Assembly (NCBI GenBank): GCA_014654035.1
Contig: JACWDQ010000001.1
Coordinates: 1-64,000 of the forward strand
Direction of reading: 5' to 3'
DNA length: 64,000 nucleotides
Source: Pelagibacterales bacterium SAG-MED19
GTDB lineage: Bacteria > Pseudomonadota > Alphaproteobacteria > Pelagibacterales > Pelagibacteraceae
Shown: positions 1-64,000 of the stretch, piece by piece
How the letters are laid out: each line of letters starts with the position of its first letter
Position numbering within the stretch: position 1 is the stretch's first letter
Made by a program: the position numbers and the translations under genes
The notes under the pieces: generated by a model
The model's input: the letters and a program-made list of their open reading frames with translations, nothing else
What the model was told of the DNA's origin: nothing
Databases searched by the model: none

Positions 1-81
1 AAACTTTTCATCAGTAAATAAGACCTGATTAATTGAATTTTTTTTCGGTTTACTATTTTTAAAGTTTATATTTACAGACAT
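1..81 (-). CDS. Partial CDS at window edge, N-terminus only (possibly leucyl aminopeptidase)
   Basis: An open frame begins with ATG at 81 and runs on the minus strand to the window edge without a stop (27 codons). It diverges from the Hda-like gene at 112 with about 30 bases between the starts, typical spacing here. The visible start, MSVNINF, followed by a Lys/Asn stretch and VLFTDEKF, faintly resembles the N-terminus of alphaproteobacterial PepA-type leucyl aminopeptidases, but too little is present to assign it. No clear ribosome binding site is visible. That this is a real gene is inferred from openness and orientation only. Confidence 0.4.
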   Translation of the reverse strand, partial: MSVNINFKNSKPKKNSINQVLFTDEKF

Positions 82-111
82 AAATTTTTAATTACAAAGA
101 GTTATAAATGA

Positions 112-774
112 ATGAGAGAGCTTAATCAGCAGCTTATAAAGTTATATGATGATAAAAATTTTAAAGAAGAAGATTTCTATATCTCGAAAAGTAATAAACA
201 TATTTATAATCTATTTAGTAGATGGCCCAAATGGGAAAAAAATTTTCTGAATATTCATGGAGAAACATTTTCTGGTAAAACTCATTTAATTAATATTTTT
301 TTAAAGAAGTTTAAAGGTATTAAATTTGAGGCGTCATTAATTAAAAATGAGAATTTAAATGAAATCAAAATTTATCAAAATATAGTTTTAGAAAATTTAG
401 ATGAGAACATAGATGAGAAATTAATTTTTACATTGTTTAATATCATTGAACAGGACAATAAATATTTAATAGTAACATCAAAAAAACCAATTGTGAGTAT
501 TAATTTTAGATTAGAAGATTTAAAATCTAGAACTAAAATCTTTTTACTACAAAGTATAGAAAATCCAGATGATGAATTAATGTATGCTTTAATCCTCAAA
601 AATTTGTCAGATCGTCAAATTTCTTTAGATAAAAAGTTGATAAATTATATTATTAAAAGGATTGATAGATCATATAGTAAAATATCTGATTTTATATATA
701 AGATTGATGAAATGAGTTTAAAAAAGAAAAAATCTATTGATTTAAAAATTATAAAAGATGTTTTGGGAGATTAA
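112..774 (+). CDS. hda: DnaA/Hda-like AAA+ ATPase
   Basis: A 220-residue protein with the layout of Hda/DnaA-family ATPases that lack the DNA-binding domain IV. A Walker A-like motif GETFSGKT lies near residue 50. A degenerate Walker B region (IVLENLDEN) lies near residue 95, and the C-terminal lid-like helices end at a typical Hda length. Hda homologues inactivate DnaA-ATP after replication begins by acting with the DNA clamp. The Walker B acidic pair is weak (ENLD rather than DDLD), so ATP hydrolysis is uncertain. The stop codon directly abuts the TTG start of aspS, so the two are probably co-transcribed. An alternative ATG four bases upstream is closed by an early stop. Family assignment is good; exact role is inferred. 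Confidence 0.7.
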   Translation: MRELNQQLIKLYDDKNFKEEDFYISKSNKHIYNLFSRWPKWEKNFLNIHGETFSGKTHLINIFLKKFKGIKFEASLIKNENLNEIKIYQNIVLENLDENIDEKLIFTLFNIIEQDNKYLIVTSKKPIVSINFRLEDLKSRTKIFLLQSIENPDDELMYALILKNLSDRQISLDKKLINYIIKRIDRSYSKISDFIYKIDEMSLKKKKSIDLKIIKDVLGD

Positions 775-2559
775 TTGAATAAATATAGAAGTCATAATTG
801 CAATGAATTGAGAAAGACCAATGTTGGTAACAATGTTTTTTTATCTGGATGGATAAATAAAAAGCGTGACCATGGTAATCTTCTATTTATAGATTTGAGA
901 GATAATTATGGAATTACCCAATGCATAATCGATAAAGAAAATAAATATTTTATAAATTTGGAAAAAACTCAATTAGAAACTGTTATTAAGATTGAAGGTA
1001 AAGTTGTTAATCGATCAAAAGAAACAATTAATAATGAAATACAAACTGGTGAAATTGAGGTTGCTATAGAGAAATACGAAGTATTGGGAACTTGTAAAGA
1101 ACTTCCTATGCCAATCTTTAGTGATCAGGAATATGCTGAGGAAATTAGATTAAAATATAGATTTTTAGATTTAAGAAGAAAAAAAATCCACGAAAATATA
1201 ATTTTAAGATCAAAGGTAATTTCATACATTCGAAATGAAATGACAAAATTAGGTTTTTTAGAATTTCAAACTCCAATTTTAACTTCATCGAGTCCTGAAG
1301 GTGCAAGAGATTTTTTAGTGCCAAGTCGGTTAAACCCTGGAAAATTTTATGCTTTACCACAAGCCCCACAACAATTTAAACAATTAATTATGGTTTCAGG
1401 ATTTGATAAGTATTTTCAGATAGCACCATGTTTTAGAGATGAAGATGCAAGAGCAGACAGGAGTCCTGGAGAATTTTATCAACTAGATCTAGAGATGTCT
1501 TTTGTTCAACAAGAAGATGTTTTTAATGTTGTTGAAAAGTTATTAGTGAATACTTTTAAAAATTTTTCAAATAAGAAACTTATGTATGATAAATTTCCAA
1601 AAATTTCATACTCTGAAGCTATGCTCAAATATGGTACTGATAAACCAGATTTAAGAAATCCTCTTGAAATAAATGACATTACTGAAATCTTTACAAAAGA
1701 TGATGTTTCTTTCGAAATATTTAAAAAATTGGTTAAATCTGGTTCTAAAGTTAGATGTATTGTAACTAAAAATACAAAAGACAAACCAAGAAGTTTCTTT
1801 GATAATATTGATAAATGGGCCAAAAGTGAAGGTGGCTCTGGTTTAGCATATTTTACATTTGAAAAAGAAAAAGAAGTTACGGCCAAAGGTCCTATTGGAA
1901 AATTTTTTTCACATAAAGCATTACTAGAAATTATGAAAAAAACTAATTGTGAAGTAGGAGATAGTATTTTTATGGCTTGTGCAAAAAAAAATGAATTAGA
2001 AAAAATCACTTCTTTAGCGAGAGATAAAATTGCTAAAGATTTGGGTCTAATAGATGAAAATACTTTTGCGTTTTGTTGGATTGTGGACTATCCAATGTTT
2101 GAGAAAGACGAACTTACAAATCAAATTAAATTTAGTCATAACCCTTTTTCTATGCCCCAGGGAGATTTGAGTGAAAAAGATTTTGAAAATCCTTTAGATA
2201 TACACGCATATCAATATGATATTGTTTGTAACGGAATAGAATTATCTTCTGGAGCAATAAGAAATCACAAACCTGAATTAATGTACAAACTTTTTTCTAT
2301 CGCTGGATATGATAAAAAACAAGTAGATGAAAAATTTAGTGGAATGATTAATGCGCTAAGTTACGGAGCTCCACCTCATGGGGGTATTGCACCTGGTATA
2401 GATAGAATTGTGATGTTGTTAGCTAATGAAAAAAATATTAGAGAAGTGACAATGTTTCCAATGAATCAAAACGCTCAGGATTTGATGATGAATGCTCCAT
2501 CAGAAGTAAATTCTGATCAGTTAAAAGAGCTTAATCTTTCCTTAAAAACCAAAAAATAA
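775..2559 (+). CDS. aspS: Aspartyl-tRNA synthetase
   Basis: Class II aminoacyl-tRNA synthetase of 594 residues, the usual length of the bacterial type that includes a GAD insertion domain. An N-terminal OB-fold anticodon-binding region (about residues 1-105) is followed by class II motif 2 around FRDEDARADRSPGEFYQLD (about residues 221-239). Motif 3 sits near the C-terminus as GGIAPGIDRIVM. It charges tRNA-Asp, possibly also tRNA-Asn in organisms using the transamidation route. The start is TTG immediately after the stop of the Hda-like gene, with no in-frame ATG nearby, so translation may be coupled. The gene ends five bases before the stop of the convergent NrdJ-like gene, with no obvious terminator between them. 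Confidence 0.96.
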   Translation: MNKYRSHNCNELRKTNVGNNVFLSGWINKKRDHGNLLFIDLRDNYGITQCIIDKENKYFINLEKTQLETVIKIEGKVVNRSKETINNEIQTGEIEVAIEKYEVLGTCKELPMPIFSDQEYAEEIRLKYRFLDLRRKKIHENIILRSKVISYIRNEMTKLGFLEFQTPILTSSSPEGARDFLVPSRLNPGKFYALPQAPQQFKQLIMVSGFDKYFQIAPCFRDEDARADRSPGEFYQLDLEMSFVQQEDVFNVVEKLLVNTFKNFSNKKLMYDKFPKISYSEAMLKYGTDKPDLRNPLEINDITEIFTKDDVSFEIFKKLVKSGSKVRCIVTKNTKDKPRSFFDNIDKWAKSEGGSGLAYFTFEKEKEVTAKGPIGKFFSHKALLEIMKKTNCEVGDSIFMACAKKNELEKITSLARDKIAKDLGLIDENTFAFCWIVDYPMFEKDELTNQIKFSHNPFSMPQGDLSEKDFENPLDIHAYQYDIVCNGIELSSGAIRNHKPELMYKLFSIAGYDKKQVDEKFSGMINALSYGAPPHGGIAPGIDRIVMLLANEKNIREVTMFPMNQNAQDLMMNAPSEVNSDQLKELNLSLKTKK

Positions 2560-2564
2560 AAAAA

Positions 2565-3389
2565 TTATTTTTTTCCTTTTAGGCTTATTTTAACATCAGA
2601 AAGATCTACAAGATTTTTTTTATAATTATTTCTTACAAAACCTTTACTTGTTATATCCTTTACAATTTTTAATAATTGATTTTGATCTTCTGTGTTTTGC
2701 TCATCAACATTATTATTATCACTACCACCAATTGCTGGCGTATGTGCAAGATCTTCTCTATTTTGGTAAGAAATAGCAAGTTCTCTAAATATATAATCTA
2801 GTATTGATGAAGCACTTAAAATTCTATCATTACCATAAACTTTACCTGATGGTTCAAACTTAGTCCCAACAAATGCACTAATAAACTCATCTAAAGGTAC
2901 CCCGTACTGAAGACCTAGTGATACCGCAATTGCAAAATTATTCATTAATGCTTTTACCAATTCACCTTCTTTGCTTGTATCAATGAATATTTCGCCAATT
3001 TTTCCATCCTCATATTCACCTGTATGAAGATAAACTTTGTGATCCCCAATAGTAGCTTTTTGAATATATCCCTTTCTTCTATCAGGCATACTAAATCGTT
3101 TACTGTTAATTTCAGAATTTTTATTTGTATTTAAAATAATATTTTCAATTTTTTTACTGTCTGAATCGTTATTTTGAGAAACTGCACTTATTTTCTCATT
3201 TTTAATTATTTTATTATTTTTTGGATCAAGATTCTTTGTTTTTCTGTTGTCTAGTTTTACATCCAAAACCTCAAACTTTCCATCATCTCTTTTTTCAAGA
3301 TTCTTAAGCTCAGTTTCATTAATATCATCCAAATAATGATTTACTTTAAACGTACATGTATAATATGTCTCAACTAAGTATTTTGCCAT
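2565..3389 (-). CDS. Free-standing NrdJ C-terminal (TSCPD-type) module
   Basis: 274 residues. From about residue 100 the protein closely resembles the extreme C-terminal part of alphaproteobacterial adenosylcobalamin-dependent ribonucleotide reductase NrdJ. Recognisable blocks are [42 protein letters not shown] and [13 protein letters not shown]. The N-terminal 100 residues (start [20 protein letters not shown], then a charged Asn/Lys linker) are not NrdJ-like, and the catalytic ten-stranded barrel is absent. Similar separate proteins occur in other Alphaproteobacteria and are usually annotated only as TSCPD-domain proteins; the function is unknown. It may bind or modulate a reductase encoded elsewhere (inference). 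The start ATG has a GGGG-type ribosome binding site a few bases upstream. Confidence 0.7.
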
Positions 3390-3414
3390 TTGACCCCAAT
3401 TTTTTAAATTTAAT

Positions 3415-3430
3415 TTGAATATCGATTCAA
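3415..3430. promoter_or_regulatory. Inverted repeat upstream of the NrdJ-like gene
   Basis: The sequence TTGAAT-ATCG-ATTCAA has perfect 6-base arms around a 4-base centre, 26 bases upstream of the minus-strand start at 3389 and 76 bases upstream of NDUFA12. It is a plausible operator, but it does not match the NrdR-box consensus, and short palindromes are expected by chance in DNA this AT-rich. Confidence 0.3.
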
Positions 3431-3505
3431 TTAATTTATATACAAAAACAAATTTTAGTCTAATTTAATTTATACAATTTTAAATTGAAATTTAAATTAT
3501 TTTTT

Positions 3506-3865
3506 ATGTTGACACTTTTTAAAAAAATTTTCACTTGGTGGAATCGAGACACTTTTGGCACAAGAATTAAAACCATCTTATTTGGTAAATTAGTTGGCAA
3601 AGATTCATTTGGTAATAAGTATTATGAAAATAAAAGTGGAAAACGATGGGTAATTTATTCAGATGAAATTGATGCCTCAAAAATTCCAGTGGAATGGTTT
3701 TCTTGGATGCATCATACACCCAATAAAATAGAAAAGAATCATGATTTAAAAAAATATAACTGGCAAAAACCCCATAGGCCAAATTTAACAGGCACAGATT
3801 CTGCTTATTATCCAAATAAAGAAAAAAATGCAGCTGAAAAAAAATATAGAATTTGGAAAAATTAA
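3506..3865 (+). CDS. NADH:ubiquinone oxidoreductase NDUFA12-family accessory subunit
   Basis: 119 residues from ATG 3506. A TTG seven codons upstream would give a longer form, but ATG followed by the typical LFKKIFTWWNRDTFGTR start fits the family better. Family marks include GKLVGKDSFGNKYYEN, GKRWVIY, PVEWFSWMHH and the NWQKPHRPNLTGT segment near the C-terminus. NDUFA12 (B17.2) is an accessory subunit of mitochondrial complex I, shared with Alphaproteobacteria, where it sits at the matrix/cytoplasm arm. The next gene (DUF2155) starts 38 bases before this one ends. This pairing is common in Alphaproteobacteria and supports both identities. Confidence 0.9.
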   Translation: MLTLFKKIFTWWNRDTFGTRIKTILFGKLVGKDSFGNKYYENKSGKRWVIYSDEIDASKIPVEWFSWMHHTPNKIEKNHDLKKYNWQKPHRPNLTGTDSAYYPNKEKNAAEKKYRIWKN

Positions 3866-4235
3866 ATTAGATTTAATAATACTAACTTTAATTGTTTTTA
3901 TTTTAATTTTTGGTAGCTGTTTTGCAGAAAGTGGATTAGAAGGCAAATCAACAAATATCAAGATTTTAGACAAAATTAGTTCAAAAAATGAACTAGTAAA
4001 ACTTCAAAATGGCAATGAAATTAAATACAAGGATCTTTTAATCAAAAGCATTAAGTGTAGTAATTCAGAATTTGATGATAATCCTGAAATAACCGCATAT
4101 TTACAAGTAAAAGATCTAGTAAGCAAAAATAATGATGGTGTTTTTATTTTTAATGGATGGATGTTTTCATCCAGTCCATCTTTAAAACCTTTTGATCACC
4201 CTGTATATGATATTTGGTTAGTAGGCTGTTATTAA
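3828..4235 (+). CDS. DUF2155 domain protein, exported
   Basis: 135 residues. An N-terminal hydrophobic segment (about residues 14-32, LDLIILTLIVFILIFGSCFA) looks like a signal peptide. The conserved DUF2155 core follows: an LDKISSK start, VKLQNG, and the C-terminal FNGWMFSSSPSLKPFDHPVYD block with WLVGC. The function of DUF2155 is unknown; it is predicted to be periplasmic. Its start lies inside the NDUFA12 gene (38-base overlap in a different frame), so co-translation is likely. It converges on accC with a 4-base overlap of stop regions. Confidence 0.85.
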   Translation: MQLKKNIEFGKIKLDLIILTLIVFILIFGSCFAESGLEGKSTNIKILDKISSKNELVKLQNGNEIKYKDLLIKSIKCSNSEFDDNPEITAYLQVKDLVSKNNDGVFIFNGWMFSSSPSLKPFDHPVYDIWLVGCY

Positions 4236-5569
4236 ATCACTTTTTCATTATCAAGCCAACTTACATTAAAGTCAGAATCTATAAATTTTTTATGATTAAG
4301 AAGTTTTTTGTGAAGTGGTATTGTTGTGGTTATACCTTCAATTACAAACTCATCTAAAGATCGATTCATTCTTTGTATAGCTTCAGTTCTATTTCTTCCG
4401 TGACAGATTAATTTACATACCATACTGTCATAATATGGGGTAACTTTATATCCCTGGAATATAGCACCATCAACTCTAGTTCTAAATCCAGAAGGTTGAT
4501 GGCACATCCCTATTGTACCAGGAGAAGGCTGAAAGTTTTTACTTGGATCTTCAGCATTTATTCTGCATTCTATAGCGTGGCCTCTTGGTTTAATATCTGA
4601 TTGTTCCAGTGCAGTTTCACCAGTAAAAGCTATGTTAATTTGTTCTTTAATTATATCTATACCTGTTACCATTTCTGTCACAGGATGTTCAACCTGTACC
4701 CTTGTATTCATCTCTAAAAAATAAAATTTTTCATCTTCATATATAAATTCAACTGTTCCAGCTCCTTCATAACCAATTTTACTCACCATTTTCACAGTTT
4801 TTTCAAATAAATCTTTTCTTATTTTATCATTTAAGACAGGACTAGGAGTTTCCTCTATAAGTTTTTGATGCCTTCTTTGAACTGAACAATCTCTTTCATG
4901 TAAATGAACTGTTCTATTCTTTCCAGCTAATATTTGAACTTCTATATGTCTTGGATTTTGAAAAAATTTTTCAATGTAAACTTCATCATTACCAAAATAT
5001 TTTTGAGCTTCAGATTTTGCTGTAGAAAAAAGTGTTTCAAAATCTTGTTCTTTATTTACTATTTTCATTCCTTTTCCACCACCTCCACCAGAAGCTTTAA
5101 TTAGAACAGGAAATCCAATTTTTTTACAAAGATCTTTGGCTTGTTTAATATCTTTTACACCACCTTCTGAACCTTCAATCACAGGCAAACCATTTTCTTT
5201 TGCTATTTTTTTTGCTTGAATTTTGTCTCCCATCATCTCTATATGTTTTGAAGAGGCTCCAATAAATTTTATATTATTATCTTCTAGCACTTTTGCAAAA
5301 CTCGCATTTTCAGATAAAAAACCATATCCAGGATGGACCGCTTCTGCATTAGTTAAATCAACAGCTGATAATAGTGCAGGAATATTTAAATAACTATTTG
5401 CTGGTTGATGCGAACCAATACAAACACTTTCATCTGCTAACCTTACATGCATACTATCTCTGTCAACATCAGAATGAACAGCTACAGTAGAAATACCCCA
5501 TTCCTTACATGCTCTTATTATTCTAACTGCAATTTCCCCACGGTTTGCAATTAATATTTTTTTAAACAT
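4232..5569 (-). CDS. accC: Acetyl-CoA carboxylase, biotin carboxylase subunit
   Basis: 445 residues, standard AccC length, with the N-terminal FKKILIANRGEIAVRIIRAC block. The ATP-grasp glycine-rich loop is ASGGGGGKGMKIV (about residue 159), and further marks are RHIEVQILAG, LEMNTRVQVEHPVTE (about residue 285) and RGHAIECRINAEDP. It carboxylates the biotin on AccB using ATP and bicarbonate, the first half-reaction of malonyl-CoA formation in the cytoplasm. The ATG overlaps the accB stop by one base, so the two are translationally coupled within an aroQ-accB-accC operon. Confidence 0.97.
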   Translation of the reverse strand: MFKKILIANRGEIAVRIIRACKEWGISTVAVHSDVDRDSMHVRLADESVCIGSHQPANSYLNIPALLSAVDLTNAEAVHPGYGFLSENASFAKVLEDNNIKFIGASSKHIEMMGDKIQAKKIAKENGLPVIEGSEGGVKDIKQAKDLCKKIGFPVLIKASGGGGGKGMKIVNKEQDFETLFSTAKSEAQKYFGNDEVYIEKFFQNPRHIEVQILAGKNRTVHLHERDCSVQRRHQKLIEETPSPVLNDKIRKDLFEKTVKMVSKIGYEGAGTVEFIYEDEKFYFLEMNTRVQVEHPVTEMVTGIDIIKEQINIAFTGETALEQSDIKPRGHAIECRINAEDPSKNFQPSPGTIGMCHQPSGFRTRVDGAIFQGYKVTPYYDSMVCKLICHGRNRTEAIQRMNRSLDEFVIEGITTTIPLHKKLLNHKKFIDSDFNVSWLDNEKVI

Positions 5570-6003
5570 TATTCAAGAATGATTATAGTTTGACCAAACT
5601 CAACTGGCTGACCATCTTCAACACATATTTCTTTTACAATCCCATCTGCAGTCGATGGAACATGATTCATAGTTTTCATTGCTTCGACAATCATTATTGT
5701 GTCACCTTTTTTTATCTTTTTACCTATTTCAGCAAACTTCTTCGCCCCAGGTTCTGGTGCATGATAAGCGGTTCCAATAATAGGAGATTTTACCTCAATA
5801 CCAGTTACAGTATTTTTTGCAAGATTAGATGCATCTGTTTTTATTTTATTATTATTGTTAGAAGGAATTGTTTGTTGATTTACAGAAACAGTATTTTTTG
5901 AAACTTTAATTTTTGTATCTTTTTCGGTATATTCAAGCTCAGTGAGATTAAACTCTTCCAAGTAATCACTGAGTTCTTTAATAATTTTTTTATCAATTTT
6001 CAT
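5569..6003 (-). CDS. accB: Biotin carboxyl carrier protein of acetyl-CoA carboxylase
   Basis: 144 residues. The C-terminal biotinyl domain carries the biotinylation motif VEAMKTMN (Lys near residue 109), preceded by SPIIGTAYHAPEPGAKKF and followed by GQPVEFGQTIIILE. The N-terminus is a helical, acidic region and an Asn-rich linker, the usual BCCP layout. It carries carboxybiotin between AccC and the carboxyltransferase. It overlaps the aroQ stop by 11 bases and the accC start by one base. Confidence 0.96.
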   Translation of the reverse strand: MKIDKKIIKELSDYLEEFNLTELEYTEKDTKIKVSKNTVSVNQQTIPSNNNNKIKTDASNLAKNTVTGIEVKSPIIGTAYHAPEPGAKKFAEIGKKIKKGDTIMIVEAMKTMNHVPSTADGIVKEICVEDGQPVEFGQTIIILE

Positions 6004-6439
6004 TTTTTAAGATCTTTTGCATTGAAATTATGGCTAAAATATAACCATTGATCCCTAAACCAAAAATACCACCTGTAACTATATCACTTATCAGAGATTT
6101 ATGTCTAAATTCCTCTCTTTTATAAATATTTGATATATGTAATTCGATTATAGGTTTTTTAAAAACTTCCAAAGCATCTCTGATTGCTACTGATGTATGT
6201 GTAAATGCAGCAGCATTTATAATCATTCCATTATATTTTTTTCTAGAGTTTTGTATTAAGTTAACTAACTCACCTTCAACATTAGATTGAATAAATTCAG
6301 TCTCTAATCCTAACTCTTTTGATTTTTTCATGCAATTTTCTCTTAATTCATCAAATGTAATATCTCCATATTGTGATTGTTCTCTTTCACCTAATAGATT
6401 AAGATTTGGACCATTAATAATAATAATTTTATTATTCAT
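5993..6439 (-). CDS. aroQ: 3-dehydroquinate dehydratase, type II
   Basis: 148 residues. Type II (dodecameric) dehydroquinase signature: INGPNLNLLGEREQSQYG at the N-terminus with the catalytic tyrosine in QYG. NSRKKYNGMIINAAAFTHTS and the substrate-binding block IIELHISNIYKREEFRHKS (about residues 98-116) follow. It dehydrates 3-dehydroquinate in the shikimate pathway. The aroQ-accB-accC order is frequent in Alphaproteobacteria. The start is 17 bases from the divergent thiS start, so any promoter must overlap one of the coding regions. Confidence 0.95.
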   Translation of the reverse strand: MNNKIIIINGPNLNLLGEREQSQYGDITFDELRENCMKKSKELGLETEFIQSNVEGELVNLIQNSRKKYNGMIINAAAFTHTSVAIRDALEVFKKPIIELHISNIYKREEFRHKSLISDIVTGGIFGLGINGYILAIISMQKILKNEN

Positions 6440-6455
6440 TACTCTCTTATATACG

Positions 6456-6674
6456 ATGAAAAAAATAAAAAAAATAAAAATTAAGATAAATGGTAAGACA
6501 AATTTAATTGATAAAGATTTGAAAATCCAAAAGCTATTAACAAACTTAAAAATCCCTCTAAAAAAAGTAGCAATTGAATTAAATCAAGAAATATTAGATA
6601 AAAAAAACTTAAATAAGGTAAAATTAAAAAAAAATGATAAAATTGAGATAGTTCATTTTATTGGAGGTGGTTAA
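6456..6674 (+). CDS. thiS: Thiamine biosynthesis sulfur carrier protein ThiS
   Basis: 72 residues, a beta-grasp ubiquitin-like carrier ending in IGGG, the C-terminal Gly-Gly needed for adenylation and thiocarboxylate formation. The ATG at 6456 is chosen because the longer open frame upstream lies inside aroQ on the other strand. The N-terminus is unusually lysine-rich ([13 protein letters not shown]). The glycine codons at the end (GGA GGT GGT) also form a strong Shine-Dalgarno sequence for thiG. It delivers sulfur for the thiazole ring made by ThiG. Confidence 0.88.
6663..6670 (+). promoter_or_regulatory. Ribosome binding site for thiG formed by the ThiS Gly-Gly-Gly codons
   Basis: GGAGGTGG, complementary to the 16S anti-Shine-Dalgarno sequence, is made of the last glycine codons of thiS. 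It lies about 7 bases before the TTG at 6676. It decides the thiG start in favour of this TTG over upstream GTG/TTG codons inside thiS. Confidence 0.65.
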
Positions 6675-6675
6675 A

Positions 6676-7449
6676 TTGGAAACAAAAAAACTCAGAATAG
6701 CTAATAGAAAATTTAATTCTAGACTAATAGTTGGAACTGGCAAATATAAAAATATGAGAGAGTGTGCGAAAGCTATCAGTTTATCAGGAGCAGAAATAGT
6801 TACTGTTGCAGTACGAAGAGTAAATATATCCGATAAAAAAAAACCATTATTAATGGATTATATTGATCCAAAAAAAATAACATATTTACCTAATACTGCA
6901 GGTTGTTTTAATTCTAAAGAAGCATTAAGAACTTTGAGATTGGCTAGAGAAATAGGTGGATGGAAATTAGTAAAACTTGAAGTTTTGGGTGATAAAAAAA
7001 ATTTATTTCCAGAAATGATAGAAACTTTAAAATCGACTGAAATACTTACAAAAGAAGGCTTTAATGTTATGGTATATTGTAATGACGATCCTTTAATGGC
7101 TAAAAGATTAGAGAATGTCGGCGCATGTGCGATAATGCCATTAGCAGCACCTATAGGCTCAGGCTTAGGTATTCTTAATAAAGTAAATATTAAAATCATT
7201 AGGAAACAAACTAAATTACCTTTAATAATTGATGCAGGATTGGGACAAGCTTCCGACGCAACTATAGCAATGGAATTGGGGTGTGATGGAGTTTTAGTCA
7301 ATACTGCTATCGCTAAAGCAAAAAAACCATTAGATATGGCTGTAGCATTTAAAAATGCAGTAATAGCAGGTCGCCAAAGTTATTTATCTGGAAGAATCCA
7401 AAAAAATTTAATGGGCAAAGCTTCTTCACCCACTGACGGTATTATTTAG
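6676..7449 (+). CDS. thiG: Thiazole synthase ThiG
   Basis: 257 residues from TTG 6676, just after the thiS stop. TIM-barrel ThiG marks are [13 protein letters not shown] at the N-terminus, a [13 protein letters not shown] block with the family VRR, and TAGC near residue 76. [18 protein letters not shown] contains the Schiff-base lysine region, and [15 protein letters not shown] and [14 protein letters not shown] follow. It makes the thiazole phosphate from a deoxyxylulose phosphate adduct and ThiS thiocarboxylate. The gene overlaps the convergent rne gene by 8 bases. A thiazole branch without thiC nearby fits the known SAR11 habit of importing the pyrimidine half of thiamine (background knowledge, not seen here). 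Confidence 0.93.
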
Positions 7450-9232
7450 CTTTTTTAAAATATTTTTTTTTTCTAAAAGGCTTTTTTTTAAATTTTTTCT
7501 TATCTTTTAATTCAATTATATTGCTGTCTTTCTTTAATTGCTCTAAATTTTTAAGTTTTTCATGATGTTCAATTAATTCGAGTGTTTTTTTTGACTTATT
7601 TTTTACATCAATTATATATTCAGGAATTATTAAATTATTATCAGCTATTATATCAATTTTAATTTTATTTTTTTTCTCAAAATAAGTAAGGTCATTAACA
7701 AAATTTTCTTTTAAGAAATCAGAAATCTTTTTACAAACCTTTAGTTCAACAAATTTTGCTTTATTTAAAACCGCTTTAAGCTCAACCAACTTAAGTATTT
7801 TTAGTGCAAACGATTCATCGGTAAGATTAATTTTCCATTTTACAGCACTTTCTCTCAATCTTTGTCTCGACATCTCAAGTAGACCAAAATTACTAATTCT
7901 TCCAATTTGAATTCGAGCCCTGTCACTTCGACATTTTTCTTTAAGCCTTTTTTCAACTAATTTTCGATTCCCATAGCCAAGCATATCTATAAAATCAATT
8001 ATTATTAAGCCGGATAAATCTCTAATTTTAATTTGTCTTGCTATTTCTTCAGCTGCCTCAAGGTTTGTATCTACAGCGGTGCTTTCAACATTTTTTTGTT
8101 TAATAGAACTACCAGAATTAATATCAATAGATACTAAAGCTTCTGTAGGATTAATCACTAAATATCCACCTGATTTTAGTTTAATTTCATAATCAAATAT
8201 TTGATTTAATTTTTGTTCTATTCCCTCTTCAATAAATAAAGGAGTCTTACCTCTGTATTTTTTTATTTTTTTTACATGAGATGGCATCATCATCTTCAAA
8301 AAATTTTGTGCTTTTTTGTAGCCTTCATTTCCCTCTACAATTATATTTTTTGTATTCTCATCGTACATATCTCTTAATGTTCGTTTGATAATTTCACTTT
8401 CTTGATGAATCAATGATGGGGCTATTGAATTTAGGGCAACATCTTTAATTTGATTCCATGTACTTATTAAAGTAGATAAATCATGACTAATCTCATTTTT
8501 TGTTTTATTGCTTCCTGCTGTTCTGACTATTAGGCCCATTTCTTTCGGAATTTCTATTTCGTTTAAAATTGACCTTATTTTCTTTCTGTCTGCAGGATTA
8601 TAAATTTTTCTTGATATACCTCCGCCTTTTGGTGTGTTTGGCATTAATACAATATATTTACCCGCAATAGAAATGAATGTACTGAGAGCGGCTCCCTTTT
8701 GACCACGCTCATCTTTAATTACCTGAACTAAAATAACTTGATTTGGTTTAATAACCTCTTGAATCTTATATTTTTTGTATTTAAATTTATTTACGTTATT
8801 CTTTTTTTTATCTTGATTGGAATTATTTTTGTCGTGATCGTGATCTTGAGTTTCAATTTTTTCTAAAGGATCATTTAAATCTAGATTTCCTTCAGCTAAA
8901 TTTTCTTCCTCTTTGGCTTCAACTTCCTTTGAGAGTTCTTCTCTAGCTTCTTTTTCTTGTTGTTTTATAATTTCCAAATCACTTTTAGGTATTTGATAAT
9001 AGTCTGATTGAATATCGTTAAAAGATAAAAATCCATGTCTATCTCTACCAAAATCTATAAAAGCAGCTTGTAATGAAGGTTCAATTCTACTTACTTTACC
9101 TAAGTAGATGTTATTTTTTATAAGATTGTTTTTTAAACCTTCGTACTCGTAATCTTCAATGCCATTTTCTGATTTAAGAACAACTCTTGTTTCATTTGGA
9201 TGCGATGCATCAATGTATAAATTTTTTTCCAT
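7442..9232 (-). CDS. rne: Ribonuclease E/G family protein lacking the Zn-link motif
   Basis: 596 residues from ATG 9232, chosen because [18 protein letters not shown] matches the family start; an upstream in-frame codon would add 25 atypical residues. The S1 domain (residues about 35-210, [18 protein letters not shown]) is interrupted by an acidic Glu/Asp/Asn insert around residues 105-155. The catalytic DNase I-like part has [10 protein letters not shown] and LIIIDFIDM with the metal-binding aspartates, then [17 protein letters not shown] and [11 protein letters not shown]. The CPxCxG Zn-link that normally follows is missing. There is no long C-terminal degradosome scaffold, only a Lys-rich tail. 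It processes mRNA and rRNA. Confidence 0.88.
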
Positions 9233-9331
9233 ATTATGATTATTTTTTGGTTCATTTTTATATTTTATAATTAATTTTGTTAAATTCTGTTGCCTTATCT
9301 TTACCAAATTCCAGTATATAATGGAAATAAA

Positions 9332-11668
9332 ATGAACAGAATTATTAAAAATATTTTAATTATTTCCCTGAGTTTATCATTATTAGTTTTAACAGCTGTT
9401 TTGGTAATTTTATGGACTTTTTCGAGCAATATTCCTGACTATAAATTTTTAAAGAATTACAAACCCCCTGTTTCAAGTAGAGTTTATTCTGGTGATGGAA
9501 ATTTAGTGGCAGACTTTTCTCAAGAAAAAAGGATTTTTATACCTTATGAAACATTGCCAAAAAATGTTATTTATTCTTTTTTATCAGCAGAGGACAAAAA
9601 TTTTTTTTCACACCCTGGGGTTGATGCAAAAGGAGTTTTAAGAGCAATATTAAATAATATTAAAAATATTATCACTTCAAAAAGATTAGAAGGTGCATCA
9701 ACAATTACTCAACAGGTAGCCAAAAATTTTTTATTAACAAATGAAGTAAGTTTAAATAGAAAAATAAAAGAGGCAATACTTGCATTTAGAATTGAAAGAG
9801 CTTTATCGAAGGAAAGAATTCTTGAATTATACTTAAATCAAATATATCTCGGAAGTGGAGCTTATGGGGTGGCTGCTGCTAGTTTAGAATATTTTGATAA
9901 ATCAATTAAAGAATTAAACTATACCGAAGCCGCCTTATTAGCCGCTCTACCAAAGGCTCCTAGTAAATATAATCCTTATCGCGATATAAATCTTGCTAAG
10001 TTTAGAAGGAATTTAGTTTTAAAAAATTTATATGACAATGGTTTTATAAACTTTGAAAATTATCAAACTTTTTCCAAGCAAGAAATTAAATTAAAAAAAG
10101 TTAAAAAAATTTTTCTTGAAGATGCTCAATATTATATTGAAGAAGTTAGAAAGAATATAATTAATAAGCTATCTTACGAAAAAGTTTATAAACAAGGCTT
10201 CAACATTAATTCTCCAATAAATTTAGAATTACAAAAAATTGCCACTAAAGCTTTAAGAGATGGTTTAATTGCTTATGATAAAAGAAAAGGATGGAGAGGG
10301 CCTTTAGGAAATAAAAAAAATGTTAAAGATTGGGCTTTAGAACTAAAAAAATATAAATTAGAGAAATCAATAAATTGGAATATTGCTATAGTTAAAAAAA
10401 TAAATCAATTTTCGACAATAATTGAGACTGAAAATAACGTAAAAGGTGTAATAGATTACAAAGATATTAGTTGGACAAAAAAAGAATTTGATGAAATTTT
10501 TAAAATTGGTGATTTAATTTATGTAAAAAAAATCAATGACAATAAATTTACTTTAAAACAAATTCCAAATATAAATGGAGGTATTGTTGTGATGGACCCT
10601 TTTACTGGAAGGGTTTTAGCTTTAAGTGGAGGTTTTAGTTTTAAAAATAGCGAATTTAATAGAGCAACCCAAGCTTTAAGACAACCTGGCTCAGCCTTTA
10701 AACCATTTGTTTACGCTCTTGCGTTAGAAAATAACTTTACACCAACTTCTTTGGTTTTAGATGCTCCATTAGTTTTAGATCAAGGATCAGATTTAAAAAT
10801 GTGGAAACCTCAAAATTATGGTAAAAAATTTTATGGACCATCCACTTTGAGAATGGGTTTAGAAAAATCAAGAAATTTAATGACTGTTAGGATAGCTCAA
10901 AATTTAGGTATTGATAAAATTGTAGATTTTTCAAAACAACTTGGCATATATGATAATCCAGAAAAATTACTTTCTATTTCTTTAGGGTCCACAGAAACTA
11001 CTTTATTAAAACTAACATCAGCTTATTGTTCCTTTGTAAATGGAGGGAGATTAGTTGATCCAATATTAATTGACAGAATTCAAGATAGTGAAGGCATTAC
11101 ATTAATAAATAATGAAAAGAGAAGTTGCATTGATTGTGATAAGATTTCTTTCACAAGCAATGAATATCCAGAAGTTCAAAGTAATTACAAACAAATATTT
11201 TCTCCTCAAACTGCTTATCAAATGACGTCTTTGTTAGAAGGCGTTGTTCAGAGAGGAACAGGAAAAAAATTGAAAAAATTAAATTTGAATTTAGCAGGAA
11301 AAACTGGAACGACTAATGAAAATACAGATGCTTGGTTTATTGGATTTACATCTAATTTAGTAGTTGGAGTATATGTAGGGATGGATGATCCAAAACCATT
11401 AGGAAAATATGAGACTGGTTCAAAAACTGCTTTACCTATTTTTCAAAATTTTGTTAAAAAGGCGGTAAATAAATCTGATGCCAGACCTTTTAAAGCATCT
11501 GATTTAATTACAATGATGGTTGTAGACCCATTAACAGGTCAAAAAGCTAAATTTTCATCTAAAAATACTATTGTGGAAGTTTATAAAAGCAAAAATGTTG
11601 TTGATGGAAAGGTTTTATACACAATTAATAATAGATTAGATTCTAATAATATATTAAAGTTTTATTAA
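9332..11668 (+). CDS. mrcA: Penicillin-binding protein 1A (bifunctional peptidoglycan synthase)
   Basis: 778 residues from ATG 9332. One N-terminal membrane helix (about residues 7-28) is followed by a family 51 glycosyltransferase with FLSAEDKNFFSHPGVD (catalytic Glu) and EGASTITQQVAKN. The transpeptidase has the SxxK box in RQPGSAFKPF, SRN in EKSRNLMTVRIAQ, and KTGT in LAGKTGTTNENTDAWF. It polymerises and cross-links peptidoglycan on the periplasmic face. It diverges from rne; the 99 bases between them must hold both promoters. Its stop overlaps the prfB ATG by one base (TAATG), so prfB is probably co-transcribed. Confidence 0.94.
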   Translation: MNRIIKNILIISLSLSLLVLTAVLVILWTFSSNIPDYKFLKNYKPPVSSRVYSGDGNLVADFSQEKRIFIPYETLPKNVIYSFLSAEDKNFFSHPGVDAKGVLRAILNNIKNIITSKRLEGASTITQQVAKNFLLTNEVSLNRKIKEAILAFRIERALSKERILELYLNQIYLGSGAYGVAAASLEYFDKSIKELNYTEAALLAALPKAPSKYNPYRDINLAKFRRNLVLKNLYDNGFINFENYQTFSKQEIKLKKVKKIFLEDAQYYIEEVRKNIINKLSYEKVYKQGFNINSPINLELQKIATKALRDGLIAYDKRKGWRGPLGNKKNVKDWALELKKYKLEKSINWNIAIVKKINQFSTIIETENNVKGVIDYKDISWTKKEFDEIFKIGDLIYVKKINDNKFTLKQIPNINGGIVVMDPFTGRVLALSGGFSFKNSEFNRATQALRQPGSAFKPFVYALALENNFTPTSLVLDAPLVLDQGSDLKMWKPQNYGKKFYGPSTLRMGLEKSRNLMTVRIAQNLGIDKIVDFSKQLGIYDNPEKLLSISLGSTETTLLKLTSAYCSFVNGGRLVDPILIDRIQDSEGITLINNEKRSCIDCDKISFTSNEYPEVQSNYKQIFSPQTAYQMTSLLEGVVQRGTGKKLKKLNLNLAGKTGTTNENTDAWFIGFTSNLVVGVYVGMDDPKPLGKYETGSKTALPIFQNFVKKAVNKSDARPFKASDLITMMVVDPLTGQKAKFSSKNTIVEVYKSKNVVDGKVLYTINNRLDSNNILKFY

Positions 11669-12763
11669 TGGATGATAAATTTTTAAGTTTTAAAAAAGAA
11701 ATTAGAAATATTAATCAAAGAGTTAAGGGGTATCTTTGAAACAAATAATATATATTCAAAATTAGAAGAACATAACAAAAAGATGCTTGATGCTAATTTT
11801 TGGCAGGACAAAGCAAATTCAAAAAATATTGTAAAAGAAAAAAAATTATTTGAGGATTTGGTAAATTCACACAAAAACTCAATACAAAAATTAAATGATA
11901 TTGAAGACTTGTATCAATTAGCGATTGAAGAAAAAAATTTTAGTATTCAAAAAGAAGTATTTGAGAATATTAAAGATTTAAGAAATGAAGTCAAAAAAGA
12001 CGAAATTAAATGTTTTTTATCAAATGAAGCGGATATTCTTGACTGTTATATAGAAATACACGCTGGTGCAGGAGGTACAGAAAGTCAAGACTGGGCTGAT
12101 ATGCTTAGAAGAATGTATTTAAAATGGTCTGATAACAAAAATTTCAAATCCAGTTTAATCAGTGAGCATAAAGGAGATGAGGCAGGCATAAAATCTTCTA
12201 CTATTAAAGTTGAAGGTGAATATGTTTTTGGTTGGCTTAAACGAGAGTCTGGTATTCATCGTTTAGTTAGAATTTCACCATTTGACTCTGGTGCAAGAAG
12301 ACATACTAGCTTTGCGAGCATTTGGGTTTATCCTGTAGTTGATGAAAATATAAACATAGAGATTTTAGATAAAGATATTAGGATAGATACTTATAGATCA
12401 AGTGGTGCTGGTGGACAACATGTAAATACAACTGACAGTGCTGTAAGGATTACTCATCTTCCATCAAAAATTGTTGTTCAATGTCAGAACGAGAGATCAC
12501 AACATAAGAATAAAGAAACATGCATGAACATGCTTAAAGCTCGTCTTTATGATTTTGAGATGAAAAAAAAAGAAAAAGAGTCAGAAAATTCCGATTCAAC
12601 TAAATCAGAAATAGGCTGGGGCTATCAAATAAGATCATATGTACTTCAGCCCTACAGGCTAGTAAAAGATAATAGAACCAACCACGAAAATACAAGTCCA
12701 GATAATGTTTTAGATGGTGAAATTGATGATTTTTTAGAAAAATCTTTATATCAAATAAAATGA
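11668..12763 (+). CDS. prfB: Peptide chain release factor 2, with programmed +1 frameshift
   Basis: The gene starts at ATG 11668 overlapping the PBP1A stop. It reads 23 codons to an in-frame TGA at 11737-11739, and continues in the +1 frame from GAA at 11738 to 12763, giving 364 residues. The junction AAG GGG TAT CTT TGA has the known RF2 autoregulatory layout: internal Shine-Dalgarno, slippery CTT, then TGA. Downstream are the class I release factor marks: the SPF stop-recognition tripeptide in RISPFDSGARRHTS and the GGQ catalytic motif in SSGAGGQHVNTTDSAV. RF2 releases at UGA and UAA; low RF2 favours the frameshift, closing a feedback loop. A call from the internal ATG at 11783 would miss the first 38 residues. 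Confidence 0.95.
11725..11739 (+). promoter_or_regulatory. RF2 programmed +1 frameshift signal
   Basis: AAGGGGTATCTTTGA: the Shine-Dalgarno-like AGGGG is three bases before the CTT slippery codon, which is directly followed by the TGA stop. This matches the canonical prfB recoding site and explains why the reading frame appears broken here. Confidence 0.93.
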
Positions 12764-14952
12764 AAAAAATAATCTTTAGAACTTTAATTTCAATATTTTT
12801 TATAATTTCAGCCTCAGTAATTTATTTAAGCACAATTGGAATAAAGACCAATAAATTAAATGATCAAATATCAAATAAAATTAAAAATATAAATGAAAAT
12901 TTAGATGTAGAATTAAAAGATATAAGTATTTTAATAGACCCATTTAGATTCAAAATAAATTTGAAATCATTAGGCGTAAATTTAAACTATAAAAATAAAT
13001 TTATTGAGTTGGAAAGTATACAATCAGAAATCTCAATTAAATCGGTTTTTAAAAATCAGTTTATATTAACAGATTTAGATATTTCAACAAAATCTGTTGA
13101 AATTAAAAAGATGATTTCATTTCTTAGAGCTATAACAAATAATCCAAAACTTTATATAGCTGAAAAATTTGTCAAAAGAGGTTTTTTAATTGCAGATATA
13201 AGTCTTGAGTTTGATAATAACGGAAATATAAAAAAAAATTATGAAATTAAGGGTTTTGTAAAAGAAGGAAAAATTAATTTTTTAAAAAGATATGATTTTT
13301 CACAAATAGATTTTACTTTTGAATTTTTTAAAGATGAATTAAAATTAGACGACTTTAAATTATCATTAAACGATAAAAAATTTTTTCTGTCAGGTGTAAA
13401 AGTAACAAAAGACACAAATAAATTTCTATTTTCAGGTAATTTAGATAACAAATTAATAAAAATTGATGAAAAAGAAATTCAAGAATTATTTGGAAGTAAT
13501 ATTTCTGAATATGGGTTTGACGAAATAAACTTTAAATCTAAAAATCAATTTTCTTTTGAAATTACTAATAAATTTAAGATTAGAAATTTAAAGATTAACT
13601 CAAATATAAAATTAGACAATTTTATCTTTTCGAGAAATTTAAATTTAGATAAAATTTTTCCTCAATTGGAGGATAAGATTACTTTCACCAATCATGAAAT
13701 TAATGTTATTTATGATCGAAAAAACTTGAAAATAAACGGTTCTGGAAATATTTTAATAAGTAATAAAGATAGAATTAAATATAGCATAATCAAAAAAGAC
13801 AAAAAGATTAATTTTCAAACAACTATTAAAATTTTTGAAAATCTGGTTGAGTTAGATTTTTTAAATTATCAAAAAAAAGAAAACTCGAATTTAGAAATTA
13901 ATATTAATGGATATAAAAATATTAAAGGAAACTATTTTTTCGAAAAAATTATATTATCAGAAAAGGATAATAAAATTTTCATTCAAAATATTTCAATGAC
14001 AAAAGATTTTGCTATTAGAAAATTTAAAAAGGTAGATTTAGATTATTTAGATGATGAAAATTTAAGAAATAAAATTTCAATAGTCCAAAATAATAAAGAT
14101 TATATTATTCGTGGAGATATTTTTAATGCCAATAAACTTATCGATAATTTATTAGAAACAAAAAATAAAAAACAAAATAAATATCCAATTAAAGAATCAG
14201 TTAAAATAGATATAAAAATTAAAGAAACTTATCTTGATAAATTAAATGTGATCTATGATCTTGGAGGTTACATAATTTTAGATAATAATGATGTTGTAGA
14301 AGCAAATCTAGAGTCAAAATTTTCTAATAACAAAAATATTAAATTCACAGTTCAAACAAAACAAAACCAAAAGATTACAACGTTATTTTCAAGTAAAGCA
14401 AAGCCATTGGTAAAACGTTATAAATTTATAAAAGGATTTAATGAAGGATCATTAGATTTTTACTCAGTAAAAAATGATAACGAAACTGAATCAACTCTAA
14501 AGATCTATGATTTTAAACTCAAAGAACTCCCTGCGCTTACGAAATTATTAACACTGGCATCTTTACAAGGTATTGCGGATTTACTATCAGGAGAAGGAAT
14601 AAGATTTAATGAATTTGAAATGAATTTTTCAAATTCAAATCAATCAATGAAAATAGATGAAATTTATGCAATTGGACCTGCAATTTCAATTTTAATGAGT
14701 GGTTATATTGAATTAGGTAAACTTGTAAGTTTAAGAGGAACACTTGTTCCAGCTACCACTCTTAACAAAACTATAGGCTCTATACCTATCTTAGGAGATA
14801 TATTAGTTGGAAAAAAAACTGGTGAAGGTGTCTTTGGTGTAAGTTTTAAAATAAAAGGACCACCAAAAAAATTAGAAACCTCTGTAAATCCAATAAAAAC
14901 TTTGACTCCAAGGTTTATAACTAGAACTTTAGAAAAAATAAAAAAAAATTAA
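12760..14952 (+). CDS. AsmA-like / YhdP-type envelope protein
   Basis: 730 residues with an N-terminal membrane anchor (residues about 5-26). A very long region rich in beta strands follows with repeated Asn/Lys/Asp-hydrophobic alternation. The C-terminal block contains LASLQGIADLLSGEGIRF and LRGTLVPATTLNKTIGSIPILGDILVG, typical of the AsmA-like C-terminal domain in alphaproteobacterial DUF3971/YhdP relatives. Members of this superfamily are thought to form hydrophobic-groove bridges moving phospholipid between inner and outer membranes; that role is inference here. ATGA overlap with the prfB stop indicates translational coupling, and the gene overlaps the convergent tyrS by four bases. Confidence 0.75.
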   Translation: MKKIIFRTLISIFFIISASVIYLSTIGIKTNKLNDQISNKIKNINENLDVELKDISILIDPFRFKINLKSLGVNLNYKNKFIELESIQSEISIKSVFKNQFILTDLDISTKSVEIKKMISFLRAITNNPKLYIAEKFVKRGFLIADISLEFDNNGNIKKNYEIKGFVKEGKINFLKRYDFSQIDFTFEFFKDELKLDDFKLSLNDKKFFLSGVKVTKDTNKFLFSGNLDNKLIKIDEKEIQELFGSNISEYGFDEINFKSKNQFSFEITNKFKIRNLKINSNIKLDNFIFSRNLNLDKIFPQLEDKITFTNHEINVIYDRKNLKINGSGNILISNKDRIKYSIIKKDKKINFQTTIKIFENLVELDFLNYQKKENSNLEININGYKNIKGNYFFEKIILSEKDNKIFIQNISMTKDFAIRKFKKVDLDYLDDENLRNKISIVQNNKDYIIRGDIFNANKLIDNLLETKNKKQNKYPIKESVKIDIKIKETYLDKLNVIYDLGGYIILDNNDVVEANLESKFSNNKNIKFTVQTKQNQKITTLFSSKAKPLVKRYKFIKGFNEGSLDFYSVKNDNETESTLKIYDFKLKELPALTKLLTLASLQGIADLLSGEGIRFNEFEMNFSNSNQSMKIDEIYAIGPAISILMSGYIELGKLVSLRGTLVPATTLNKTIGSIPILGDILVGKKTGEGVFGVSFKIKGPPKKLETSVNPIKTLTPRFITRTLEKIKKN

Positions 14953-16178
14953 GTTAATTCAATTTTAATATGTCTTTTTTTTCCAATAGAAAGTTTAAGA
15001 TATCCTTCATTAAAAAAATCTTCGCTAATTCTTAATTTTTCATCAGTAATTAAATTATTGTTAATTTTAATTGCATTTCCTTTTATTAATCTTCTTATTT
15101 CACTTTTTGAAACTTCAAGTTTAGAAATAATAATTAAATCAATAATGTAAAAATTTTTTTTAAATATATCTTTTTTAATTTCAATTGATGGTAAATTTGA
15201 ACCAGATGAATTTTCAGCAAAAGTTTCTTTTGCTATTTTTTCAGACTCTAAAGTTTTTCTTTTGCCATGAAGCATTTCAGTTGCTTCATTAGCAAGAAGA
15301 ATTTTTAAATCATTAATATTATTGTTTTCAATATTCTTAATTTTATCAATTTTTAAATCAGTAAAAAATTTAAGAAATCTAATTACATCCCTATCATCAG
15401 TATTTCTCCAAAACTGCCAATAATCGTAAGCTGATAAAAACTTTTCATCTAACCATATTGCTCCATCAGCACTTTTACCCATTTTAGCACCACTAGCTAA
15501 AGTAATTAGTGGTGTAGTTAAGCCAAATGATACTTTTTCAGAATATCTTTTTATTAATTCCACACCATTTACTATGTTTCCCCATTGATCTGACCCACCA
15601 ATTTGTAAAACACAATTTTGTTTTTTATTAAGTTCTAAAAAATCAAAGGCTTGCAAAATCATATAGTTAAATTCCATATAACTTAGAGATTGTTCTCTTT
15701 CTAATCGATTTTTAACACTATCAAAAGTTAACATTTTATTTATTGTAAAATGTTTTCCAATATCTCTTAAAAAAGAAATGTAATTTAGTTTTTTTAACCA
15801 TTTATAGTTATCAACAAAAATTGGTTTTGTTTTTTTGTTATTAGATACTAAATATTTATTAAGAATTTTTTTTATATTTTTTGAGTTTTTATTAATTTCT
15901 TTTTCAGATAAAATTTTACGTGTTTTATCTTTACCAGAAGGATCACCGATTCTTGTAGTTCCTCCCCCAAGCAAGACTATAGGTTGATGACCGTGATACT
16001 GTAATAGCCTCAAACACATAATTTGAAGAAGACTCCCAACATGAAGACTTTCAGCGGTACAATCAAAACCAATATAGGCTTTAATACTCTTTTTATTTAA
16101 TAAATCAGATAATTCATTCTCATTTGTGCATTGGTAAAAAAACCCTCTATCTTTAAATTCTTTTAAAAATTTATTCAT
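14949..16178 (-). CDS. tyrS: Tyrosyl-tRNA synthetase
   Basis: 409 residues from ATG 16178, where MNKFLKEFKDRGFFYQCT gives the usual N-terminus; a codon six residues upstream is an alternative. Class I marks are YIGFDCTAESLHVGSL (HIGH-like HVGS) near residue 38 and GGSDQWGNIVNG near residue 186. KMSKS appears as AKMGKSADGAIW near residue 228. A C-terminal S4-like RNA-binding domain has KSEIRRLIKGNAIKINN. It charges tRNA-Tyr. It is divergent from anmK with about 47 bases between the starts and convergent with the AsmA-like gene. Confidence 0.96.
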   Translation of the reverse strand: MNKFLKEFKDRGFFYQCTNENELSDLLNKKSIKAYIGFDCTAESLHVGSLLQIMCLRLLQYHGHQPIVLLGGGTTRIGDPSGKDKTRKILSEKEINKNSKNIKKILNKYLVSNNKKTKPIFVDNYKWLKKLNYISFLRDIGKHFTINKMLTFDSVKNRLEREQSLSYMEFNYMILQAFDFLELNKKQNCVLQIGGSDQWGNIVNGVELIKRYSEKVSFGLTTPLITLASGAKMGKSADGAIWLDEKFLSAYDYWQFWRNTDDRDVIRFLKFFTDLKIDKIKNIENNNINDLKILLANEATEMLHGKRKTLESEKIAKETFAENSSGSNLPSIEIKKDIFKKNFYIIDLIIISKLEVSKSEIRRLIKGNAIKINNNLITDEKLRISEDFFNEGYLKLSIGKKRHIKIELT

Positions 16179-16225
16179 ATGCTTATAGTTCAACAATATA
16201 CAAATTTTTTTAAAAAAGAATATTA

Positions 16226-17377
16226 ATGAAAAAAGAATTTTTTACTTCACTTGGCCTAATGTCTGGAACCTCTATGGATGGGGTAGATATATCTTTGATT
16301 AAATCTGATGGATATGATGAATATATATCAATTTTGGACGATTATTATGAATTTAATTATGAATTAAGACAAAATCTTATTAATTTAAGGGATAAAATAT
16401 TTACATTAGAAGATTTGAAAAAGAACTCTCTGGAATTAGCTGATTTTGAGAGAAAATTTACTTTATTTATAGGTCAAATAGTCAAAAAAATACAAAAAAA
16501 TTACGATAAAAAAATTGATTTGATTGGTTTTCATGGTCAGACAATTTTTCATAACCCAGAGCAAAAAATTTCTAAACAAGTGGGTGATGGTGAATTGCTG
16601 TCACAAGTTTTGGGCAAAACAGTAATTAATGATTTTAGACAACAAGATATTTTAAATGGAGGCCAGGGAGCACCGTTAACACCAATATTTCATAAATTGA
16701 TATCTAAGTTCTTAGAAAAAAAACATAAGTTAATATTACCATTTAATATTATTAACATAGGAGGAATAGCAAATATCACAAAAATTTATAAAGAAAATAA
16801 TTCAAAAATTGAAAATTTACAGGCATTTGATATTGCTCCTGGAAATTGTTTGATAGATGAATGGATTAGAAAAAACTCAGATAATAAATTCGATAAAAAT
16901 GGACAAATTGCAAAATCTGGAAAAGTTAACGATTTAATACTTAATCAAGCATTAGATAATTTTGATATTCAAAAATATGATAAATCATTAGACATTAAGA
17001 ATTTCGATATTTCTTTTGCAAAAGGTTTATCCTTAGAAGATGGATGTGCAACAATAACAAAATTTACAGCACACTTAATTGCAAAAGGAATTGAGTTTGT
17101 AAATAATTTAGATAAAAAGATTTCAACAAATACGTTTGTTTGTGGGGGAGGAAGAAAAAATACTTTTTTGATAGACTCTATCAATGAAAATTTAGTGCAA
17201 AGTAATTTTGAATTAGAAGATCTCGATTTGTACGGATTTAATGGTGACTTTATTGAATCCCAAGCTTTTGGTTATCTTGCAATAAGATCTTTCTTAAAAC
17301 TACCTATATCTTTTCCTAAAACAACGAGATGTAAAAGTGCAGTAACAGGAGGAAAAATAAATAAAATTTTTCAATAA
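16226..17377 (+). CDS. anmK: Anhydro-N-acetylmuramic acid kinase
   Basis: 383 residues. AnmK signature MSGTSMDGVDISLI at residues about 12-25 (phosphate loop), then IGFHGQTIFHNP, VINDFRQQDILNGGQGAPL, INIGGIANIT, the FDIAPGNCLIDEWI block and FVCGGGRKNTFL near the C-terminus. It converts the recycled cell-wall sugar 1,6-anhydro-MurNAc to MurNAc-6-phosphate using ATP and water. The gene overlaps the end of the convergent hydrolase by 7 bases. In many Alphaproteobacteria anmK is divergent from tyrS, as here, which supports both calls. Confidence 0.95.
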   Translation: MKKEFFTSLGLMSGTSMDGVDISLIKSDGYDEYISILDDYYEFNYELRQNLINLRDKIFTLEDLKKNSLELADFERKFTLFIGQIVKKIQKNYDKKIDLIGFHGQTIFHNPEQKISKQVGDGELLSQVLGKTVINDFRQQDILNGGQGAPLTPIFHKLISKFLEKKHKLILPFNIINIGGIANITKIYKENNSKIENLQAFDIAPGNCLIDEWIRKNSDNKFDKNGQIAKSGKVNDLILNQALDNFDIQKYDKSLDIKNFDISFAKGLSLEDGCATITKFTAHLIAKGIEFVNNLDKKISTNTFVCGGGRKNTFLIDSINENLVQSNFELEDLDLYGFNGDFIESQAFGYLAIRSFLKLPISFPKTTRCKSAVTGGKINKIFQ

Positions 17378-18027
17378 ATAGCAATTTCTTGCTTAATATA
17401 TTTATTTAAAACTTTAACTAAATTCTTTTCATCCTTAGTAAAAAAATGATTTGCATCTGAAATAGAATTAAATTGTACTTTAATGCCCTTTTGTTGGCTA
17501 AGTCTTTTATCTAAATCATTAATATGATCTGTTGGAACTAATTCATCTTTTTTTCCATGAACTACTAATCCAGATGTTGGACATGGAGATAAAAAAGAAA
17601 AATCATAAACATTTGGCTGAGGAGATATTGCAATAAATCTATTAATTTCTGGTCTTCTCATTAAGAGTTGCATTGCTATAAGTGAACCAAAAGAAAAACC
17701 AGCAACCCAACATTGTGAGTTATCAAAATTTTCTCTTTCAAGCCAATCTAAAGCAGCTGCAGCATCTGCTAATTCACCTTGTCCATTATCAAATTCTCCA
17801 TCGCTTTTTCCAACACCTCTAAAATTGACTCTACAAACTGAAAAATTATTTTCCATAAATGCATGAAAAGTTTCAACGACTACTTTATTATTCATTGTGC
17901 CACCGTATTGCGGATGGGGCTGCAACACTAAAGCTATCGGTGAAGTATTCTTTTTACTTTTGTAATATTTAGCTTCTAATCTTCCAGCCGAACCTGGAAT
18001 AAATATATCAATAATTTTGTTATCCAT
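17371..18027 (-). CDS. Alpha/beta hydrolase (dienelactone-hydrolase-like)
   Basis: 218 residues. Marks are the N-terminal IPGSAGRLEAKYY, LQPHPQYGGTMNNKVV (oxyanion region), NFRGVGKSDG, and the nucleophile elbow GFSFGS with the catalytic Ser near residue 119. An Asp (GKKDELVP) and a late His (SDANHFF) complete a triad. The small length and HPQYGGTMNNKV block match the compact alpha/beta hydrolases found widely in Alphaproteobacteria whose substrates are unknown. Cytoplasmic, no signal peptide. It lies between anmK (convergent) and iscR (divergent). Confidence 0.82.
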   Translation of the reverse strand: MDNKIIDIFIPGSAGRLEAKYYKSKKNTSPIALVLQPHPQYGGTMNNKVVVETFHAFMENNFSVCRVNFRGVGKSDGEFDNGQGELADAAAALDWLERENFDNSQCWVAGFSFGSLIAMQLLMRRPEINRFIAISPQPNVYDFSFLSPCPTSGLVVHGKKDELVPTDHINDLDKRLSQQKGIKVQFNSISDANHFFTKDEKNLVKVLNKYIKQEIAIY

Positions 18028-18109
18028 ATTTGTAATTGATTATTATTCTCAAAAAAAAGTTAGGTTTATCACAACTGCGTGACAAAATGTTAGTCTTTTT
18101 TTATCATAG

Positions 18110-18136
18110 ATACTTGACTATTTTAGTCAGGTTTAT
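18110..18136 (+). promoter_or_regulatory. IscR type 1 operator over the iscR-suf promoter
   Basis: ATACTTGACTATTTTAG with the adjoining TCAGGTTTAT fits the IscR type 1 consensus as I know it (ATA, two GACT/AGTC half-sites around an AT-rich centre, then TAT) at essentially every constrained position. The box contains a -35-like TTGACT (18114-18119) and reaches a -10-like TATATA (18136-18141) with 16-base spacing. Bound IscR would therefore block the polymerase, the classic autorepression layout. The ATG of iscR is 25 bases downstream. Confidence 0.8.
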
Positions 18137-18160
18137 ATATACCCTGTAAAATAAGGATTT

Positions 18161-18586
18161 ATGAAGTTAACATCTAAAGGCAGATATGCGGTAATGGCTT
18201 TAGTAGACCTGGCTCGATTTAACAATATCAACCCGGTTTCTCTCAGGGATATATCTTTGAGACAAGGCATTTCCCTAGATTATTTAGAACAAATTTTTTC
18301 AAAATTGAGAAAAAAAGAAATAGTTCAAAGTGTAAGAGGAACTCAAGGTGGATATGTTTTAAATAAAAAAGCTAAAGAAATAAAATTAACCAATATTTTT
18401 GATGCTGTTGATGAAAAAGTTAAGACAGTTCAGTGTAAAAAAGATTCAAAAAAAGGATGTAATGGCAAAGCAACAAAGTGTCTTACTCATAATCTTTGGG
18501 ATGAGCTTGAGAATCATATTAATAATTTTTTTGATGAAAAAAGTTTAGAGGATTTAGTTAAAGATAATTTTGAGAGAAGAGTTTAA
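18161..18586 (+). CDS. iscR: Rrf2-family iron-sulfur regulator IscR
   Basis: 141 residues. N-terminal winged helix [18 protein letters not shown] and [23 protein letters not shown] are typical of IscR. The cluster ligands appear as [16 protein letters not shown] followed by LTH (three cysteines plus His, about residues 87-105). It senses [2Fe-2S] status and in the cluster-bound form represses the assembly operon. It is the first gene of the suf operon and has its own operator just upstream, so autoregulation together with sufBCDS is expected. Confidence 0.93.
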
Positions 18587-18587
18587 A

Positions 18588-20030
18588 ATGGATACAAGAG
18601 AAAAAGATATAGAAAATTTGAAAGATTATAAATACGGTTTTATAACTGATATTGAAAATATTAAAGCACCAAAAGGTTTAAACGAAAATGTAATCAAATT
18701 TATTTCAAATATTAAAAAAGAACCAGAATGGATGTTGAACTTTAGATTAAAAGCTTTTGAGAGATTCAAACAATTAAAAGAACCGAACTGGCAAAAACCT
18801 AAATATCCTAAAATTGATTATCAAGACCTATATTATTATTCAGCTCCTAAGAGCATGAAAAATAAACCTAAAAGCTTAGATGAATTAGATCCCAAACTTT
18901 TAGAAACTTATAAAAAACTTGGAATTCCATTACAAGAACAAGCAAGACTAAATGGTATTGCTGTTGATGCGGTTTTTGACTCTGTTTCTGTTGCAACGAC
19001 ATTCAAAGGCGAATTGACTAAACATGGAATTATTTTTTGTTCAATGTCTGAGGCAATACAAAAACATCCTGAATTGGTAAAAAAATATTTAGGATCAGTA
19101 ATTCCAACTACAGATCATTTTTTTGCTACTCTTAATTCTGCAGTATTTACTGATGGTTCATTTGTTTACATTCCAGAAGGAGTTAAATGTCCAATGGAGC
19201 TTTCAACTTATTTTAGAATAAATGCATCTGAAACAGGACAGTTTGAGAGAACATTAATAATTGCCGACAAAGGAAGTTATGTAAGTTATTTAGAAGGTTG
19301 CACGGCCCCCATGAGAGATGAAAATCAATTACATGCAGCAAATGTAGAACTGATAGCTTTAGATGATGCAGAAATTAAATATTCAACAGTTCAAAATTGG
19401 TATCCTGGTGACGCAAATGGTAAAGGTGGTATATTTAATTTCGTTACAAAAAGAGGATTGTGTAAAGGGAAAAATTCTAAAATTTCTTGGACTCAAGTTG
19501 AAACTGGCTCAGCAATAACTTGGAAATATCCTAGCTGCATATTAAAAGGTGATAATTCAGTAGGTGAATTTTATTCAATTGCTATCACAAATAATTATCA
19601 AAAAGCTGATACAGGTACAAAAATGATACATCTTGGTAAAAATACTAAAAGTAAAATAATTTCAAAAGGTATAAGTGCTGGATTTTCTGATATGACCTAT
19701 AGAGGTTTAGTAGATATCAATTCAAAAGCAAAAAATTCTAGCAATTATACGCAATGCGACTCTTTATTAATGGGAAATAAATGTGGAGCACACACTGTTC
19801 CTTATATAAAAAATAAAAACTTTGAATCGAATATAGCTCATGAAGCAACAACCTCAAAAATAAGTGAGGAGCAATTACATTATTGTCAACAAAGAGGACT
19901 AAATTCTGAAGAAGCAGTTGGATTAATTGTTAATGGATTTTGTAAGGAAGTACTACAGCAATTACCTATGGAATTCGCTGTAGAAGCACAAAAATTAGTT
20001 GGTATTAGTCTTGAAGGGAGCGTTGGCTAA
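18588..20030 (+). CDS. sufB: Fe-S cluster assembly scaffold SufB
   Basis: 480 residues from ATG 18588, one base after the iscR stop; an upstream TTG inside iscR is less likely. Family marks are [33 protein letters not shown], the [21 protein letters not shown] block, [22 protein letters not shown] and [12 protein letters not shown] with the conserved cysteine. The C-terminus has [20 protein letters not shown]. SufB forms the SufBC2D scaffold on which clusters are built in the cytoplasm. Its stop overlaps the sufC ATG. Confidence 0.97.
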
Positions 20031-20764
20031 TGCTTAAAATAAATAATTTAAATGCAAATATAGAAAATAAATCAATTTTGAAAGGTTTTTCTCTAGATAT
20101 AAATCCTGGCGAAGTGCACGCAATCATGGGACCTAATGGTTCTGGCAAAAGTACATTATCAAATATTCTATCTGGTAAGAAGGGATATGAAGTTTCAGGT
20201 GAAATCCTATTTGAAAATAAAAATTTATTTGATCTCGAAACAGAGGAAAGAGCACATAAGGGTATATTTTTAGCTTTTCAATATCCTCTAGAAATTCCAG
20301 GAGTAAATACAAATATATTTTTAAAAACATCCTTAAATGCAGTCAGAAAAGCTCGAGGTGAAAAAGAGCTAGACGCTATTGAGTTTTTAAAACTAGTTAG
20401 AGAAAAAGCTAAGGAATTGAAATTTGATGAAGAAAAATTAAATAGACAATTAAATGTTGGTTTCTCTGGTGGTGAAAAAAAGAAAAATGAAATTTTACAA
20501 ATGTCAATGTTAGCACCAAAATTATCTATTTTAGATGAAACAGATTCTGGACTTGACATAGATGCTTTAAAGATAGTTGCAGATGGTGTTAACACACTTA
20601 GAAATAAGAATAATTCTTTTTTAATCATTACTCATTATCAAAGATTATTAGATTATATAAAACCTGACTTTGTTCATGTTTTAATGAATGGAAAAATAAT
20701 TAAATCCGGTGGCCCAGATTTAGCACTAGAGTTAGAAAAAAAAGGATACGAAAGTTTTAATTAA
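20030..20764 (+). CDS. sufC: Fe-S cluster assembly ATPase SufC
   Basis: 244 residues, ABC-type ATPase. Walker A is GPNGSGKST (about residue 34), Q-loop LAFQYPLEIPGV, signature FSGGEKKKNEILQM (about residue 145), Walker B LSILDETDSGLD, and the switch His in ITHYQRLL. SufC drives conformational change in SufBC2D. One-base overlap (TAATG) with sufB and an abutting start of sufD indicate tight coupling. Confidence 0.97.
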   Translation: MLKINNLNANIENKSILKGFSLDINPGEVHAIMGPNGSGKSTLSNILSGKKGYEVSGEILFENKNLFDLETEERAHKGIFLAFQYPLEIPGVNTNIFLKTSLNAVRKARGEKELDAIEFLKLVREKAKELKFDEEKLNRQLNVGFSGGEKKKNEILQMSMLAPKLSILDETDSGLDIDALKIVADGVNTLRNKNNSFLIITHYQRLLDYIKPDFVHVLMNGKIIKSGGPDLALELEKKGYESFN

Positions 20765-22012
20765 ATGACTGAACAACTACAAATAGATTTTGACAAAATA
20801 ACTAAATCATTAGGTATTTCAGAAAAAGACAAAGAATTTAAAAGAAAATATTTGAAAAAATTTATAGAGAGTGGTTTTCCAAATAAGAAAAAGGAAAACT
20901 GGAAATTTTTAGACATTAATCAAATTATCAAAAAAAATATCGGAGATTTAAGTTTTTTTAACGATTATTCATCCCCAAACAAGATAGACTCAACTATTTT
21001 TGTTGATGGTTTAGAACATAATAAAATAATTTTTATTAATGGAAGAATAGAAAAAATTGATTTTAATTACGAAGATAAAAATAAAATTGAAATAAACGAT
21101 GAAATAGAAAAAAAAGTTTTATTTGATAATGATAATTCATTACTCGACTTAAATAATGCATTTACAAATAAGACTTTTAAAATTGTAGTTAAAGAAAATT
21201 ATTCATTAAAGAAACCCCTCATAATTTATCATACAACTAATAAAAAAATGAGATTAAAAAGTATTAATTTAAGACTAGATTTTGAGCTTGAAAAAAACAG
21301 CTCATTAAGATTAATAGATTTTTTTACCGATAATACAGATAAAAATTTTCAAAATATTTTATATAATTTTAATTTAAAGAAAGATTCAATTCTTAAAAAT
21401 TATAAAATTGATAATTTTAAAAATGATAATTTAAAATATTCATTTAACAACATAGAGCAAGAGGCCAATAGTGTTTCTGAAACTTTTATTTTATCTGCGG
21501 GTTCGAATTATTTTAAAAATGAGATTAATTGTAATTTAAATGGTGAATACTCCTCAGCTTTTGTAAATGGTCTATTTTCATTAAAAGAAAATCAACAACA
21601 TGAAATTAGAACTATAATTAATCATTTGGTAGAAAACACAAAAAGTTATCAACTTATAAAAAGTGTTCTTGGCGAGTCTTCCAAAGCCGCTTATCAAGGA
21701 AAAATATTTGTTAATTCTAAAGCTCAAAAGACTGACGGTTATCAATTAAGTAAAGCAATTCTTTTGGATGAAAGTTCTGAGTTTAATGCAAAACCAGAAT
21801 TGGAGATTTATGCTGATGATGTAAAATGCTCTCATGGGTCAGCTTCTGGAAATTTAAATGAAAGTTCAATTTTTTACTTGATGTCAAGAGGACTTAATTA
21901 TCAACAATCAAAAGAACTTTTAATTAATGGTTTTTTATTAGATGTGGTTGAAAAGATTACAGACTCAGAGATCAAAAATTTAATTAAAAATATGATTGGA
22001 TTAAAAGAATGA
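20765..22012 (+). CDS. sufD: Fe-S cluster assembly protein SufD
   Basis: 415 residues, paralogous to SufB in its C-terminal half: YQGKIFVNSKAQKTDGYQ, ELEIYADDVKCSHGSASG and FYLMSRGLNYQQSKELLINGFL. The N-terminal half is diverged and Asn/Lys-rich, as often in AT-rich genomes, with ENWKFLDIN matching the family's start region. It pairs with SufB in the scaffold. It begins immediately after the sufC stop and overlaps sufS by four bases. Confidence 0.93.
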   Translation: MTEQLQIDFDKITKSLGISEKDKEFKRKYLKKFIESGFPNKKKENWKFLDINQIIKKNIGDLSFFNDYSSPNKIDSTIFVDGLEHNKIIFINGRIEKIDFNYEDKNKIEINDEIEKKVLFDNDNSLLDLNNAFTNKTFKIVVKENYSLKKPLIIYHTTNKKMRLKSINLRLDFELEKNSSLRLIDFFTDNTDKNFQNILYNFNLKKDSILKNYKIDNFKNDNLKYSFNNIEQEANSVSETFILSAGSNYFKNEINCNLNGEYSSAFVNGLFSLKENQQHEIRTIINHLVENTKSYQLIKSVLGESSKAAYQGKIFVNSKAQKTDGYQLSKAILLDESSEFNAKPELEIYADDVKCSHGSASGNLNESSIFYLMSRGLNYQQSKELLINGFLLDVVEKITDSEIKNLIKNMIGLKE

Positions 22013-23229
22013 ATATAGACGATATTAAAAAAGAATTTCCAATATTTGATGAAAAAATTCAAAATAATGATCTTGTTTATCTTGACAGTGCTAATTCATC
22101 ACAAAAACCTAAAATTGTTTTAGATAAAATTAATGATTTTTATTCAAAACAATTTTCAAATGTTGGAAGAAGTGTTCATTATTTAGCGGTTGCTGCAACA
22201 AATTTATACGAAAATACAAGAGTTTCAGTTCAAAAATATATAAATGCAAAAGATAAAAATGAGATTGTTTTTACCAAAGGTGCTACAGAGGCTCTGAATT
22301 TGGTGGCAAATACTCTTGGTCAGGCAATTTTAGAACCCAACGATGAAATTTTAATCACAGAATTAGAACATCATTCAAACTATGTACCTTGGCATTTTCT
22401 TAGAAAGTCAAAAAATATTAAAATAAAATTTGCTGAAATTAATGACGAAGGTGAAATTCCTATTGAAAATATAGAAAAAGAAATAACTGATAAAACAAAA
22501 GTAATAGCTATTACTCATTTATCGAATGTTACTGGTTCAGTTTTACCTATTAAAGAAATTACTCAATTAGCACATTCGAAAGGAATAGTTGTTGTAGTTG
22601 ATGGTTGTCAAGGAGGACCACATTTAAAATTAGATATGCAGGACTTAGATTGTGATTTTTATGCAATATCATGTCATAAAATGTATGGACCAACTGGACT
22701 TGGTGTTTTGTATGGAAAAAAAAAATGGCTAGAACAACTCCCACCTTATCAAGGTGGTGGAGGAATGATTAACGAAGTTAAAAAAGATAGAATTTCATAT
22801 GGTGATCTTCCAAACAAGTATGAGGCAGGAACAATGGCTACAGCACAAGTAATTGCGTTTAATGAGTCAATAAAATTTTTAGAGAGTATTGGAATCGAAA
22901 ATATAATTAAACATGAGAAAGAATTAATTGAGTATGGTCAAGAAATTTTACAAAAAAATAATTCTGTTAAATTAATTGGAAATCCAAAAGAGCGAGGTGG
23001 AGTTTTATCTTTTACTATTAAAGGAGTTCATCCACATGATATTGCAACTATTTTAGATGAAACTGGAGTTGCTATCAGGGCAGGTCACCACTGCTGTCAA
23101 ATACTGCATGATAAGTTGGGAATTCCTGCTAGTGCTAGAGCATCTCTAGGAGTTTATAATACTAAAGACGACTTAGACAAACTAAATGAAGGAATTAATA
23201 ATTGTAAAAAAATATTTGATTTAAAATGA
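22009..23229 (+). CDS. sufS: Cysteine desulfurase SufS
   Basis: 406 residues, class V aminotransferase fold, type II desulfurase. Marks are YLDSANSSQKPKIVLD, GATEALNLVANTLG, ELEHHSNYVPW, VDGCQGGPHLKLDMQ, the PLP-lysine segment DFYAISCHKMYGPTG (about residues 221-235), and the active-site cysteine region IRAGHHCCQ (about residue 362). It removes sulfur from cysteine as a persulfide for cluster assembly. Overlaps sufD and sufU by four bases each. Confidence 0.96.
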   Translation: MNIDDIKKEFPIFDEKIQNNDLVYLDSANSSQKPKIVLDKINDFYSKQFSNVGRSVHYLAVAATNLYENTRVSVQKYINAKDKNEIVFTKGATEALNLVANTLGQAILEPNDEILITELEHHSNYVPWHFLRKSKNIKIKFAEINDEGEIPIENIEKEITDKTKVIAITHLSNVTGSVLPIKEITQLAHSKGIVVVVDGCQGGPHLKLDMQDLDCDFYAISCHKMYGPTGLGVLYGKKKWLEQLPPYQGGGGMINEVKKDRISYGDLPNKYEAGTMATAQVIAFNESIKFLESIGIENIIKHEKELIEYGQEILQKNNSVKLIGNPKERGGVLSFTIKGVHPHDIATILDETGVAIRAGHHCCQILHDKLGIPASARASLGVYNTKDDLDKLNEGINNCKKIFDLK

Positions 23230-23690
23230 ATTTAAAAGAATTATATCAAGAAATAATACTAGAACATGGTAAAAATCCTAATAACTTTGGGAAGACAGTA
23301 AACTATAATAAAGACGCACAAGGTAATAATCCATTATGTGGTGATAATGTTCATATTTTTTTAAAATTGAACGATCAGAGAAAGGTAGAAGATATATCTT
23401 TTGAGGGAAGTGGATGTGCAATATCAATGGCCTCAGCTTCAATTATGACTGATTTGATTAAAGGCAAAAGCGACAACGAAGCTAAAGAAATTATAGAAGA
23501 TTTTTTAGGAATGATAAAAGAAAATCCAGATTTAAAAACTAATTTATTAAAAGATGATGAAAAAACTAAATTAATGTGTTTATCAGGAGTTAAACAATTT
23601 CCAATGAGAGTAAAATGTGCTACTTTATCATGGCATACCTTAGTTTCTGCTATGGAAAATGATGGTAAAGAAGTTAGTACCGAAAGCTAA
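23226..23690 (+). CDS. sufU: SUF-type U scaffold / sulfur transfer protein SufU
   Basis: 154 residues, IscU/NifU-like fold with the conserved cysteines in PLCGDNV, EGSGCAIS and a third cysteine in PMRVKCATLSW. An insertion relative to IscU before the third cysteine is characteristic of SufU. In SufU systems the protein accepts persulfide sulfur from SufS, replacing SufE; no sufE is seen in this operon. Starts within the sufS stop region; sufT follows after five bases. Confidence 0.93.
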   Translation: MNLKELYQEIILEHGKNPNNFGKTVNYNKDAQGNNPLCGDNVHIFLKLNDQRKVEDISFEGSGCAISMASASIMTDLIKGKSDNEAKEIIEDFLGMIKENPDLKTNLLKDDEKTKLMCLSGVKQFPMRVKCATLSWHTLVSAMENDGKEVSTES

Positions 23691-23695
23691 TTTTT

Positions 23696-23992
23696 ATGGA
23701 AGTTAAAAATAAAATTATTGAAGAAATTAGAAAAATATATGATCCAGAATTACCAGTGAATATCTATGAACTTGGTTTAATTTATGATATAAAGGTAGAA
23801 GGTCGAAAAGCAGAAATTAAAATGACATTAACAACACCAAACTGTCCTGTAGCAGAAAGCTTACCCAAAGAAGTGAAAGAAGGAGCAATGCAAGTAGAGG
23901 AAATCGATGATGTAGATCTTCAATTAGTTTGGGATCCACCTTGGAATAAAGATATGATGTCTGATGCTGCTAAATTGGAGTTAAACTTATAA
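23696..23992 (+). CDS. sufT: SUF-associated MIP18/DUF59-family protein SufT
   Basis: 98 residues, single DUF59 (MIP18-like) domain: IYDPELPVNIYELGLIYDI, MTLTTPNCPVAE with the conserved Cys, and LVWDPPWNKDMMSD at the C-terminus. SufT acts as an auxiliary maturation factor for Fe-S proteins, especially under high cluster demand. Its stop overlaps the sufA ATG by one base, consistent with a co-translated operon. Confidence 0.92.
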   Translation: MEVKNKIIEEIRKIYDPELPVNIYELGLIYDIKVEGRKAEIKMTLTTPNCPVAESLPKEVKEGAMQVEEIDDVDLQLVWDPPWNKDMMSDAAKLELNL

Positions 23993-24327
23993 TGAGCCAA
24001 ATAATAAAATTAAGTGATAATGCTGCGATAAGAATTAAAGAAATTATGTCTGGTGCTCAAAAAAACTCAATTGGTGTTAGAGTTTCAGTTAAATCTGGAG
24101 GTTGTGCAGGCATGTCGTATGTCATGGAGTATTCAAAAGAAATAAATCCAAATGATGAAGTTATTGAAGATAAAGGTGTTAAAGTTTTTATAGACTCTGC
24201 TGCTGTAATGTACTTATTGGGAACTGAAATGGACTACAAAAAAGAGCAATTTTCCTCTTCTTTTGTCTTTAATAATCCTAATGAAACTGAAAGATGTGGC
24301 TGTGGAGAGTCATTTAAAATTGATTAA
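23992..24327 (+). CDS. sufA: A-type Fe-S carrier (SufA/ErpA-like)
   Basis: 111 residues with the three A-type cysteines: one in SVKSGGCAGMSY (about residue 41) and two in the C-terminal CGCGESF. The HesB/IscA core is LSDNAAIRIKEIM at the start and VKVFIDSAAVMYLLGTEMDY in the middle. It carries assembled clusters from SufBCD to target apoproteins. It ends the suf operon. No convincing hairpin terminator follows. Confidence 0.94.
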   Translation: MSQIIKLSDNAAIRIKEIMSGAQKNSIGVRVSVKSGGCAGMSYVMEYSKEINPNDEVIEDKGVKVFIDSAAVMYLLGTEMDYKKEQFSSSFVFNNPNETERCGCGESFKID

Positions 24328-24358
24328 ATAACAGTATCCCATAAGTTGCATACCAGTA

Positions 24359-24387
24359 TTGCATTATATGCATAACTAATGTATGAT
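24359..24387 (+). promoter_or_regulatory. Predicted sigma-70 promoter for the small gene at 24394
   Basis: A -35-like TTGCAT (24359-24364) and a -10-like TATGAT (24382-24387) are separated by exactly 17 bases. A start of transcription six to eight bases after the -10 would fall on or near the ATG at 24394, which would make the mRNA leaderless. Prediction by eye only. Confidence 0.4.
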
Positions 24388-24393
24388 TCTCTT

Positions 24394-24564
24394 ATGAATA
24401 AATTTGAATTTAAAAATCTTGTTAAAAACCTAAAAGATTCTTTAAAGGAAAAAACTTTTTTTAAAGATCTTCGAAAAGAAGTTAATACTGGTGCAAACGG
24501 TACTCAGGATTACGTTGTTAAAAAAGGTGCAAACAAAGATACAATTGCTACCACAAGACAGTAA
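24394..24564 (+). CDS. Small hypothetical protein, 56 residues
   Basis: Short frame after the suf operon, ending exactly where convergent glnA ends. The protein starts MNKFEFKNLVKNLKDSL, is basic and amphipathic in its first half, then turns polar with GANGTQDYVVKKGANKD. No known domain is recognised and there is no signal peptide. An in-frame ATG five codons upstream (24379) lies within the predicted promoter -10 region, so 24394 is preferred. Existence is supported by the promoter-like sequence and the tight packing against glnA, but coding potential of so short a frame cannot be proven by eye. Confidence 0.45.
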   Translation: MNKFEFKNLVKNLKDSLKEKTFFKDLRKEVNTGANGTQDYVVKKGANKDTIATTRQ

Positions 24565-25971
24565 TTAACTACTGTAATACATTTCAAACTCTATTGGGTG
24601 AGGTGCATGTTCAAACCTGTGAATCTCCTCAAATTTAAGAGCAATATAAGCGTCTATTTGATCATCAGTAAAAACATTTCCTTGAGTTAAAAATTCTCTA
24701 TCTTTATCCAAACTTTCCATTGCTTCTCTCAATGATCCACAAACAGTTGGAATAGCTTTTACTTCTTCAGGCGGTAAATCATACAAGTCTTTATCGAATG
24801 ATTCTCCTGGGTGAATCTTATTTTTTATTCCATCAAGACCAGCCATCAACATTGCAGCAAAAGTCAAATACGGATTTCCTGATGCATCTGGAAATCTAAT
24901 CTCACATCTTGCCCCTTTTTTACTTAATGTAATAGGTATACGGCATGATGCAGATCTATTTCTCGCAGAGTAAGCTAAAAGAACTGGGGCTTCAAATCCT
25001 GGAACTAATCTTTTATAACTGTTAGTTGTTGAGTTAGCAAATGCATTAATTGCCTTGGCATGTTTTAAAATTCCACCAATATAATGAAGAGCAGTTTCAG
25101 ATAGTCCTGCATAAGCATCACCAGAAAATATTGGTTTATCACCTTTCCAAATTGATTGGTGAATATGCATTCCTGAACCGTTATCTCCTGCAACCGGTTT
25201 AGGCATAAATGTTGCAGTCTTACCAAAAGAATGAGTTACCATTTGTACAACATATTTATACAATTGAACGTTATCAGCTTGATCAACTAATGTTCCAAAA
25301 TACATACCAAGTTCATGTTGACTTGGAGCTACTTCATGATGATGTTTTTCAACTTTTATACCAACTTCTTTTAAATTTTTTAAATATTCCCCTCTCATAT
25401 CTTGTTCACTATCAACAGGAGGTACTGGAAAGTAACCACCTTTAATTGGAGGTCGATGACCCATGTTACCATTCTCATATTCTTTACCAGAATTATAAGG
25501 GCCTTCTTTACTATCAATTTTAAAACCACATTCATTCATATCATTTTTAATTCTAACATCATCAAAAACAAAAAATTCAGGTTCAGGACCAAAAAAAGCT
25601 TTGTCACCAACTCCAGAAGCTTTTAAATATTCCTCAGCTTTTTTTGCTACACCCCTAGGATCTCTCTCGTAAGGAGTCTTTTTAACTGCATCTAGTATGT
25701 CGCAAAAAAGTACTGCAGTATTGTGTGAAGTAAAAGGGTCTAAAAAAAATCTTGAAGTATCTGGTTTTAAAATCATATCTGACTCATTTATTGCTTTCCA
25801 ACCAGCAATAGATGAACCGTCAAAGAAAACTCCATCTTTCAACATATCTTCATCTACAATCGATGAATCCATAGTTAAATGTTGTAATTTACCTCTTGGA
25901 TCGGTAAATCTCAAATCAACAAATTCAACTTCTTTATCTTTAATAAATTTTAAAACATCTTTAGTACTCAT
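24565..25971 (-). CDS. glnA: Glutamine synthetase, type I
   Basis: 468 residues, GSI-beta type length. Marks are [18 protein letters not shown] near residue 50, [13 protein letters not shown] (metal ligands), [26 protein letters not shown], the NRSASCRIP substrate block and the adenylylation tyrosine in DLYDLPPEE (about residue 397). The last suggests control by GlnE adenylylation. It forms glutamine from glutamate, ammonia and ATP, the main ammonia entry point in marine Alphaproteobacteria. A strong AGGAG ribosome binding site precedes the ATG. Confidence 0.97.
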
Positions 25972-25978
25972 TTTTTCT

Positions 25979-25999
25979 CCTGTATAATTCCGTACAAGG
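25979..25999 (-). promoter_or_regulatory. Small hairpin over the glnA ribosome binding site
   Basis: On the minus strand CCTTGTA and TACAGG can pair (one bulged T, 8-base loop). The 3' arm runs into the AGGAG ribosome binding site of glnA. It could moderate translation, but the stem is short and may be accidental. The remaining 110 bases up to 26112 are AT-rich with no other structure I can support. Confidence 0.2.
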
Positions 26000-26112
26000 T
26001 ATTAGCAAAAAAAGACTAATAATTAATGTTCTTTTACTTAATAACACCTATGCAATTTTCACATAAGTGTATAATTAAAGGTTTAAAATAACTAACAATT
26101 AAAAGTTGAATA

Positions 26113-26592
26113 ATGACTTTATTAGACAAAGAAGCGGTTCAAAGAGTTCAGGGTATTTTAATGGATTTTGACCCAGGTAATAAAGTGATTGTTTTAGACA
26201 CTTCTGCAAGAACAGCTCTTGAAGCAGCCTCATCTTTAGGTTGTGAAATAGGTGCTATAGTTAAAAGCCTGCTTTTTAAAACAGAGAATTCATTCACCCT
26301 TTGTCTGGTGGCTGGAGATAAAAAAGCATCATTAAATAAGATTAAAAAAACATTAAACATTAAAGATGTGTCAATGGCTTCTGCAGATGATGTTAAAAAC
26401 ATTACTGGCTATACCATTGGTGGTGTTTCTCCAATTGGTCATTTAAATAAGATAGAAATTTTTATAGACAATTCACTAGAAAGATTTACATCTCTCTTTG
26501 CAGCTGCTGGCCATCCTAATTGTGTGTTTAAAATAAATTTTACAGATTTACAAAAAATTACTAATGGTTCTATTAAAGAAATAACAGAATGA
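26113..26592 (+). CDS. YbaK/EbsC-family aminoacyl-tRNA deacylase
   Basis: 159 residues of the YbaK/ProX editing-domain family: the EIGAIVKSLLFKTENSF segment with the conserved lysine, LVAGDKKASLNKIKK, a TGYTIGGVSPIGH block and the late AAAGHPNCVFKI. Such proteins hydrolyse mischarged tRNAs in trans (for example Cys-tRNA-Pro or Ala-tRNA-Pro); the exact specificity cannot be read here. Stop overlaps the start of the EamA transporter by four bases (ATGA). Confidence 0.87.
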   Translation: MTLLDKEAVQRVQGILMDFDPGNKVIVLDTSARTALEAASSLGCEIGAIVKSLLFKTENSFTLCLVAGDKKASLNKIKKTLNIKDVSMASADDVKNITGYTIGGVSPIGHLNKIEIFIDNSLERFTSLFAAAGHPNCVFKINFTDLQKITNGSIKEITE

Positions 26593-27461
26593 AACAACCA
26601 AAGTTATTAGATTATTTATTATTAATTTTGTTGGCATTAATTTGGGCTTCTGCTTTTTTTAACATAAAAATAGCAACTTATTCTTTTGGGCCAGTCACAA
26701 TAGCATTTCTCAGAGTTTTTTTTGGAGCAATTCCTGTTTTGTTACTTTGTTATCTTAAAAATATCAAAATAGAAGCTTTTTCCAAAGACTGGTATTGGTT
26801 CGCTATTATAGGATTTATAAATTTAGTAGCACCTTTTTTTTTAATCGCTTACGGAATAAAATCTGTTCAAAGTAATTTAGCAGCTATTTTAATGTCTACT
26901 ACACCATTGAGCTCAACTGTATTAGGGCATTTTTATACAAAAAATGAAAAGTTTAATTTTATAAAGACGTTTGGTATATTAATTGGTTTCTCAGGAATAC
27001 TTTATCTATTCTCAGATAATCTATTAATAAATGAAAATAATTTTTTATCAGCATTACTTATTCTTTTAGGATCTACATGTTATGTGATTGGTGGAGTTTT
27101 AACATTAAAGATTAGTAAGAAAAAAAATGAAAATGTGACGGGTTCAATTTTGATTTGGGCTGTAATCATTTTAATTCCTCTTGTATCTTTCATTGAACAA
27201 CCATGGAATGTTGTTCCAAGATTAGACTCAACTATCTCAGTAATTTATTTAGGGCTAGTTTCTACAGGTATTGCTTGGTTATTAAGATTTAGAATTTTGG
27301 TGAATAATGGTTTGATTTTTCAATCTCAAGTTTCTTATTTAATTCCTATTTTTGGTACCATTTTAAGTTATATATTTTTAAAAGAGATAATAACTATAAA
27401 AGTATTAATATCTCTTATAGCCGTTGTGGTTGGAATTTATTTTGTAAAAAAAGCTAGTTAA
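26589..27461 (+). CDS. EamA/DMT-family transporter
   Basis: 290 residues with about ten hydrophobic helices arranged as two EamA repeats. The first begins LILLALIWASAFFNIKIA with FLRVFFGAIPVLLL. The second contains LLILLGSTCYVIGGVL and ends VSYLIPIFGTILSYIFLKEIIT. Drug/metabolite transporter superfamily, usually exporters or exchangers of amino acids and other metabolites. Substrate unknown. Coupled to the upstream YbaK gene; stops three bases before convergent epimerase. Confidence 0.85.
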   Translation: MKQPKLLDYLLLILLALIWASAFFNIKIATYSFGPVTIAFLRVFFGAIPVLLLCYLKNIKIEAFSKDWYWFAIIGFINLVAPFFLIAYGIKSVQSNLAAILMSTTPLSSTVLGHFYTKNEKFNFIKTFGILIGFSGILYLFSDNLLINENNFLSALLILLGSTCYVIGGVLTLKISKKKNENVTGSILIWAVIILIPLVSFIEQPWNVVPRLDSTISVIYLGLVSTGIAWLLRFRILVNNGLIFQSQVSYLIPIFGTILSYIFLKEIITIKVLISLIAVVVGIYFVKKAS

Positions 27462-27463
27462 AT

Positions 27464-28474
27464 TTATATTAATTTATCAGTCCAAGTTTTAGGAGTTTTA
27501 TCATTTTTGATTTCTACAGGTAAGTAATATTTAAATTCTTTAACACCTTTTTTTTTAATAAACTCACAAGTTTTTGATATTGCATCTTTTAATTTTGTTT
27601 GTGTTTTATAATCAAGTAATTTTCTGGATTTATTTGCACTACATGTTGCAAATTTTACTTCTTGAGGTCTATCAAGAACATGAACAGGATCTCCATTATA
27701 CCCTGTTTCGTTAGCAACCATTTTAGCTATATCATTTATTGTTGTCATTTCTTCATCTGGACCAATATTAATTATTTCCTTATTGATATTTTTATCTAAT
27801 GCTAATTTTTCAAGACAAAATATGACATCATCAATATAAGAAAAACATCTTACTTGTTTACCATCTCCATAGATAATGGATGGTTTTTTTTGAAGGTTTC
27901 TGTTAATAAAAATTGACAATACATTTCTGAAAGGGTCGTCATATTTTTGATTTGGACCAATAATATTATGTGGAACTGCTATATTCCATTCCATGTTATT
28001 TAAGTTAGCAAGAACCTTTAAAATATCTTCTCCTGCTACTTTAGCTATACCGTAGGGGTCCACAGGTTTTGGTGTCATTTTTTCATCAAAAGGACTTTTC
28101 TGATTTCCATATCTTGCCATGGAAGAGCAGTAGACAAATCTTTTTACTCTATTTTTGATAGCTGCAGTAATTGTAACCACACTTGCTTGAAATATGTTTT
28201 TAGTGATTATATTAGGTGAAAAAACAGACAGACCTTCATGAGCTGTAGCTGCGCAATGGTAAACTATATCCATATTTTTTGTAATTTCTGTCATCTTATC
28301 TAAATCACAACAATCGGTTTCGTAAAATTTCACTTTTGTTTTATCCAAATTTAGAATTTCACCACCAATAAGATTATCATTCCCATAAACTTCATGACCC
28401 AATATAAGTAATCTTTTGGCTAGATGACTTCCCAGAAAACCAGCTATACCTGTTATAAATATTTTCATAGACAT
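27464..28474 (-). CDS. NAD-dependent epimerase/dehydratase (extended SDR)
   Basis: 336 residues. Rossmann glycine motif TGIAGFLGSHLAKR at residues about 8-21, and the active-site YxxxK in DPYGIAKVAGED (about residue 141). An SDR C-terminal sugar-nucleotide domain includes INIGPDEEMTTINDIA. Most similar in feel to UDP-glucose/GalNAc 4-epimerase-like enzymes of surface polysaccharide clusters, but the substrate cannot be read. The next gene upstream, on the other strand, is a glycosyltransferase, supporting a role in surface sugar synthesis (inference). MSM start: either ATG 28474 or the one two codons later is possible. Confidence 0.85.
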   Translation of the reverse strand: MSMKIFITGIAGFLGSHLAKRLLILGHEVYGNDNLIGGEILNLDKTKVKFYETDCCDLDKMTEITKNMDIVYHCAATAHEGLSVFSPNIITKNIFQASVVTITAAIKNRVKRFVYCSSMARYGNQKSPFDEKMTPKPVDPYGIAKVAGEDILKVLANLNNMEWNIAVPHNIIGPNQKYDDPFRNVLSIFINRNLQKKPSIIYGDGKQVRCFSYIDDVIFCLEKLALDKNINKEIINIGPDEEMTTINDIAKMVANETGYNGDPVHVLDRPQEVKFATCSANKSRKLLDYKTQTKLKDAISKTCEFIKKKGVKEFKYYLPVEIKNDKTPKTWTDKLI

Positions 28475-28518
28475 CTTTCTTCTATATCTTTATTTAATAA
28501 ATGTAAATTAAACACAAA

Positions 28519-29427
28519 ATGAATTTTTTAAATGATTTAACAGTAATAATTGTGACATATAAAACTAATAGAGAAATATTAGAAAATTGTATCAATTCAA
28601 TAGATCCCACAGTAAAAATTTTAATTGTAGAGAATTCAAGTGATAAAGATTTTAAAAAAGAAATTGAAAATAAATTCAAAAATACATCAGTATTGTTAGC
28701 CAATAAAAATTTAGGATATGGAGCAGGAAATAATTTAGGTTTTAAAAATATAAAAACTAGATATGGTTTAATATCAAATCCAGATATAGTTTATAAAAAA
28801 GATTTTTTTGAAAAAGCTAACAAGTATTTAAACCCAGAATTGAAATTTGCTATAATAGGTGTTTCCTATTATGATGATGATCAAAATTTACCATATGGCG
28901 CAATTGATAATAAAAAAAACATTTTTTTAAAAGAAAAAAAATATGATTCTAATTATCTAAAAGAGGTTGATTGGGTTGTTGGATGCTCATTAATTATTGA
29001 TACAAATTTTGTTGATATAAACGATATGTTTGATGAAAAAATATTTCTGTATTTTGAAGAAATAGATTTATGCAGAAGAATTAAAATAGCAGGAGGAAAA
29101 ATATTTAATAGTAGTGATTTAAAAGTCAAACATTTAGGAAATAGAGGTTCTGCAGCCACAGACCCAGATTATACTATTGAGACAGAAATGTTTAGAAATT
29201 GGCACTGGATGTGGTCATCGTTTTATTATCACAAAAAATACAATAATTATTTGATTGCATTATTAAAAATGTCTGGCAAATTTATTAAATCTTTATTCAA
29301 ATTTTTATTTTTTTCTATTTGTTATAATAAAAAAAAACAAACTATGTATTTTGCAAGATTTTACGGTCTGTTTTGCGCATTTTTTGGTACTAAATCTTTT
29401 TATCGCGTAAAATCTTTATTTAAATAG
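28519..29427 (+). CDS. Family 2 glycosyltransferase
   Basis: 302 residues, GT-A fold. Nucleotide-binding start is LTVIIVTYKTNREILENCI, then VLLANKNLGYGAGNNLGF and ISNPDIVYKK (DXD-equivalent SNPD). The acceptor region contains DEKIFLYFEEIDLCRRIKIAG, the ED-type motif found in rhamnosyltransferase-like GT2 enzymes. A hydrophobic basic C-terminal segment (about residues 240-280) could attach it to the membrane. It likely adds a sugar to a surface polysaccharide; donor unknown. Divergent from the epimerase. Confidence 0.87.
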   Translation: MNFLNDLTVIIVTYKTNREILENCINSIDPTVKILIVENSSDKDFKKEIENKFKNTSVLLANKNLGYGAGNNLGFKNIKTRYGLISNPDIVYKKDFFEKANKYLNPELKFAIIGVSYYDDDQNLPYGAIDNKKNIFLKEKKYDSNYLKEVDWVVGCSLIIDTNFVDINDMFDEKIFLYFEEIDLCRRIKIAGGKIFNSSDLKVKHLGNRGSAATDPDYTIETEMFRNWHWMWSSFYYHKKYNNYLIALLKMSGKFIKSLFKFLFFSICYNKKKQTMYFARFYGLFCAFFGTKSFYRVKSLFK

Positions 29428-29443
29428 TTAAACTTAAATAATT

Positions 29444-30352
29444 TCATTTTAGGCATGAAAACTTTTTTATATGCAAGGGGGTTGTTTCACAACATCCACC
29501 TAGAATTGTTGCTCCAGCATCTTTGAATTTTTTAGCAAATTCTGCCATTTTATTTGGATTAAGATCTTTTCTTTGACCTAAAAATTCATTTGGATTACCT
29601 GTTTTACTTTTTTTATATGCACCTGTATAGTTAGGTTTTGGATTGGTTGTTATAAATGCATTTAATTTAAATCCAAAAGGAACACCTAAATTTTTTATCT
29701 CATTAAGATTAAGTTCGTAATTTTCAGGTGAAATGCATGATAAAATAATTCCAAGCAATTTTTCGTGCTTTATAGTTGTAATTATTTCAGAAATTTTTTC
29801 ACCACTTGGTATACTTGTCCCCTCTGATATATGAGCTCCAATTAAGTAAGGTTTATTAAATTCTTTTATACAATCTATGGCTATTTTGAATTCTTTGATA
29901 CTACTTAAAACATCAAGATAAAAAAAATCGATATATGGATTTAGTAATTTTGCCTGACTATAAAAATTGTCTTTAATTTCATCATCTGCTCTTGTATCAG
30001 CTTTGTAGGTTAAATATTGAGGAGGTAAGCCACCTGCAATTAACACATGGGGAAATTTTTTTTTAGCCTGAAGTGCAATCTCACCAGCTTTATTATTCAA
30101 ATATTCAAATTTATCTTCAACATTATTGTCCTTCAATCTCACTTTTCTAGTTGTAAAAGTATTTGTTACAATAACCTCTGCACCAGCTCGAATAAAATCT
30201 AGATGAGTATTTAATAAGAGTTTGTGGTATTTTTCATTAATTAAAGCATTAGCACTCCACAAAGTTCCGTTGGGCTCCATTCCTCTTGCAAGTAATTCTT
30301 GACCCATTCCTCCATCTAAAATTCTAGTTTTTTTAAAAAAATTTATATCCAT
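29444..30352 (-). CDS. Homocysteine S-methyltransferase family protein (BHMT-like)
   Basis: 302 residues from ATG 30352. The ATG lies five bases after the GAGGG ribosome binding site inside the SAM-V element; a longer frame would run back through the riboswitch. Zn-dependent homocysteine methyltransferase marks are ILDGGMGQELLARG at the start, VIVTNTFTTRK, the first Zn ligand Cys in IILSCISPENYELN (about residue 219), and the C-terminal CC pair in ATILGGCCETTPLHI (about residue 290). It makes methionine by transferring a methyl group to homocysteine; the donor (glycine betaine, S-methylmethionine or DMSP) cannot be read. Regulation by SAM through the tandem riboswitch fits the product pathway. 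Confidence 0.88.
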   Translation of the reverse strand: MDINFFKKTRILDGGMGQELLARGMEPNGTLWSANALINEKYHKLLLNTHLDFIRAGAEVIVTNTFTTRKVRLKDNNVEDKFEYLNNKAGEIALQAKKKFPHVLIAGGLPPQYLTYKADTRADDEIKDNFYSQAKLLNPYIDFFYLDVLSSIKEFKIAIDCIKEFNKPYLIGAHISEGTSIPSGEKISEIITTIKHEKLLGIILSCISPENYELNLNEIKNLGVPFGFKLNAFITTNPKPNYTGAYKKSKTGNPNEFLGQRKDLNPNKMAEFAKKFKDAGATILGGCCETTPLHIKKFSCLK

Positions 30353-30356
30353 TTTA

Positions 30357-30420
30357 TCCCTCACATTTTTAGTGCTTAAGCCAGAAGCTGGGTACACAAT
30401 ACAGTTCAAATACTTTGCTT
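30357..30420 (-). promoter_or_regulatory. SAM-V riboswitch (translation control)
   Basis: Minus-strand leader directly before the homocysteine methyltransferase. Core elements in order are AAGCAAAGTATTTGAACTGT, ATTGTGTACC, a CCAG-CTT-CTGG hairpin (30381-30391), and CTTAAGCACTAAAAATGTGA leading into the GAGGG ribosome binding site (30358-30362). The ATTTGAAC / TATTGTG / CACTAAAAATGTG set matches the SAM-II/SAM-V ligand core as I recall it. GTG/CAC complementarity could form the pseudoknot. Burial of the ribosome binding site agrees with the known SAM-V mechanism. Recognised by eye, not by covariance model. Confidence 0.8.
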
Positions 30421-30441
30421 ATTGATCTATAGGAAAATTTT

Positions 30442-30485
30442 CCATTTTAGCAGTTAAAGCCCGCAATAGGATCAAATCGGCAATT
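30442..30485 (-). promoter_or_regulatory. SAM-II riboswitch, upstream member of the tandem
   Basis: Minus-strand CCGATTTGATCCTATTGC, then GGGCTTTAACTGCTAAAATGG. This lines up with the SAM-II pattern GATTTAACCGTATTGC...GCTAAAAAGG that I know from a structurally solved marine example. Position 5' of the SAM-V element and about 20 bases from it is the published tandem SAM-II/SAM-V order. The SAM-II member is expected to drive transcription termination, but here I see only a weak GGAAAATTTTCC palindrome after it and no clear U-tract. Confidence 0.75.
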
Positions 30486-30523
30486 TATTTATAATTAATA
30501 AAATTTAAAAAATCAAATAAAAT

Positions 30524-31270
30524 TTAAAAAAATATTTTAATCCCTACTCTTACTGAAACAAAAATAACTAAAAGAGATGTAAGAATAGCAAGTACTCTGT
30601 TTCGAAATATTTTTATGTTTAAAAAATTTCCAACCAAACCACCAACTAAGACACCAAAAAATAAGGGCCAATATATTAGAATTTCATTAATTACCGTTTG
30701 TTTTGTTAATTGACCTAAAACTCCTGAAATAGAATTAATTAAAATGAATAAAGAAGCTGAGGTAGCTATATTTTTAGGTTTTTCAATTTTTAGTAAAAAC
30801 AATATTGGACTAAGAAAAATTCCACCACCAATTCCTACAATCCCAGAAATTAAACCCAGAATAGAACCTATTAGAGTGTATAAAAAGGGTTTAAGTTTAG
30901 TTACTTTAAAATTTTTTTCCTGATAAGCTTTATTATTAATCAGCAATAATACGCCAGCTATTGTTAAAACTAAAAATAATAGAATTTCAAATATTTCTTT
31001 TGATATTTCTAAAGTTCCTCCAATAAATGCCAGAGGAACAGAGCCTATTAGAAATGGAGTTAATAGTTTAAAATTATGATTTCCTGCTCTAATATAATTG
31101 AAACAATTTCCAGTAACTACAATAATATTACAAATTAATGCTAATAAAGGAAAAATATAAAAAGGTATATTCCAAATTAACAATAATGCTAAATAAGTTG
31201 ATCCTCCTCCAAATCCAACACTTGAGTATAAAATTGCTGTTAAAAAAAATAATATTGATAGTATAAACAT
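30524..31270 (-). CDS. TauE/SafE-family membrane exporter
   Basis: 248 residues with about seven to eight hydrophobic helices. The family repeats are visible as SVGFGGGSTYLALLLIWN at the N-terminus and GLISGIVGIGGGIFLSPILFL in the middle. TauE/SafE proteins export sulfite, sulfoacetate or related organic anions. A role as sulfite exporter would complement the sulfonate-type locus near 50-59 kb (inference, the genes are 19 kb apart). Divergent from moaB with 14 bases between. Confidence 0.85.
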   Translation of the reverse strand: MFILSILFFLTAILYSSVGFGGGSTYLALLLIWNIPFYIFPLLALICNIIVVTGNCFNYIRAGNHNFKLLTPFLIGSVPLAFIGGTLEISKEIFEILLFLVLTIAGVLLLINNKAYQEKNFKVTKLKPFLYTLIGSILGLISGIVGIGGGIFLSPILFLLKIEKPKNIATSASLFILINSISGVLGQLTKQTVINEILIYWPLFFGVLVGGLVGNFLNIKIFRNRVLAILTSLLVIFVSVRVGIKIFF

Positions 31271-31284
31271 ATTAAATAAATATT

Positions 31285-31785
31285 ATGAAAGTGAACATTG
31301 CACTACTTACTGTAACAGATACAAGAACAATTGATAATGATAAATCTGGTGGCATTCTTGTAAAAAAAATTGGTGAAGCTAATCATAGTTTGATTGATAG
31401 AAAAATATGCAAAGATAATAAAAAAGATATAGTTATTATATTAAAAGAGTGGATTAAGAATGAAAAAATTGATGTTATTATTACCACAGGAGGAACAGGA
31501 CTTACTGGAAGAGATATAACACCAGAAGCACTCGAAGACATTGCTGATAAGCACATTCCTGGGTTTGGTGAAGTTTTTCGCAATATAAGTTTAAAAACAG
31601 TTGGTACTTCATCCATCCAATCAAGAGCTTGTGCGGTATTATCAAATGGTAAATATATTTTTGCACTACCAGGTTCTTCAGGAGGAGTTACAGATGCTTG
31701 GGATGGAATTTTAAAACATCAATTAGATATTAACCATAAACCTTGTAATTTTGTTGAACTTTTTCCAAGATTAAAAGAAAAATAA
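31285..31785 (+). CDS. moaB: Molybdenum cofactor biosynthesis protein MoaB/Mog (molybdopterin adenylyltransferase)
   Basis: 166 residues. MoCF-domain marks: LTVTDTRTIDNDKSGGILV, the VIITTGGTGLTGRDITPEAL block (about residues 68-87), and the C-terminal IFALPGSSGGVTDAWDGIL. The family adenylylates molybdopterin before molybdate insertion; MoaB and Mog cannot be told apart with certainty here. It supports the Moco operon at 35-39 kb. Followed one base later by a methyltransferase gene on the same strand. Confidence 0.9.
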   Translation: MKVNIALLTVTDTRTIDNDKSGGILVKKIGEANHSLIDRKICKDNKKDIVIILKEWIKNEKIDVIITTGGTGLTGRDITPEALEDIADKHIPGFGEVFRNISLKTVGTSSIQSRACAVLSNGKYIFALPGSSGGVTDAWDGILKHQLDINHKPCNFVELFPRLKEK

Positions 31786-31786
31786 A

Positions 31787-32500
31787 ATGTTAATAAAATA
31801 TTTAAATAAAAAAATAATCCGATTAAGAAATAGTTCAAAAATTTTAAAACTTCTTTATTATTACCACTATCTTTTTTGTGATAAAAAATTAGGAAATGTA
31901 GGTTTTGATTTTACATCTAAAAAATCAAGATTAGAAGTTGTTCAAAGTATTATAGAAAAAAAAAATTTTAAGAAATATCTAGAAATTGGTTGTTTTGATG
32001 ATGAATTATTTAATTTTGTTAAATGCGATAAAAAAGTAGGTATTGATCCAGTATCAGGTGGAACAGTTAGAGCAACTAGCGATCAATTTTTCGCAAAAAA
32101 TGATGAAAAATTTGACTGTGTTTTTATTGATGGTTTACATGAATATCATCAAGTAAAAAAAGATATATTTAATTCTCTTCAATCTTTAAATGATGGTGGA
32201 ATTATTTTATTGCATGATTGTTTACCAAATAATTACTACGAACAAGCTACACCAAGGTGCCAATGGATATGGAATGGAGATGTTTGGAAAGCTATTGTAG
32301 AATGTAGAAATTTAAAAGATATTGATGTTTATACCTGTTATGCAGATTTTGGAATTGGTGTAATATTTAAAAGACCAAATAAAAATTTACTTGATTTTTT
32401 TCATAAAGATTATTCAAAATTAAAATTTGAAGACTATTTTCATAACAACAAGAAACTAATGAATATTATAGAGTATGAAGATTTAATGAAAATAATTTAA
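31787..32500 (+). CDS. Class I SAM-dependent methyltransferase
   Basis: 237 residues. The SAM-binding motif is KYLEIGCFDDELF near residue 62, with a motif II-like KVGIDPVSGG and FDCVFIDGLHEYHQVKKDI around residue 110. GGIILLHDCLP follows. This layout matches the Methyltransf_24-type enzymes often found near carbohydrate genes. A basic N-terminal helix (MLIKYLNKKIIRLRN) precedes the domain. Substrate unknown; the glycosyltransferase and epimerase 3-4 kb upstream suggest small-molecule or sugar methylation. Starts one base after the moaB stop. Confidence 0.8.
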   Translation: MLIKYLNKKIIRLRNSSKILKLLYYYHYLFCDKKLGNVGFDFTSKKSRLEVVQSIIEKKNFKKYLEIGCFDDELFNFVKCDKKVGIDPVSGGTVRATSDQFFAKNDEKFDCVFIDGLHEYHQVKKDIFNSLQSLNDGGIILLHDCLPNNYYEQATPRCQWIWNGDVWKAIVECRNLKDIDVYTCYADFGIGVIFKRPNKNLLDFFHKDYSKLKFEDYFHNNKKLMNIIEYEDLMKII

Positions 32501-32501
32501 A

Positions 32502-32747
32502 TTATTTTTGATACTTTTCTTTCCATTCTTTATAAGGCATTCCATAAATGCGTTCTCTTGCATCTGGATCCGAAATAGATACACCTTTTTTTTCAGCTTC
32601 CTCTCTGTACCATCTTGATAAGCAATTTCTGCAAAAATTCGCTAAATTCATAAGATCAATGTTCTGAACATCTTTTCTCTCATCTAGATGTTTGAGTAAT
32701 CTTTCAAAAGTAGCAGACTGGATTTCTATCTTTTCATTTTTATTCAT
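32502..32747 (-). CDS. DUF1244 family protein
   Basis: 81 residues matching the small alphaproteobacterial/gammaproteobacterial DUF1244 family: ATFERLLKHLDERKDVQNID, NLANFCRNCLSRWYREEA with a conserved CxxC, and a C-terminal MPYKEWKEKYQ. Function unknown; the CxxC could bind metal (inference). Stands alone on the minus strand, convergent with the methyltransferase. Confidence 0.88.
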   Translation of the reverse strand: MNKNEKIEIQSATFERLLKHLDERKDVQNIDLMNLANFCRNCLSRWYREEAEKKGVSISDPDARERIYGMPYKEWKEKYQK

Positions 32748-32836
32748 AAGAAAATATTAAAGAATTTTTCTCTGAGCACAAGATATAGTATTGATACAAT
32801 TCTAAGTAGAAAGTTTAAATTATTACAAATAGACTT

Positions 32837-32854
32837 AACTAAGTATTGTTAGTT
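32837..32854. repeat. Inverted repeat upstream of the lysine-rich frame
   Basis: AACTAA-GTATTG-TTAGTT has perfect 6-base arms, eight bases before the ATG at 32862. It is part of the 114-base region between DUF1244 and the lysine-rich frame, which otherwise shows only AT-rich promoter-like sequence. It could be an operator or a leader hairpin. Confidence 0.25.
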
Positions 32855-32861
32855 TAATTAA

Positions 32862-33056
32862 ATGTTGCGAAAAAAAAAGAAAAATAAAGCTGAAATAAAG
32901 ACCAAAAAAAAATCTAAGTTGGTCAAATCATCTAGAAAAAAAATAAAAACGAAAAAAAAAGTTGTAACAAAAAAGGCTGCGACTAAGAAACGTTCTAAAA
33001 AATCTAGAAAAATTAATAAGCTTAAATCAACAAAAAACAAAAAAGGGGTAAAAAAA
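32862..33056 (+). other. In-frame lysine-rich 65-codon extension or leader of the aldehyde dehydrogenase
   Basis: From ATG 32862 an uninterrupted frame runs directly into the aldehyde dehydrogenase. It encodes 65 residues, about half of them lysine, with Ser, Thr, Arg and Ala between (start [20 protein letters not shown]). It resembles histone-H1-like or AlgP-like basic tails. A better ribosome binding site (AAGGGG, 33043-33048) sits eight bases before ATG 33057, so the enzyme can be translated without it. It may be an alternative N-terminus, a translated leader, or open only because A-rich DNA lacks stops. Confidence 0.4.
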
Positions 33057-34607
33057 ATGAGTACAGAAACAATAAAAAGTGCTTCGTCTCCTTTGTTGGA
33101 CACGTCTCACTTAAAAGTCCCGTTTCCATTTAAAGCAAAGTATGGAAATTTTATTAACGGGAAATTTGTTGAACCTAAGTCTGGCAAATATTTTGACAAT
33201 GTTACACCGATAAACAATGAGGTAATTTGTAAAATAGCTAGATCTGACGCAAAAGATGTAGATGCAGCTTTAGATGCTGCTCATGCAGCTTTTCCAACTT
33301 GGGGCAAAACATCAATAACAGAAAGATCAAACATTCTTTTGAAAATAGCTGATGTTATAGAAAAAAATCTTAACACGTTAGCTACAGCAGAATGTTTAGA
33401 TAATGGAAAACCTATCAGAGAATGTATGGCTGCAGATTTGCCTTTAGTGGTTGATCACTGGAGATACTTTGCAGGTGTAATTAGAGCTGAGGAAGGTTCT
33501 GTTGCAGAGATAAGTAATAGTGAATATTCTTATCACATACCAGAGCCACTAGGTGTAGTTGGTCAAATTATACCTTGGAACTTTCCACTTTTAATGGCGA
33601 CTTGGAAACTTGCTCCAGCATTGGCTGCAGGTAATTGTGTTGTTCTAAAACCAGCTGAGCAAACTCCAGCTTCTATTATGTTATTAATGGAAATGATTGG
33701 TGATTTATTACCTCCAGGAGTTGTTAACGTTGTAAGTGGTTTCGGTTTAGAAGCCGGTAAACCATTAGCTTCATCTAAGAGAATAAAAAAGATTGCTTTT
33801 ACAGGTGAAACAACAACTGGTCGTTTGATTATGCAATATGCATCTCAAAACTTAATCCCAATTACTTTAGAACTTGGTGGAAAATCTCCAAATATTTTCT
33901 TCGAAGATGTTATGGCGCAAGATGATGACTTCTTTGATAAATGTTTAGAAGGTTTTGCAATGTTTACGCTTAACCAGGGTGAAGTTTGTACTTGTCCAAG
34001 TAGAGTGCTAGTTCAAGAGTCTATCTATGATAAGTTTATGGAGAAAGCTATTGCTAGAACAAAAGCTGTTAAACAAGACAATCCTCTAAAAATGGAAACT
34101 ATGATTGGCGCTCAAGCATCCGTAGAACAAATGGAAAAAATCAAATCTTACTTAGATTTAGGTAAGAAAGAAGGTGCCAAAGTTCTATGTGGTGGAAATG
34201 TTGCTAAAGTAAATAGTGGTTTAGAAAAAGGAAATTATATTGAACCAACTATTTTCGAAGGTGACAATTCAATGAGAATCTTCCAAGAAGAAATTTTTGG
34301 ACCAGTGGTATCGGTAACTAAATTTAAAGATGAGGCAGAGGCATTAAAAATTGCTAATGATACTCTTTATGGTTTAGGTGCTGGTGTTTGGACTAGAAAC
34401 GGAAATATCGCATATAGAATGGGTAGAGAAATACAAGCTGGTAGAGTTTGGACAAACTGTTACCATGCTTATCCAGCTCATGCGGCATTTGGTGGATACA
34501 AACAATCTGGTATCGGAAGAGAAACTCACAAAATGATGCTAAATCATTATAGACAAGTGAAAAACTTACACGTGTCTTACAGTGAGAAAAAATTAGGCTT
34601 CTTTTAA
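33057..34607 (+). CDS. Aldehyde dehydrogenase, ExaC/acetaldehyde type
   Basis: 516 residues from ATG 33057 (AAGGGG ribosome binding site); the frame stays open 65 Lys-rich codons further upstream. NAD-dependent aldehyde dehydrogenase marks are [32 protein letters not shown], the general-base Glu in [14 protein letters not shown], and the catalytic Cys in [18 protein letters not shown] and [17 protein letters not shown] also appear. The adjacent DUF779 gene is the usual partner of the ExaC/AldB-type enzymes that oxidise short aldehydes. Codons look more optimised (GGT, AAC, TTC) than in neighbours, hinting at high expression. Cytoplasmic. Confidence 0.88.
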
Positions 34608-34620
34608 TAGATATATTATA

Positions 34621-34646
34621 ATGGCCCGTATTAAATTACGGGCCAT
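34621..34646 (+). terminator. Strong hairpin between aldehyde dehydrogenase and DUF779
   Basis: Perfect 10-base stem ATGGCCCGTA / TACGGGCCAT with a six-base loop TTAAAT, the most GC-rich hairpin in the region. No U-run follows; the DUF779 ATG is six bases after the stem. It may stabilise the 3' end of the dehydrogenase mRNA, act as a partial terminator, or hide the DUF779 translation start. Confidence 0.5.
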
Positions 34647-34652
34647 ATAAAT

Positions 34653-35000
34653 ATGAAAGTTACAGCAACACCTTCAGCATTAGATTTAATAGAAGAATTA
34701 AAAAAAAATCACGGTAAAGAATTATTATTCCATCAATCTGGTGGATGTTGTGATGGTAGTGCTCCAATGTGCTATCCATCTAAAGAATATCAAGTAGGTC
34801 AAGATGATGTAATGATTGGTAAAATAGGAGGTATTCCTTTTTACATAAGTGAAACACAACATGAAGCTTGGAAAAATACAGATTTGATAATTGATTGTGT
34901 CAAAGGTATGGGTGGAATGTTTTCATTAGATAATGGTACTGGTAGAAGATTTCTAACAAGATCTGAGATCTGTATACCCGAAGATACTACGATAAATTAA
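34653..35000 (+). CDS. DUF779 protein, aldehyde-dehydrogenase partner
   Basis: 115 residues matching DUF779: LFHQSGGCCDGSAPMCYP near residue 26 with three cysteines, DVMIGKIGGIPFYISETQHE, and GMFSLDNGTGRRFLTRSE. The family almost always neighbours ExaC-type aldehyde dehydrogenases. Its biochemical role is unknown; the cysteines suggest metal binding (inference). No visible ribosome binding site: a strong hairpin ends six bases before the ATG. Overlaps the convergent msrQ stop by 14 bases. Confidence 0.9.
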   Translation: MKVTATPSALDLIEELKKNHGKELLFHQSGGCCDGSAPMCYPSKEYQVGQDDVMIGKIGGIPFYISETQHEAWKNTDLIIDCVKGMGGMFSLDNGTGRRFLTRSEICIPEDTTIN

Positions 35001-35565
35001 ATTTCCTAAAATTTATTCTAAACAAGAGAAGAATAATTAAGATAATTAAAAAAATTAAAGGTTTAAAAAATATTGTTTTTGATAACCAAATAAAATGCAA
35101 AACTCCGAAAATTGAAATTATATAAACCAATCGATGTAATTTTTTCCAATTTTTTTTTAAAATTCTAACCATTTTATCAGATGAAGTTATTGCTAAAGGA
35201 ATTAGTAATAACCATGCAGAAAAACCGATAAAAATAAATTTCTTCTTTAAAACATCATTAATTAATGGTTCAAAATCAAATCTATAATCTAGACCAACAT
35301 AACTAAGCATATGAATTGAAGCATAAAAAAAAGCAAACAAACCAAGCATCCTTCTAAATTTGATCCACTCTACAGAATTAGTGATTTTCTTAAGAGGTGT
35401 CATTGAAAGAGTTAAAAGTACAAATATTAAAGTCCATTCTCCAAAATGATTTATAATCCTATCGACAGGCTCAGGACCTAACTTATTATAAAATATTTGA
35501 TAAGTGATTATATAAATTGGCCAAAGTGACAGCAAAAAAACAGTAGGCTTAAAATAATTTTTCAA
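34987..35565 (-). CDS. msrQ: Heme-binding membrane subunit of the periplasmic methionine sulfoxide reductase
   Basis: 192 residues with five to six membrane helices, YedZ/MsrQ family. Marks include the LGPEPVDRIINHFGEWTLI block, MTPLKK, FRRMLGLFAFFYASIHMLSY with a heme-ligand histidine, and KKLHRLVYIISIFGVLHFIWL with further histidines. It passes electrons from quinone or flavin to MsrP across the inner membrane. It follows msrP by five bases in the same operon, the standard arrangement. Confidence 0.93.
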   Translation of the reverse strand: MKNYFKPTVFLLSLWPIYIITYQIFYNKLGPEPVDRIINHFGEWTLIFVLLTLSMTPLKKITNSVEWIKFRRMLGLFAFFYASIHMLSYVGLDYRFDFEPLINDVLKKKFIFIGFSAWLLLIPLAITSSDKMVRILKKNWKKLHRLVYIISIFGVLHFIWLSKTIFFKPLIFLIILIILLLFRINFRKFNLS

Positions 35566-35570
35566 TTTAT

Positions 35571-36470
35571 TTAATAATTTTTTTTAAGGTCCATACCTTT
35601 ATAAAGATAAGCAACCTCATCTCCATAACCATTGAACATCAAAGTTTTTATTCTTGGGGCCAATATACTTTCCCCAATTACTCTTTCCGTTGCTTGGGAC
35701 CATCTTGGATGATCAACTTCAGGATTTACATTAGAGTAAAAACCATATTCTCTTGGTGAAGCATTTTTCCAAGCAGTATTAGGCATATTTTTTGTTAATC
35801 TAATTTTAACAATCGATTTTGCACTCTTAAAACCGTACTTCCACGGAATAAATATTCTTAAAGGTGCTCCATTTTGATTTGGTAAAGGTTTACCATACAA
35901 ACCAGTTACAACTGTTGTAAGAGGGTGCATTGCTTCATCAATTCTTAGACCTTCGATATAAGGCCAGTTTAAAGTAGGATACCTCTGACCAACCATCTCT
36001 TCTGGATTATAAACTGTTTCAAATTCAACAAACTTTGCAGTTGATTTAATCTGAACTTTATTGAGTAATTCACTTAATGAAAAGCCTAACCATGGAATAA
36101 CCATAGACCAACCTTCAACACATCTAAGTTTTAAAATTCTTTCTTCAGACTTAATTGCTAAAATTTCTTCAATTGGAAGTTCTAATGATTTTTCAACTTC
36201 ACCTTCAATTTTTACACTCCAAGGTCTTGTAGTAAAATTTTTTGCTCTTCTATGTGGATCGCCCTTACCTGTGCCAAACTCGTAGTAGTTGTTATATGTT
36301 GTGATGTCTTTATAACTAGTTGGTTTATTTGAATTATTAGCTTTTGCATTAATTAATGGTACTGAACTTAAGGCAATAGTGCCCAAACCATAACCCATAG
36401 ATCTTATAAAAGATCTTCTTTTATTATAAATTTTTTCTGAAGTAATTTCTGAATATTTAAACTTTTTCAT
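35571..36470 (-). CDS. msrP: Periplasmic protein-methionine-sulfoxide reductase, molybdoenzyme subunit
   Basis: 299 residues from ATG 36470. A twin-arginine-type signal RRSFIRSMGYGLGTIAL (about residues 18-34) is followed by the sulfite-oxidase-fold domain: TRPWSVKIEGEVEK, the molybdopterin-thiolate Cys in ILKLRCVEGWSMVIPWLGF (about residue 118), and LPNQNGAPLRIFIPWKYGFKS. MsrP repairs oxidised methionines in envelope proteins using Moco. It overlaps moaE by 14 bases, so the enzyme sits in one operon with genes that make its cofactor. Confidence 0.95.
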   Translation of the reverse strand: MKKFKYSEITSEKIYNKRRSFIRSMGYGLGTIALSSVPLINAKANNSNKPTSYKDITTYNNYYEFGTGKGDPHRRAKNFTTRPWSVKIEGEVEKSLELPIEEILAIKSEERILKLRCVEGWSMVIPWLGFSLSELLNKVQIKSTAKFVEFETVYNPEEMVGQRYPTLNWPYIEGLRIDEAMHPLTTVVTGLYGKPLPNQNGAPLRIFIPWKYGFKSAKSIVKIRLTKNMPNTAWKNASPREYGFYSNVNPEVDHPRWSQATERVIGESILAPRIKTLMFNGYGDEVAYLYKGMDLKKNY

Positions 36471-36909
36471 TAGCAATAGGATTTCCTTTTAACCACTCAC
36501 TTTCATCATTTTCATAATGTTCTTTTTTCCAAATTGGAGATCTTTTTTTTATTTCTTCAATTATGTACCTAGAAAGTACATAAGCTTGATCACGATGTTT
36601 GCAAGCAACTGCGATAATTATACTTATCTCACCTAGATTGAGATATCCCTTAGCATGTTCAATAAATACAGCTTTTTCTTTGATATCTAATTTTTGATCT
36701 GCTTCATTATAAATTTCTTCAAAGCTTTTGATTACCATTTCATCATGACTGTCGTAAGTAATTCCAGTGACTGCTTTATTGTCATTGATATTTCTTACAG
36801 TGCCCAAAAAATAAATTGATGCTCCAAATTTTGAATCTTTAATAAATTTTTCAGCGTTTGAATGAAGTATTTTCTCTTTTTTAGAGTCTACAATTTTAGT
36901 ATGAAGCAT
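36457..36909 (-). CDS. moaE: Molybdopterin synthase catalytic subunit MoaE
   Basis: 150 residues from ATG 36909, which shares its A with the moaD stop (TGATG). Marks are GASIYFLGTVRNINDNKAV, the AVFIEHAKGYLNLGEISI block with the conserved HxxG-type segment, and the catalytic lysines in RSPIWKKEHYEND. With MoaD thiocarboxylate it converts cPMP to molybdopterin. The ribosome binding site is supplied by the Gly codons at the moaD end. Overlaps the msrP start. Confidence 0.93.
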   Translation of the reverse strand: MLHTKIVDSKKEKILHSNAEKFIKDSKFGASIYFLGTVRNINDNKAVTGITYDSHDEMVIKSFEEIYNEADQKLDIKEKAVFIEHAKGYLNLGEISIIIAVACKHRDQAYVLSRYIIEEIKKRSPIWKKEHYENDESEWLKGNPIANEKV

Positions 36910-37178
36910 CAACCTCCTCCGATAGGAGGGATAATAGCAATTTTTTGGTCCTTTGTGATTTTATAATTGTCGCTAATTACTTCATTATTTTCAGAACAAA
37001 ATGCTGAAGATTTTACAACTTTTATAAAGTTTTCATTCCCACTAAAATTCTTATCTATATGTTTGATAATTTCATTTCTTAAATCATTTATTGAAGCTTT
37101 ATCCTGAACCTCAATCTCTAAATGATCGTTATCACTGAAATCTCTACTAGCACCAAATAATTCTAATTTAATTTTCAC
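36909..37178 (-). CDS. moaD: Molybdopterin synthase sulfur carrier subunit MoaD
   Basis: 89 residues, beta-grasp ubiquitin-like protein with the KIKLELFGASRDF start, a middle SSAFCSENNEVI block and the obligatory C-terminal double glycine in AIIPPIGGG. The C-terminus is activated by MoeB-type adenylation and becomes the thiocarboxylate used by MoaE. The last Gly codons GGA GGA GGT form the ribosome binding site of moaE. A 49-base gap separates it from the thioesterase gene upstream. Confidence 0.92.
   Translation of the reverse strand: MKIKLELFGASRDFSDNDHLEIEVQDKASINDLRNEIIKHIDKNFSGNENFIKVVKSSAFCSENNEVISDNYKITKDQKIAIIPPIGGG
36912..36920 (-). promoter_or_regulatory. Ribosome binding site for moaE formed by the MoaD Gly-Gly-Gly codons
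   Basis: On the minus strand GGAGGAGGT encodes the last three glycines of MoaD. It provides a GGAGG about six bases before the moaE ATG at 36909. The same arrangement occurs at thiS-thiG in this window. Confidence 0.65.
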
Positions 37179-37227
37179 TGAATTTAATTAAATGTCGTCT
37201 TTGATTGGGTTGATTGAAAGTAATTTT

Positions 37228-37698
37228 TCATTTTTTTAGTTTAGATGAAAACTTTAAATTTTCATCTTTAAATTGCGATTTATTTTTATTTATAAAGTCG
37301 TCTATTAACTTGACTTTCTCATCTTCAAATTCTGCAACCTTTCTTTCATTAAGATCTACATACAAAGCTAGAATTTCAATTGTTGAGGCAAGAAATTTTT
37401 TTTCTTTGTGAATCATTTCCATTTTATATTGAAGTCTTTTTTTATCGTGGTCGAAATAAACACAATTGATATCCACCTCATCATTAAGCTGAAGTTCTTG
37501 ATTGTAAGTAATGTGAGACTCAACAATCATTGTGCTTTTCTTAGTTGTTTTTGCTGAATGTTCACCCATCTTAAAAATATCATTTAATTTATCAGCACCA
37601 TATTTATCAAACACTAATAGATAATATGAAACATTCATATGATCGTTGTAATCAATCCAGTCTCTGATTACTTTTTGAGTACTTAGATAAACGGACAT
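37228..37698 (-). CDS. Hotdog-fold acyl-CoA thioesterase (carnitine-operon type)
   Basis: 156 residues, 4HBT superfamily. The catalytic-region motif is DWIDYNDHMNVSYYLLVFD (about residues 14-32), then a MIVESHITYNQELQLNDEV strand pair and KKRLQYKMEMIHKEK. The DYNDHMN signature with a long C-terminal Lys-rich helix resembles the betainyl/carnitinyl-CoA thioesterases of carnitine operons, but substrate is unproven. It sits inside the Moco operon between moaC and moaD, which is unexpected; it may simply share the transcript. Starts six bases after moaC ends. Confidence 0.78.
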   Translation of the reverse strand: MSVYLSTQKVIRDWIDYNDHMNVSYYLLVFDKYGADKLNDIFKMGEHSAKTTKKSTMIVESHITYNQELQLNDEVDINCVYFDHDKKRLQYKMEMIHKEKKFLASTIEILALYVDLNERKVAEFEDEKVKLIDDFINKNKSQFKDENLKFSSKLKK

Positions 37699-37704
37699 TT
37701 AGAA

Positions 37705-38250
37705 TTAGAATATATTTTTTAAAAATTCAGGTAACCCATCTGGATTAGTCCACAATCCACTTTTTCCACCTTCTTTAATTAATAATTTTACATTATCTAT
37801 TTTAAGATGTGGGTTAACAATCTTACTTAAATCATAAATAGTTATTAATGCAGCATTAACTCCCATGATTGCTTCCATTTCAACACCAGTTTTTGCTACT
37901 GCTGAAACTATACAAAAAACCTCCAATGAATTGTCAACTTCATTCATGATGATTTTGGTTGCTGTATGATCTATTGGTAGCGGGTGACAAAGTGGAATTA
38001 ATTCACTTGTTTTTTTTACACCTAGAACAGCCGATACTTCTGCTAAGGTAATAGGATCTCCTTTAGGCATTTTTTTATTTTTGATTAAATCAAAAACTTC
38101 TTTTCCAACATAAATTTTTCCAGAGGCTAAAGCTCTTCTGAAAGTTTCTTTTTTAGATGAAACATCAACCATATTAAATGAGTTTTTTTGAAAAATTTCT
38201 TTTGCCCAATCTTTAAGATCTTCTTGATTTATTACTTTTAATTTTGTCAT
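37705..38250 (-). CDS. moaC: Cyclic pyranopterin monophosphate synthase MoaC
   Basis: 181 residues. MoaC marks are MVDVSSKKETFRRALASGKI, IPLCHPLPIDHTATKI (the LCHP catalytic region, about residue 91), CIVSAVAKTGVEMEAIMGV with the conserved Lys-Thr-Gly-Val-Glu-Met-Glu, and a C-terminal LLIKEGGKSG. With MoaA it converts GTP to cPMP. The start abuts the moaA stop directly. A glutamine-rich N-terminus (VINQEDLKDW) of about 20 residues precedes the usual MVDVS start, so an internal start is possible. Confidence 0.95.
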   Translation of the reverse strand: MTKLKVINQEDLKDWAKEIFQKNSFNMVDVSSKKETFRRALASGKIYVGKEVFDLIKNKKMPKGDPITLAEVSAVLGVKKTSELIPLCHPLPIDHTATKIIMNEVDNSLEVFCIVSAVAKTGVEMEAIMGVNAALITIYDLSKIVNPHLKIDNVKLLIKEGGKSGLWTNPDGLPEFLKNIF

Positions 38251-39243
38251 TTAACCACCAGTTGTAGATAAGTTTTTCATTAAACCTGTTTCACCAAGTT
38301 CTAAATAATGAGATTCTTTTTTAAAATTTAATTGTTTTAAAATTAAATCTTTTAACTCTTCAATTTGGTTATCTGTTTGCATCAAATGTCTAATATTAAT
38401 TCCTGTATTACCGAATAAACATAATCTTAAATCCCCTTTAGCGGTTATTCTTAGTCTATTACAAGTTTTACAAAAATCTTTAGAGTAGGGCGCTATAATT
38501 CCAAATTTACCTTTAAATTTTGGATTAAGATAATTTTTTGCAGGCCCTGCATCCTTTCCAAAAGTTTGGATTATCCAATTATTTTTGTTTAAGTAATCTG
38601 TAAATTTTTTTGCTGAAACATGATATTTTTTGAAATAATCTAAGTTATCTCCTGTTTGCATTAACTCTATATATCTAAAATCAATTTTATTTTTTTCAAC
38701 AAAGTTTGACCATTGATTAAAATCATCTTCACTATCATTAATTCCCTTTAATAATACAGCGTTAATCTTAATATTTTTAAAATCAAAACTCTGAAGAACC
38801 TTAATTCCTTTAAGTATTTCATCAAGCCTGTCATGACTAGTAATTTTTTTAAATGTCTCTCTGTTAAGACTATCTATACTTATATTTATACCATCTAAAT
38901 CACTCTCGATGATTTTGTGCGCTATTTTATCGAGATGATAACCATTAGTAGTAATAACTGTTTTTTTAATTCCTGAATTTTCTTTAATTGTTTGTATAAT
39001 TTCAAAAAAATCTTTTCTCACAGTTGGCTCTCCACCAGTCAGTCGGATTTTACTCACACCAAGTTCGGATAAAGCTTTGGCAAGTCGTCTTATTTCATTT
39101 AAGTTAAGAAATTTTCTATTATCACTTTTATCTATTTGATACCCATTTGGTAAGCAGTAACCGCATTTAAAGTTACAGACGTCAGTTACTGACAATCTAA
39201 TATAAGGAAATGTTCTTCCAAAGGAATCTTTAAGTGTTTCCAT
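38251..39243 (-). CDS. moaA: GTP 3',8-cyclase MoaA
   Basis: 330 residues, radical SAM enzyme. The N-terminal cluster motif is CNFKCGYC (CxxxCxxC, about residue 23), then IRLTGGEPTVRKDF, and a C-terminal second cluster with FCKTCNRLRITAKGDLRLCLFG (about residue 260). The conserved C-terminal Gly-Gly tail (STTGG) is present. First gene of the operon moaA-moaC-thioesterase-moaD-moaE-msrP-msrQ. The 87 bases upstream up to the GYD gene contain that gene's terminator and presumably the operon promoter. Confidence 0.96.
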   Translation of the reverse strand: METLKDSFGRTFPYIRLSVTDVCNFKCGYCLPNGYQIDKSDNRKFLNLNEIRRLAKALSELGVSKIRLTGGEPTVRKDFFEIIQTIKENSGIKKTVITTNGYHLDKIAHKIIESDLDGINISIDSLNRETFKKITSHDRLDEILKGIKVLQSFDFKNIKINAVLLKGINDSEDDFNQWSNFVEKNKIDFRYIELMQTGDNLDYFKKYHVSAKKFTDYLNKNNWIIQTFGKDAGPAKNYLNPKFKGKFGIIAPYSKDFCKTCNRLRITAKGDLRLCLFGNTGINIRHLMQTDNQIEELKDLILKQLNFKKESHYLELGETGLMKNLSTTGG

Positions 39244-39296
39244 TTAAAAATGATATCACATTAAATAAAATTTAACACGTATCAAATTTAAAGGTA

Positions 39297-39323
39297 AAAC
39301 TTCCAGTCCGCATCTGGAAGTTT
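39297..39323 (-). terminator. Intrinsic terminator after the GYD-domain gene
   Basis: Ten-base perfect stem AAACTTCCAG / CTGGAAGTTT with a seven-base loop, eight bases beyond the minus-strand stop at 39331. The minus-strand 3' side runs into GTTTTA, a short U-run. It separates the GYD gene from the moaA operon. Confidence 0.7.
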
Positions 39324-39330
39324 ATACTAA

Positions 39331-39648
39331 TTATTGTCCAGGTGCTTTATAACCAATTTTACTTGCTTTCATTGTTGCCTTTGTAAAATCAATTGCTTCT
39401 AATATAGTTAAATTTTTTACTGCACCCGACGACTCTACAACTAATTTAATTGCCGCAAAATCCTCGAAACTTGGTACATCAGTAACAACTATAAAGTCAT
39501 AAGAACCTCTGACTATATCCATACTATGCATCGTACCACCCATAGCTTTTGTAAGTTGTTCAACAACAGCTTTTCTATCACTTGTAGGATCTTTCAAAAA
39601 TCCTTGAAAAGCTTTTTCAGTATAATTACCCATTATATATGCTTTCAT
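39331..39648 (-). CDS. GYD-domain protein
   Basis: 105 residues matching the GYD family: MKAYIMGNYTEKAFQGF start, GGTMHSMDIVRGSYDFIVVTD middle (G-x-YD signature) and an AIKLVVESSGAV helix. It has a ferredoxin-like fold, similar in size to the small stress or monooxygenase-like proteins. Function unknown. Good ribosome binding site (AAGGAG) upstream of the ATG and its own terminator make it a single-gene unit, probably well expressed. Confidence 0.88.
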   Translation of the reverse strand: MKAYIMGNYTEKAFQGFLKDPTSDRKAVVEQLTKAMGGTMHSMDIVRGSYDFIVVTDVPSFEDFAAIKLVVESSGAVKNLTILEAIDFTKATMKASKIGYKAPGQ

Positions 39649-39751
39649 ATTTAACTCCTTTCTATGAATATAAAGCTATCATTATTTCACAAAAGTTTGA
39701 TGTGTAATAATTACATAGTAGACACAACTTATTGTGGTGTTAGATTGAGAA

Positions 39752-41194
39752 ATGTACGAAAAATTTGGTCAATTTATTGATGGAAAATGGTCACCTTCCT
39801 CAAATGGTGAAACTTACGAAGTTATAAATCCTGCAACTGAAGAAATTTTAGGCAAAGCCTCTAAAGCCTCACCAGAGGATGTTGATAAGGCATTGAAGTC
39901 AGCAGAAAAAGGATTACAGGTTTGGAAAAAAACTGCACCTTGGCAAAGAGCATATATCATTAGAAAAATTGCAGACAAAATGAGAGAGAAACAGGATGTG
40001 CTTGCTAAATGGATGACACTTGAGGTAGGGAAACCTTTAGCTGAAGCCAAAGGTGAAATTGCTGGAGCAGCAGACATTTTTGAATGGAATGCTGAAGAGA
40101 CAAAAAGAATTTATGGTCAAACTGTAGAAAGTAGATTTGAGGATACAAGAGTTCATGTTTACTATCAGCCAGTTGGAGTGGTTGCCGCATTGTCTCCTTG
40201 GAACTTTCCAGCAGTATTGTCAGCAAGAAAAATTTCAACAGCTTTAGCAGCAGGCTGTTCGGTTATTATAAAACCAGATGTGATTACTCCAGGTGTTGTA
40301 ATGGAGATGGTAGATATCTGCAAAGAGTGTGGGGTGCCTCCAGGAGTAGTTAATCTTTTATCAGGAGATCCACCTAGTATTGCTCAACAATTAATCGCTT
40401 CTGATATAGTTAAAAAAATTTCTATCACAGGTTCATCACGTGTTGGAAAACTAATATTAAAACAAGCAGCAGATAAAGTTCAAAGAGTGACCATGGAGTT
40501 GTCCGGTCATTCACCTTTTATTGTTTTTGATGATGCGGATATAAAAAAGGCTGCTGATATAGCAATTGCTGCAAAGTTTAGAAATAATGGACAAGTATGT
40601 ATTTCACCTAATAGATTTTATATTCATGAAAGCAAAAAGGATGAATTTGTAAATTTATTCGTGGATAAAACAAAAAAACTTAAAATTGGAAATGGTATGG
40701 ATGCTGATACTCATTTAGGTCCACTCACAACAGAAAAAAGATTAAATGAGATTGAAGAATTAGTTGAAAAAACAAAACAAGAGGGTGCAAAAGTTTTATT
40801 AGGAGGAAAAAGACCAGCAGGTTTTAATAAAGGTTTTTTCTATGAGCCCACTATATTCGATGATGTAAAAGATAATTTTACTATAATGAAACTAGAACCT
40901 TTTGGACCTTTGGTACCAATGCTTTCTTTCAAATCTTTCGATGAGGTTATTGAAAGAGCTAATAATCATGAGCTTGGTTTATGTAGCTATGTGTGTACTA
41001 ATTCAATGGAGAGAGCTCATTTAGCTTCAGAACAATTAGAAACTGGATCAGTGGCAGTAAATACAGGAGTTGTAGCAATAGCAGAGGCACCTTTTGGAGG
41101 CATTAAACAAAGTGGCTATGGGAGAGAAGGTGGGTCTAATGCTATTAAAGATTATCTGAATGTTAAATATACCCACTTAGGAATCAAAGGTTAA
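39752..41194 (+). CDS. NAD(P)-dependent aldehyde dehydrogenase (succinate-semialdehyde type)
   Basis: 480 residues. Marks are EVINPATEEILGKASKAS, SPWNFPAVLSARKISTALAA, ITGSSRVGKLI, the general-base Glu in MELSGHSPFIVFDDAD, the catalytic Cys in NNGQVCISPNRF, and PFGGIKQSGYGREGG. Overall length and the TVESRF / GSVAVN features fit GabD/ketoglutarate-semialdehyde-like enzymes, but the exact aldehyde cannot be read. Probably first in an operon with ccdA (11-base gap) and the flavoprotein. The 103 bases upstream contain a CACAA-CTTA-TTGTG inverted repeat (39723-39736) that may be an operator. Confidence 0.87.
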   Translation: MYEKFGQFIDGKWSPSSNGETYEVINPATEEILGKASKASPEDVDKALKSAEKGLQVWKKTAPWQRAYIIRKIADKMREKQDVLAKWMTLEVGKPLAEAKGEIAGAADIFEWNAEETKRIYGQTVESRFEDTRVHVYYQPVGVVAALSPWNFPAVLSARKISTALAAGCSVIIKPDVITPGVVMEMVDICKECGVPPGVVNLLSGDPPSIAQQLIASDIVKKISITGSSRVGKLILKQAADKVQRVTMELSGHSPFIVFDDADIKKAADIAIAAKFRNNGQVCISPNRFYIHESKKDEFVNLFVDKTKKLKIGNGMDADTHLGPLTTEKRLNEIEELVEKTKQEGAKVLLGGKRPAGFNKGFFYEPTIFDDVKDNFTIMKLEPFGPLVPMLSFKSFDEVIERANNHELGLCSYVCTNSMERAHLASEQLETGSVAVNTGVVAIAEAPFGGIKQSGYGREGGSNAIKDYLNVKYTHLGIKG

Positions 41195-41205
41195 TCTAAA
41201 TTACA

Positions 41206-41913
41206 ATGTTTGAATTAATTATTGCTTTTGGAGCGGGTTTAATAAGTTTTTTATCTCCTTGCGTTCTACCATTAATACCCGGATATATATCTTATATTTC
41301 TGGTAGTTCTTTGAATGAGTTAATGGAAAAAAAGAAAGTAAATTTAACTCCAATAGTTTTATTTACAGTAGGGTTTTCACTTGTATTTATAATTTTTGGT
41401 GCCGCTTCAACTTTTTTAGGACAAGTACTTCTTCAAAATTCTTATGAACTAAGAATAGCAGCTGGATTATTAATAGTTATTCTTTCACTTCACATTATTG
41501 GAGTAATAAATCTCAAATTTTTAAATTATGAAAAAAGAATTCAGACAAATTCAAATACTAATTTTTATAGTCCTATATTAATTGGTATGGCATTTGCTTT
41601 TGGTTGGACACCGTGTATTGGTCCTATCTTAGGTTCAATTTTAGTTCTAGCTGCCACTGAAGAAAGTATTAATAAAGGAATTATGCTTTTAATTTCTTAT
41701 TCTTTAGGATTAGCTCTACCTTTTATTTTGTCGGGTTATTTAATACAAAAATTTCTTATGTTTTCTAAAAATTTTAAAAAGAACATTAATTTAGTATCTA
41801 AAATAGGTGGATTTATTCTATTAATTACAGGTGTTTTAATATTAACTAACCAATTACAAGCTTTGGGGTATTATTTATTAAATATTTTCCCATTCTTACA
41901 AAATTTTGGATAA
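41206..41913 (+). CDS. ccdA: CcdA-type cytochrome c biogenesis / thiol-disulfide transmembrane protein
   Basis: 235 residues with six hydrophobic helices. Family motifs are FGAGLISFLSPCVLPLIPGYISYISG (first redox cysteine) and AFAFGWTPCIGPILGSIL (second redox cysteine), with LGLALPFILSGYL in the third repeat. CcdA carries reducing equivalents from cytoplasmic thioredoxin to the periplasm for heme attachment to cytochrome c. Same strand and eleven bases after the aldehyde dehydrogenase, which looks like chance operon membership. Confidence 0.92.
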   Translation: MFELIIAFGAGLISFLSPCVLPLIPGYISYISGSSLNELMEKKKVNLTPIVLFTVGFSLVFIIFGAASTFLGQVLLQNSYELRIAAGLLIVILSLHIIGVINLKFLNYEKRIQTNSNTNFYSPILIGMAFAFGWTPCIGPILGSILVLAATEESINKGIMLLISYSLGLALPFILSGYLIQKFLMFSKNFKKNINLVSKIGGFILLITGVLILTNQLQALGYYLLNIFPFLQNFG

Positions 41914-41920
41914 ATAAATT

Positions 41921-42502
41921 ATGAAAATTTATCAAATAGACTCAAGCGCTAGAAAGGAAGGTTCAACTTCAAGAGCTTTAGCTAAAAAACTATTAGATAA
42001 GATCAAAAAACCTGAGGATCAAGTTTTATATCGAGATCTTGATGATGAAATGGTTTTTGTATCTGGACTTACAGAATCTGGAATGAAAATTGAAAAAAAA
42101 GATCAAACTGAACATCATAAAAAAATGTTTGAACTTTCAGATACATTGGTTAAAGAACTTAAAGAAAGTGATATAATAATAATTTCAGCTCCAATATATA
42201 ATTATGGGCCTCCAGCTACACTCAAAGCTTGGTCAGATCTTGCTGCAAGAGTAGGTGAAACTTTTAGATTTAAACCTAATGGAAGAAGAGAGGGTTTATT
42301 AAAAAATAAAAGAGCATATTTGATAATCACTTCTGGTGGAACAAAACTTAATAGTGATGAAGACTTCCTCACACCATGGTTAAAATTTATTTTAAATTTT
42401 TTTGGAATTGAAAAAATTGATATAATTTGTGCTGATCAAATGGCTCTAGATTACAAAAAATCAATTAAAGATGCTGAAAAGCAAATTGAAAATCTTAGTT
42501 AA
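41921..42502 (+). CDS. Flavodoxin-fold NAD(P)H-dependent oxidoreductase (AzoR-like)
   Basis: 193 residues. FMN phosphate-binding start is YQIDSSARKEGSTSRALA, then DIIIISAPIYNYGPPATLKAWSD (the AzoR/MdaB-type loop) and YLIITSGGTKLNSDEDFLTPW. This matches short-chain FMN-dependent NADH-azoreductase/quinone reductases, which in vivo reduce quinones. Overlaps the stop of the convergent dioxygenase by four bases; seven bases after ccdA. Confidence 0.87.
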   Translation: MKIYQIDSSARKEGSTSRALAKKLLDKIKKPEDQVLYRDLDDEMVFVSGLTESGMKIEKKDQTEHHKKMFELSDTLVKELKESDIIIISAPIYNYGPPATLKAWSDLAARVGETFRFKPNGRREGLLKNKRAYLIITSGGTKLNSDEDFLTPWLKFILNFFGIEKIDIICADQMALDYKKSIKDAEKQIENLS

Positions 42503-43599
42503 AGATTAAATTTCCTCTTTAAGTGTTTCAACTTCCCTTCAGTACTATCGTAATCAATATAGCAACCTTGTAAAAAACGATTGCCTTCGTTTGCATCGTA
42601 AGTTGTTCTTCCATGAAGAAGCCTATAGTTGTCCATCATTAATAGATCACCTGATGAAAGTTTAAATTCGATTCTAAATTTATCAGAGTTGTATAATTGA
42701 GATATTTTCTTTCTAGCTGAGTAGTATAATTCTAATTTTTCTTTATCTATTAAAGGAACAAAATCTAATCGTGGACTAAATCTTACCTGTTTAAAGGCAC
42801 CATTTTCATCTAGTTGTATCATTTCAGCCCAATCTTCTAAAACTATGCTTTGATCTACAAATTGAAATCTAACTTTAATTTCAGTTAAAATTTTATAATA
42901 TTTTGGAAAATCTTTTTTAAGTTTTTGAGTAACTGTATAACCGTCAACTAAGGTTGAAAAACCACCACTTACTTTATTTTCAATACAATGTAACATTTGA
43001 ATACATGGTACAGGATTTCTATATGGATTATCTGTATGAGGAGCTAGTGGCAACGATGTGTATGCAAGATCATTAGGATTTGGTTTTGATTTTACATCAA
43101 AAAATTCTCCAAAATTTGTTCTTCTAATACTTCCAATAGAGTTTGCAAAATTAACTATAAAATTATTTTTTATAGGGACTTTTTTAAATATAACAAAACC
43201 GTATTTATAAAAATTTACTAAAGCTTTATACATTTCTTGATCCTCAAAGAAATTATCTTTAAAATCAAAATTATTAAAATCTTTAAGTGAAGAGTCCCAT
43301 TCAACTTTATCAATATATTTAACTTCATTTATATTGGAAAATTCTTTTAAAATATTTTGTATCGTTAACTTAGTATAAGTTCCATCATTGAATGTTACTT
43401 CCAAAATTTCTTTGGACAAATTTATGTTATCAATTTTTATGTTCTCTTCAAGATCAGTTGGATCAAATAGTCTTTGTTGAGTTTTCTTATCTACAAAATT
43501 ATCCCCATTTACTCTTTCTCTTAGCCAAAAAGGATGAATTTCTTTTCTTAACCCCTGATTCTCAAAAAATACTTTTTTATCTTTTAGTTCAATTTTCAT
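42499..43599 (-). CDS. Gamma-butyrobetaine-hydroxylase-like 2-oxoglutarate dioxygenase
   Basis: 366 residues. The N-terminal DUF971-like domain (residues about 1-90, HPFWLRERVNG and DPTDLEENI) is followed by a TauD/BBOX1 jelly roll: Fe ligands HTD in LAPHTDNPYRNP, a distal His in YRLLHGRTTYD, and 2-oxoglutarate Arg in EGNRFLQGCYID. This two-domain layout is that of gamma-butyrobetaine and trimethyllysine hydroxylases. It may act on a trimethylammonium compound, fitting the methylated-amine theme of the window, but substrate is inference. Monocistronic. Confidence 0.82.
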   Translation of the reverse strand: MKIELKDKKVFFENQGLRKEIHPFWLRERVNGDNFVDKKTQQRLFDPTDLEENIKIDNINLSKEILEVTFNDGTYTKLTIQNILKEFSNINEVKYIDKVEWDSSLKDFNNFDFKDNFFEDQEMYKALVNFYKYGFVIFKKVPIKNNFIVNFANSIGSIRRTNFGEFFDVKSKPNPNDLAYTSLPLAPHTDNPYRNPVPCIQMLHCIENKVSGGFSTLVDGYTVTQKLKKDFPKYYKILTEIKVRFQFVDQSIVLEDWAEMIQLDENGAFKQVRFSPRLDFVPLIDKEKLELYYSARKKISQLYNSDKFRIEFKLSSGDLLMMDNYRLLHGRTTYDANEGNRFLQGCYIDYDSTEGKLKHLKRKFNL

Positions 43600-43664
43600 A
43601 CAATTTTAAATCATTATTTAAAATTATGCTTTAATCAATAGGAATTAAATAGTATTAGTCCTGT

Positions 43665-44471
43665 GTGTCAAAATTAAAATCATCCAATTATAAAGTTTAT
43701 TCAAAATTTATTGAAAATTTAGCTAAAAAGTTAACTCAATTTTATTACTTAAAATTAAATAAACCATTTAAACTTTCAAACAAACTTAAAGGTAAGGGTT
43801 ATGACCCTGTAACTAGTGCTGATAAAGCATTTGAAAAATTTATAAGAAAAGAAATTAAAAAAAAATTTCCTAATCATCAAATAATAGGAGAAGAATTTGG
43901 GCATCAAAAATCTAAAAGTGATTTTAAATGGGTTTTAGATCCAATCGATGGAACTAGATCTTTTGTGATTGGTAATCCATCTTGGAGTAATTTAATTTCA
44001 CTTAATTACAAAGATGAACCAATTTTGGGGCTTGCAAATTTTCCAATTTTAAAAAAATATTATTTTAACACATCGGATAAGAGCGCTTATGTTTCAGAAA
44101 ATGGCAAGAAAAAAAAAATTAAAGTTAGTAAAAATTCTTCTTTTAAAAATTTAAAGGTCTCAGGTGCTTTCCATGGAAGTATCTCATTAAAAAAACAAAA
44201 AAAAATTACAAAAATTCTTAAGTTAATGCAATTTCCATGCACTGATGCTTTGAGCTATTCTCATTTTGCAGAAGGAAAATTAGATGTTGTCATTCAAGCA
44301 GTAAATAAGATTTGGGATATTAATCCTCTAATTCCAATTATAAAAGCTGCTGGAGGACATGTTACTACATGGAAAAATAAAAGTGCTGTACAAGGGGGAA
44401 ATATTTTAGTTACAACAAATAAAAAAACTCACAATAGATTTATTAAACTTCTTAAACCTGCGACTATGTAG
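43665..44471 (+). CDS. Inositol-monophosphatase-family phosphatase (HisN-type)
   Basis: 268 residues with a GTG start. FIG/IMPase metal motifs are PVTSADKAFEKFIR, IIGEEFGHQKS (metal Glu), WVLDPIDGTRSFVIGNPSWSN (DPIDGT, about residue 91) and WDINPLIPIIKAAGGHV (WD motif, about residue 210). The RSFVIGNP variant is typical of histidinol-phosphate phosphatase HisN as opposed to SuhB. Substrate assignment is moderate. Lys-rich in the central beta sheet. Confidence 0.85.
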   Translation: MSKLKSSNYKVYSKFIENLAKKLTQFYYLKLNKPFKLSNKLKGKGYDPVTSADKAFEKFIRKEIKKKFPNHQIIGEEFGHQKSKSDFKWVLDPIDGTRSFVIGNPSWSNLISLNYKDEPILGLANFPILKKYYFNTSDKSAYVSENGKKKKIKVSKNSSFKNLKVSGAFHGSISLKKQKKITKILKLMQFPCTDALSYSHFAEGKLDVVIQAVNKIWDINPLIPIIKAAGGHVTTWKNKSAVQGGNILVTTNKKTHNRFIKLLKPATM

Positions 44472-44799
44472 TTTTACCAAGAGAATTTAGTAAAATTACT
44501 CCAATTATTATTAAAGCTATTCCAATTATTCCATAAATGTTTGGCATTTGATTGTATTTAATTAGACCAAATACAGCTATAGCAGTTATTGTTAAACCTC
44601 CATAAGTAGCATATGTAAAACCAACTGGTATTACTGACATTGCTTTTGAAAGTGAGAACATGCAAATACACATTAAGAATAGGCATGCAACTGTAGGCGT
44701 TAACTTTGAAAATCCATCTGAGATCTTAGCAAAACTGTTTGCGCTAATTCCAGTTAAAATACCAAGTCCTAAAAACATATACCCTGAAAAAACACTCAT
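44464..44799 (-). CDS. SMR-family-like small membrane protein lacking the catalytic glutamate
   Basis: 111 residues, four hydrophobic helices with the small multidrug resistance fold: SISDGF-like FAKISDGFSKLTP, a SLSKAMSVIPVGFTYATYGG segment matching the family PVGxAYAxWxG, and a C-terminal GIIGIALIIIGVILLN. The membrane Glu14 found in essentially all EmrE-type transporters (AEVIGT) is replaced here (TGISAN). Proton-driven drug efflux is therefore doubtful, and a different substrate or a structural role is possible. Last gene of the eight-gene small-protein cluster; it overlaps convergent HisN by eight bases. Confidence 0.75.
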   Translation of the reverse strand: MSVFSGYMFLGLGILTGISANSFAKISDGFSKLTPTVACLFLMCICMFSLSKAMSVIPVGFTYATYGGLTITAIAVFGLIKYNQMPNIYGIIGIALIIIGVILLNSLGKTT

Positions 44800-44826
44800 A
44801 CCTCAGAATAAGATTATTTGGTAATT

Positions 44827-45036
44827 TTATCTACAAACTTTTTTTGCAATTGGACCAACCAATAATGCTACTGTAATTGCTATTGGAAGTCCTACTGCCC
44901 AAGCTTTTAAGAATCTATTTAGATAACCATTGTCTAATCCAGTATTGACATAAGTAATAATTAAAGTCATTAGCAAGCTCATACCAAATCCCATTATTAA
45001 TATAAATAAAAAATTAGAGTATTTTTTTGGAAACAT
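44827..45036 (-). CDS. DUF2798 small membrane protein
   Basis: 69 residues, two membrane helices (about residues 9-29 and 44-63), with FLKAWAVGLPIAITVALLVGPIAKK matching DUF2798. The family is widespread and uncharacterised. It belongs to the tight minus-strand cluster of small proteins, 18 bases after the NTF2-like gene. Confidence 0.8.
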   Translation of the reverse strand: MFPKKYSNFLFILIMGFGMSLLMTLIITYVNTGLDNGYLNRFLKAWAVGLPIAITVALLVGPIAKKVCR

Positions 45037-45054
45037 TTTAATAAAGCTTAAACT

Positions 45055-45375
45055 TTACTTAGGTAATTTAGTAGCTCCAGTTTCTTGATATGCAACTTTT
45101 CCGTCTTTAAATTTATAGTAAGTCATTACAGCTTCTTTATTACCATCATTAAAAGTTACCATTGCATGTTCAAAACCAACTTCATCATTTTCAAAAAGCA
45201 CTCTAACGTTACTTTTTTTAACATCTTTCATACCAACCCAACTAACCACATCTTTTTTTGATAAACTTTTGCCATTTGAATGCATTAAGAATTGATAATC
45301 ATCATGAATTAATTGTTCAGCACCTGCTGAATCACCATCATTTACTATTTTTGACATTTTTTCTATTATTGACAT
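45055..45375 (-). CDS. NTF2-like (SnoaL/DUF4440-type) small protein
   Basis: 106 residues. An N-terminal helix (MSIIEKMSKIVNDGDSAGAE) leads to a DDYQFLMHSNGKSLSKKDVV segment and a curved-sheet C-terminus (AVMTYYKFKDGKVAYQETGA), the NTF2-like cone. Members bind small ligands or act as isomerases or hydrolases; no catalytic set is recognised here. Strong AGAGG ribosome binding site. Part of the small-protein cluster. Confidence 0.75.
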   Translation of the reverse strand: MSIIEKMSKIVNDGDSAGAEQLIHDDYQFLMHSNGKSLSKKDVVSWVGMKDVKKSNVRVLFENDEVGFEHAMVTFNDGNKEAVMTYYKFKDGKVAYQETGATKLPK

Positions 45376-45391
45376 TGTTTACCTCTATTAT

Positions 45392-45808
45392 TTAAATGTA
45401 AATTTTATCTGCTAAACCGTAACAAAGTACAGCACTTAAAATAGTATGCGCTAATGGGCCATAAATTGCTTCATCCGAAGTTTTATCTGTATGTCCAAGT
45501 TTATTTATTTTAGTACTATAAAAACCAACAATAAAAGCACATAGGTTTTGTAAAAATACTAAATTAAAGAATGCCCAAGTAGCTTCTAAACCGTTAGGTC
45601 TTATAAAGCCGACATAGATTGCCATTAAGGTTGAACCGATAAAAAAACATCCAAAAAATCTAACTACACCTGCGCCTGTAGCATCGATCCCATATTTATC
45701 CAAAAAAGTTTGAGTTTGGACAACACATCTAAATCCATAAAAAGCATAACCTATAAAATGAATTATAAAAATTGCTAAGTAAAATATTCCATTAAATTTT
45801 TCTATCAT
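45392..45808 (-). CDS. Four-helix membrane protein of unknown function
   Basis: 138 residues with four predicted membrane helices (about residues 6-28, 44-64, 73-95 and 115-135), an N-terminal FIIHFIGYAFYGFRCV and a middle VVRFFGCFFIGSTLMAIYVGF. No family recognised. Two cysteines lie near or in helices. A clear AAGGAG ribosome binding site precedes the ATG. In the middle of the small-protein operon; it could anchor the system to the inner membrane (inference). Confidence 0.7.
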   Translation of the reverse strand: MIEKFNGIFYLAIFIIHFIGYAFYGFRCVVQTQTFLDKYGIDATGAGVVRFFGCFFIGSTLMAIYVGFIRPNGLEATWAFFNLVFLQNLCAFIVGFYSTKINKLGHTDKTSDEAIYGPLAHTILSAVLCYGLADKIYI

Positions 45809-45822
45809 TGAAACTCCTTTTT

Positions 45823-46113
45823 TTATTTAGCATTAAAATCTATAATATCATCTGTACACTCAACAAATTTGTGAGGTTCGTAGAAATCGTTCATAGACTC
45901 TAATTGTTTATTAATTGCATCTGGATTAGTACCTTTCCACCAACAAAACATTGTTAAATTATCACCTGGTGTATTCCAGCTCATTTGACACTTAGCATTA
46001 TCACTTGTCATAGCTTTAGTCATATCTTCCATCGACATTGAACCAGTAACTTCTATCATCTTAGCTTTTGCTTCTTTTGATTTAAAAGTATGTGTTACTA
46101 TATAGTTTTTCAT
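45823..46113 (-). CDS. Small alpha/beta protein of unknown function, ferredoxin-like layout
   Basis: 96 residues. A first strand (KNYIVTHTFKSKEAKAK) is followed by a helix with SMSMEDMTKAMTS, a strand pair containing MSWNTPGDNLTMFCWWKG, a helix and a last strand (KFVECTDDIIDF). The strand-helix-strand-strand-helix-strand order resembles DUF3303-like or dimeric alpha/beta barrel proteins. Three cysteines are present. Good AGGAG ribosome binding site. Likely a distant relative of the next upstream gene product. Confidence 0.72.
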   Translation of the reverse strand: MKNYIVTHTFKSKEAKAKMIEVTGSMSMEDMTKAMTSDNAKCQMSWNTPGDNLTMFCWWKGTNPDAINKQLESMNDFYEPHKFVECTDDIIDFNAK

Positions 46114-46120
46114 ATTTCTC

Positions 46121-46405
46121 CTATTTTACTTTTGTTAAATCATAGATCGAATAGCTATCCAAAACAGCATCCATGATAGGTTTTGATACTTCAGTTCCTT
46201 CAATAAATTTATGTAGTGCAGGTTCATCAGTACAAAATATCTTAAACATTACAGTACTTTTATCTGGTGTTACCGTTCCAATAGTTTTTTCTACTACTGC
46301 AACTTTAGCTCTTTCCGCTAAACCTTCAGGTGATTGCATAAATCCCATAAATTTTTCAAACATACCTTCTTTTAATTTAGCCACTACCAACATTTCTTTT
46401 TCCAT
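46121..46405 (-). CDS. Small alpha/beta protein of unknown function (antibiotic-monooxygenase-like size and layout)
   Basis: 94 residues. MEKEMLVVAKLKEGMFEKF begins with a strand-helix unit, then AVVEKTIGTVTPDKSTVMF and IFCTDEPALHKFIEG, ending in a short strand (YSIYDLTKV). The layout is that of ferredoxin-like ABM-type proteins, but no family residue set is recognised. The ribosome binding site is very strong (AAGGAGG). Only eight to eighteen bases separate it from its neighbours. Confidence 0.72.
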   Translation of the reverse strand: MEKEMLVVAKLKEGMFEKFMGFMQSPEGLAERAKVAVVEKTIGTVTPDKSTVMFKIFCTDEPALHKFIEGTEVSKPIMDAVLDSYSIYDLTKVK

Positions 46406-46422
46406 TTTTTCCTCCTTATTTG

Positions 46423-46800
46423 TTAATATATTCCTGACTCTGCTATTTTTTTTATTTCATCTTTAGAACCAGAAATTAATTTAAAGATAAATTCATCACA
46501 TTTTTTTGTTGTTTCTTCTTCATATGGTTTACCGTAACGAATATCGACAACTTTTAATAACTCTTCGTTAAGTTTTTCTTCCTTAACACCTTCTTTTAAT
46601 AGATAAGAATTTAAAAATTTTTTAGCTGCGAAAGAGTGTACAATCTTTTCTAATTCAAGCTCTCCCTGGGGTATCATGCTATTAGCATAGTAAATTCCAG
46701 TACATTCGATTGTTTTAGATCTATCGCTATCACTCATTCCAGCAAAAGCAATCAGTGGGAAAATAACAATAGATAAAGTTAAAATAATTTTTTTAATCAT
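46423..46800 (-). CDS. Secreted small protein with conserved cysteine pair, paralogue 2
   Basis: 125 residues. Signal peptide MIKKIILTLSIVIFPLIAFA cleaved about residue 20. The mature part is mostly helical with cysteines at 33 and 101, a GIYYANSMIPQGELE segment and a KVVDIRYGKPY segment. It aligns along its length with the product of the adjacent upstream gene, with Cys-to-Cys spacing of 68 versus 69 residues. Probably periplasmic with one disulfide (inference). No known family recognised. Four bases separate the two genes. Confidence 0.75.
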   Translation of the reverse strand: MIKKIILTLSIVIFPLIAFAGMSDSDRSKTIECTGIYYANSMIPQGELELEKIVHSFAAKKFLNSYLLKEGVKEEKLNEELLKVVDIRYGKPYEEETTKKCDEFIFKLISGSKDEIKKIAESGIY

Positions 46801-46804
46801 TTTT

Positions 46805-47194
46805 TTAATATAAAGTTTGAATTACTTTTTTGACTCTTTCAGCCCCATTAGGAACTAAAGTTTCTACAAATGAATGACATTGATCAGTTTTAGCCTTGTC
46901 ATATTTTGAACCATAATGTTTATCTACTGCCTTATTAACTCCTTCATCCCAGTCTTTTTCTGGAATACCTATTTCTAAGGCATATGCTTTAAGAACTTTT
47001 ACAGTTGATATAGATTTTTCTTTCATACTGTACTCAAATGTTTCACCAGAGGGAAGAAAGTAGTTAGCCATATAAATACCAACACAATCCCAAGCTTTTG
47101 CTTTATCACTATTATTCATTTCAGCACTTGATGAAGTTGATATTGAAATTGCCACACAGTAAGTAGCAAGTATTTTTAAAATATTTTTTAGCAT
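46805..47194 (-). CDS. Secreted small protein with conserved cysteine pair, paralogue 1
   Basis: 129 residues. Signal peptide MLKNILKILATYCVAISIST with a likely cleavage near residue 24. Cysteines at 37 (WDCVGIYMANYFLPSGE) and 106 (DQCHSFVETL) match the pair in the neighbouring gene, and the DKHYGSKYDKAKT segment aligns with its RYGKPYEEETT. First gene of the eight-gene cluster. The ribosome binding site is contained in a repeated CGGAGATC element. Function unknown; helical, probably periplasmic. Confidence 0.75.
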   Translation of the reverse strand: MLKNILKILATYCVAISISTSSSAEMNNSDKAKAWDCVGIYMANYFLPSGETFEYSMKEKSISTVKVLKAYALEIGIPEKDWDEGVNKAVDKHYGSKYDKAKTDQCHSFVETLVPNGAERVKKVIQTLY

Positions 47195-47196
47195 AT

Positions 47197-47227
47197 GATC
47201 TCCGTATCCGCTTAATAAAGATCTCCG
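47197..47227 (-). repeat. Direct repeat CGGAGATC in the leader of the small-protein operon
   Basis: On the minus strand CGGAGATC occurs twice (47220-47227 and 47197-47204), 23 bases apart. The second copy overlaps the ribosome binding site, and each copy is near a GCGGA sequence. It is the only GC-richer stretch of this leader. It could bind a regulator or act as a decoy ribosome binding site. The AT-rich rest of 47195-47264 must hold the promoter, which I cannot place. Confidence 0.35.
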
Positions 47228-47264
47228 CTAATCTTTATTTATTTTAAGTTTAAATAAATATATT

Positions 47265-47288
47265 AAAAAAAAGTAACAGTTTTGTTAC
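47265..47288 (-). terminator. Intrinsic terminator of cysK
   Basis: On the minus strand GTAACA-AAAC-TGTTAC (six-base stem, four-base loop) is followed directly by eight Ts. It lies 17 bases beyond the cysK stop. It separates the cysE-cysK unit from the downstream small-protein operon, which therefore needs its own promoter. Confidence 0.72.
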
Positions 47289-47305
47289 ATAGCAGCTATG
47301 CGATA

Positions 47306-48307
47306 TTATAGCCAATTAGGGATAGGTAGTTTTTTTTCTTGTAAAAATGATTTGTTAAACATCTTAGAGTTGTATTTATCAGACTTGTCGCAGAGAATAG
47401 TGATAATAGTTTTTCCTGGACCTAACTCTTTTCCAAGTCTAATTGCTCCTGCAATATTTATTCCACAACTTGTACCTAAGCTTAAACCTTCATTTTGAAT
47501 TAAATCATAAAGAATAGGTAGAGCTTCATGATCATCGATTGAGAAAGCACCATCAATTTTAGCATTTTCAAAATTTTTAGTAATTCTACTAGAGCCAATT
47601 CCTTCAGTAATTGAATTTCCCTCAGATTTTAATTCACCATTTTTAATATAATTGTAAAGAGCAGAACCTTTCGGATCAGATAAATAGATCTTTATATCTT
47701 TATTCTTTTCTTTAAGAGCATTACTAACTCCTGAAATAGTTCCACCTGTTCCTGATGAACAAACAAAGCCGTCAACCTTACCTTCAGTTTGATCCCAAAT
47801 TTCTTTTCCAGTTCCCTCATAATGACCTTTTGCATTTGCAATGTTATCAAATTGATTAGCCCAAATAACTCCATTGTTGTTAATAGGCCTTAACTCATCT
47901 GCTAGTCTTGCTGCAACTTTAACAAAATTGTTGTTATCTTTATAAGGTTTTGCTGGAACTAATCTTAATTCTGCTCCTAAATTTCGTAAAGTATCTTTCT
48001 TTTCTTGAGTTTGATTATCGTTCATTACTATGATTGTTTTATAACCAAGCGAATTTCCTAAAAGTCCTAATCCAATACCAGTGTTACCAGCTGTACCTTC
48101 AACAACAATACCACCTTTAGAAATCAACTTTTTTTCTTGAGCATCTTTTATTAATGCTAATGCAGCTCGATCTTTAACAGAACCACCTGGATTTAAAAAT
48201 TCTGCCTTACCATAGATATTACATCCAGTGAGTTCCGAAGCTGCCTTAAGTTTTATTAGAGGAGTGTTGCCAATTGACTCGATAAAATTATTTTTTATAT
48301 CCTTCAT
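47306..48307 (-). CDS. cysK: Cysteine synthase (PLP-dependent beta-substitution enzyme)
   Basis: 333 residues. PLP lysine region is NPGGSVKDRAALALI (Lys about residue 43), then GTAGNTGIGLGLLGNSLGYK, the phosphate loop CSSGTGGTISGV, and the LSLGTSCGINIAGA block. Fold type II; O-acetylserine sulfhydrylase or a close cystathionine-beta-synthase-like paralogue. It makes cysteine from O-acetylserine and sulfide. Overlaps cysE by one base, the classical pair. A sulfide source must come from elsewhere in an organism thought to lack sulfate assimilation. Confidence 0.9.
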   Translation of the reverse strand: MKDIKNNFIESIGNTPLIKLKAASELTGCNIYGKAEFLNPGGSVKDRAALALIKDAQEKKLISKGGIVVEGTAGNTGIGLGLLGNSLGYKTIIVMNDNQTQEKKDTLRNLGAELRLVPAKPYKDNNNFVKVAARLADELRPINNNGVIWANQFDNIANAKGHYEGTGKEIWDQTEGKVDGFVCSSGTGGTISGVSNALKEKNKDIKIYLSDPKGSALYNYIKNGELKSEGNSITEGIGSSRITKNFENAKIDGAFSIDDHEALPILYDLIQNEGLSLGTSCGINIAGAIRLGKELGPGKTIITILCDKSDKYNSKMFNKSFLQEKKLPIPNWL

Positions 48308-48876
48308 TATTCTTTTTCTTCATCAGTGACTGCGTAAGGTTTAAATCCTTTTGAAGCATCACCAACTTTTTTAGCTGGTATACCTGCCATAACAGATTTT
48401 TCAGACACATTCTTTGTTACAACTGAATTAGATCCAATTAAAGAATTTTTTCTTATTGTAATAGGCCCTAATATTTGTGCACCAGATCCAACAACAACAT
48501 TATCTTCTAAAGTTGGATGTCTTTTCATATTTCTTTGATCATTTGAATTAATACTTGGAGCAATTCCTCCCAAGGTAACATTATGATAGATAGTAACATT
48601 GTCACCAATCTCAGATGTTTCGCCAATCACAACACCCATACCATGATCAATAAATAAATTTTTTCCAATTTTTGCTTTTGGATGAATTTCTATTCCAGTT
48701 AAAAATCTTGAAAATTGAGAAATGATTCTTGCAACTAAATCAAATTTTGCAATTGCAAAAAAATTAGCAATTCTATGAAAAAAAATAGCCTTAACACCCG
48801 GGTAAGTTAATATTAAACTTAGCTTTGATTTTGCCGCAGGATCTCTATCAATTATAGATTGTAAATAATCATTCAT
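48307..48876 (-). CDS. cysE: Serine O-acetyltransferase
   Basis: 189 residues from ATG 48876, the short EpsC/CysE form beginning [18 protein letters not shown]. Left-handed parallel beta-helix marks are [24 protein letters not shown] (active-site Asp-His), [32 protein letters not shown] and [15 protein letters not shown]. It acetylates serine, the first step to cysteine. An upstream in-frame extension of 27 residues overlaps the divergent gene and is rejected. Coupled to cysK. Confidence 0.94.
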
Positions 48877-48949
48877 AAAATTTGTTAGCTTGATATAAAA
48901 ATACGTGTAGGTTATATAGTGATTATATTCAGATTTTAAAGGAGAGATT

Positions 48950-49360
48950 ATGTACAAAAATACTAACTGTTTTCACTTAGCAATCCCTTGTGGTGATTTA
49001 GAAATAGCAAAAAAATTTTATAGTGAAACTTTGGGTTGTCGACTTGATAACTCTGCACAAGAATGGGCTGATGTTGATTTTTGGGGCAATGAATTAACTC
49101 TGCATGCAAGTGACCATAAATTAGATAGTGAAAGACATGATGTTGATATGGGAAATGTTTCTGTTCCACATTTTGGAGTACACTTATCAAGAAAAGATTT
49201 TGATACTTTAAAAAATAGATTGAGAGAAAAAGGTGCTAAATATTATGATGAACCTTATCTAAGATTTAAAGGAACAAAATATGAGCAAGAGACATTTTTT
49301 GTGAAAGACCCTAACGAAAATATTTTAGAGATAAAAACTTTAACTGCTAATTCTGAATAA
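48950..49360 (+). CDS. VOC (glyoxalase/bleomycin-resistance) superfamily protein
   Basis: 136 residues, paired beta-alpha-beta modules: [24 protein letters not shown] in the first and [20 protein letters not shown] in the second. The ending [13 protein letters not shown] carries the metal Glu. Metal ligands His (FHLAI), His (HFGVH) and Glu are in place. The substrate is unknown; could be a dioxygenase or lyase. Strong AAAGGAGAG ribosome binding site. Precedes a LysE-type exporter by eleven bases. Confidence 0.85.
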
Positions 49361-49371
49361 TCTAATTTAAG

Positions 49372-51273
<1,902 letters not shown>

Positions 51274-51369
51274 TGATTGTTTTTCTTTAATTTATTGTTC
51301 AAATACTTAAAGTATAAGTTCTTTATTTTCAATGAAGAATTTAAAATAAATTAAAATATATTTTTAGAA

Positions 51370-52281
51370 TCAATCTAAAGCAACTACAGCAGCAGCAATT
51401 GAAGCCAATCTAGCTTGTGCTTCATCAGAACGACTTGTTATAACAACTGGAACTTTGCCACCTACAACAACACCTGCAGCACATGCTCCAGAAAAATATA
51501 TCAGCATCTTTACTAAACCATTACCTGTTTCAACACTTGGTACCAATAAAACATCTGCTATTCCAGCTACATCATTTTTAATACCTTTAATAGCAGCAGA
51601 TTTCTTTGAAATACTATTGTCAAAAGCTAGTGGGCCAAATACGTCTGCATTTAAATTTTCTTTTTTTGCAAGTTTAGTTAACTCCTCTGCATCTTTTGAA
51701 CTTGGAACACTATCTAAAACCTCTTCAGTTGCTGAAAGAATAGCTATTTTAGGTCTTTCAATACCAATTCTATTTGAAAAATTAATAACATTTTTTAAGA
51801 TATGCATTTTCGTTTTTACATTAGGTAAAACATTTAAAGCACCATCAGTTATAATTAATGGTTTATCCTCTTTATCGACAGTCATGTGCCAAATATGACT
51901 TAATCGAGTTTTTCCTAATAAATCATATTCTCTTTTTAGAACCTCTTTCATAAGAACATCAGTGTGAATATGACCTTTTACTATGATTTTGATTTTTTTT
52001 TCACTTGCCAATTTAGCTGCGATAGCCGCAGTATTATTTTCCACAGGTTCATGAATAATTTCAAATTTTGAAATATCCCATTTTAAATCTTCTGCACATT
52101 TTAATATTTCTTTTTCATCACCAATAAAAATTGGTTCAATCAAATTTTCATTAACTGCATCTTGAACAGAAAGCATTGGCAATGGTTTACCAGCGTTTAC
52201 AATTCCAGCTTTCACTCCCTTTTTTTTATGAGCCACATTTAATAAATTAACTGGGCAAACTATTTCTTTATTTGAAAGCAT
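51370..52281 (-). CDS. Phosphate acetyl/butyryltransferase family protein
   Basis: 303 residues matching the catalytic domain of phosphate acyltransferases: VKAGIVNAGKPLPMLSVQDAV, IIVKGHIHTDVLMKEVL, LSHIWHMTV, DGALNVLPNVKTKMHIL, ISKKSAAIKGI (family KSA), and PSVETGNGLVKML followed by the GGKVPVVITSRSDEAQARL C-terminus. It interconverts an acyl phosphate and acyl-CoA. In sulfonate metabolism Xsc produces acetyl phosphate, which this enzyme would turn into acetyl-CoA; xsc is not in the window. Similar proteins also occur as partners in polyhydroxyalkanoate or butanoate metabolism. Confidence 0.87.
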   Translation of the reverse strand: MLSNKEIVCPVNLLNVAHKKKGVKAGIVNAGKPLPMLSVQDAVNENLIEPIFIGDEKEILKCAEDLKWDISKFEIIHEPVENNTAAIAAKLASEKKIKIIVKGHIHTDVLMKEVLKREYDLLGKTRLSHIWHMTVDKEDKPLIITDGALNVLPNVKTKMHILKNVINFSNRIGIERPKIAILSATEEVLDSVPSSKDAEELTKLAKKENLNADVFGPLAFDNSISKKSAAIKGIKNDVAGIADVLLVPSVETGNGLVKMLIYFSGACAAGVVVGGKVPVVITSRSDEAQARLASIAAAVVALD

Positions 52282-52285
52282 AAGA

Positions 52286-53306
52286 TTAATTTTTAAGAAT
52301 TTTTAAATCTTTTTTGATTATTTCTGAAATATTTATTTCTTTTTTTGAATTCATTTTAAATCTTTTATACTTATTTTGACCAGGATACATTATTTCTTTA
52401 ATTCCTTTTATTCTAGGTAATCTTTTAATTGTTTTAATATTATCTTTAATTCTATTATTAAAATTATTTACAAACAAATTTGTTTTAAATGTGATAAACA
52501 AATGACCAATATTTTGTGGGCCTGAAAAATCGTCAAAAGGATCTTTAACCTTACCAGCATGGTTTCCACCAGTTAGTACTCCACTTAAAATATCAACCAT
52601 CCAAGCCAATCCAGATCCTCTAAATCCAGCAATAGGTAATTGAACACCTTCTAATGCTTTTTTCGCATTTGTAGTGGGTTTACCAAATTTGTCTAAAGCA
52701 ACACCTTCAGGAATTTTTTGATTACTTCTGGCAGCTACTCTTATTTTTCCTCTATTGATCATAGAAATTGAGGTATCTAAAATAAAAGGAACTTTAGATC
52801 CTGTCGGTGTTCCAAAACAGATAGGGTTTGTTCCAAACAAACTTTTAAGTGCACCATGAGGTGCTACAGCTGGAGGAGCATTTGTATAAATCATCGTTAT
52901 CAAATTTTTTTTGACCGCTTGTTCAGCATAATAACCTGAAAGACCATAGTGACCACTATTTTTAACAGCAACCATTCCAATACCAGTTTTTTTTTGCATT
53001 ATGAATAGCTTTTTTAATAGCAATATCAGCGGCAACAAAACCAATGCTATTGTTTGCATCGACATGAGAAATAGAAGGAGAAATTTTTTTAATTCTAATT
53101 TTAGGTTTTGGATTAATGACTTTTTTATTAATTCGATCACAGTACATTTTTAATCTTGATAGACCATGACCATAGGCTCCAACTAATTCAGCATTAATTA
53201 AAGCGTTAGCAGAGATTAAAGCATGATTATTACTTAAACCAAACTTTTTAAAGATATTAATAATTTCCTTCTTAAGAATGCTTGTTTTCAATTTAACCTT
53301 TTCCAC
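52286..53306 (-). pseudogene. Malate/L-lactate/sulfolactate dehydrogenase (Ldh_2 family), frameshifted in an A9 run
   Basis: The frame from ATG 53306 carries the N-terminal half (LVGAYGHGLSRLKMYCDRI, VDANNSIGFVAADIAI) and breaks after AIHNAKK at nine As (T9 at 52987-52995 on the + strand). The rest continues in the next frame: TGIGMVAVKNSGHYGLSG with the catalytic His, TNAPPAVAPHG, PFILDTSISMINRGKI and GFRGSGLAWMVDIL. Removing one A restores about 340 residues. The family includes SlcC/ComC sulfolactate dehydrogenases, fitting the locus. Overlaps the tauC-like stop by 14 bases. May be a broken gene, a sequencing indel, or rescued by polymerase slippage on A9. Confidence 0.85.
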
Positions 53307-55218
53307 GCCATGGAATATATTTGTCTATAAGTTTTCTTAAAGTAACATCGAATAAAAGACCTAACATTCCCATAATAAATATAGTGATCCAAATGACTTC
53401 GTATTGAAAATATTTTTTAGCAACGTTTTCAACAAATCCAATTCCAGTCGTACCAGCTAAAAATTCAGCAGCAACCAAGGTTCCCCAGCACATACCAACT
53501 GCTACTCTAATACCAGTTAAAATTTCTGGTAATGAGTTTGGAAAAATTACATATCTAAGTATTTGTTTTTTAGATGCACCTAATGAGTGAGCAGCATGAA
53601 TTTTTGAAAGCTGTGTTCCAGAAGCACCAGCCCTTGCTGAAATTATCATAATTGAAAGTGAAACCATAAACAATAAGAATACTTTTCCAGTGTTATCAAT
53701 ACCTAATACTGAAATAATTAATGGTGCCCAAGCTAAAGGAGGAACCGGTCTATAGAGCTCGATTAAAGGATCAAAAAAACCTTTAGCAAATCTATTTAAT
53801 CCCATGAATAATCCTAATGGAACACCTATAATGATTCCAAAAACTAATCCTAAGAAAACCCTCATAAAAGAGTCCCAGATATGTCCATAAGGAACTGGTA
53901 CTTTTAATAATTTAAAATCACCAGTTACAATTTTAAGAACTGCACCCTTAAAGTTTTGTTTTACAACTCCATCTTTAGTATGAACAGGATATTCACCTGG
54001 TAAAATGTCAGCAATAAAATCAGGTAAAATAAAACCAACCACACCACTTATATCAACCATTTTTATCCATAGAAGAGGAATATCTTTATAGCCTACACTT
54101 GGTTTTGACATTAAAATGAATTTATTTAAAGTATCTGACGGTTTTGGAAGCCATCTTCCAGAACCTTGCTCTGAACAACTTGGTCCACTTGCAACAATTG
54201 TTCCAGCAGGAAATAAAAAAATATCAATAAACCTTAATCCACCTTGGATTTGTATTTGTGCATTATCAAATTTAACAATAGCATTTTGCATTTTATCTAA
54301 TGCATTTGGTGGATAGATACTTGCAAACTCTATTCTTCTTGCAATTTTAACAATATTCTTAGCATAAGTAGAAGCCACTTCTTCACTATCACTTAGTTCT
54401 TTTCTATAAGCTTTAACATTATCTTTAATTTCTTTAATTTTGTTTTTAAATTGTGGATTATGGTTACGTAATTTAAAAAATTCTTCACTAATTAAATTTA
54501 ACTCTTGAGCAGCAGCATGAAATTTTAGACCTCTGTCTGTTGCAGGAATCAAAGGCACCTCTATTGTATTTTCTATAGATCCTGATCCTGAATTAACTTT
54601 TGTAATACCCCAACTACCTTCTTCATTTACTGCTTTAAGTCTTTCATTAAGTTCTTGTTCAGTTTCAAATGGGTAGTCTGGCTTTTGAAAATTTTCAGTT
54701 AATAGGTTGATTTTTCCTGTAATATTATCTATTTGCTGTCTAGTCTCACTTTCAAGTAAGTCTTCATTAGTTAGTAATGGTATTAATTGATTAGTTTTAT
54801 TTATAAAACCAACAAGAATAGTTTTTTGTTGATTATTAAGTTCAGTAGAATTTTGTATTTCATCTAAAATAAGAGAGAGATTTTTATTCTCTTGTTTGAT
54901 TTGAGAGGTGCTTTTTAACTCTCTTTCTTCTATAGGAAATTGATATTTCAATCCCAATAATGAGTCATTAACTTTGGCTACTTGGCAAAGTTCATTAGCA
55001 GATTTAGGATAAAATCCCTTTGCAATATCCCAAGAATAATAAAGCCAAACTAAAAGAATAAAACTACTTCCAACAATGATCCAATGAGTGCCACCTAATG
55101 CTCTTTCTGGATTTCCAAAAACTGCATCAACTTTTTCAGTTCTTATCAATCTTCTTCCATAGAGAATACAGCCAATAACAGCCACAAATATTAAGAAAGT
55201 TATTATTTGAGTTAACAT
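53293..55218 (-). CDS. TauC-like ABC transporter permease with a large N-terminal extension
   Basis: 641 residues, more than twice the length of classical TauC (about 275). Two helices (about 3-21 and 46-64) flank a start with GNPERALGGTHW. A soluble, helix-rich region to about residue 390 follows, including coiled-coil-like Gln/Asn/Glu stretches. Then comes a normal binding-protein-dependent permease domain (about 435-641) with LYRPVPPLAWAPLIISVLG and the EAA-like loop HAAHSLGASKKQILRYVIFP. Role: inner-membrane channel of a taurine/sulfonate-type importer. Starts next to tauB. Confidence 0.9.
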   Translation of the reverse strand: MLTQIITFLIFVAVIGCILYGRRLIRTEKVDAVFGNPERALGGTHWIIVGSSFILLVWLYYSWDIAKGFYPKSANELCQVAKVNDSLLGLKYQFPIEERELKSTSQIKQENKNLSLILDEIQNSTELNNQQKTILVGFINKTNQLIPLLTNEDLLESETRQQIDNITGKINLLTENFQKPDYPFETEQELNERLKAVNEEGSWGITKVNSGSGSIENTIEVPLIPATDRGLKFHAAAQELNLISEEFFKLRNHNPQFKNKIKEIKDNVKAYRKELSDSEEVASTYAKNIVKIARRIEFASIYPPNALDKMQNAIVKFDNAQIQIQGGLRFIDIFLFPAGTIVASGPSCSEQGSGRWLPKPSDTLNKFILMSKPSVGYKDIPLLWIKMVDISGVVGFILPDFIADILPGEYPVHTKDGVVKQNFKGAVLKIVTGDFKLLKVPVPYGHIWDSFMRVFLGLVFGIIIGVPLGLFMGLNRFAKGFFDPLIELYRPVPPLAWAPLIISVLGIDNTGKVFLLFMVSLSIMIISARAGASGTQLSKIHAAHSLGASKKQILRYVIFPNSLPEILTGIRVAVGMCWGTLVAAEFLAGTTGIGFVENVAKKYFQYEVIWITIFIMGMLGLLFDVTLRKLIDKYIPWRGKG

Positions 55219-56016
55219 TTAGATATCTTTCCCCATTATTTCTTCTTCCATATTCCAAATCATTTCTAATATTTCTTCTCGTTTTGCTGAAAAATCTTTA
55301 TTTTTTTTAATTTCTCTTAAGTCTTCTTTTAATCCCATCGAAGCAAATGGGAGATTGTATTCTTTATGTATACGACCTGGTCGAGGAGCCATTACATATA
55401 ATCTTTCTCCAAGTAATAACGCCTCTTCAACTGAGTGAGTAATTAAAATAATTGTTTTTCCAGTTTCTTTCCATATTTTTAAAACTAAGGACTGCATTTT
55501 TTCTCTTGTTAAAGCATCAAGAGCTCCCAAAGGCTCATCCATTAAAATTAAATCTGGATCGTTAATTAGACATCTTGCTAAAGCAACTCTTTGCTGCATC
55601 CCTCCAGACAATTGATAAGTTGGGGTATTTCCGAAACCTTTTAACCCAACGATATTTAACCATTCATCAACTTTTTTTGATGTTTTAATTGGATCTTCTT
55701 TTTTCATTCTTAATCCAAAATTGACATTTTCTGATACAGTTAACCATTCGAACAACGCTCCTTGTTGAAAAACCATTCCTCTTTCAACACCAGGTCCATC
55801 AATTTCATTATTATTTAATGTGATAGTTCCAGAAGTTGGTCTAATAAATCCTGCAGTAATATTTAATAAAGTTGTCTTACCACATCCTGATGGTCCAAGA
55901 ACTGTTAAGAGCTCTCCTTTTTTAAGTGTAAAATTAACATCTTTTAACGCATGAACTGTTTCTCCTTTTGGAGTTTTAAAAACCATATTTAGATTTTGAG
56001 AAATAAGATCACTCAT
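55219..56016 (-). CDS. TauB-like ABC transporter ATP-binding protein
   Basis: 265 residues. Walker A GPSGCGKTT (about residue 40), Q-loop MVFQQGALFEWLTV, signature LSGGMQQRVALARCL (about residue 139), Walker B LILMDEPLGALDALTREKM, switch His in LITHSVEEALLLGERL. The sequence corresponds to TauB/SsuB/NrtD nitrate-sulfonate-taurine ATPases. Energises import with the neighbouring permease and binding protein. Starts after a transcription-attenuating hairpin downstream of tauA. Confidence 0.94.
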   Translation of the reverse strand: MSDLISQNLNMVFKTPKGETVHALKDVNFTLKKGELLTVLGPSGCGKTTLLNITAGFIRPTSGTITLNNNEIDGPGVERGMVFQQGALFEWLTVSENVNFGLRMKKEDPIKTSKKVDEWLNIVGLKGFGNTPTYQLSGGMQQRVALARCLINDPDLILMDEPLGALDALTREKMQSLVLKIWKETGKTIILITHSVEEALLLGERLYVMAPRPGRIHKEYNLPFASMGLKEDLREIKKNKDFSAKREEILEMIWNMEEEIMGKDI

Positions 56017-56047
56017 AAATAATTTTATAATAAAATTTAATTAAAAA

Positions 56048-56080
56048 AATAGGCACCAATTTATTCAATTGGCGCCTATT
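56048..56080 (-). terminator. Terminator-like hairpin between tauA-like and tauB-like genes
   Basis: On the minus strand AATAGGCGCCAATT and AATTGGTGCCTATT form a 14-base stem with a single G-U pair and a five-base loop, followed by a run of Ts. It sits 23 bases after the binding-protein gene and 32 bases before the next start. Partial read-through would give more binding protein than transporter, as is common in ABC operons. Confidence 0.8.
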
Positions 56081-56102
56081 AAATTTTTCTTTCTCTATAA
56101 AA

Positions 56103-57044
56103 TTATAGAGGTAAGAAACTAGTGTCTACGTTTCCTCTTGGTGTTCCCATTCCTTTTAAGAACGCATCAAGATTTCCGCTTTTCATAGATTTTTCAGTTT
56201 CTTCTGGAGTTAGAAATTTAAAGCCACTTAAAGTTTCTTTCATATCTCCAACTTTCATTTCAGAAGCTTTAGCCATTACATTCATATTGCTTTTACCAGC
56301 TTTGTATCTAGCATTAGCTTCATGAGTAACTTCTATAAAAGTTCTAAGCATTCCTGGATTTTCCTTCATAAACTTTGTAGTTACTGAAGTAATATCTATT
56401 CCTAAAATACCAGCAGCTCTTGCTTCATCAACAGTAAGTAATCTTGAACCTACAGCAGTTGCAGCTTTAATAGAGTTACCTCCAAACAAACATGCCATTA
56501 CAACATCACCACTTACCAATGCAGCAGCTCCTTCTTCAGGGTCCATTTGAATAATATCCATTTTACCTCTGTCTGCTCCAACAACTTTCATACTTTCATC
56601 GAAAACATACTCAGCCATTGTTCCTAGTGGAACAGCAACTTTTTTACCTTCTAATTCAGTAGCATTTGCTTTTGTAATTCCAGAAGCGTTAGAAGTAACA
56701 CAAGTTGTTCCTCCCATTCCGTATTCCATAGCAATATCAACTAATTTAATTGGTGCCTTAGATTTTACAGCATTTATAAATGGTACTAATCCTTGTGAGT
56801 AAGAAATATCAATATCTCCTGCTAACATAGCATCAGTCATTGCTCCACCATTAGTGAAGTTTGTCCATTTTACTGGAACTCCAAGCGCTTTAGCGAATGC
56901 TTTTTTCTGCATATCTTCTAAGTTTGGACTTGGCCATTCTAGAAAGTATGCAACTCTAACTTCTTTAGCAGCTGAATTTGCAACTGAAACAGATAAGTTT
57001 AGGGCTACAAGTGCTCCTAGAATAAAACTAATTATTTTTCTCAT
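56103..57044 (-). CDS. TauA-like periplasmic substrate-binding protein
   Basis: 313 residues. Signal peptide MRKIISFILGALVALNLSVS, cleavage near the ANSAAK site. The NMT1/TauA fold begins VRVAYFLEWPSP, with WTNFTNGGAMTDAMLAGDIDI, GKKVAVPLGTMAEYVFDE and ITSVTTKFMKENPGML. It binds a sulfonate-type ligand such as taurine in the periplasm; specificity unproven. First gene of the minus-strand operon, with a GAGAGGAT ribosome binding site. Abundant binding proteins of this type are a hallmark of SAR11. Confidence 0.92.
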   Translation of the reverse strand: MRKIISFILGALVALNLSVSVANSAAKEVRVAYFLEWPSPNLEDMQKKAFAKALGVPVKWTNFTNGGAMTDAMLAGDIDISYSQGLVPFINAVKSKAPIKLVDIAMEYGMGGTTCVTSNASGITKANATELEGKKVAVPLGTMAEYVFDESMKVVGADRGKMDIIQMDPEEGAAALVSGDVVMACLFGGNSIKAATAVGSRLLTVDEARAAGILGIDITSVTTKFMKENPGMLRTFIEVTHEANARYKAGKSNMNVMAKASEMKVGDMKETLSGFKFLTPEETEKSMKSGNLDAFLKGMGTPRGNVDTSFLPL

Positions 57045-57117
57045 TTTTATCCTCTCATTAATTAATTAAATTAGTCCTATTAAAATTCAATTTTAGGAGG
57101 ATGTAAAACAAATAAAG

Positions 57118-57136
57118 ATACAATTATAAGTTGTAT
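57118..57136. promoter_or_regulatory. Inverted repeat between the divergent tauA-like and aminotransferase genes
   Basis: ATACAA-TTATAAG-TTGTAT has perfect six-base arms with a seven-base centre, near the middle of the 193-base divergent intergenic region 57045-57237. It is a candidate operator for a regulator controlling both arms of the sulfonate-type locus. The rest of the region is AT-rich with no other structure I can support. No regulator gene is in the immediate neighbourhood. Confidence 0.3.
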
Positions 57137-57237
57137 TATTGCAATGTTCATTCTGAGGTCAAAATAATCCTTTTAAACAAATAAATTTAGTCTAAGAATT
57201 TTATTAATAATTAATTAACAAATTTAAAAAAATTAAC

Positions 57238-58584
57238 ATGAGCTCAGAAAACAGAACTACTGTACCAAATTCATTAAATGAACATTGGATGCCATTTACA
57301 TCTAATAAAGATTTTAAAGCAAACCCAAGATTAATAACAGAGGCAAAGGGTGTTTACTTAAAGACCCATCATGGGAAAACTCAGATTGATGCAAGTTCAG
57401 GATTATTTTGTAATCCATTAGGTCATGGTAGAAGAGAAATTACAGAAGCTGTTTCCAAACAATTGGAGACTTTAGATTATGCTCAACCTTTTCAACAAGG
57501 TTTCGGAGGTTCCTTTGAATTAGCTACAAAAATTTCAAAGCATACTCCTGGAGATTTAAACAAAATGTTTTTTACAATTTGTGGTTCAACAGCTGTGGAG
57601 ACCGCAATTAAAATTGCAGTAGCTTACCATCGTGCAAAAGGTGATGCTCAAAGATTTAGATTTGTTGGTCGTGAGAGGGGCTATCACGGAATGAATATAG
57701 GATGTGTTTCAGTTGGAGGAATGGTTAATAATGTAAAAACATTTGCTAGTATTTTAATGCCTGGGGTTCAACATATTAGACACACTCATTTACCAGAACA
57801 TAAATTTGTGAGTGGTCAACCTGAAACAGGTGATTATTTGGCAAATGATTTGGAGACTATTTGTCAAAACTTTGGTGGTGAAAATATAGCAGCTTGTATA
57901 GTTGAGCCAATTGCAGGATCAACTGGAACCCTAGTTCCACCAAAAGGATATTTACAAAAATTAAGAGAAATTTGTGACAAACACGGAATACTTTTAATTT
58001 TCGATGAAGTAATCACTGGATGGGGAAGAACAGGATCAAAATTTGGTGCTCATGAATTTGGTGTAACACCTGATATTATGACAATGGCTAAGGCAACAAC
58101 TAATGGAGTTGTACCCATGGGTGTTGTTGCATGTAACGACTCTATTTATGACGCTGTAATGGATGCTTCTCCAAAAGGAGCCGTAGAATTATTTCATGGA
58201 TACACTTATTCAGGAATTCCAGTTGCTGTTGCAGCGGCGTTAGCTGTTCAAGATATTTTTGAAAAAGATGATATTTTTAATAGAGCAAAAAATTTAGCTC
58301 CTTACTTTCAAAAAGGTTTGTTTTCTCTTCAAGATTTAGAGTCTGTAGATAACATAAGAGGTTATGGAATGATGGGTGGAATCGATATGAAATTAAATAC
58401 TAAACCTGGAAAAGCTGGTTATGAAACTTTTAAAGCTTGTTATGAAGCAGGTGTTAACTTCAAAGCAACAGGAGACTGTTTAATAATTGCTCCACAGTTT
58501 ATTTGTGAAGAAAAACATATTGATGAGATTATTGATAAACTTAGAACAGGTATCACTAACTATCAAAAAAACCAAAAAAACTAG
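57238..58584 (+). CDS. Omega-amino-acid:pyruvate aminotransferase (taurine/beta-alanine type)
   Basis: 448 residues, class III PLP aminotransferase. Marks: EHWMPFTSNKDFK start, GLFCNPLGHGRREI, ERGYHGMNIG, VEPIAGSTGTLVPPKGYL, LLIFDEVITGWGRTG, and the PLP lysine in DIMTMAKATTNGVVPMG (about residue 286). Taurine:pyruvate (Tpa) and beta-alanine:pyruvate aminotransferases share these features. The adjacent alanine dehydrogenase and divergent tau-like importer favour the taurine role, giving sulfoacetaldehyde plus alanine (inference). Confidence 0.9.
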   Translation: MSSENRTTVPNSLNEHWMPFTSNKDFKANPRLITEAKGVYLKTHHGKTQIDASSGLFCNPLGHGRREITEAVSKQLETLDYAQPFQQGFGGSFELATKISKHTPGDLNKMFFTICGSTAVETAIKIAVAYHRAKGDAQRFRFVGRERGYHGMNIGCVSVGGMVNNVKTFASILMPGVQHIRHTHLPEHKFVSGQPETGDYLANDLETICQNFGGENIAACIVEPIAGSTGTLVPPKGYLQKLREICDKHGILLIFDEVITGWGRTGSKFGAHEFGVTPDIMTMAKATTNGVVPMGVVACNDSIYDAVMDASPKGAVELFHGYTYSGIPVAVAAALAVQDIFEKDDIFNRAKNLAPYFQKGLFSLQDLESVDNIRGYGMMGGIDMKLNTKPGKAGYETFKACYEAGVNFKATGDCLIIAPQFICEEKHIDEIIDKLRTGITNYQKNQKN

Positions 58585-58622
58585 TTAATTTATAATTTAT
58601 AAATAACACATAGAGAGTAATA

Positions 58623-59735
58623 ATGCGGATAGGCGTACCTAAAGAAATAAAACCACAGGAAAACAGAATAGGTTTAACTCCAGATAGTGTAAAAACTCTT
58701 ATATCAGAAGGCCATGAAGTTTTAATTGAAAATAATGGTGGATTTGAAGCTGGATTTGAAAATGATCAATATACAGAAGCTGGTGCAAAGATTGTTAATA
58801 AAGCATCTGATATTTTTAATGACTCAGAAATAATAGTAAAAGTAAAAGAGCCACAAAAAGTTGAAGTAGACATGATTAGAGAAAATCAAATTGTCTATAC
58901 TTATCTGCATTTAGCCGCTGCAAAAGAACTTACTGAAGGATTAATTAAATCTAAAAGTATTAATATAGCTTACGAAACTGTAACAGATAATAATGGAAGA
59001 CTTCCTTTGCTTGCACCAATGAGTGCTGTTGCAGGTCGTATGTCAGTCCAAGCTGGAGCACATTGCTTAGAAAAAAATCAAAAAGGTAGAGGAGTTTTAT
59101 TAGGAGGAGCACCAGGAGGCGAGCCTGCAAATGTATTAATTCTTGGAGGTGGAGTAGTAGGGGAGAATGCGGCAGTGATAGCAACCGGTATGCAAGCAAA
59201 AGTTCATATCGTTGATAAATCTGAAGCAAGATTAAAACAATTAGTGCAAATGTTTGGAGATAAAATAATTCCAGAACAAAGTGACAAAATAGATCTAAAC
59301 AAATTAGTTGCAGAAACAGATTTATTAATTGGTGGTGTTTTGATCCCTGGAGCAGAAGCTCCAAAATTGGTAACTAAAAATATGCTGAAGTTAATGAAAA
59401 GAGGTTCTGTCATTGTTGATGTAGCTATTGATCAAGGAGGATGTGTTGAAACCAGCAAACCAACAACTCATGGGGATCCAACATATATTGTTGATGATGT
59501 TGTACATTACTGTGTTGCAAATATGCCTGGAGGAGTACCAAGAACATCTACTTTTGCATTAAACCAAGCAACACTTCCTTATTTAGTTAAACTAGCAAAC
59601 AAAGGTTATCAAAAAGCTTTAGGAGAAGATAAAAATTTTTTAGCAGGACTTAATGTTTGCAAAGGACAAGTAACATACAAAGCTGTAGCAGATGTCTTTG
59701 GCCATGAGTTTGCTGACCCTAAATCAGTACTTTAA
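58623..59735 (+). CDS. ald: Alanine dehydrogenase
   Basis: 370 residues. Marks are [27 protein letters not shown] with catalytic lysine, [12 protein letters not shown] with the catalytic His, the Rossmann loop [14 protein letters not shown], and [20 protein letters not shown] at the C-terminus. It deaminates alanine to pyruvate with NAD. Next to the aminotransferase it would regenerate pyruvate and release ammonium, the standard Tpa-Ald cycle of taurine degradation. AGAGAG ribosome binding site. Overlaps convergent epimerase by four bases. Confidence 0.95.
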
Positions 59736-60739
59736 TTATAATAATCTAAATACCAATTTAAAAACTTCATTATTCCATCCTGATATTTTGTTTTAGGGTT
59801 ATAACCAGTTATCCTACTTAAAAGCTTGGTATCTGATAAAGTCGAATAAACATCACCTTTTTGCATAGGTAAGAATTTTTTATTTGCTTTTTTTCCTACT
59901 ATTTTTTCAATAGTATTTATAAAATTTGAAAGAAGAACTTTTTTTGTATTTCCTATATTTAAAATTCTAATTGGCGCAACGTGAGACAGACTATCATTTT
60001 TATATTTTTTTGAAGAATTTAGTTTTGGAATTTTATTTGTTAATCTAAATATTCCATCAACAATGTCGTCTATATAAGTATAATCTCTATACATTTTACC
60101 TTTATTATAAACATCTATTTTTTTTCCATTTAAAATATTTTTTGTAAATTTAAAATAAGCCATATCAGGTCGACCCCAAGGACCATAAACAGTAAAAAAT
60201 CTTAATATTGTAATTGGCATTTTCCATAAACTTGAATAAGAATGCGCCAAACTTTCTATAGATTTTTTTGTAGCTGCATAAAAACTTATCTGACTATCTG
60301 TTTTATCTATTTCTTGAAAAGGAAATTTTTTATTTGCCCCATAAACTGAAGAGCTAGATCCTATAATAAGATGCTTAACTTTAAATTTTTTTGCAGACTC
60401 AATTACATGAAAAGTTCCTAAGATATTTGAGTTTAAATAAACTTTTGGATTTTCAATACTATATCTTACCCCTGCTTGCGCAGCTAAATGAATGATTATT
60501 GAAGGTTTAAATTTATTAATAGAATTATTTAATATTTTTTGATTTTCTAAATTTCCTTTAGTGAAGGAGAAATTTTTATACTTTTTTAAAATTTTTAATC
60601 TAGATTTTTTCAATTTGACGTCATAGTAACTATTCATTGAATCAAACCCACATACTTTACAACCCTTATCTAAATATCTTTTAGCGACGTGAAAACCAAT
60701 AAAACCAGAGGAACCTGTGATAAATAATTTTGTTTTCAT
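59732..60739 (-). CDS. UDP-glucuronate 4-epimerase-like SDR
   Basis: 335 residues. Rossmann motif TGSSGFIGFHVAKR at the N-terminus, the MNSYYDVKLKKSRL segment that marks UDP-glucuronate 4-epimerases, HLAAQAGVRYSIENP, catalytic SSSVYG with the YxxxK in SFYAATKKSIE, and VYGPWGRPDMAYFKFT. It makes UDP-galacturonate for lipopolysaccharide or capsule. Divergent from the dehydrogenase at 60769 with 29 bases between; no polysaccharide neighbours are visible here. Confidence 0.9.
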   Translation of the reverse strand: MKTKLFITGSSGFIGFHVAKRYLDKGCKVCGFDSMNSYYDVKLKKSRLKILKKYKNFSFTKGNLENQKILNNSINKFKPSIIIHLAAQAGVRYSIENPKVYLNSNILGTFHVIESAKKFKVKHLIIGSSSSVYGANKKFPFQEIDKTDSQISFYAATKKSIESLAHSYSSLWKMPITILRFFTVYGPWGRPDMAYFKFTKNILNGKKIDVYNKGKMYRDYTYIDDIVDGIFRLTNKIPKLNSSKKYKNDSLSHVAPIRILNIGNTKKVLLSNFINTIEKIVGKKANKKFLPMQKGDVYSTLSDTKLLSRITGYNPKTKYQDGIMKFLNWYLDYYN

Positions 60740-60768
60740 TTTTTTCTAATATTTAATATAACACTAAA

Positions 60769-63213
60769 GTGAATAAAGAAATTCCTAAAACAGCAAAAGT
60801 AGTAGTTATTGGTGGCGGGGTAGTAGGATGTTCTGTTGCTTATCATTTAGCTAAATTTGGGTGGAAAGATACAGTCCTTTTAGAGAGAGATCAATTAACT
60901 TCAGGAACAACCTGGCATGCCGCAGGTCTTGTAAGTCAATTAGGGCCTTCTGCAGCAATAACTAAAATAAGAAAATATACTTTAGATTTATATAAAAAGC
61001 TTGAGAAGGAAGTTGATCACTCTGCAGGTTTAAGATTAAACGGTGCACTTTCAATTGCTCAAAATAAAGGAAGGTGGCAAGAACTTCAAAGACAAGCAAC
61101 AACTGCACAACTTTACGATGTTGATGTAAGAGTTCTAGATAAAGATCAAATTAAAAAAAATTATCCAATAATTAATACTGATGAAGTTATTGGTGGAATT
61201 TTAATGCCAGGTGATGGTGCTGCTGATCCATCAGGCGTTACTCACATGCTTGCTAAAGGCGCAAGAAAATATGGGGCGCAAATTTTTGAAAAATCACCAG
61301 TTGAAGAAATTTTAACAAAAGATGGAAAAATTTCAGGAGTTAAAGTTAATGGCCAAAAAATTGATTGTGAATATATTGTTTTAGCTTCAGGCATGTGGTC
61401 AAGACAAATAGGGGAAAAAGCTGGAGTAAGTATCCCTCTTTATCCTGCTGAACACTTTTATATTATAACTGAGCCAATAGAAAATCTTTCAAAGACTTTG
61501 CCTGTAATTAGAGATTTTGATAATCGAACTTATATTAAAGAAGATGCTGGAAAAATATTAGTTGGTATTTTTGAAGGGAATTCTATTCCTGCTTGGGACA
61601 AAACAAATAAAGTACCAGAAGATTTTTCATTTGGAGAGTTTCAAGAAAATTTTGAACATTTTGAACCTTATTTAGAGTCTGCGCTTAAAAGATTTCCTAT
61701 TTTAAAAACAGCAGGAATTAGAAAGTTTTTTTCAGGACCAGAGTCTTTTACACCAGATACAAACACTTTATTAGGCGAAGTTCCTGAGGTTAAAAACTTT
61801 TTTGTGTGCTGTGGATTAAATAGTATTGGAATAGGAAGTGGAGGAGGTGTTGGTAAACTTACAGCAGAATGGCTGATGACTGGTCATATTAATGAAGATA
61901 TTTTTAGTTACGATATAAAAAGATTTCAAAAATTTCATTCAGAATTAGGTTTTATTAAAAAAAGAATTACAGAGTCTTTAGGAGATTTGTATGGAATGCA
62001 CTGGCCATTTAAACAACATAAAACCTCTAGAAATATTAAAACTTTACCTCATCACGATAATCTCAAAAGTTTTGGTGCATGCTTTGGTGTTTCTGGTGGA
62101 TATGAAAGACCTATGTGGTTTGCCTTAGATGGAGAAAAAGCTGAGTACGAATATAGCTACAATTATCAAAGCTGGTATCCATCAGCAGAATATGAAACCA
62201 ATAATACTATCAAAAATGTCGGTTTATTTGATCTGACACCTTTTTCTAAGTTTGAAATAAAATCAGAAAAAGCACACCAAGAGCTTCAAAAGATATGTAC
62301 TGCTAACATCAAAAATGAACCAGGTAAATGTACTTATACTCATATGCTTAATCCTGATGGTGGAATAGAAACAGATTTAACAGTTGTTTGTGTTAAAAAT
62401 AATCATTTTAGAATAATAAGTTCAGCGGCAACAAGAGAAAGAGATAAATTTCATATAAAAAAATATCTCTCAAAAGATATTGAATTAAAAGACATTACAG
62501 ATGATTTGTGTGTGTTCGGATTATTTGGTCCAAAAAGCAGAGATCTAATAAAAACAATATCTAAAGATAATTTTGAAAATAATGATTTTAGATTTGGCAC
62601 AGCAAAATATATCACAATTGAAGGTATAAAGATTTGGGCTCAAAGATTGTCTTATGTGGGAGAATTAGGTTACGAATTATATGTTGATTTTAAAGATGCT
62701 AAAAAAATTTACGAAATAATCATTAATAAAGGTAAAAATTTTAATCTTTCAAACTGCGGTATGCATGCAATGGATATAATGCGAATGGAAAGTGGATTTT
62801 TACATTGGGGTCATGATATTTCTCCTGAGGAAAACCAATATCAAGCTGGATTGTCTTTTACCATCAGCAAAAAAAAGGATGTAGATTTTATAGGAAAAAA
62901 AGCAATAGAAAAAATTAAACAAAAAAAGACAAAAACTAGATTTGCCATGTTTACTCTTAAAGAAAGTGAACCAGGAAAGCCTTTATTGTTACATGACGAA
63001 CCTATTTATATTGATAATAAAATTATAGGAAGATCAACGTCAGGGAATTACTCATTCAATTTCAAAAAGAATTTGGTATTTGGTTATATTAAAAATGATT
63101 TATCCAATGATGAGCTTCAATATAAAAATTTATTCATTGAAGTGGAAAAAAAGAAATACCCAATATCAGTTCAATTAGAGGCCCTAAAACGAACAGACTA
63201 TAAAAATTTATAA
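60769..63213 (+). CDS. Dimethylglycine/sarcosine dehydrogenase-like FAD enzyme with folate-binding domain
   Basis: 814 residues with a GTG start. The FAD-binding DAO domain starts KVVVIGGGVVGCSVAYHLAKFG, with LTSGTTWHAAGLVSQLG (the TWHAAG flavin-attachment region of the family) and GPESFTPD. The second half is a GcvT-like aminomethyltransferase/folate domain: GLFDLTPFSKFEIKS, GELGYELYVD and GMHAMDIMRMESGFLHWG. The layout is that of dimethylglycine and sarcosine dehydrogenases, which demethylate and load the C1 unit on tetrahydrofolate. It fits betaine breakdown with the BHMT-like gene at 29.4 kb. Confidence 0.9.
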   Translation: MNKEIPKTAKVVVIGGGVVGCSVAYHLAKFGWKDTVLLERDQLTSGTTWHAAGLVSQLGPSAAITKIRKYTLDLYKKLEKEVDHSAGLRLNGALSIAQNKGRWQELQRQATTAQLYDVDVRVLDKDQIKKNYPIINTDEVIGGILMPGDGAADPSGVTHMLAKGARKYGAQIFEKSPVEEILTKDGKISGVKVNGQKIDCEYIVLASGMWSRQIGEKAGVSIPLYPAEHFYIITEPIENLSKTLPVIRDFDNRTYIKEDAGKILVGIFEGNSIPAWDKTNKVPEDFSFGEFQENFEHFEPYLESALKRFPILKTAGIRKFFSGPESFTPDTNTLLGEVPEVKNFFVCCGLNSIGIGSGGGVGKLTAEWLMTGHINEDIFSYDIKRFQKFHSELGFIKKRITESLGDLYGMHWPFKQHKTSRNIKTLPHHDNLKSFGACFGVSGGYERPMWFALDGEKAEYEYSYNYQSWYPSAEYETNNTIKNVGLFDLTPFSKFEIKSEKAHQELQKICTANIKNEPGKCTYTHMLNPDGGIETDLTVVCVKNNHFRIISSAATRERDKFHIKKYLSKDIELKDITDDLCVFGLFGPKSRDLIKTISKDNFENNDFRFGTAKYITIEGIKIWAQRLSYVGELGYELYVDFKDAKKIYEIIINKGKNFNLSNCGMHAMDIMRMESGFLHWGHDISPEENQYQAGLSFTISKKKDVDFIGKKAIEKIKQKKTKTRFAMFTLKESEPGKPLLLHDEPIYIDNKIIGRSTSGNYSFNFKKNLVFGYIKNDLSNDELQYKNLFIEVEKKKYPISVQLEALKRTDYKNL

Positions 63214-64000
63214 TTAAGTTTGTTTTCTTAATATAAGAACAAAAATTACAGAAGTAATCATCATGATTAATGCATAAGCTGCAGTTGGAACCATATAAGT
63301 CATATTAGTACCAAATAATTGCAATCCTACAAAAACTGCTAAAGTTCCATTTTGAAGTCCAGCTTCTAAAGATATGCATCTTCTTTGGGCAACTCCAGTA
63401 GTAAAAAATTTAGCTATATAAAAAGCTACAACCATCATTGTAACATTTAAGGCTAAAGCAATTGCTCCAGCTTTGGTTATAAACATCACAATGCTATCCC
63501 ATTCTTCAATATATATAGCAATAAAAACAATACAGAATAAACCAATAGATATTTTATTGATAATTTTCATATTGTTTACAATGAAATTACCCCACAGCTT
63601 TCTCAAAATCATTCCAATTATTACTGGAACTGTCACAACAAAAAACATCTTCAAAGATATACTAAGCATTGAAACTTCACTTTTGACGTATGTAATGTCA
63701 AATAATTCAATCGATAAAAAAACTACGTAAGGAACGGATACAATACTAATTAGACTAGTTATTGCTGTTAAAGATATTGAAAGAGCCACATCTCCATTAG
63801 CAAATTTTGTTAGTACATTTGAAGTTACGCCACCAGGAGCTGCAGCAATTAACATTACACCTAAAGCTAATTCAACTGGAGTTCTTAAAATAATTATTAA
63901 GAAATATGCAACAACAGGAAGCAATACTACCTGACAAAACATCCCAATAAAAAAATCTTTAGGACTCTGAACAACTCTTGTAAAATCTTTTACTGTCAAA
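63214..64000 (-). CDS. Bile acid:sodium symporter (BASS) family protein, N-terminus beyond the window
   Basis: At least 261 residues, continuing past the window edge; the visible part begins around LTVKDFTRVVQSPKDFF, which is normally about 50 residues into the protein. About eight hydrophobic helices are present, with family motifs LMLIAAAPGGVTSNVLTKFANG-like (AAPGGVTSN) and SLEAGLQNGTLAVFVG with conserved Glu/Asn residues for sodium. BASS transporters import organic anions such as 2-keto acids with sodium; substrate unknown. Follows the dehydrogenase convergently. Confidence 0.88.
   Translation of the reverse strand, partial: LTVKDFTRVVQSPKDFFIGMFCQVVLLPVVAYFLIIILRTPVELALGVMLIAAAPGGVTSNVLTKFANGDVALSISLTAITSLISIVSVPYVVFLSIELFDITYVKSEVSMLSISLKMFFVVTVPVIIGMILRKLWGNFIVNNMKIINKISIGLFCIVFIAIYIEEWDSIVMFITKAGAIALALNVTMMVVAFYIAKFFTTGVAQRRCISLEAGLQNGTLAVFVGLQLFGTNMTYMVPTAAYALIMMITSVIFVLILRKQT

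Follow-up and report, generated by a model that had tools for sequence, protein, structure and literature searches.

The adjacent genes A and B, encoded in the window (the whole 64,000-nucleotide stretch of DNA analysed here), belong to an orphan, uncharacterised family of small exported proteins with a clear anatomy, which within the samples searched is restricted to SAR11. In our main reading, to which we give a probability of roughly 0.4, the two proteins would be helical, stapled by a disulfide and placed in the periplasm, with a binding or chaperone-like part in a chemical-stress cassette, as their structural models and operon partners suggest. Few bacterial groups of the ocean are as abundant as SAR11, whose genome is streamlined. 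A family which in such a lineage is under purifying selection, is carried by about half of the near-complete genomes and is absent elsewhere in the samples should have a real use. There is nothing strange in the anatomy of these proteins, and their weight comes from the SAR11 lineage: a conserved yet swappable operon offers a concrete place to study how these bacteria handle chemical stress without many regulators.

The gene pair and its subfamilies

The genome that contains the window is that of a SAR11 bacterium (Pelagibacteraceae) and comprises 1.01 Mb in 50 contigs. A first-pass annotation had described A and B as a tandem of secreted paralogues that align end to end, with cysteines 68 and 69 residues apart, and in these points it was right. 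Both open reading frames are found on the minus strand at the expected places (Table 1), with a gap of 4 bp between the stop codon of A and the start of B. Signal peptides were predicted by eye, with cleavage sites at SSA|EM in A and AFA|GM in B, which would leave mature proteins of 105 residues in both cases; the cysteines then occupy mature positions 13 and 82 in A (spacing 69) and 13 and 81 in B (spacing 68). BLASTP aligned the two proteins significantly over 102 residues (E 1e-20) with 34 identities (33%), 56% positives and 1 gap, and the motif string of the annotation is present in both. Across all comparisons of the window genes with their relatives pN/pS lay between 0.05 and 0.38, so that A and B are under purifying selection; values this far below 1, together with the invariant cysteine pair, mark them as real genes that have been kept.

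Table 1. Genes and upstream elements of the A and B locus (positions in the window)
Feature	Position	Strand	Remarks
cysK	47306..48307	-	upstream flank in the main genus; outside the family
Conserved block TATCGCATAGCTGC-TATGTAACAAAACTGTTACTTTTTTTT	47265..47305	-	directly after the cysK stop; inverted repeat, then T
Hairpin AATAAAGAT-TAGCGGAG-ATCTTTATT	47214..47239	-	leader of A; also in L062 and L073
Gene A, exported, 129 aa	46805..47194	-	subfamily A; precursor Cys37 and Cys106
Gene B, exported, 125 aa	46423..46800	-	subfamily B; precursor Cys33 and Cys101
Cytoplasmic small protein, 94 aa	46121..46405	-	without Pfam match; dimeric alpha/beta-barrel-like by eye only
Cytoplasmic small protein, 96 aa	45823..46113	-	weak SCO4226-like match, below cut-off
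Predicted membrane protein, 138 aa	45392..45808	-	about four segments by eye; recurs beside the family in both genera
SnoaL-like protein, 106 aa	45055..45375	-	below Pfam cut-off
DUF2798 membrane protein	44827..45036	-	PF11391, E 2.4e-19
SMR-type small multidrug transporter	44464..44799	-	cassette end; PF00893, E 1.3e-16

Of 147 genomes of the Pelagibacteraceae, 61 had A-like proteins by the A query and 60 had matches to the B query. A family profile built from a 29-row alignment matched 140 of the 297 genomes of an order-level sample, and 75 of 150 in its near-complete subset. Across the 385 genomes of a class-level sample, the sole matches were three Pelagibacteraceae genomes that carry the family. 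Besides the window's own genome, a profile search at the level of the phylum gave only partial chance matches (E 0.01-1), and 2.9 million viral contigs, scanned twice, contained no relative. No family match was obtained in Pfam or NCBIfam above the curated cut-off, or in PHROGs at a significant E-value, nor did a sequence search of the PDB with the single proteins and the profile give a match; scans of 29 members against Pfam and of 48 members with PADLOC revealed no immunity or defence family. The sub-threshold names that did appear (DUF1514, DUF4999, RTE1, DUF6588 and similar) are mutually unrelated. The earlier remark that no described family could be recognised is thus borne out by profile and single-protein searches, which placed neither A nor B in a characterised family.

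Exactly two cysteines are present in 133 of 136 distinct core sequences. Two of the exceptions carry a third cysteine within the signal peptide, so the mature pair is unaffected, while the last is a frameshift-truncated open reading frame whose first cysteine is still encoded by the missing part. Both cysteines are invariant across all aligned members, the full set of invariant columns being C, G, K, D, G and C, and Tyr residues are near-invariant in the family. A D-type second copy (L133:8394-8787) is frameshifted just past the start codon, within a run of A; both cysteines are retained in the remaining reading frame.

A tree of 52 representatives contains a tight A group, a B and a C group and, as single sequences of greater divergence, D and E. 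Long branches part A from B and C, and the deepest branches are likewise long, with weak support at some forks. A, B, C, D and E are ancient branches of one family, and the divergence of A and B is older than the genera. The B protein of the window shares up to 93% identity with B proteins of other genomes but only 33% with the A that adjoins it. A single member is found in 120 of the 140 family-positive genomes of the order-level sample and two members in 20, the pairs being composed of A-B, C-A (G027), C-B (G110) or A-D (G140); B without A occurs in G017 and G078, and A without B is common. The high identity of B across genomes, the prevalence of single members and the mixed pairs argue that the subfamilies are older than the locus and became co-located by gain and loss. 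The local duplication, kept and diverged, that had been assumed for the pair is unsupported as stated, given the split of A from B and C in the tree, the 93% identity of B elsewhere and the varying pairs. The A proteins of a second genus are 79-82% identical to the A of the window while some A proteins of the window's own genus reach only 62-71%, and the hisD-like flanking protein is 70% identical between the second genus and the window. In the tree, moreover, the second-genus A proteins are nested inside those of the main genus. An A that is closer between genera than this flanking protein, and nested, points to exchange between genera and to a pair in which old subfamilies were joined rather than one produced by recent local duplication.

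A variable cassette and its upstream elements

In 84 of 100 loci the family member opens its same-strand run. Main-genus loci have the order cysE, cysK, A, (B), variable small genes and SMR, with an IMPase and a TauD/GBBH-type gene on the other side. In 89 same-strand runs of this genus SnoaL was present in 76, the 96-aa protein in 71, the 94-aa protein in 68, and the SMR transporter, the 138-aa membrane protein and DUF2798 in 67 each. Other modules are DUF1330, a protein of DSBA type, a TPR protein, a weak cupin and further small exported proteins; one more exported protein, 158 aa long and with no match in Pfam (cluster 31), also recurs in the cassette (L067:8406-8882 and 20 loci). In the second genus the family occupies a different site, where it is preceded either by a TRAP transporter, a hisD-like gene and an alcohol dehydrogenase or by some other gene. 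Of 10 loci there, 7 each contain GYD, DUF1330 and the 138-aa membrane protein that is also seen in the main genus, and 6 contain an ABM-like protein. The biochemical roles of these operon partners are read from domain labels, several of them below cut-off. The cassette is variable. That a partly shared gene set is found at two sites argues for a functional link between the family and the cassette; in the main genus taken alone, the operon link could be partly positional. Our search of the published literature found no description of the cassette.

Two further regions of the window may be mentioned here. A GYD-like protein of 105 aa, recognised by eye, is encoded at 39331-39648, outside the cassette, while the GYD genes of the second genus lie inside it. 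A region of taurine/sulfonate type (51370-59735) contains phosphate-acyltransferase-like and sulfolactate-dehydrogenase-like genes, ABC transporter genes (641-aa permease, ATPase and binding protein) and class III aminotransferase-like and alanine-dehydrogenase-like genes, the last ones named by eye only. Its sulfolactate-dehydrogenase-like open reading frame (52286-53140) has 284 aa against 339 in relatives, with the N-terminal part out of frame, so that either the genome has a frameshift here or the assembly is in error.

The block of about 40 bases that follows cysK is kept in many main-genus loci (upstream of A in L084, L098, L116, L135 and L139) and reads TATCGCATACCAGC-N-ATGTAACAAAACNGTTACATTTTT in relatives. 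From its sequence and position it is possibly a terminator of cysK or an operator; a scan for consensus terminators flagged nothing, this block included, and shuffled sequences had more promoter-like sites than the real one. The whole leader of A folds weakly better than shuffles (z -1.64), and with a z of just this size we do not claim a riboswitch in it; Rfam gave nothing in the 42-52 kb part of the window. In the second genus the family is preceded by TTGTAGACANNNTGCATACC, which in seven of the genomes searched (G018, G027, G052, G075, G110, G128 and G144) occurs exactly once without mismatch, each time just upstream of a family member. We considered this sequence as the signal of a regulon. 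Since its exact copies are confined to the vicinity of the family and near-matches are at control level, it is rather a local element.

Predicted structure and candidate roles

AlphaFold2 models of both proteins are confident and all-helical, with mean pLDDT values of 87.1 for A and 89.5 for B. The signal peptide is the weak part, and the helical part reaches about 89-98 in A and 93-99 in B. Four to five mature helices follow each other in identical order in A and B, the first cysteine belonging to mature helix 1 and the second to helix 4, an arrangement that fits one stapling disulfide. With two invariant cysteines in an exported protein, a single intramolecular disulfide is plausible, and a periplasmic location of A and B is predicted. 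The best Foldseek matches in the PDB had E-values of 0.5 for A and 1.1 for B, and none of the fold searches (A and B against the PDB, B against BFVD) gave anything at E <= 0.001. The VIA-align lists for A and B have scores at the level typical of unrelated helical bundles; neither with Foldseek nor with VIA-align does a fold match to the two models back a binding or chaperone role.

By sequence, A and B represent two subfamilies of one SAR11-restricted, Sec-exported family; we propose that each member forms a helical bundle of about 105 residues, probably closed in the periplasm by a single stapling disulfide. The proteins would be non-enzymatic, most likely small periplasmic binding or holdase-type proteins that act alone or as homo-oligomers. 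Co-located members would be additive and not an obligate pair, the subfamilies being swapped among genomes as cassette modules. Their partners would be membrane proteins, the SMR exporter and small cytoplasmic proteins of the alpha/beta-barrel, SnoaL and cupin types, and the modular operon, to judge from its content, may handle small reactive or foreign compounds. A bolder and quite tentative extension would see in the family the exported arm, sensing or scavenging, of a chemical-stress island of SAR11 that is undescribed and shuffled horizontally. In this island SMR pumps, helical exported proteins and small alpha/beta-barrel enzymes that can replace one another would be combined as modules against reactive seawater compounds.

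A closer kinship in function with the HdeA/HdeB-like periplasmic chaperones, a tandem helical pair with one disulfide each that unfolds or dissociates under stress and holds client proteins, seems doubtful. The general anatomy is the same: E. coli HdeA (89 aa, Cys18-Cys66) and HdeB (79 aa, Cys10-Cys58) are paired, helical and exported (PMC9657021). Like these adjoining paralogues (PF06411), A and B are small exported helical proteins with one cysteine pair, here predicted to form a disulfide, but they have 105 residues and a cysteine spacing of 69 and 68, not 48. Moreover, none of 29 members matched Pfam HdeA at E 0.1, and hhalign gave a probability of 0.5% against E. coli HdeA. HdeA is not among the fold matches listed, which excludes nothing. 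In most genomes there is a single member, the SAR11 gene neighbourhood is unlike the acid-resistance island and the open ocean is not expected to bring acid stress. HdeA/HdeB is the best known analogue in anatomy and, by the tests run, not a relative.

It is unlikely that the proteins are organosulfur accessory factors, that is, periplasmic binders or stabilisers tied to cysteine synthesis and the use of taurine or sulfonates. This idea draws on the fact that almost every main-genus locus has the family downstream of cysE-cysK, on the sulfolactate-dehydrogenase-like, phosphate-acyltransferase-like and taurine-type ABC transporter genes beyond the cassette and on the TRAP transporter and hisD-like gene that the family follows in the second genus. 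In that genus, however, cysK is not beside the family, and the genes common to both sites (GYD, DUF1330, ABM and the membrane protein) are none of them sulfur-related. In addition, neither cysK nor cysE of Ca. Pelagibacter ubique responded to sulfur limitation (PMC5069961).

Tai4/Rap1a-type immunity proteins, which act in the periplasm against toxins delivered by competitors, are likewise small, exported and helical, and the two cysteines, several branches, patchy presence and inter-genome exchange of the SAR11 family would suit such a role; a Tai4 chain (4j30) appears at rank 36 of the fold search with B. Yet its Foldseek E-value of 4.2 is at chance level, Pfam and PADLOC found no such match, and no gene for a toxin effector adjoins A and B. 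The family is also under strong purifying selection instead of showing arms-race change, and we regard this role as very improbable.

An obligate heterodimer of A and B that arose from a recent local duplication is less likely still. Their similar length and fold would allow it, and two genes just 4 bp apart should be transcribed together, with translation probably coupled as well, but the distribution of the family largely refutes it, since only 20 of the 140 positive genomes have two members and the composition of the pairs varies. The idea of a heterodimer, raised as a question in the first-pass annotation, is further weakened by the many genomes in which A or B stands alone, and the split of A and B predates the genera.

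A ferritin/Dps-like four-helix metal or redox protein is barely credible. Such proteins do fill the VIA list for B and resemble its bundle shape (best Z 7.5, 3.6 A, 93 residues), but a Z of this size is what the tool gives for helical bundles that are unrelated. The invariant columns C, G, K, D, G and C include neither a conserved His nor a ligand set of EXXH type, and the SAR11 proteins differ in being exported and having a cysteine pair. The type II secretion pilotin GspS (3sol, 3utk), also a small helical periplasmic protein, is the top VIA match for A, with a Z of 5.1 (3.6 A over 81 residues) that is at background, and 3utk matched the A model with a Foldseek E of 3.1. A and B differ from GspS in that they show no sequence match to it, have no secretin gene nearby and lack a lipobox before the cysteine; by eye, their signals are of the SPase I type (AFA|G, and ANA|E in relatives).
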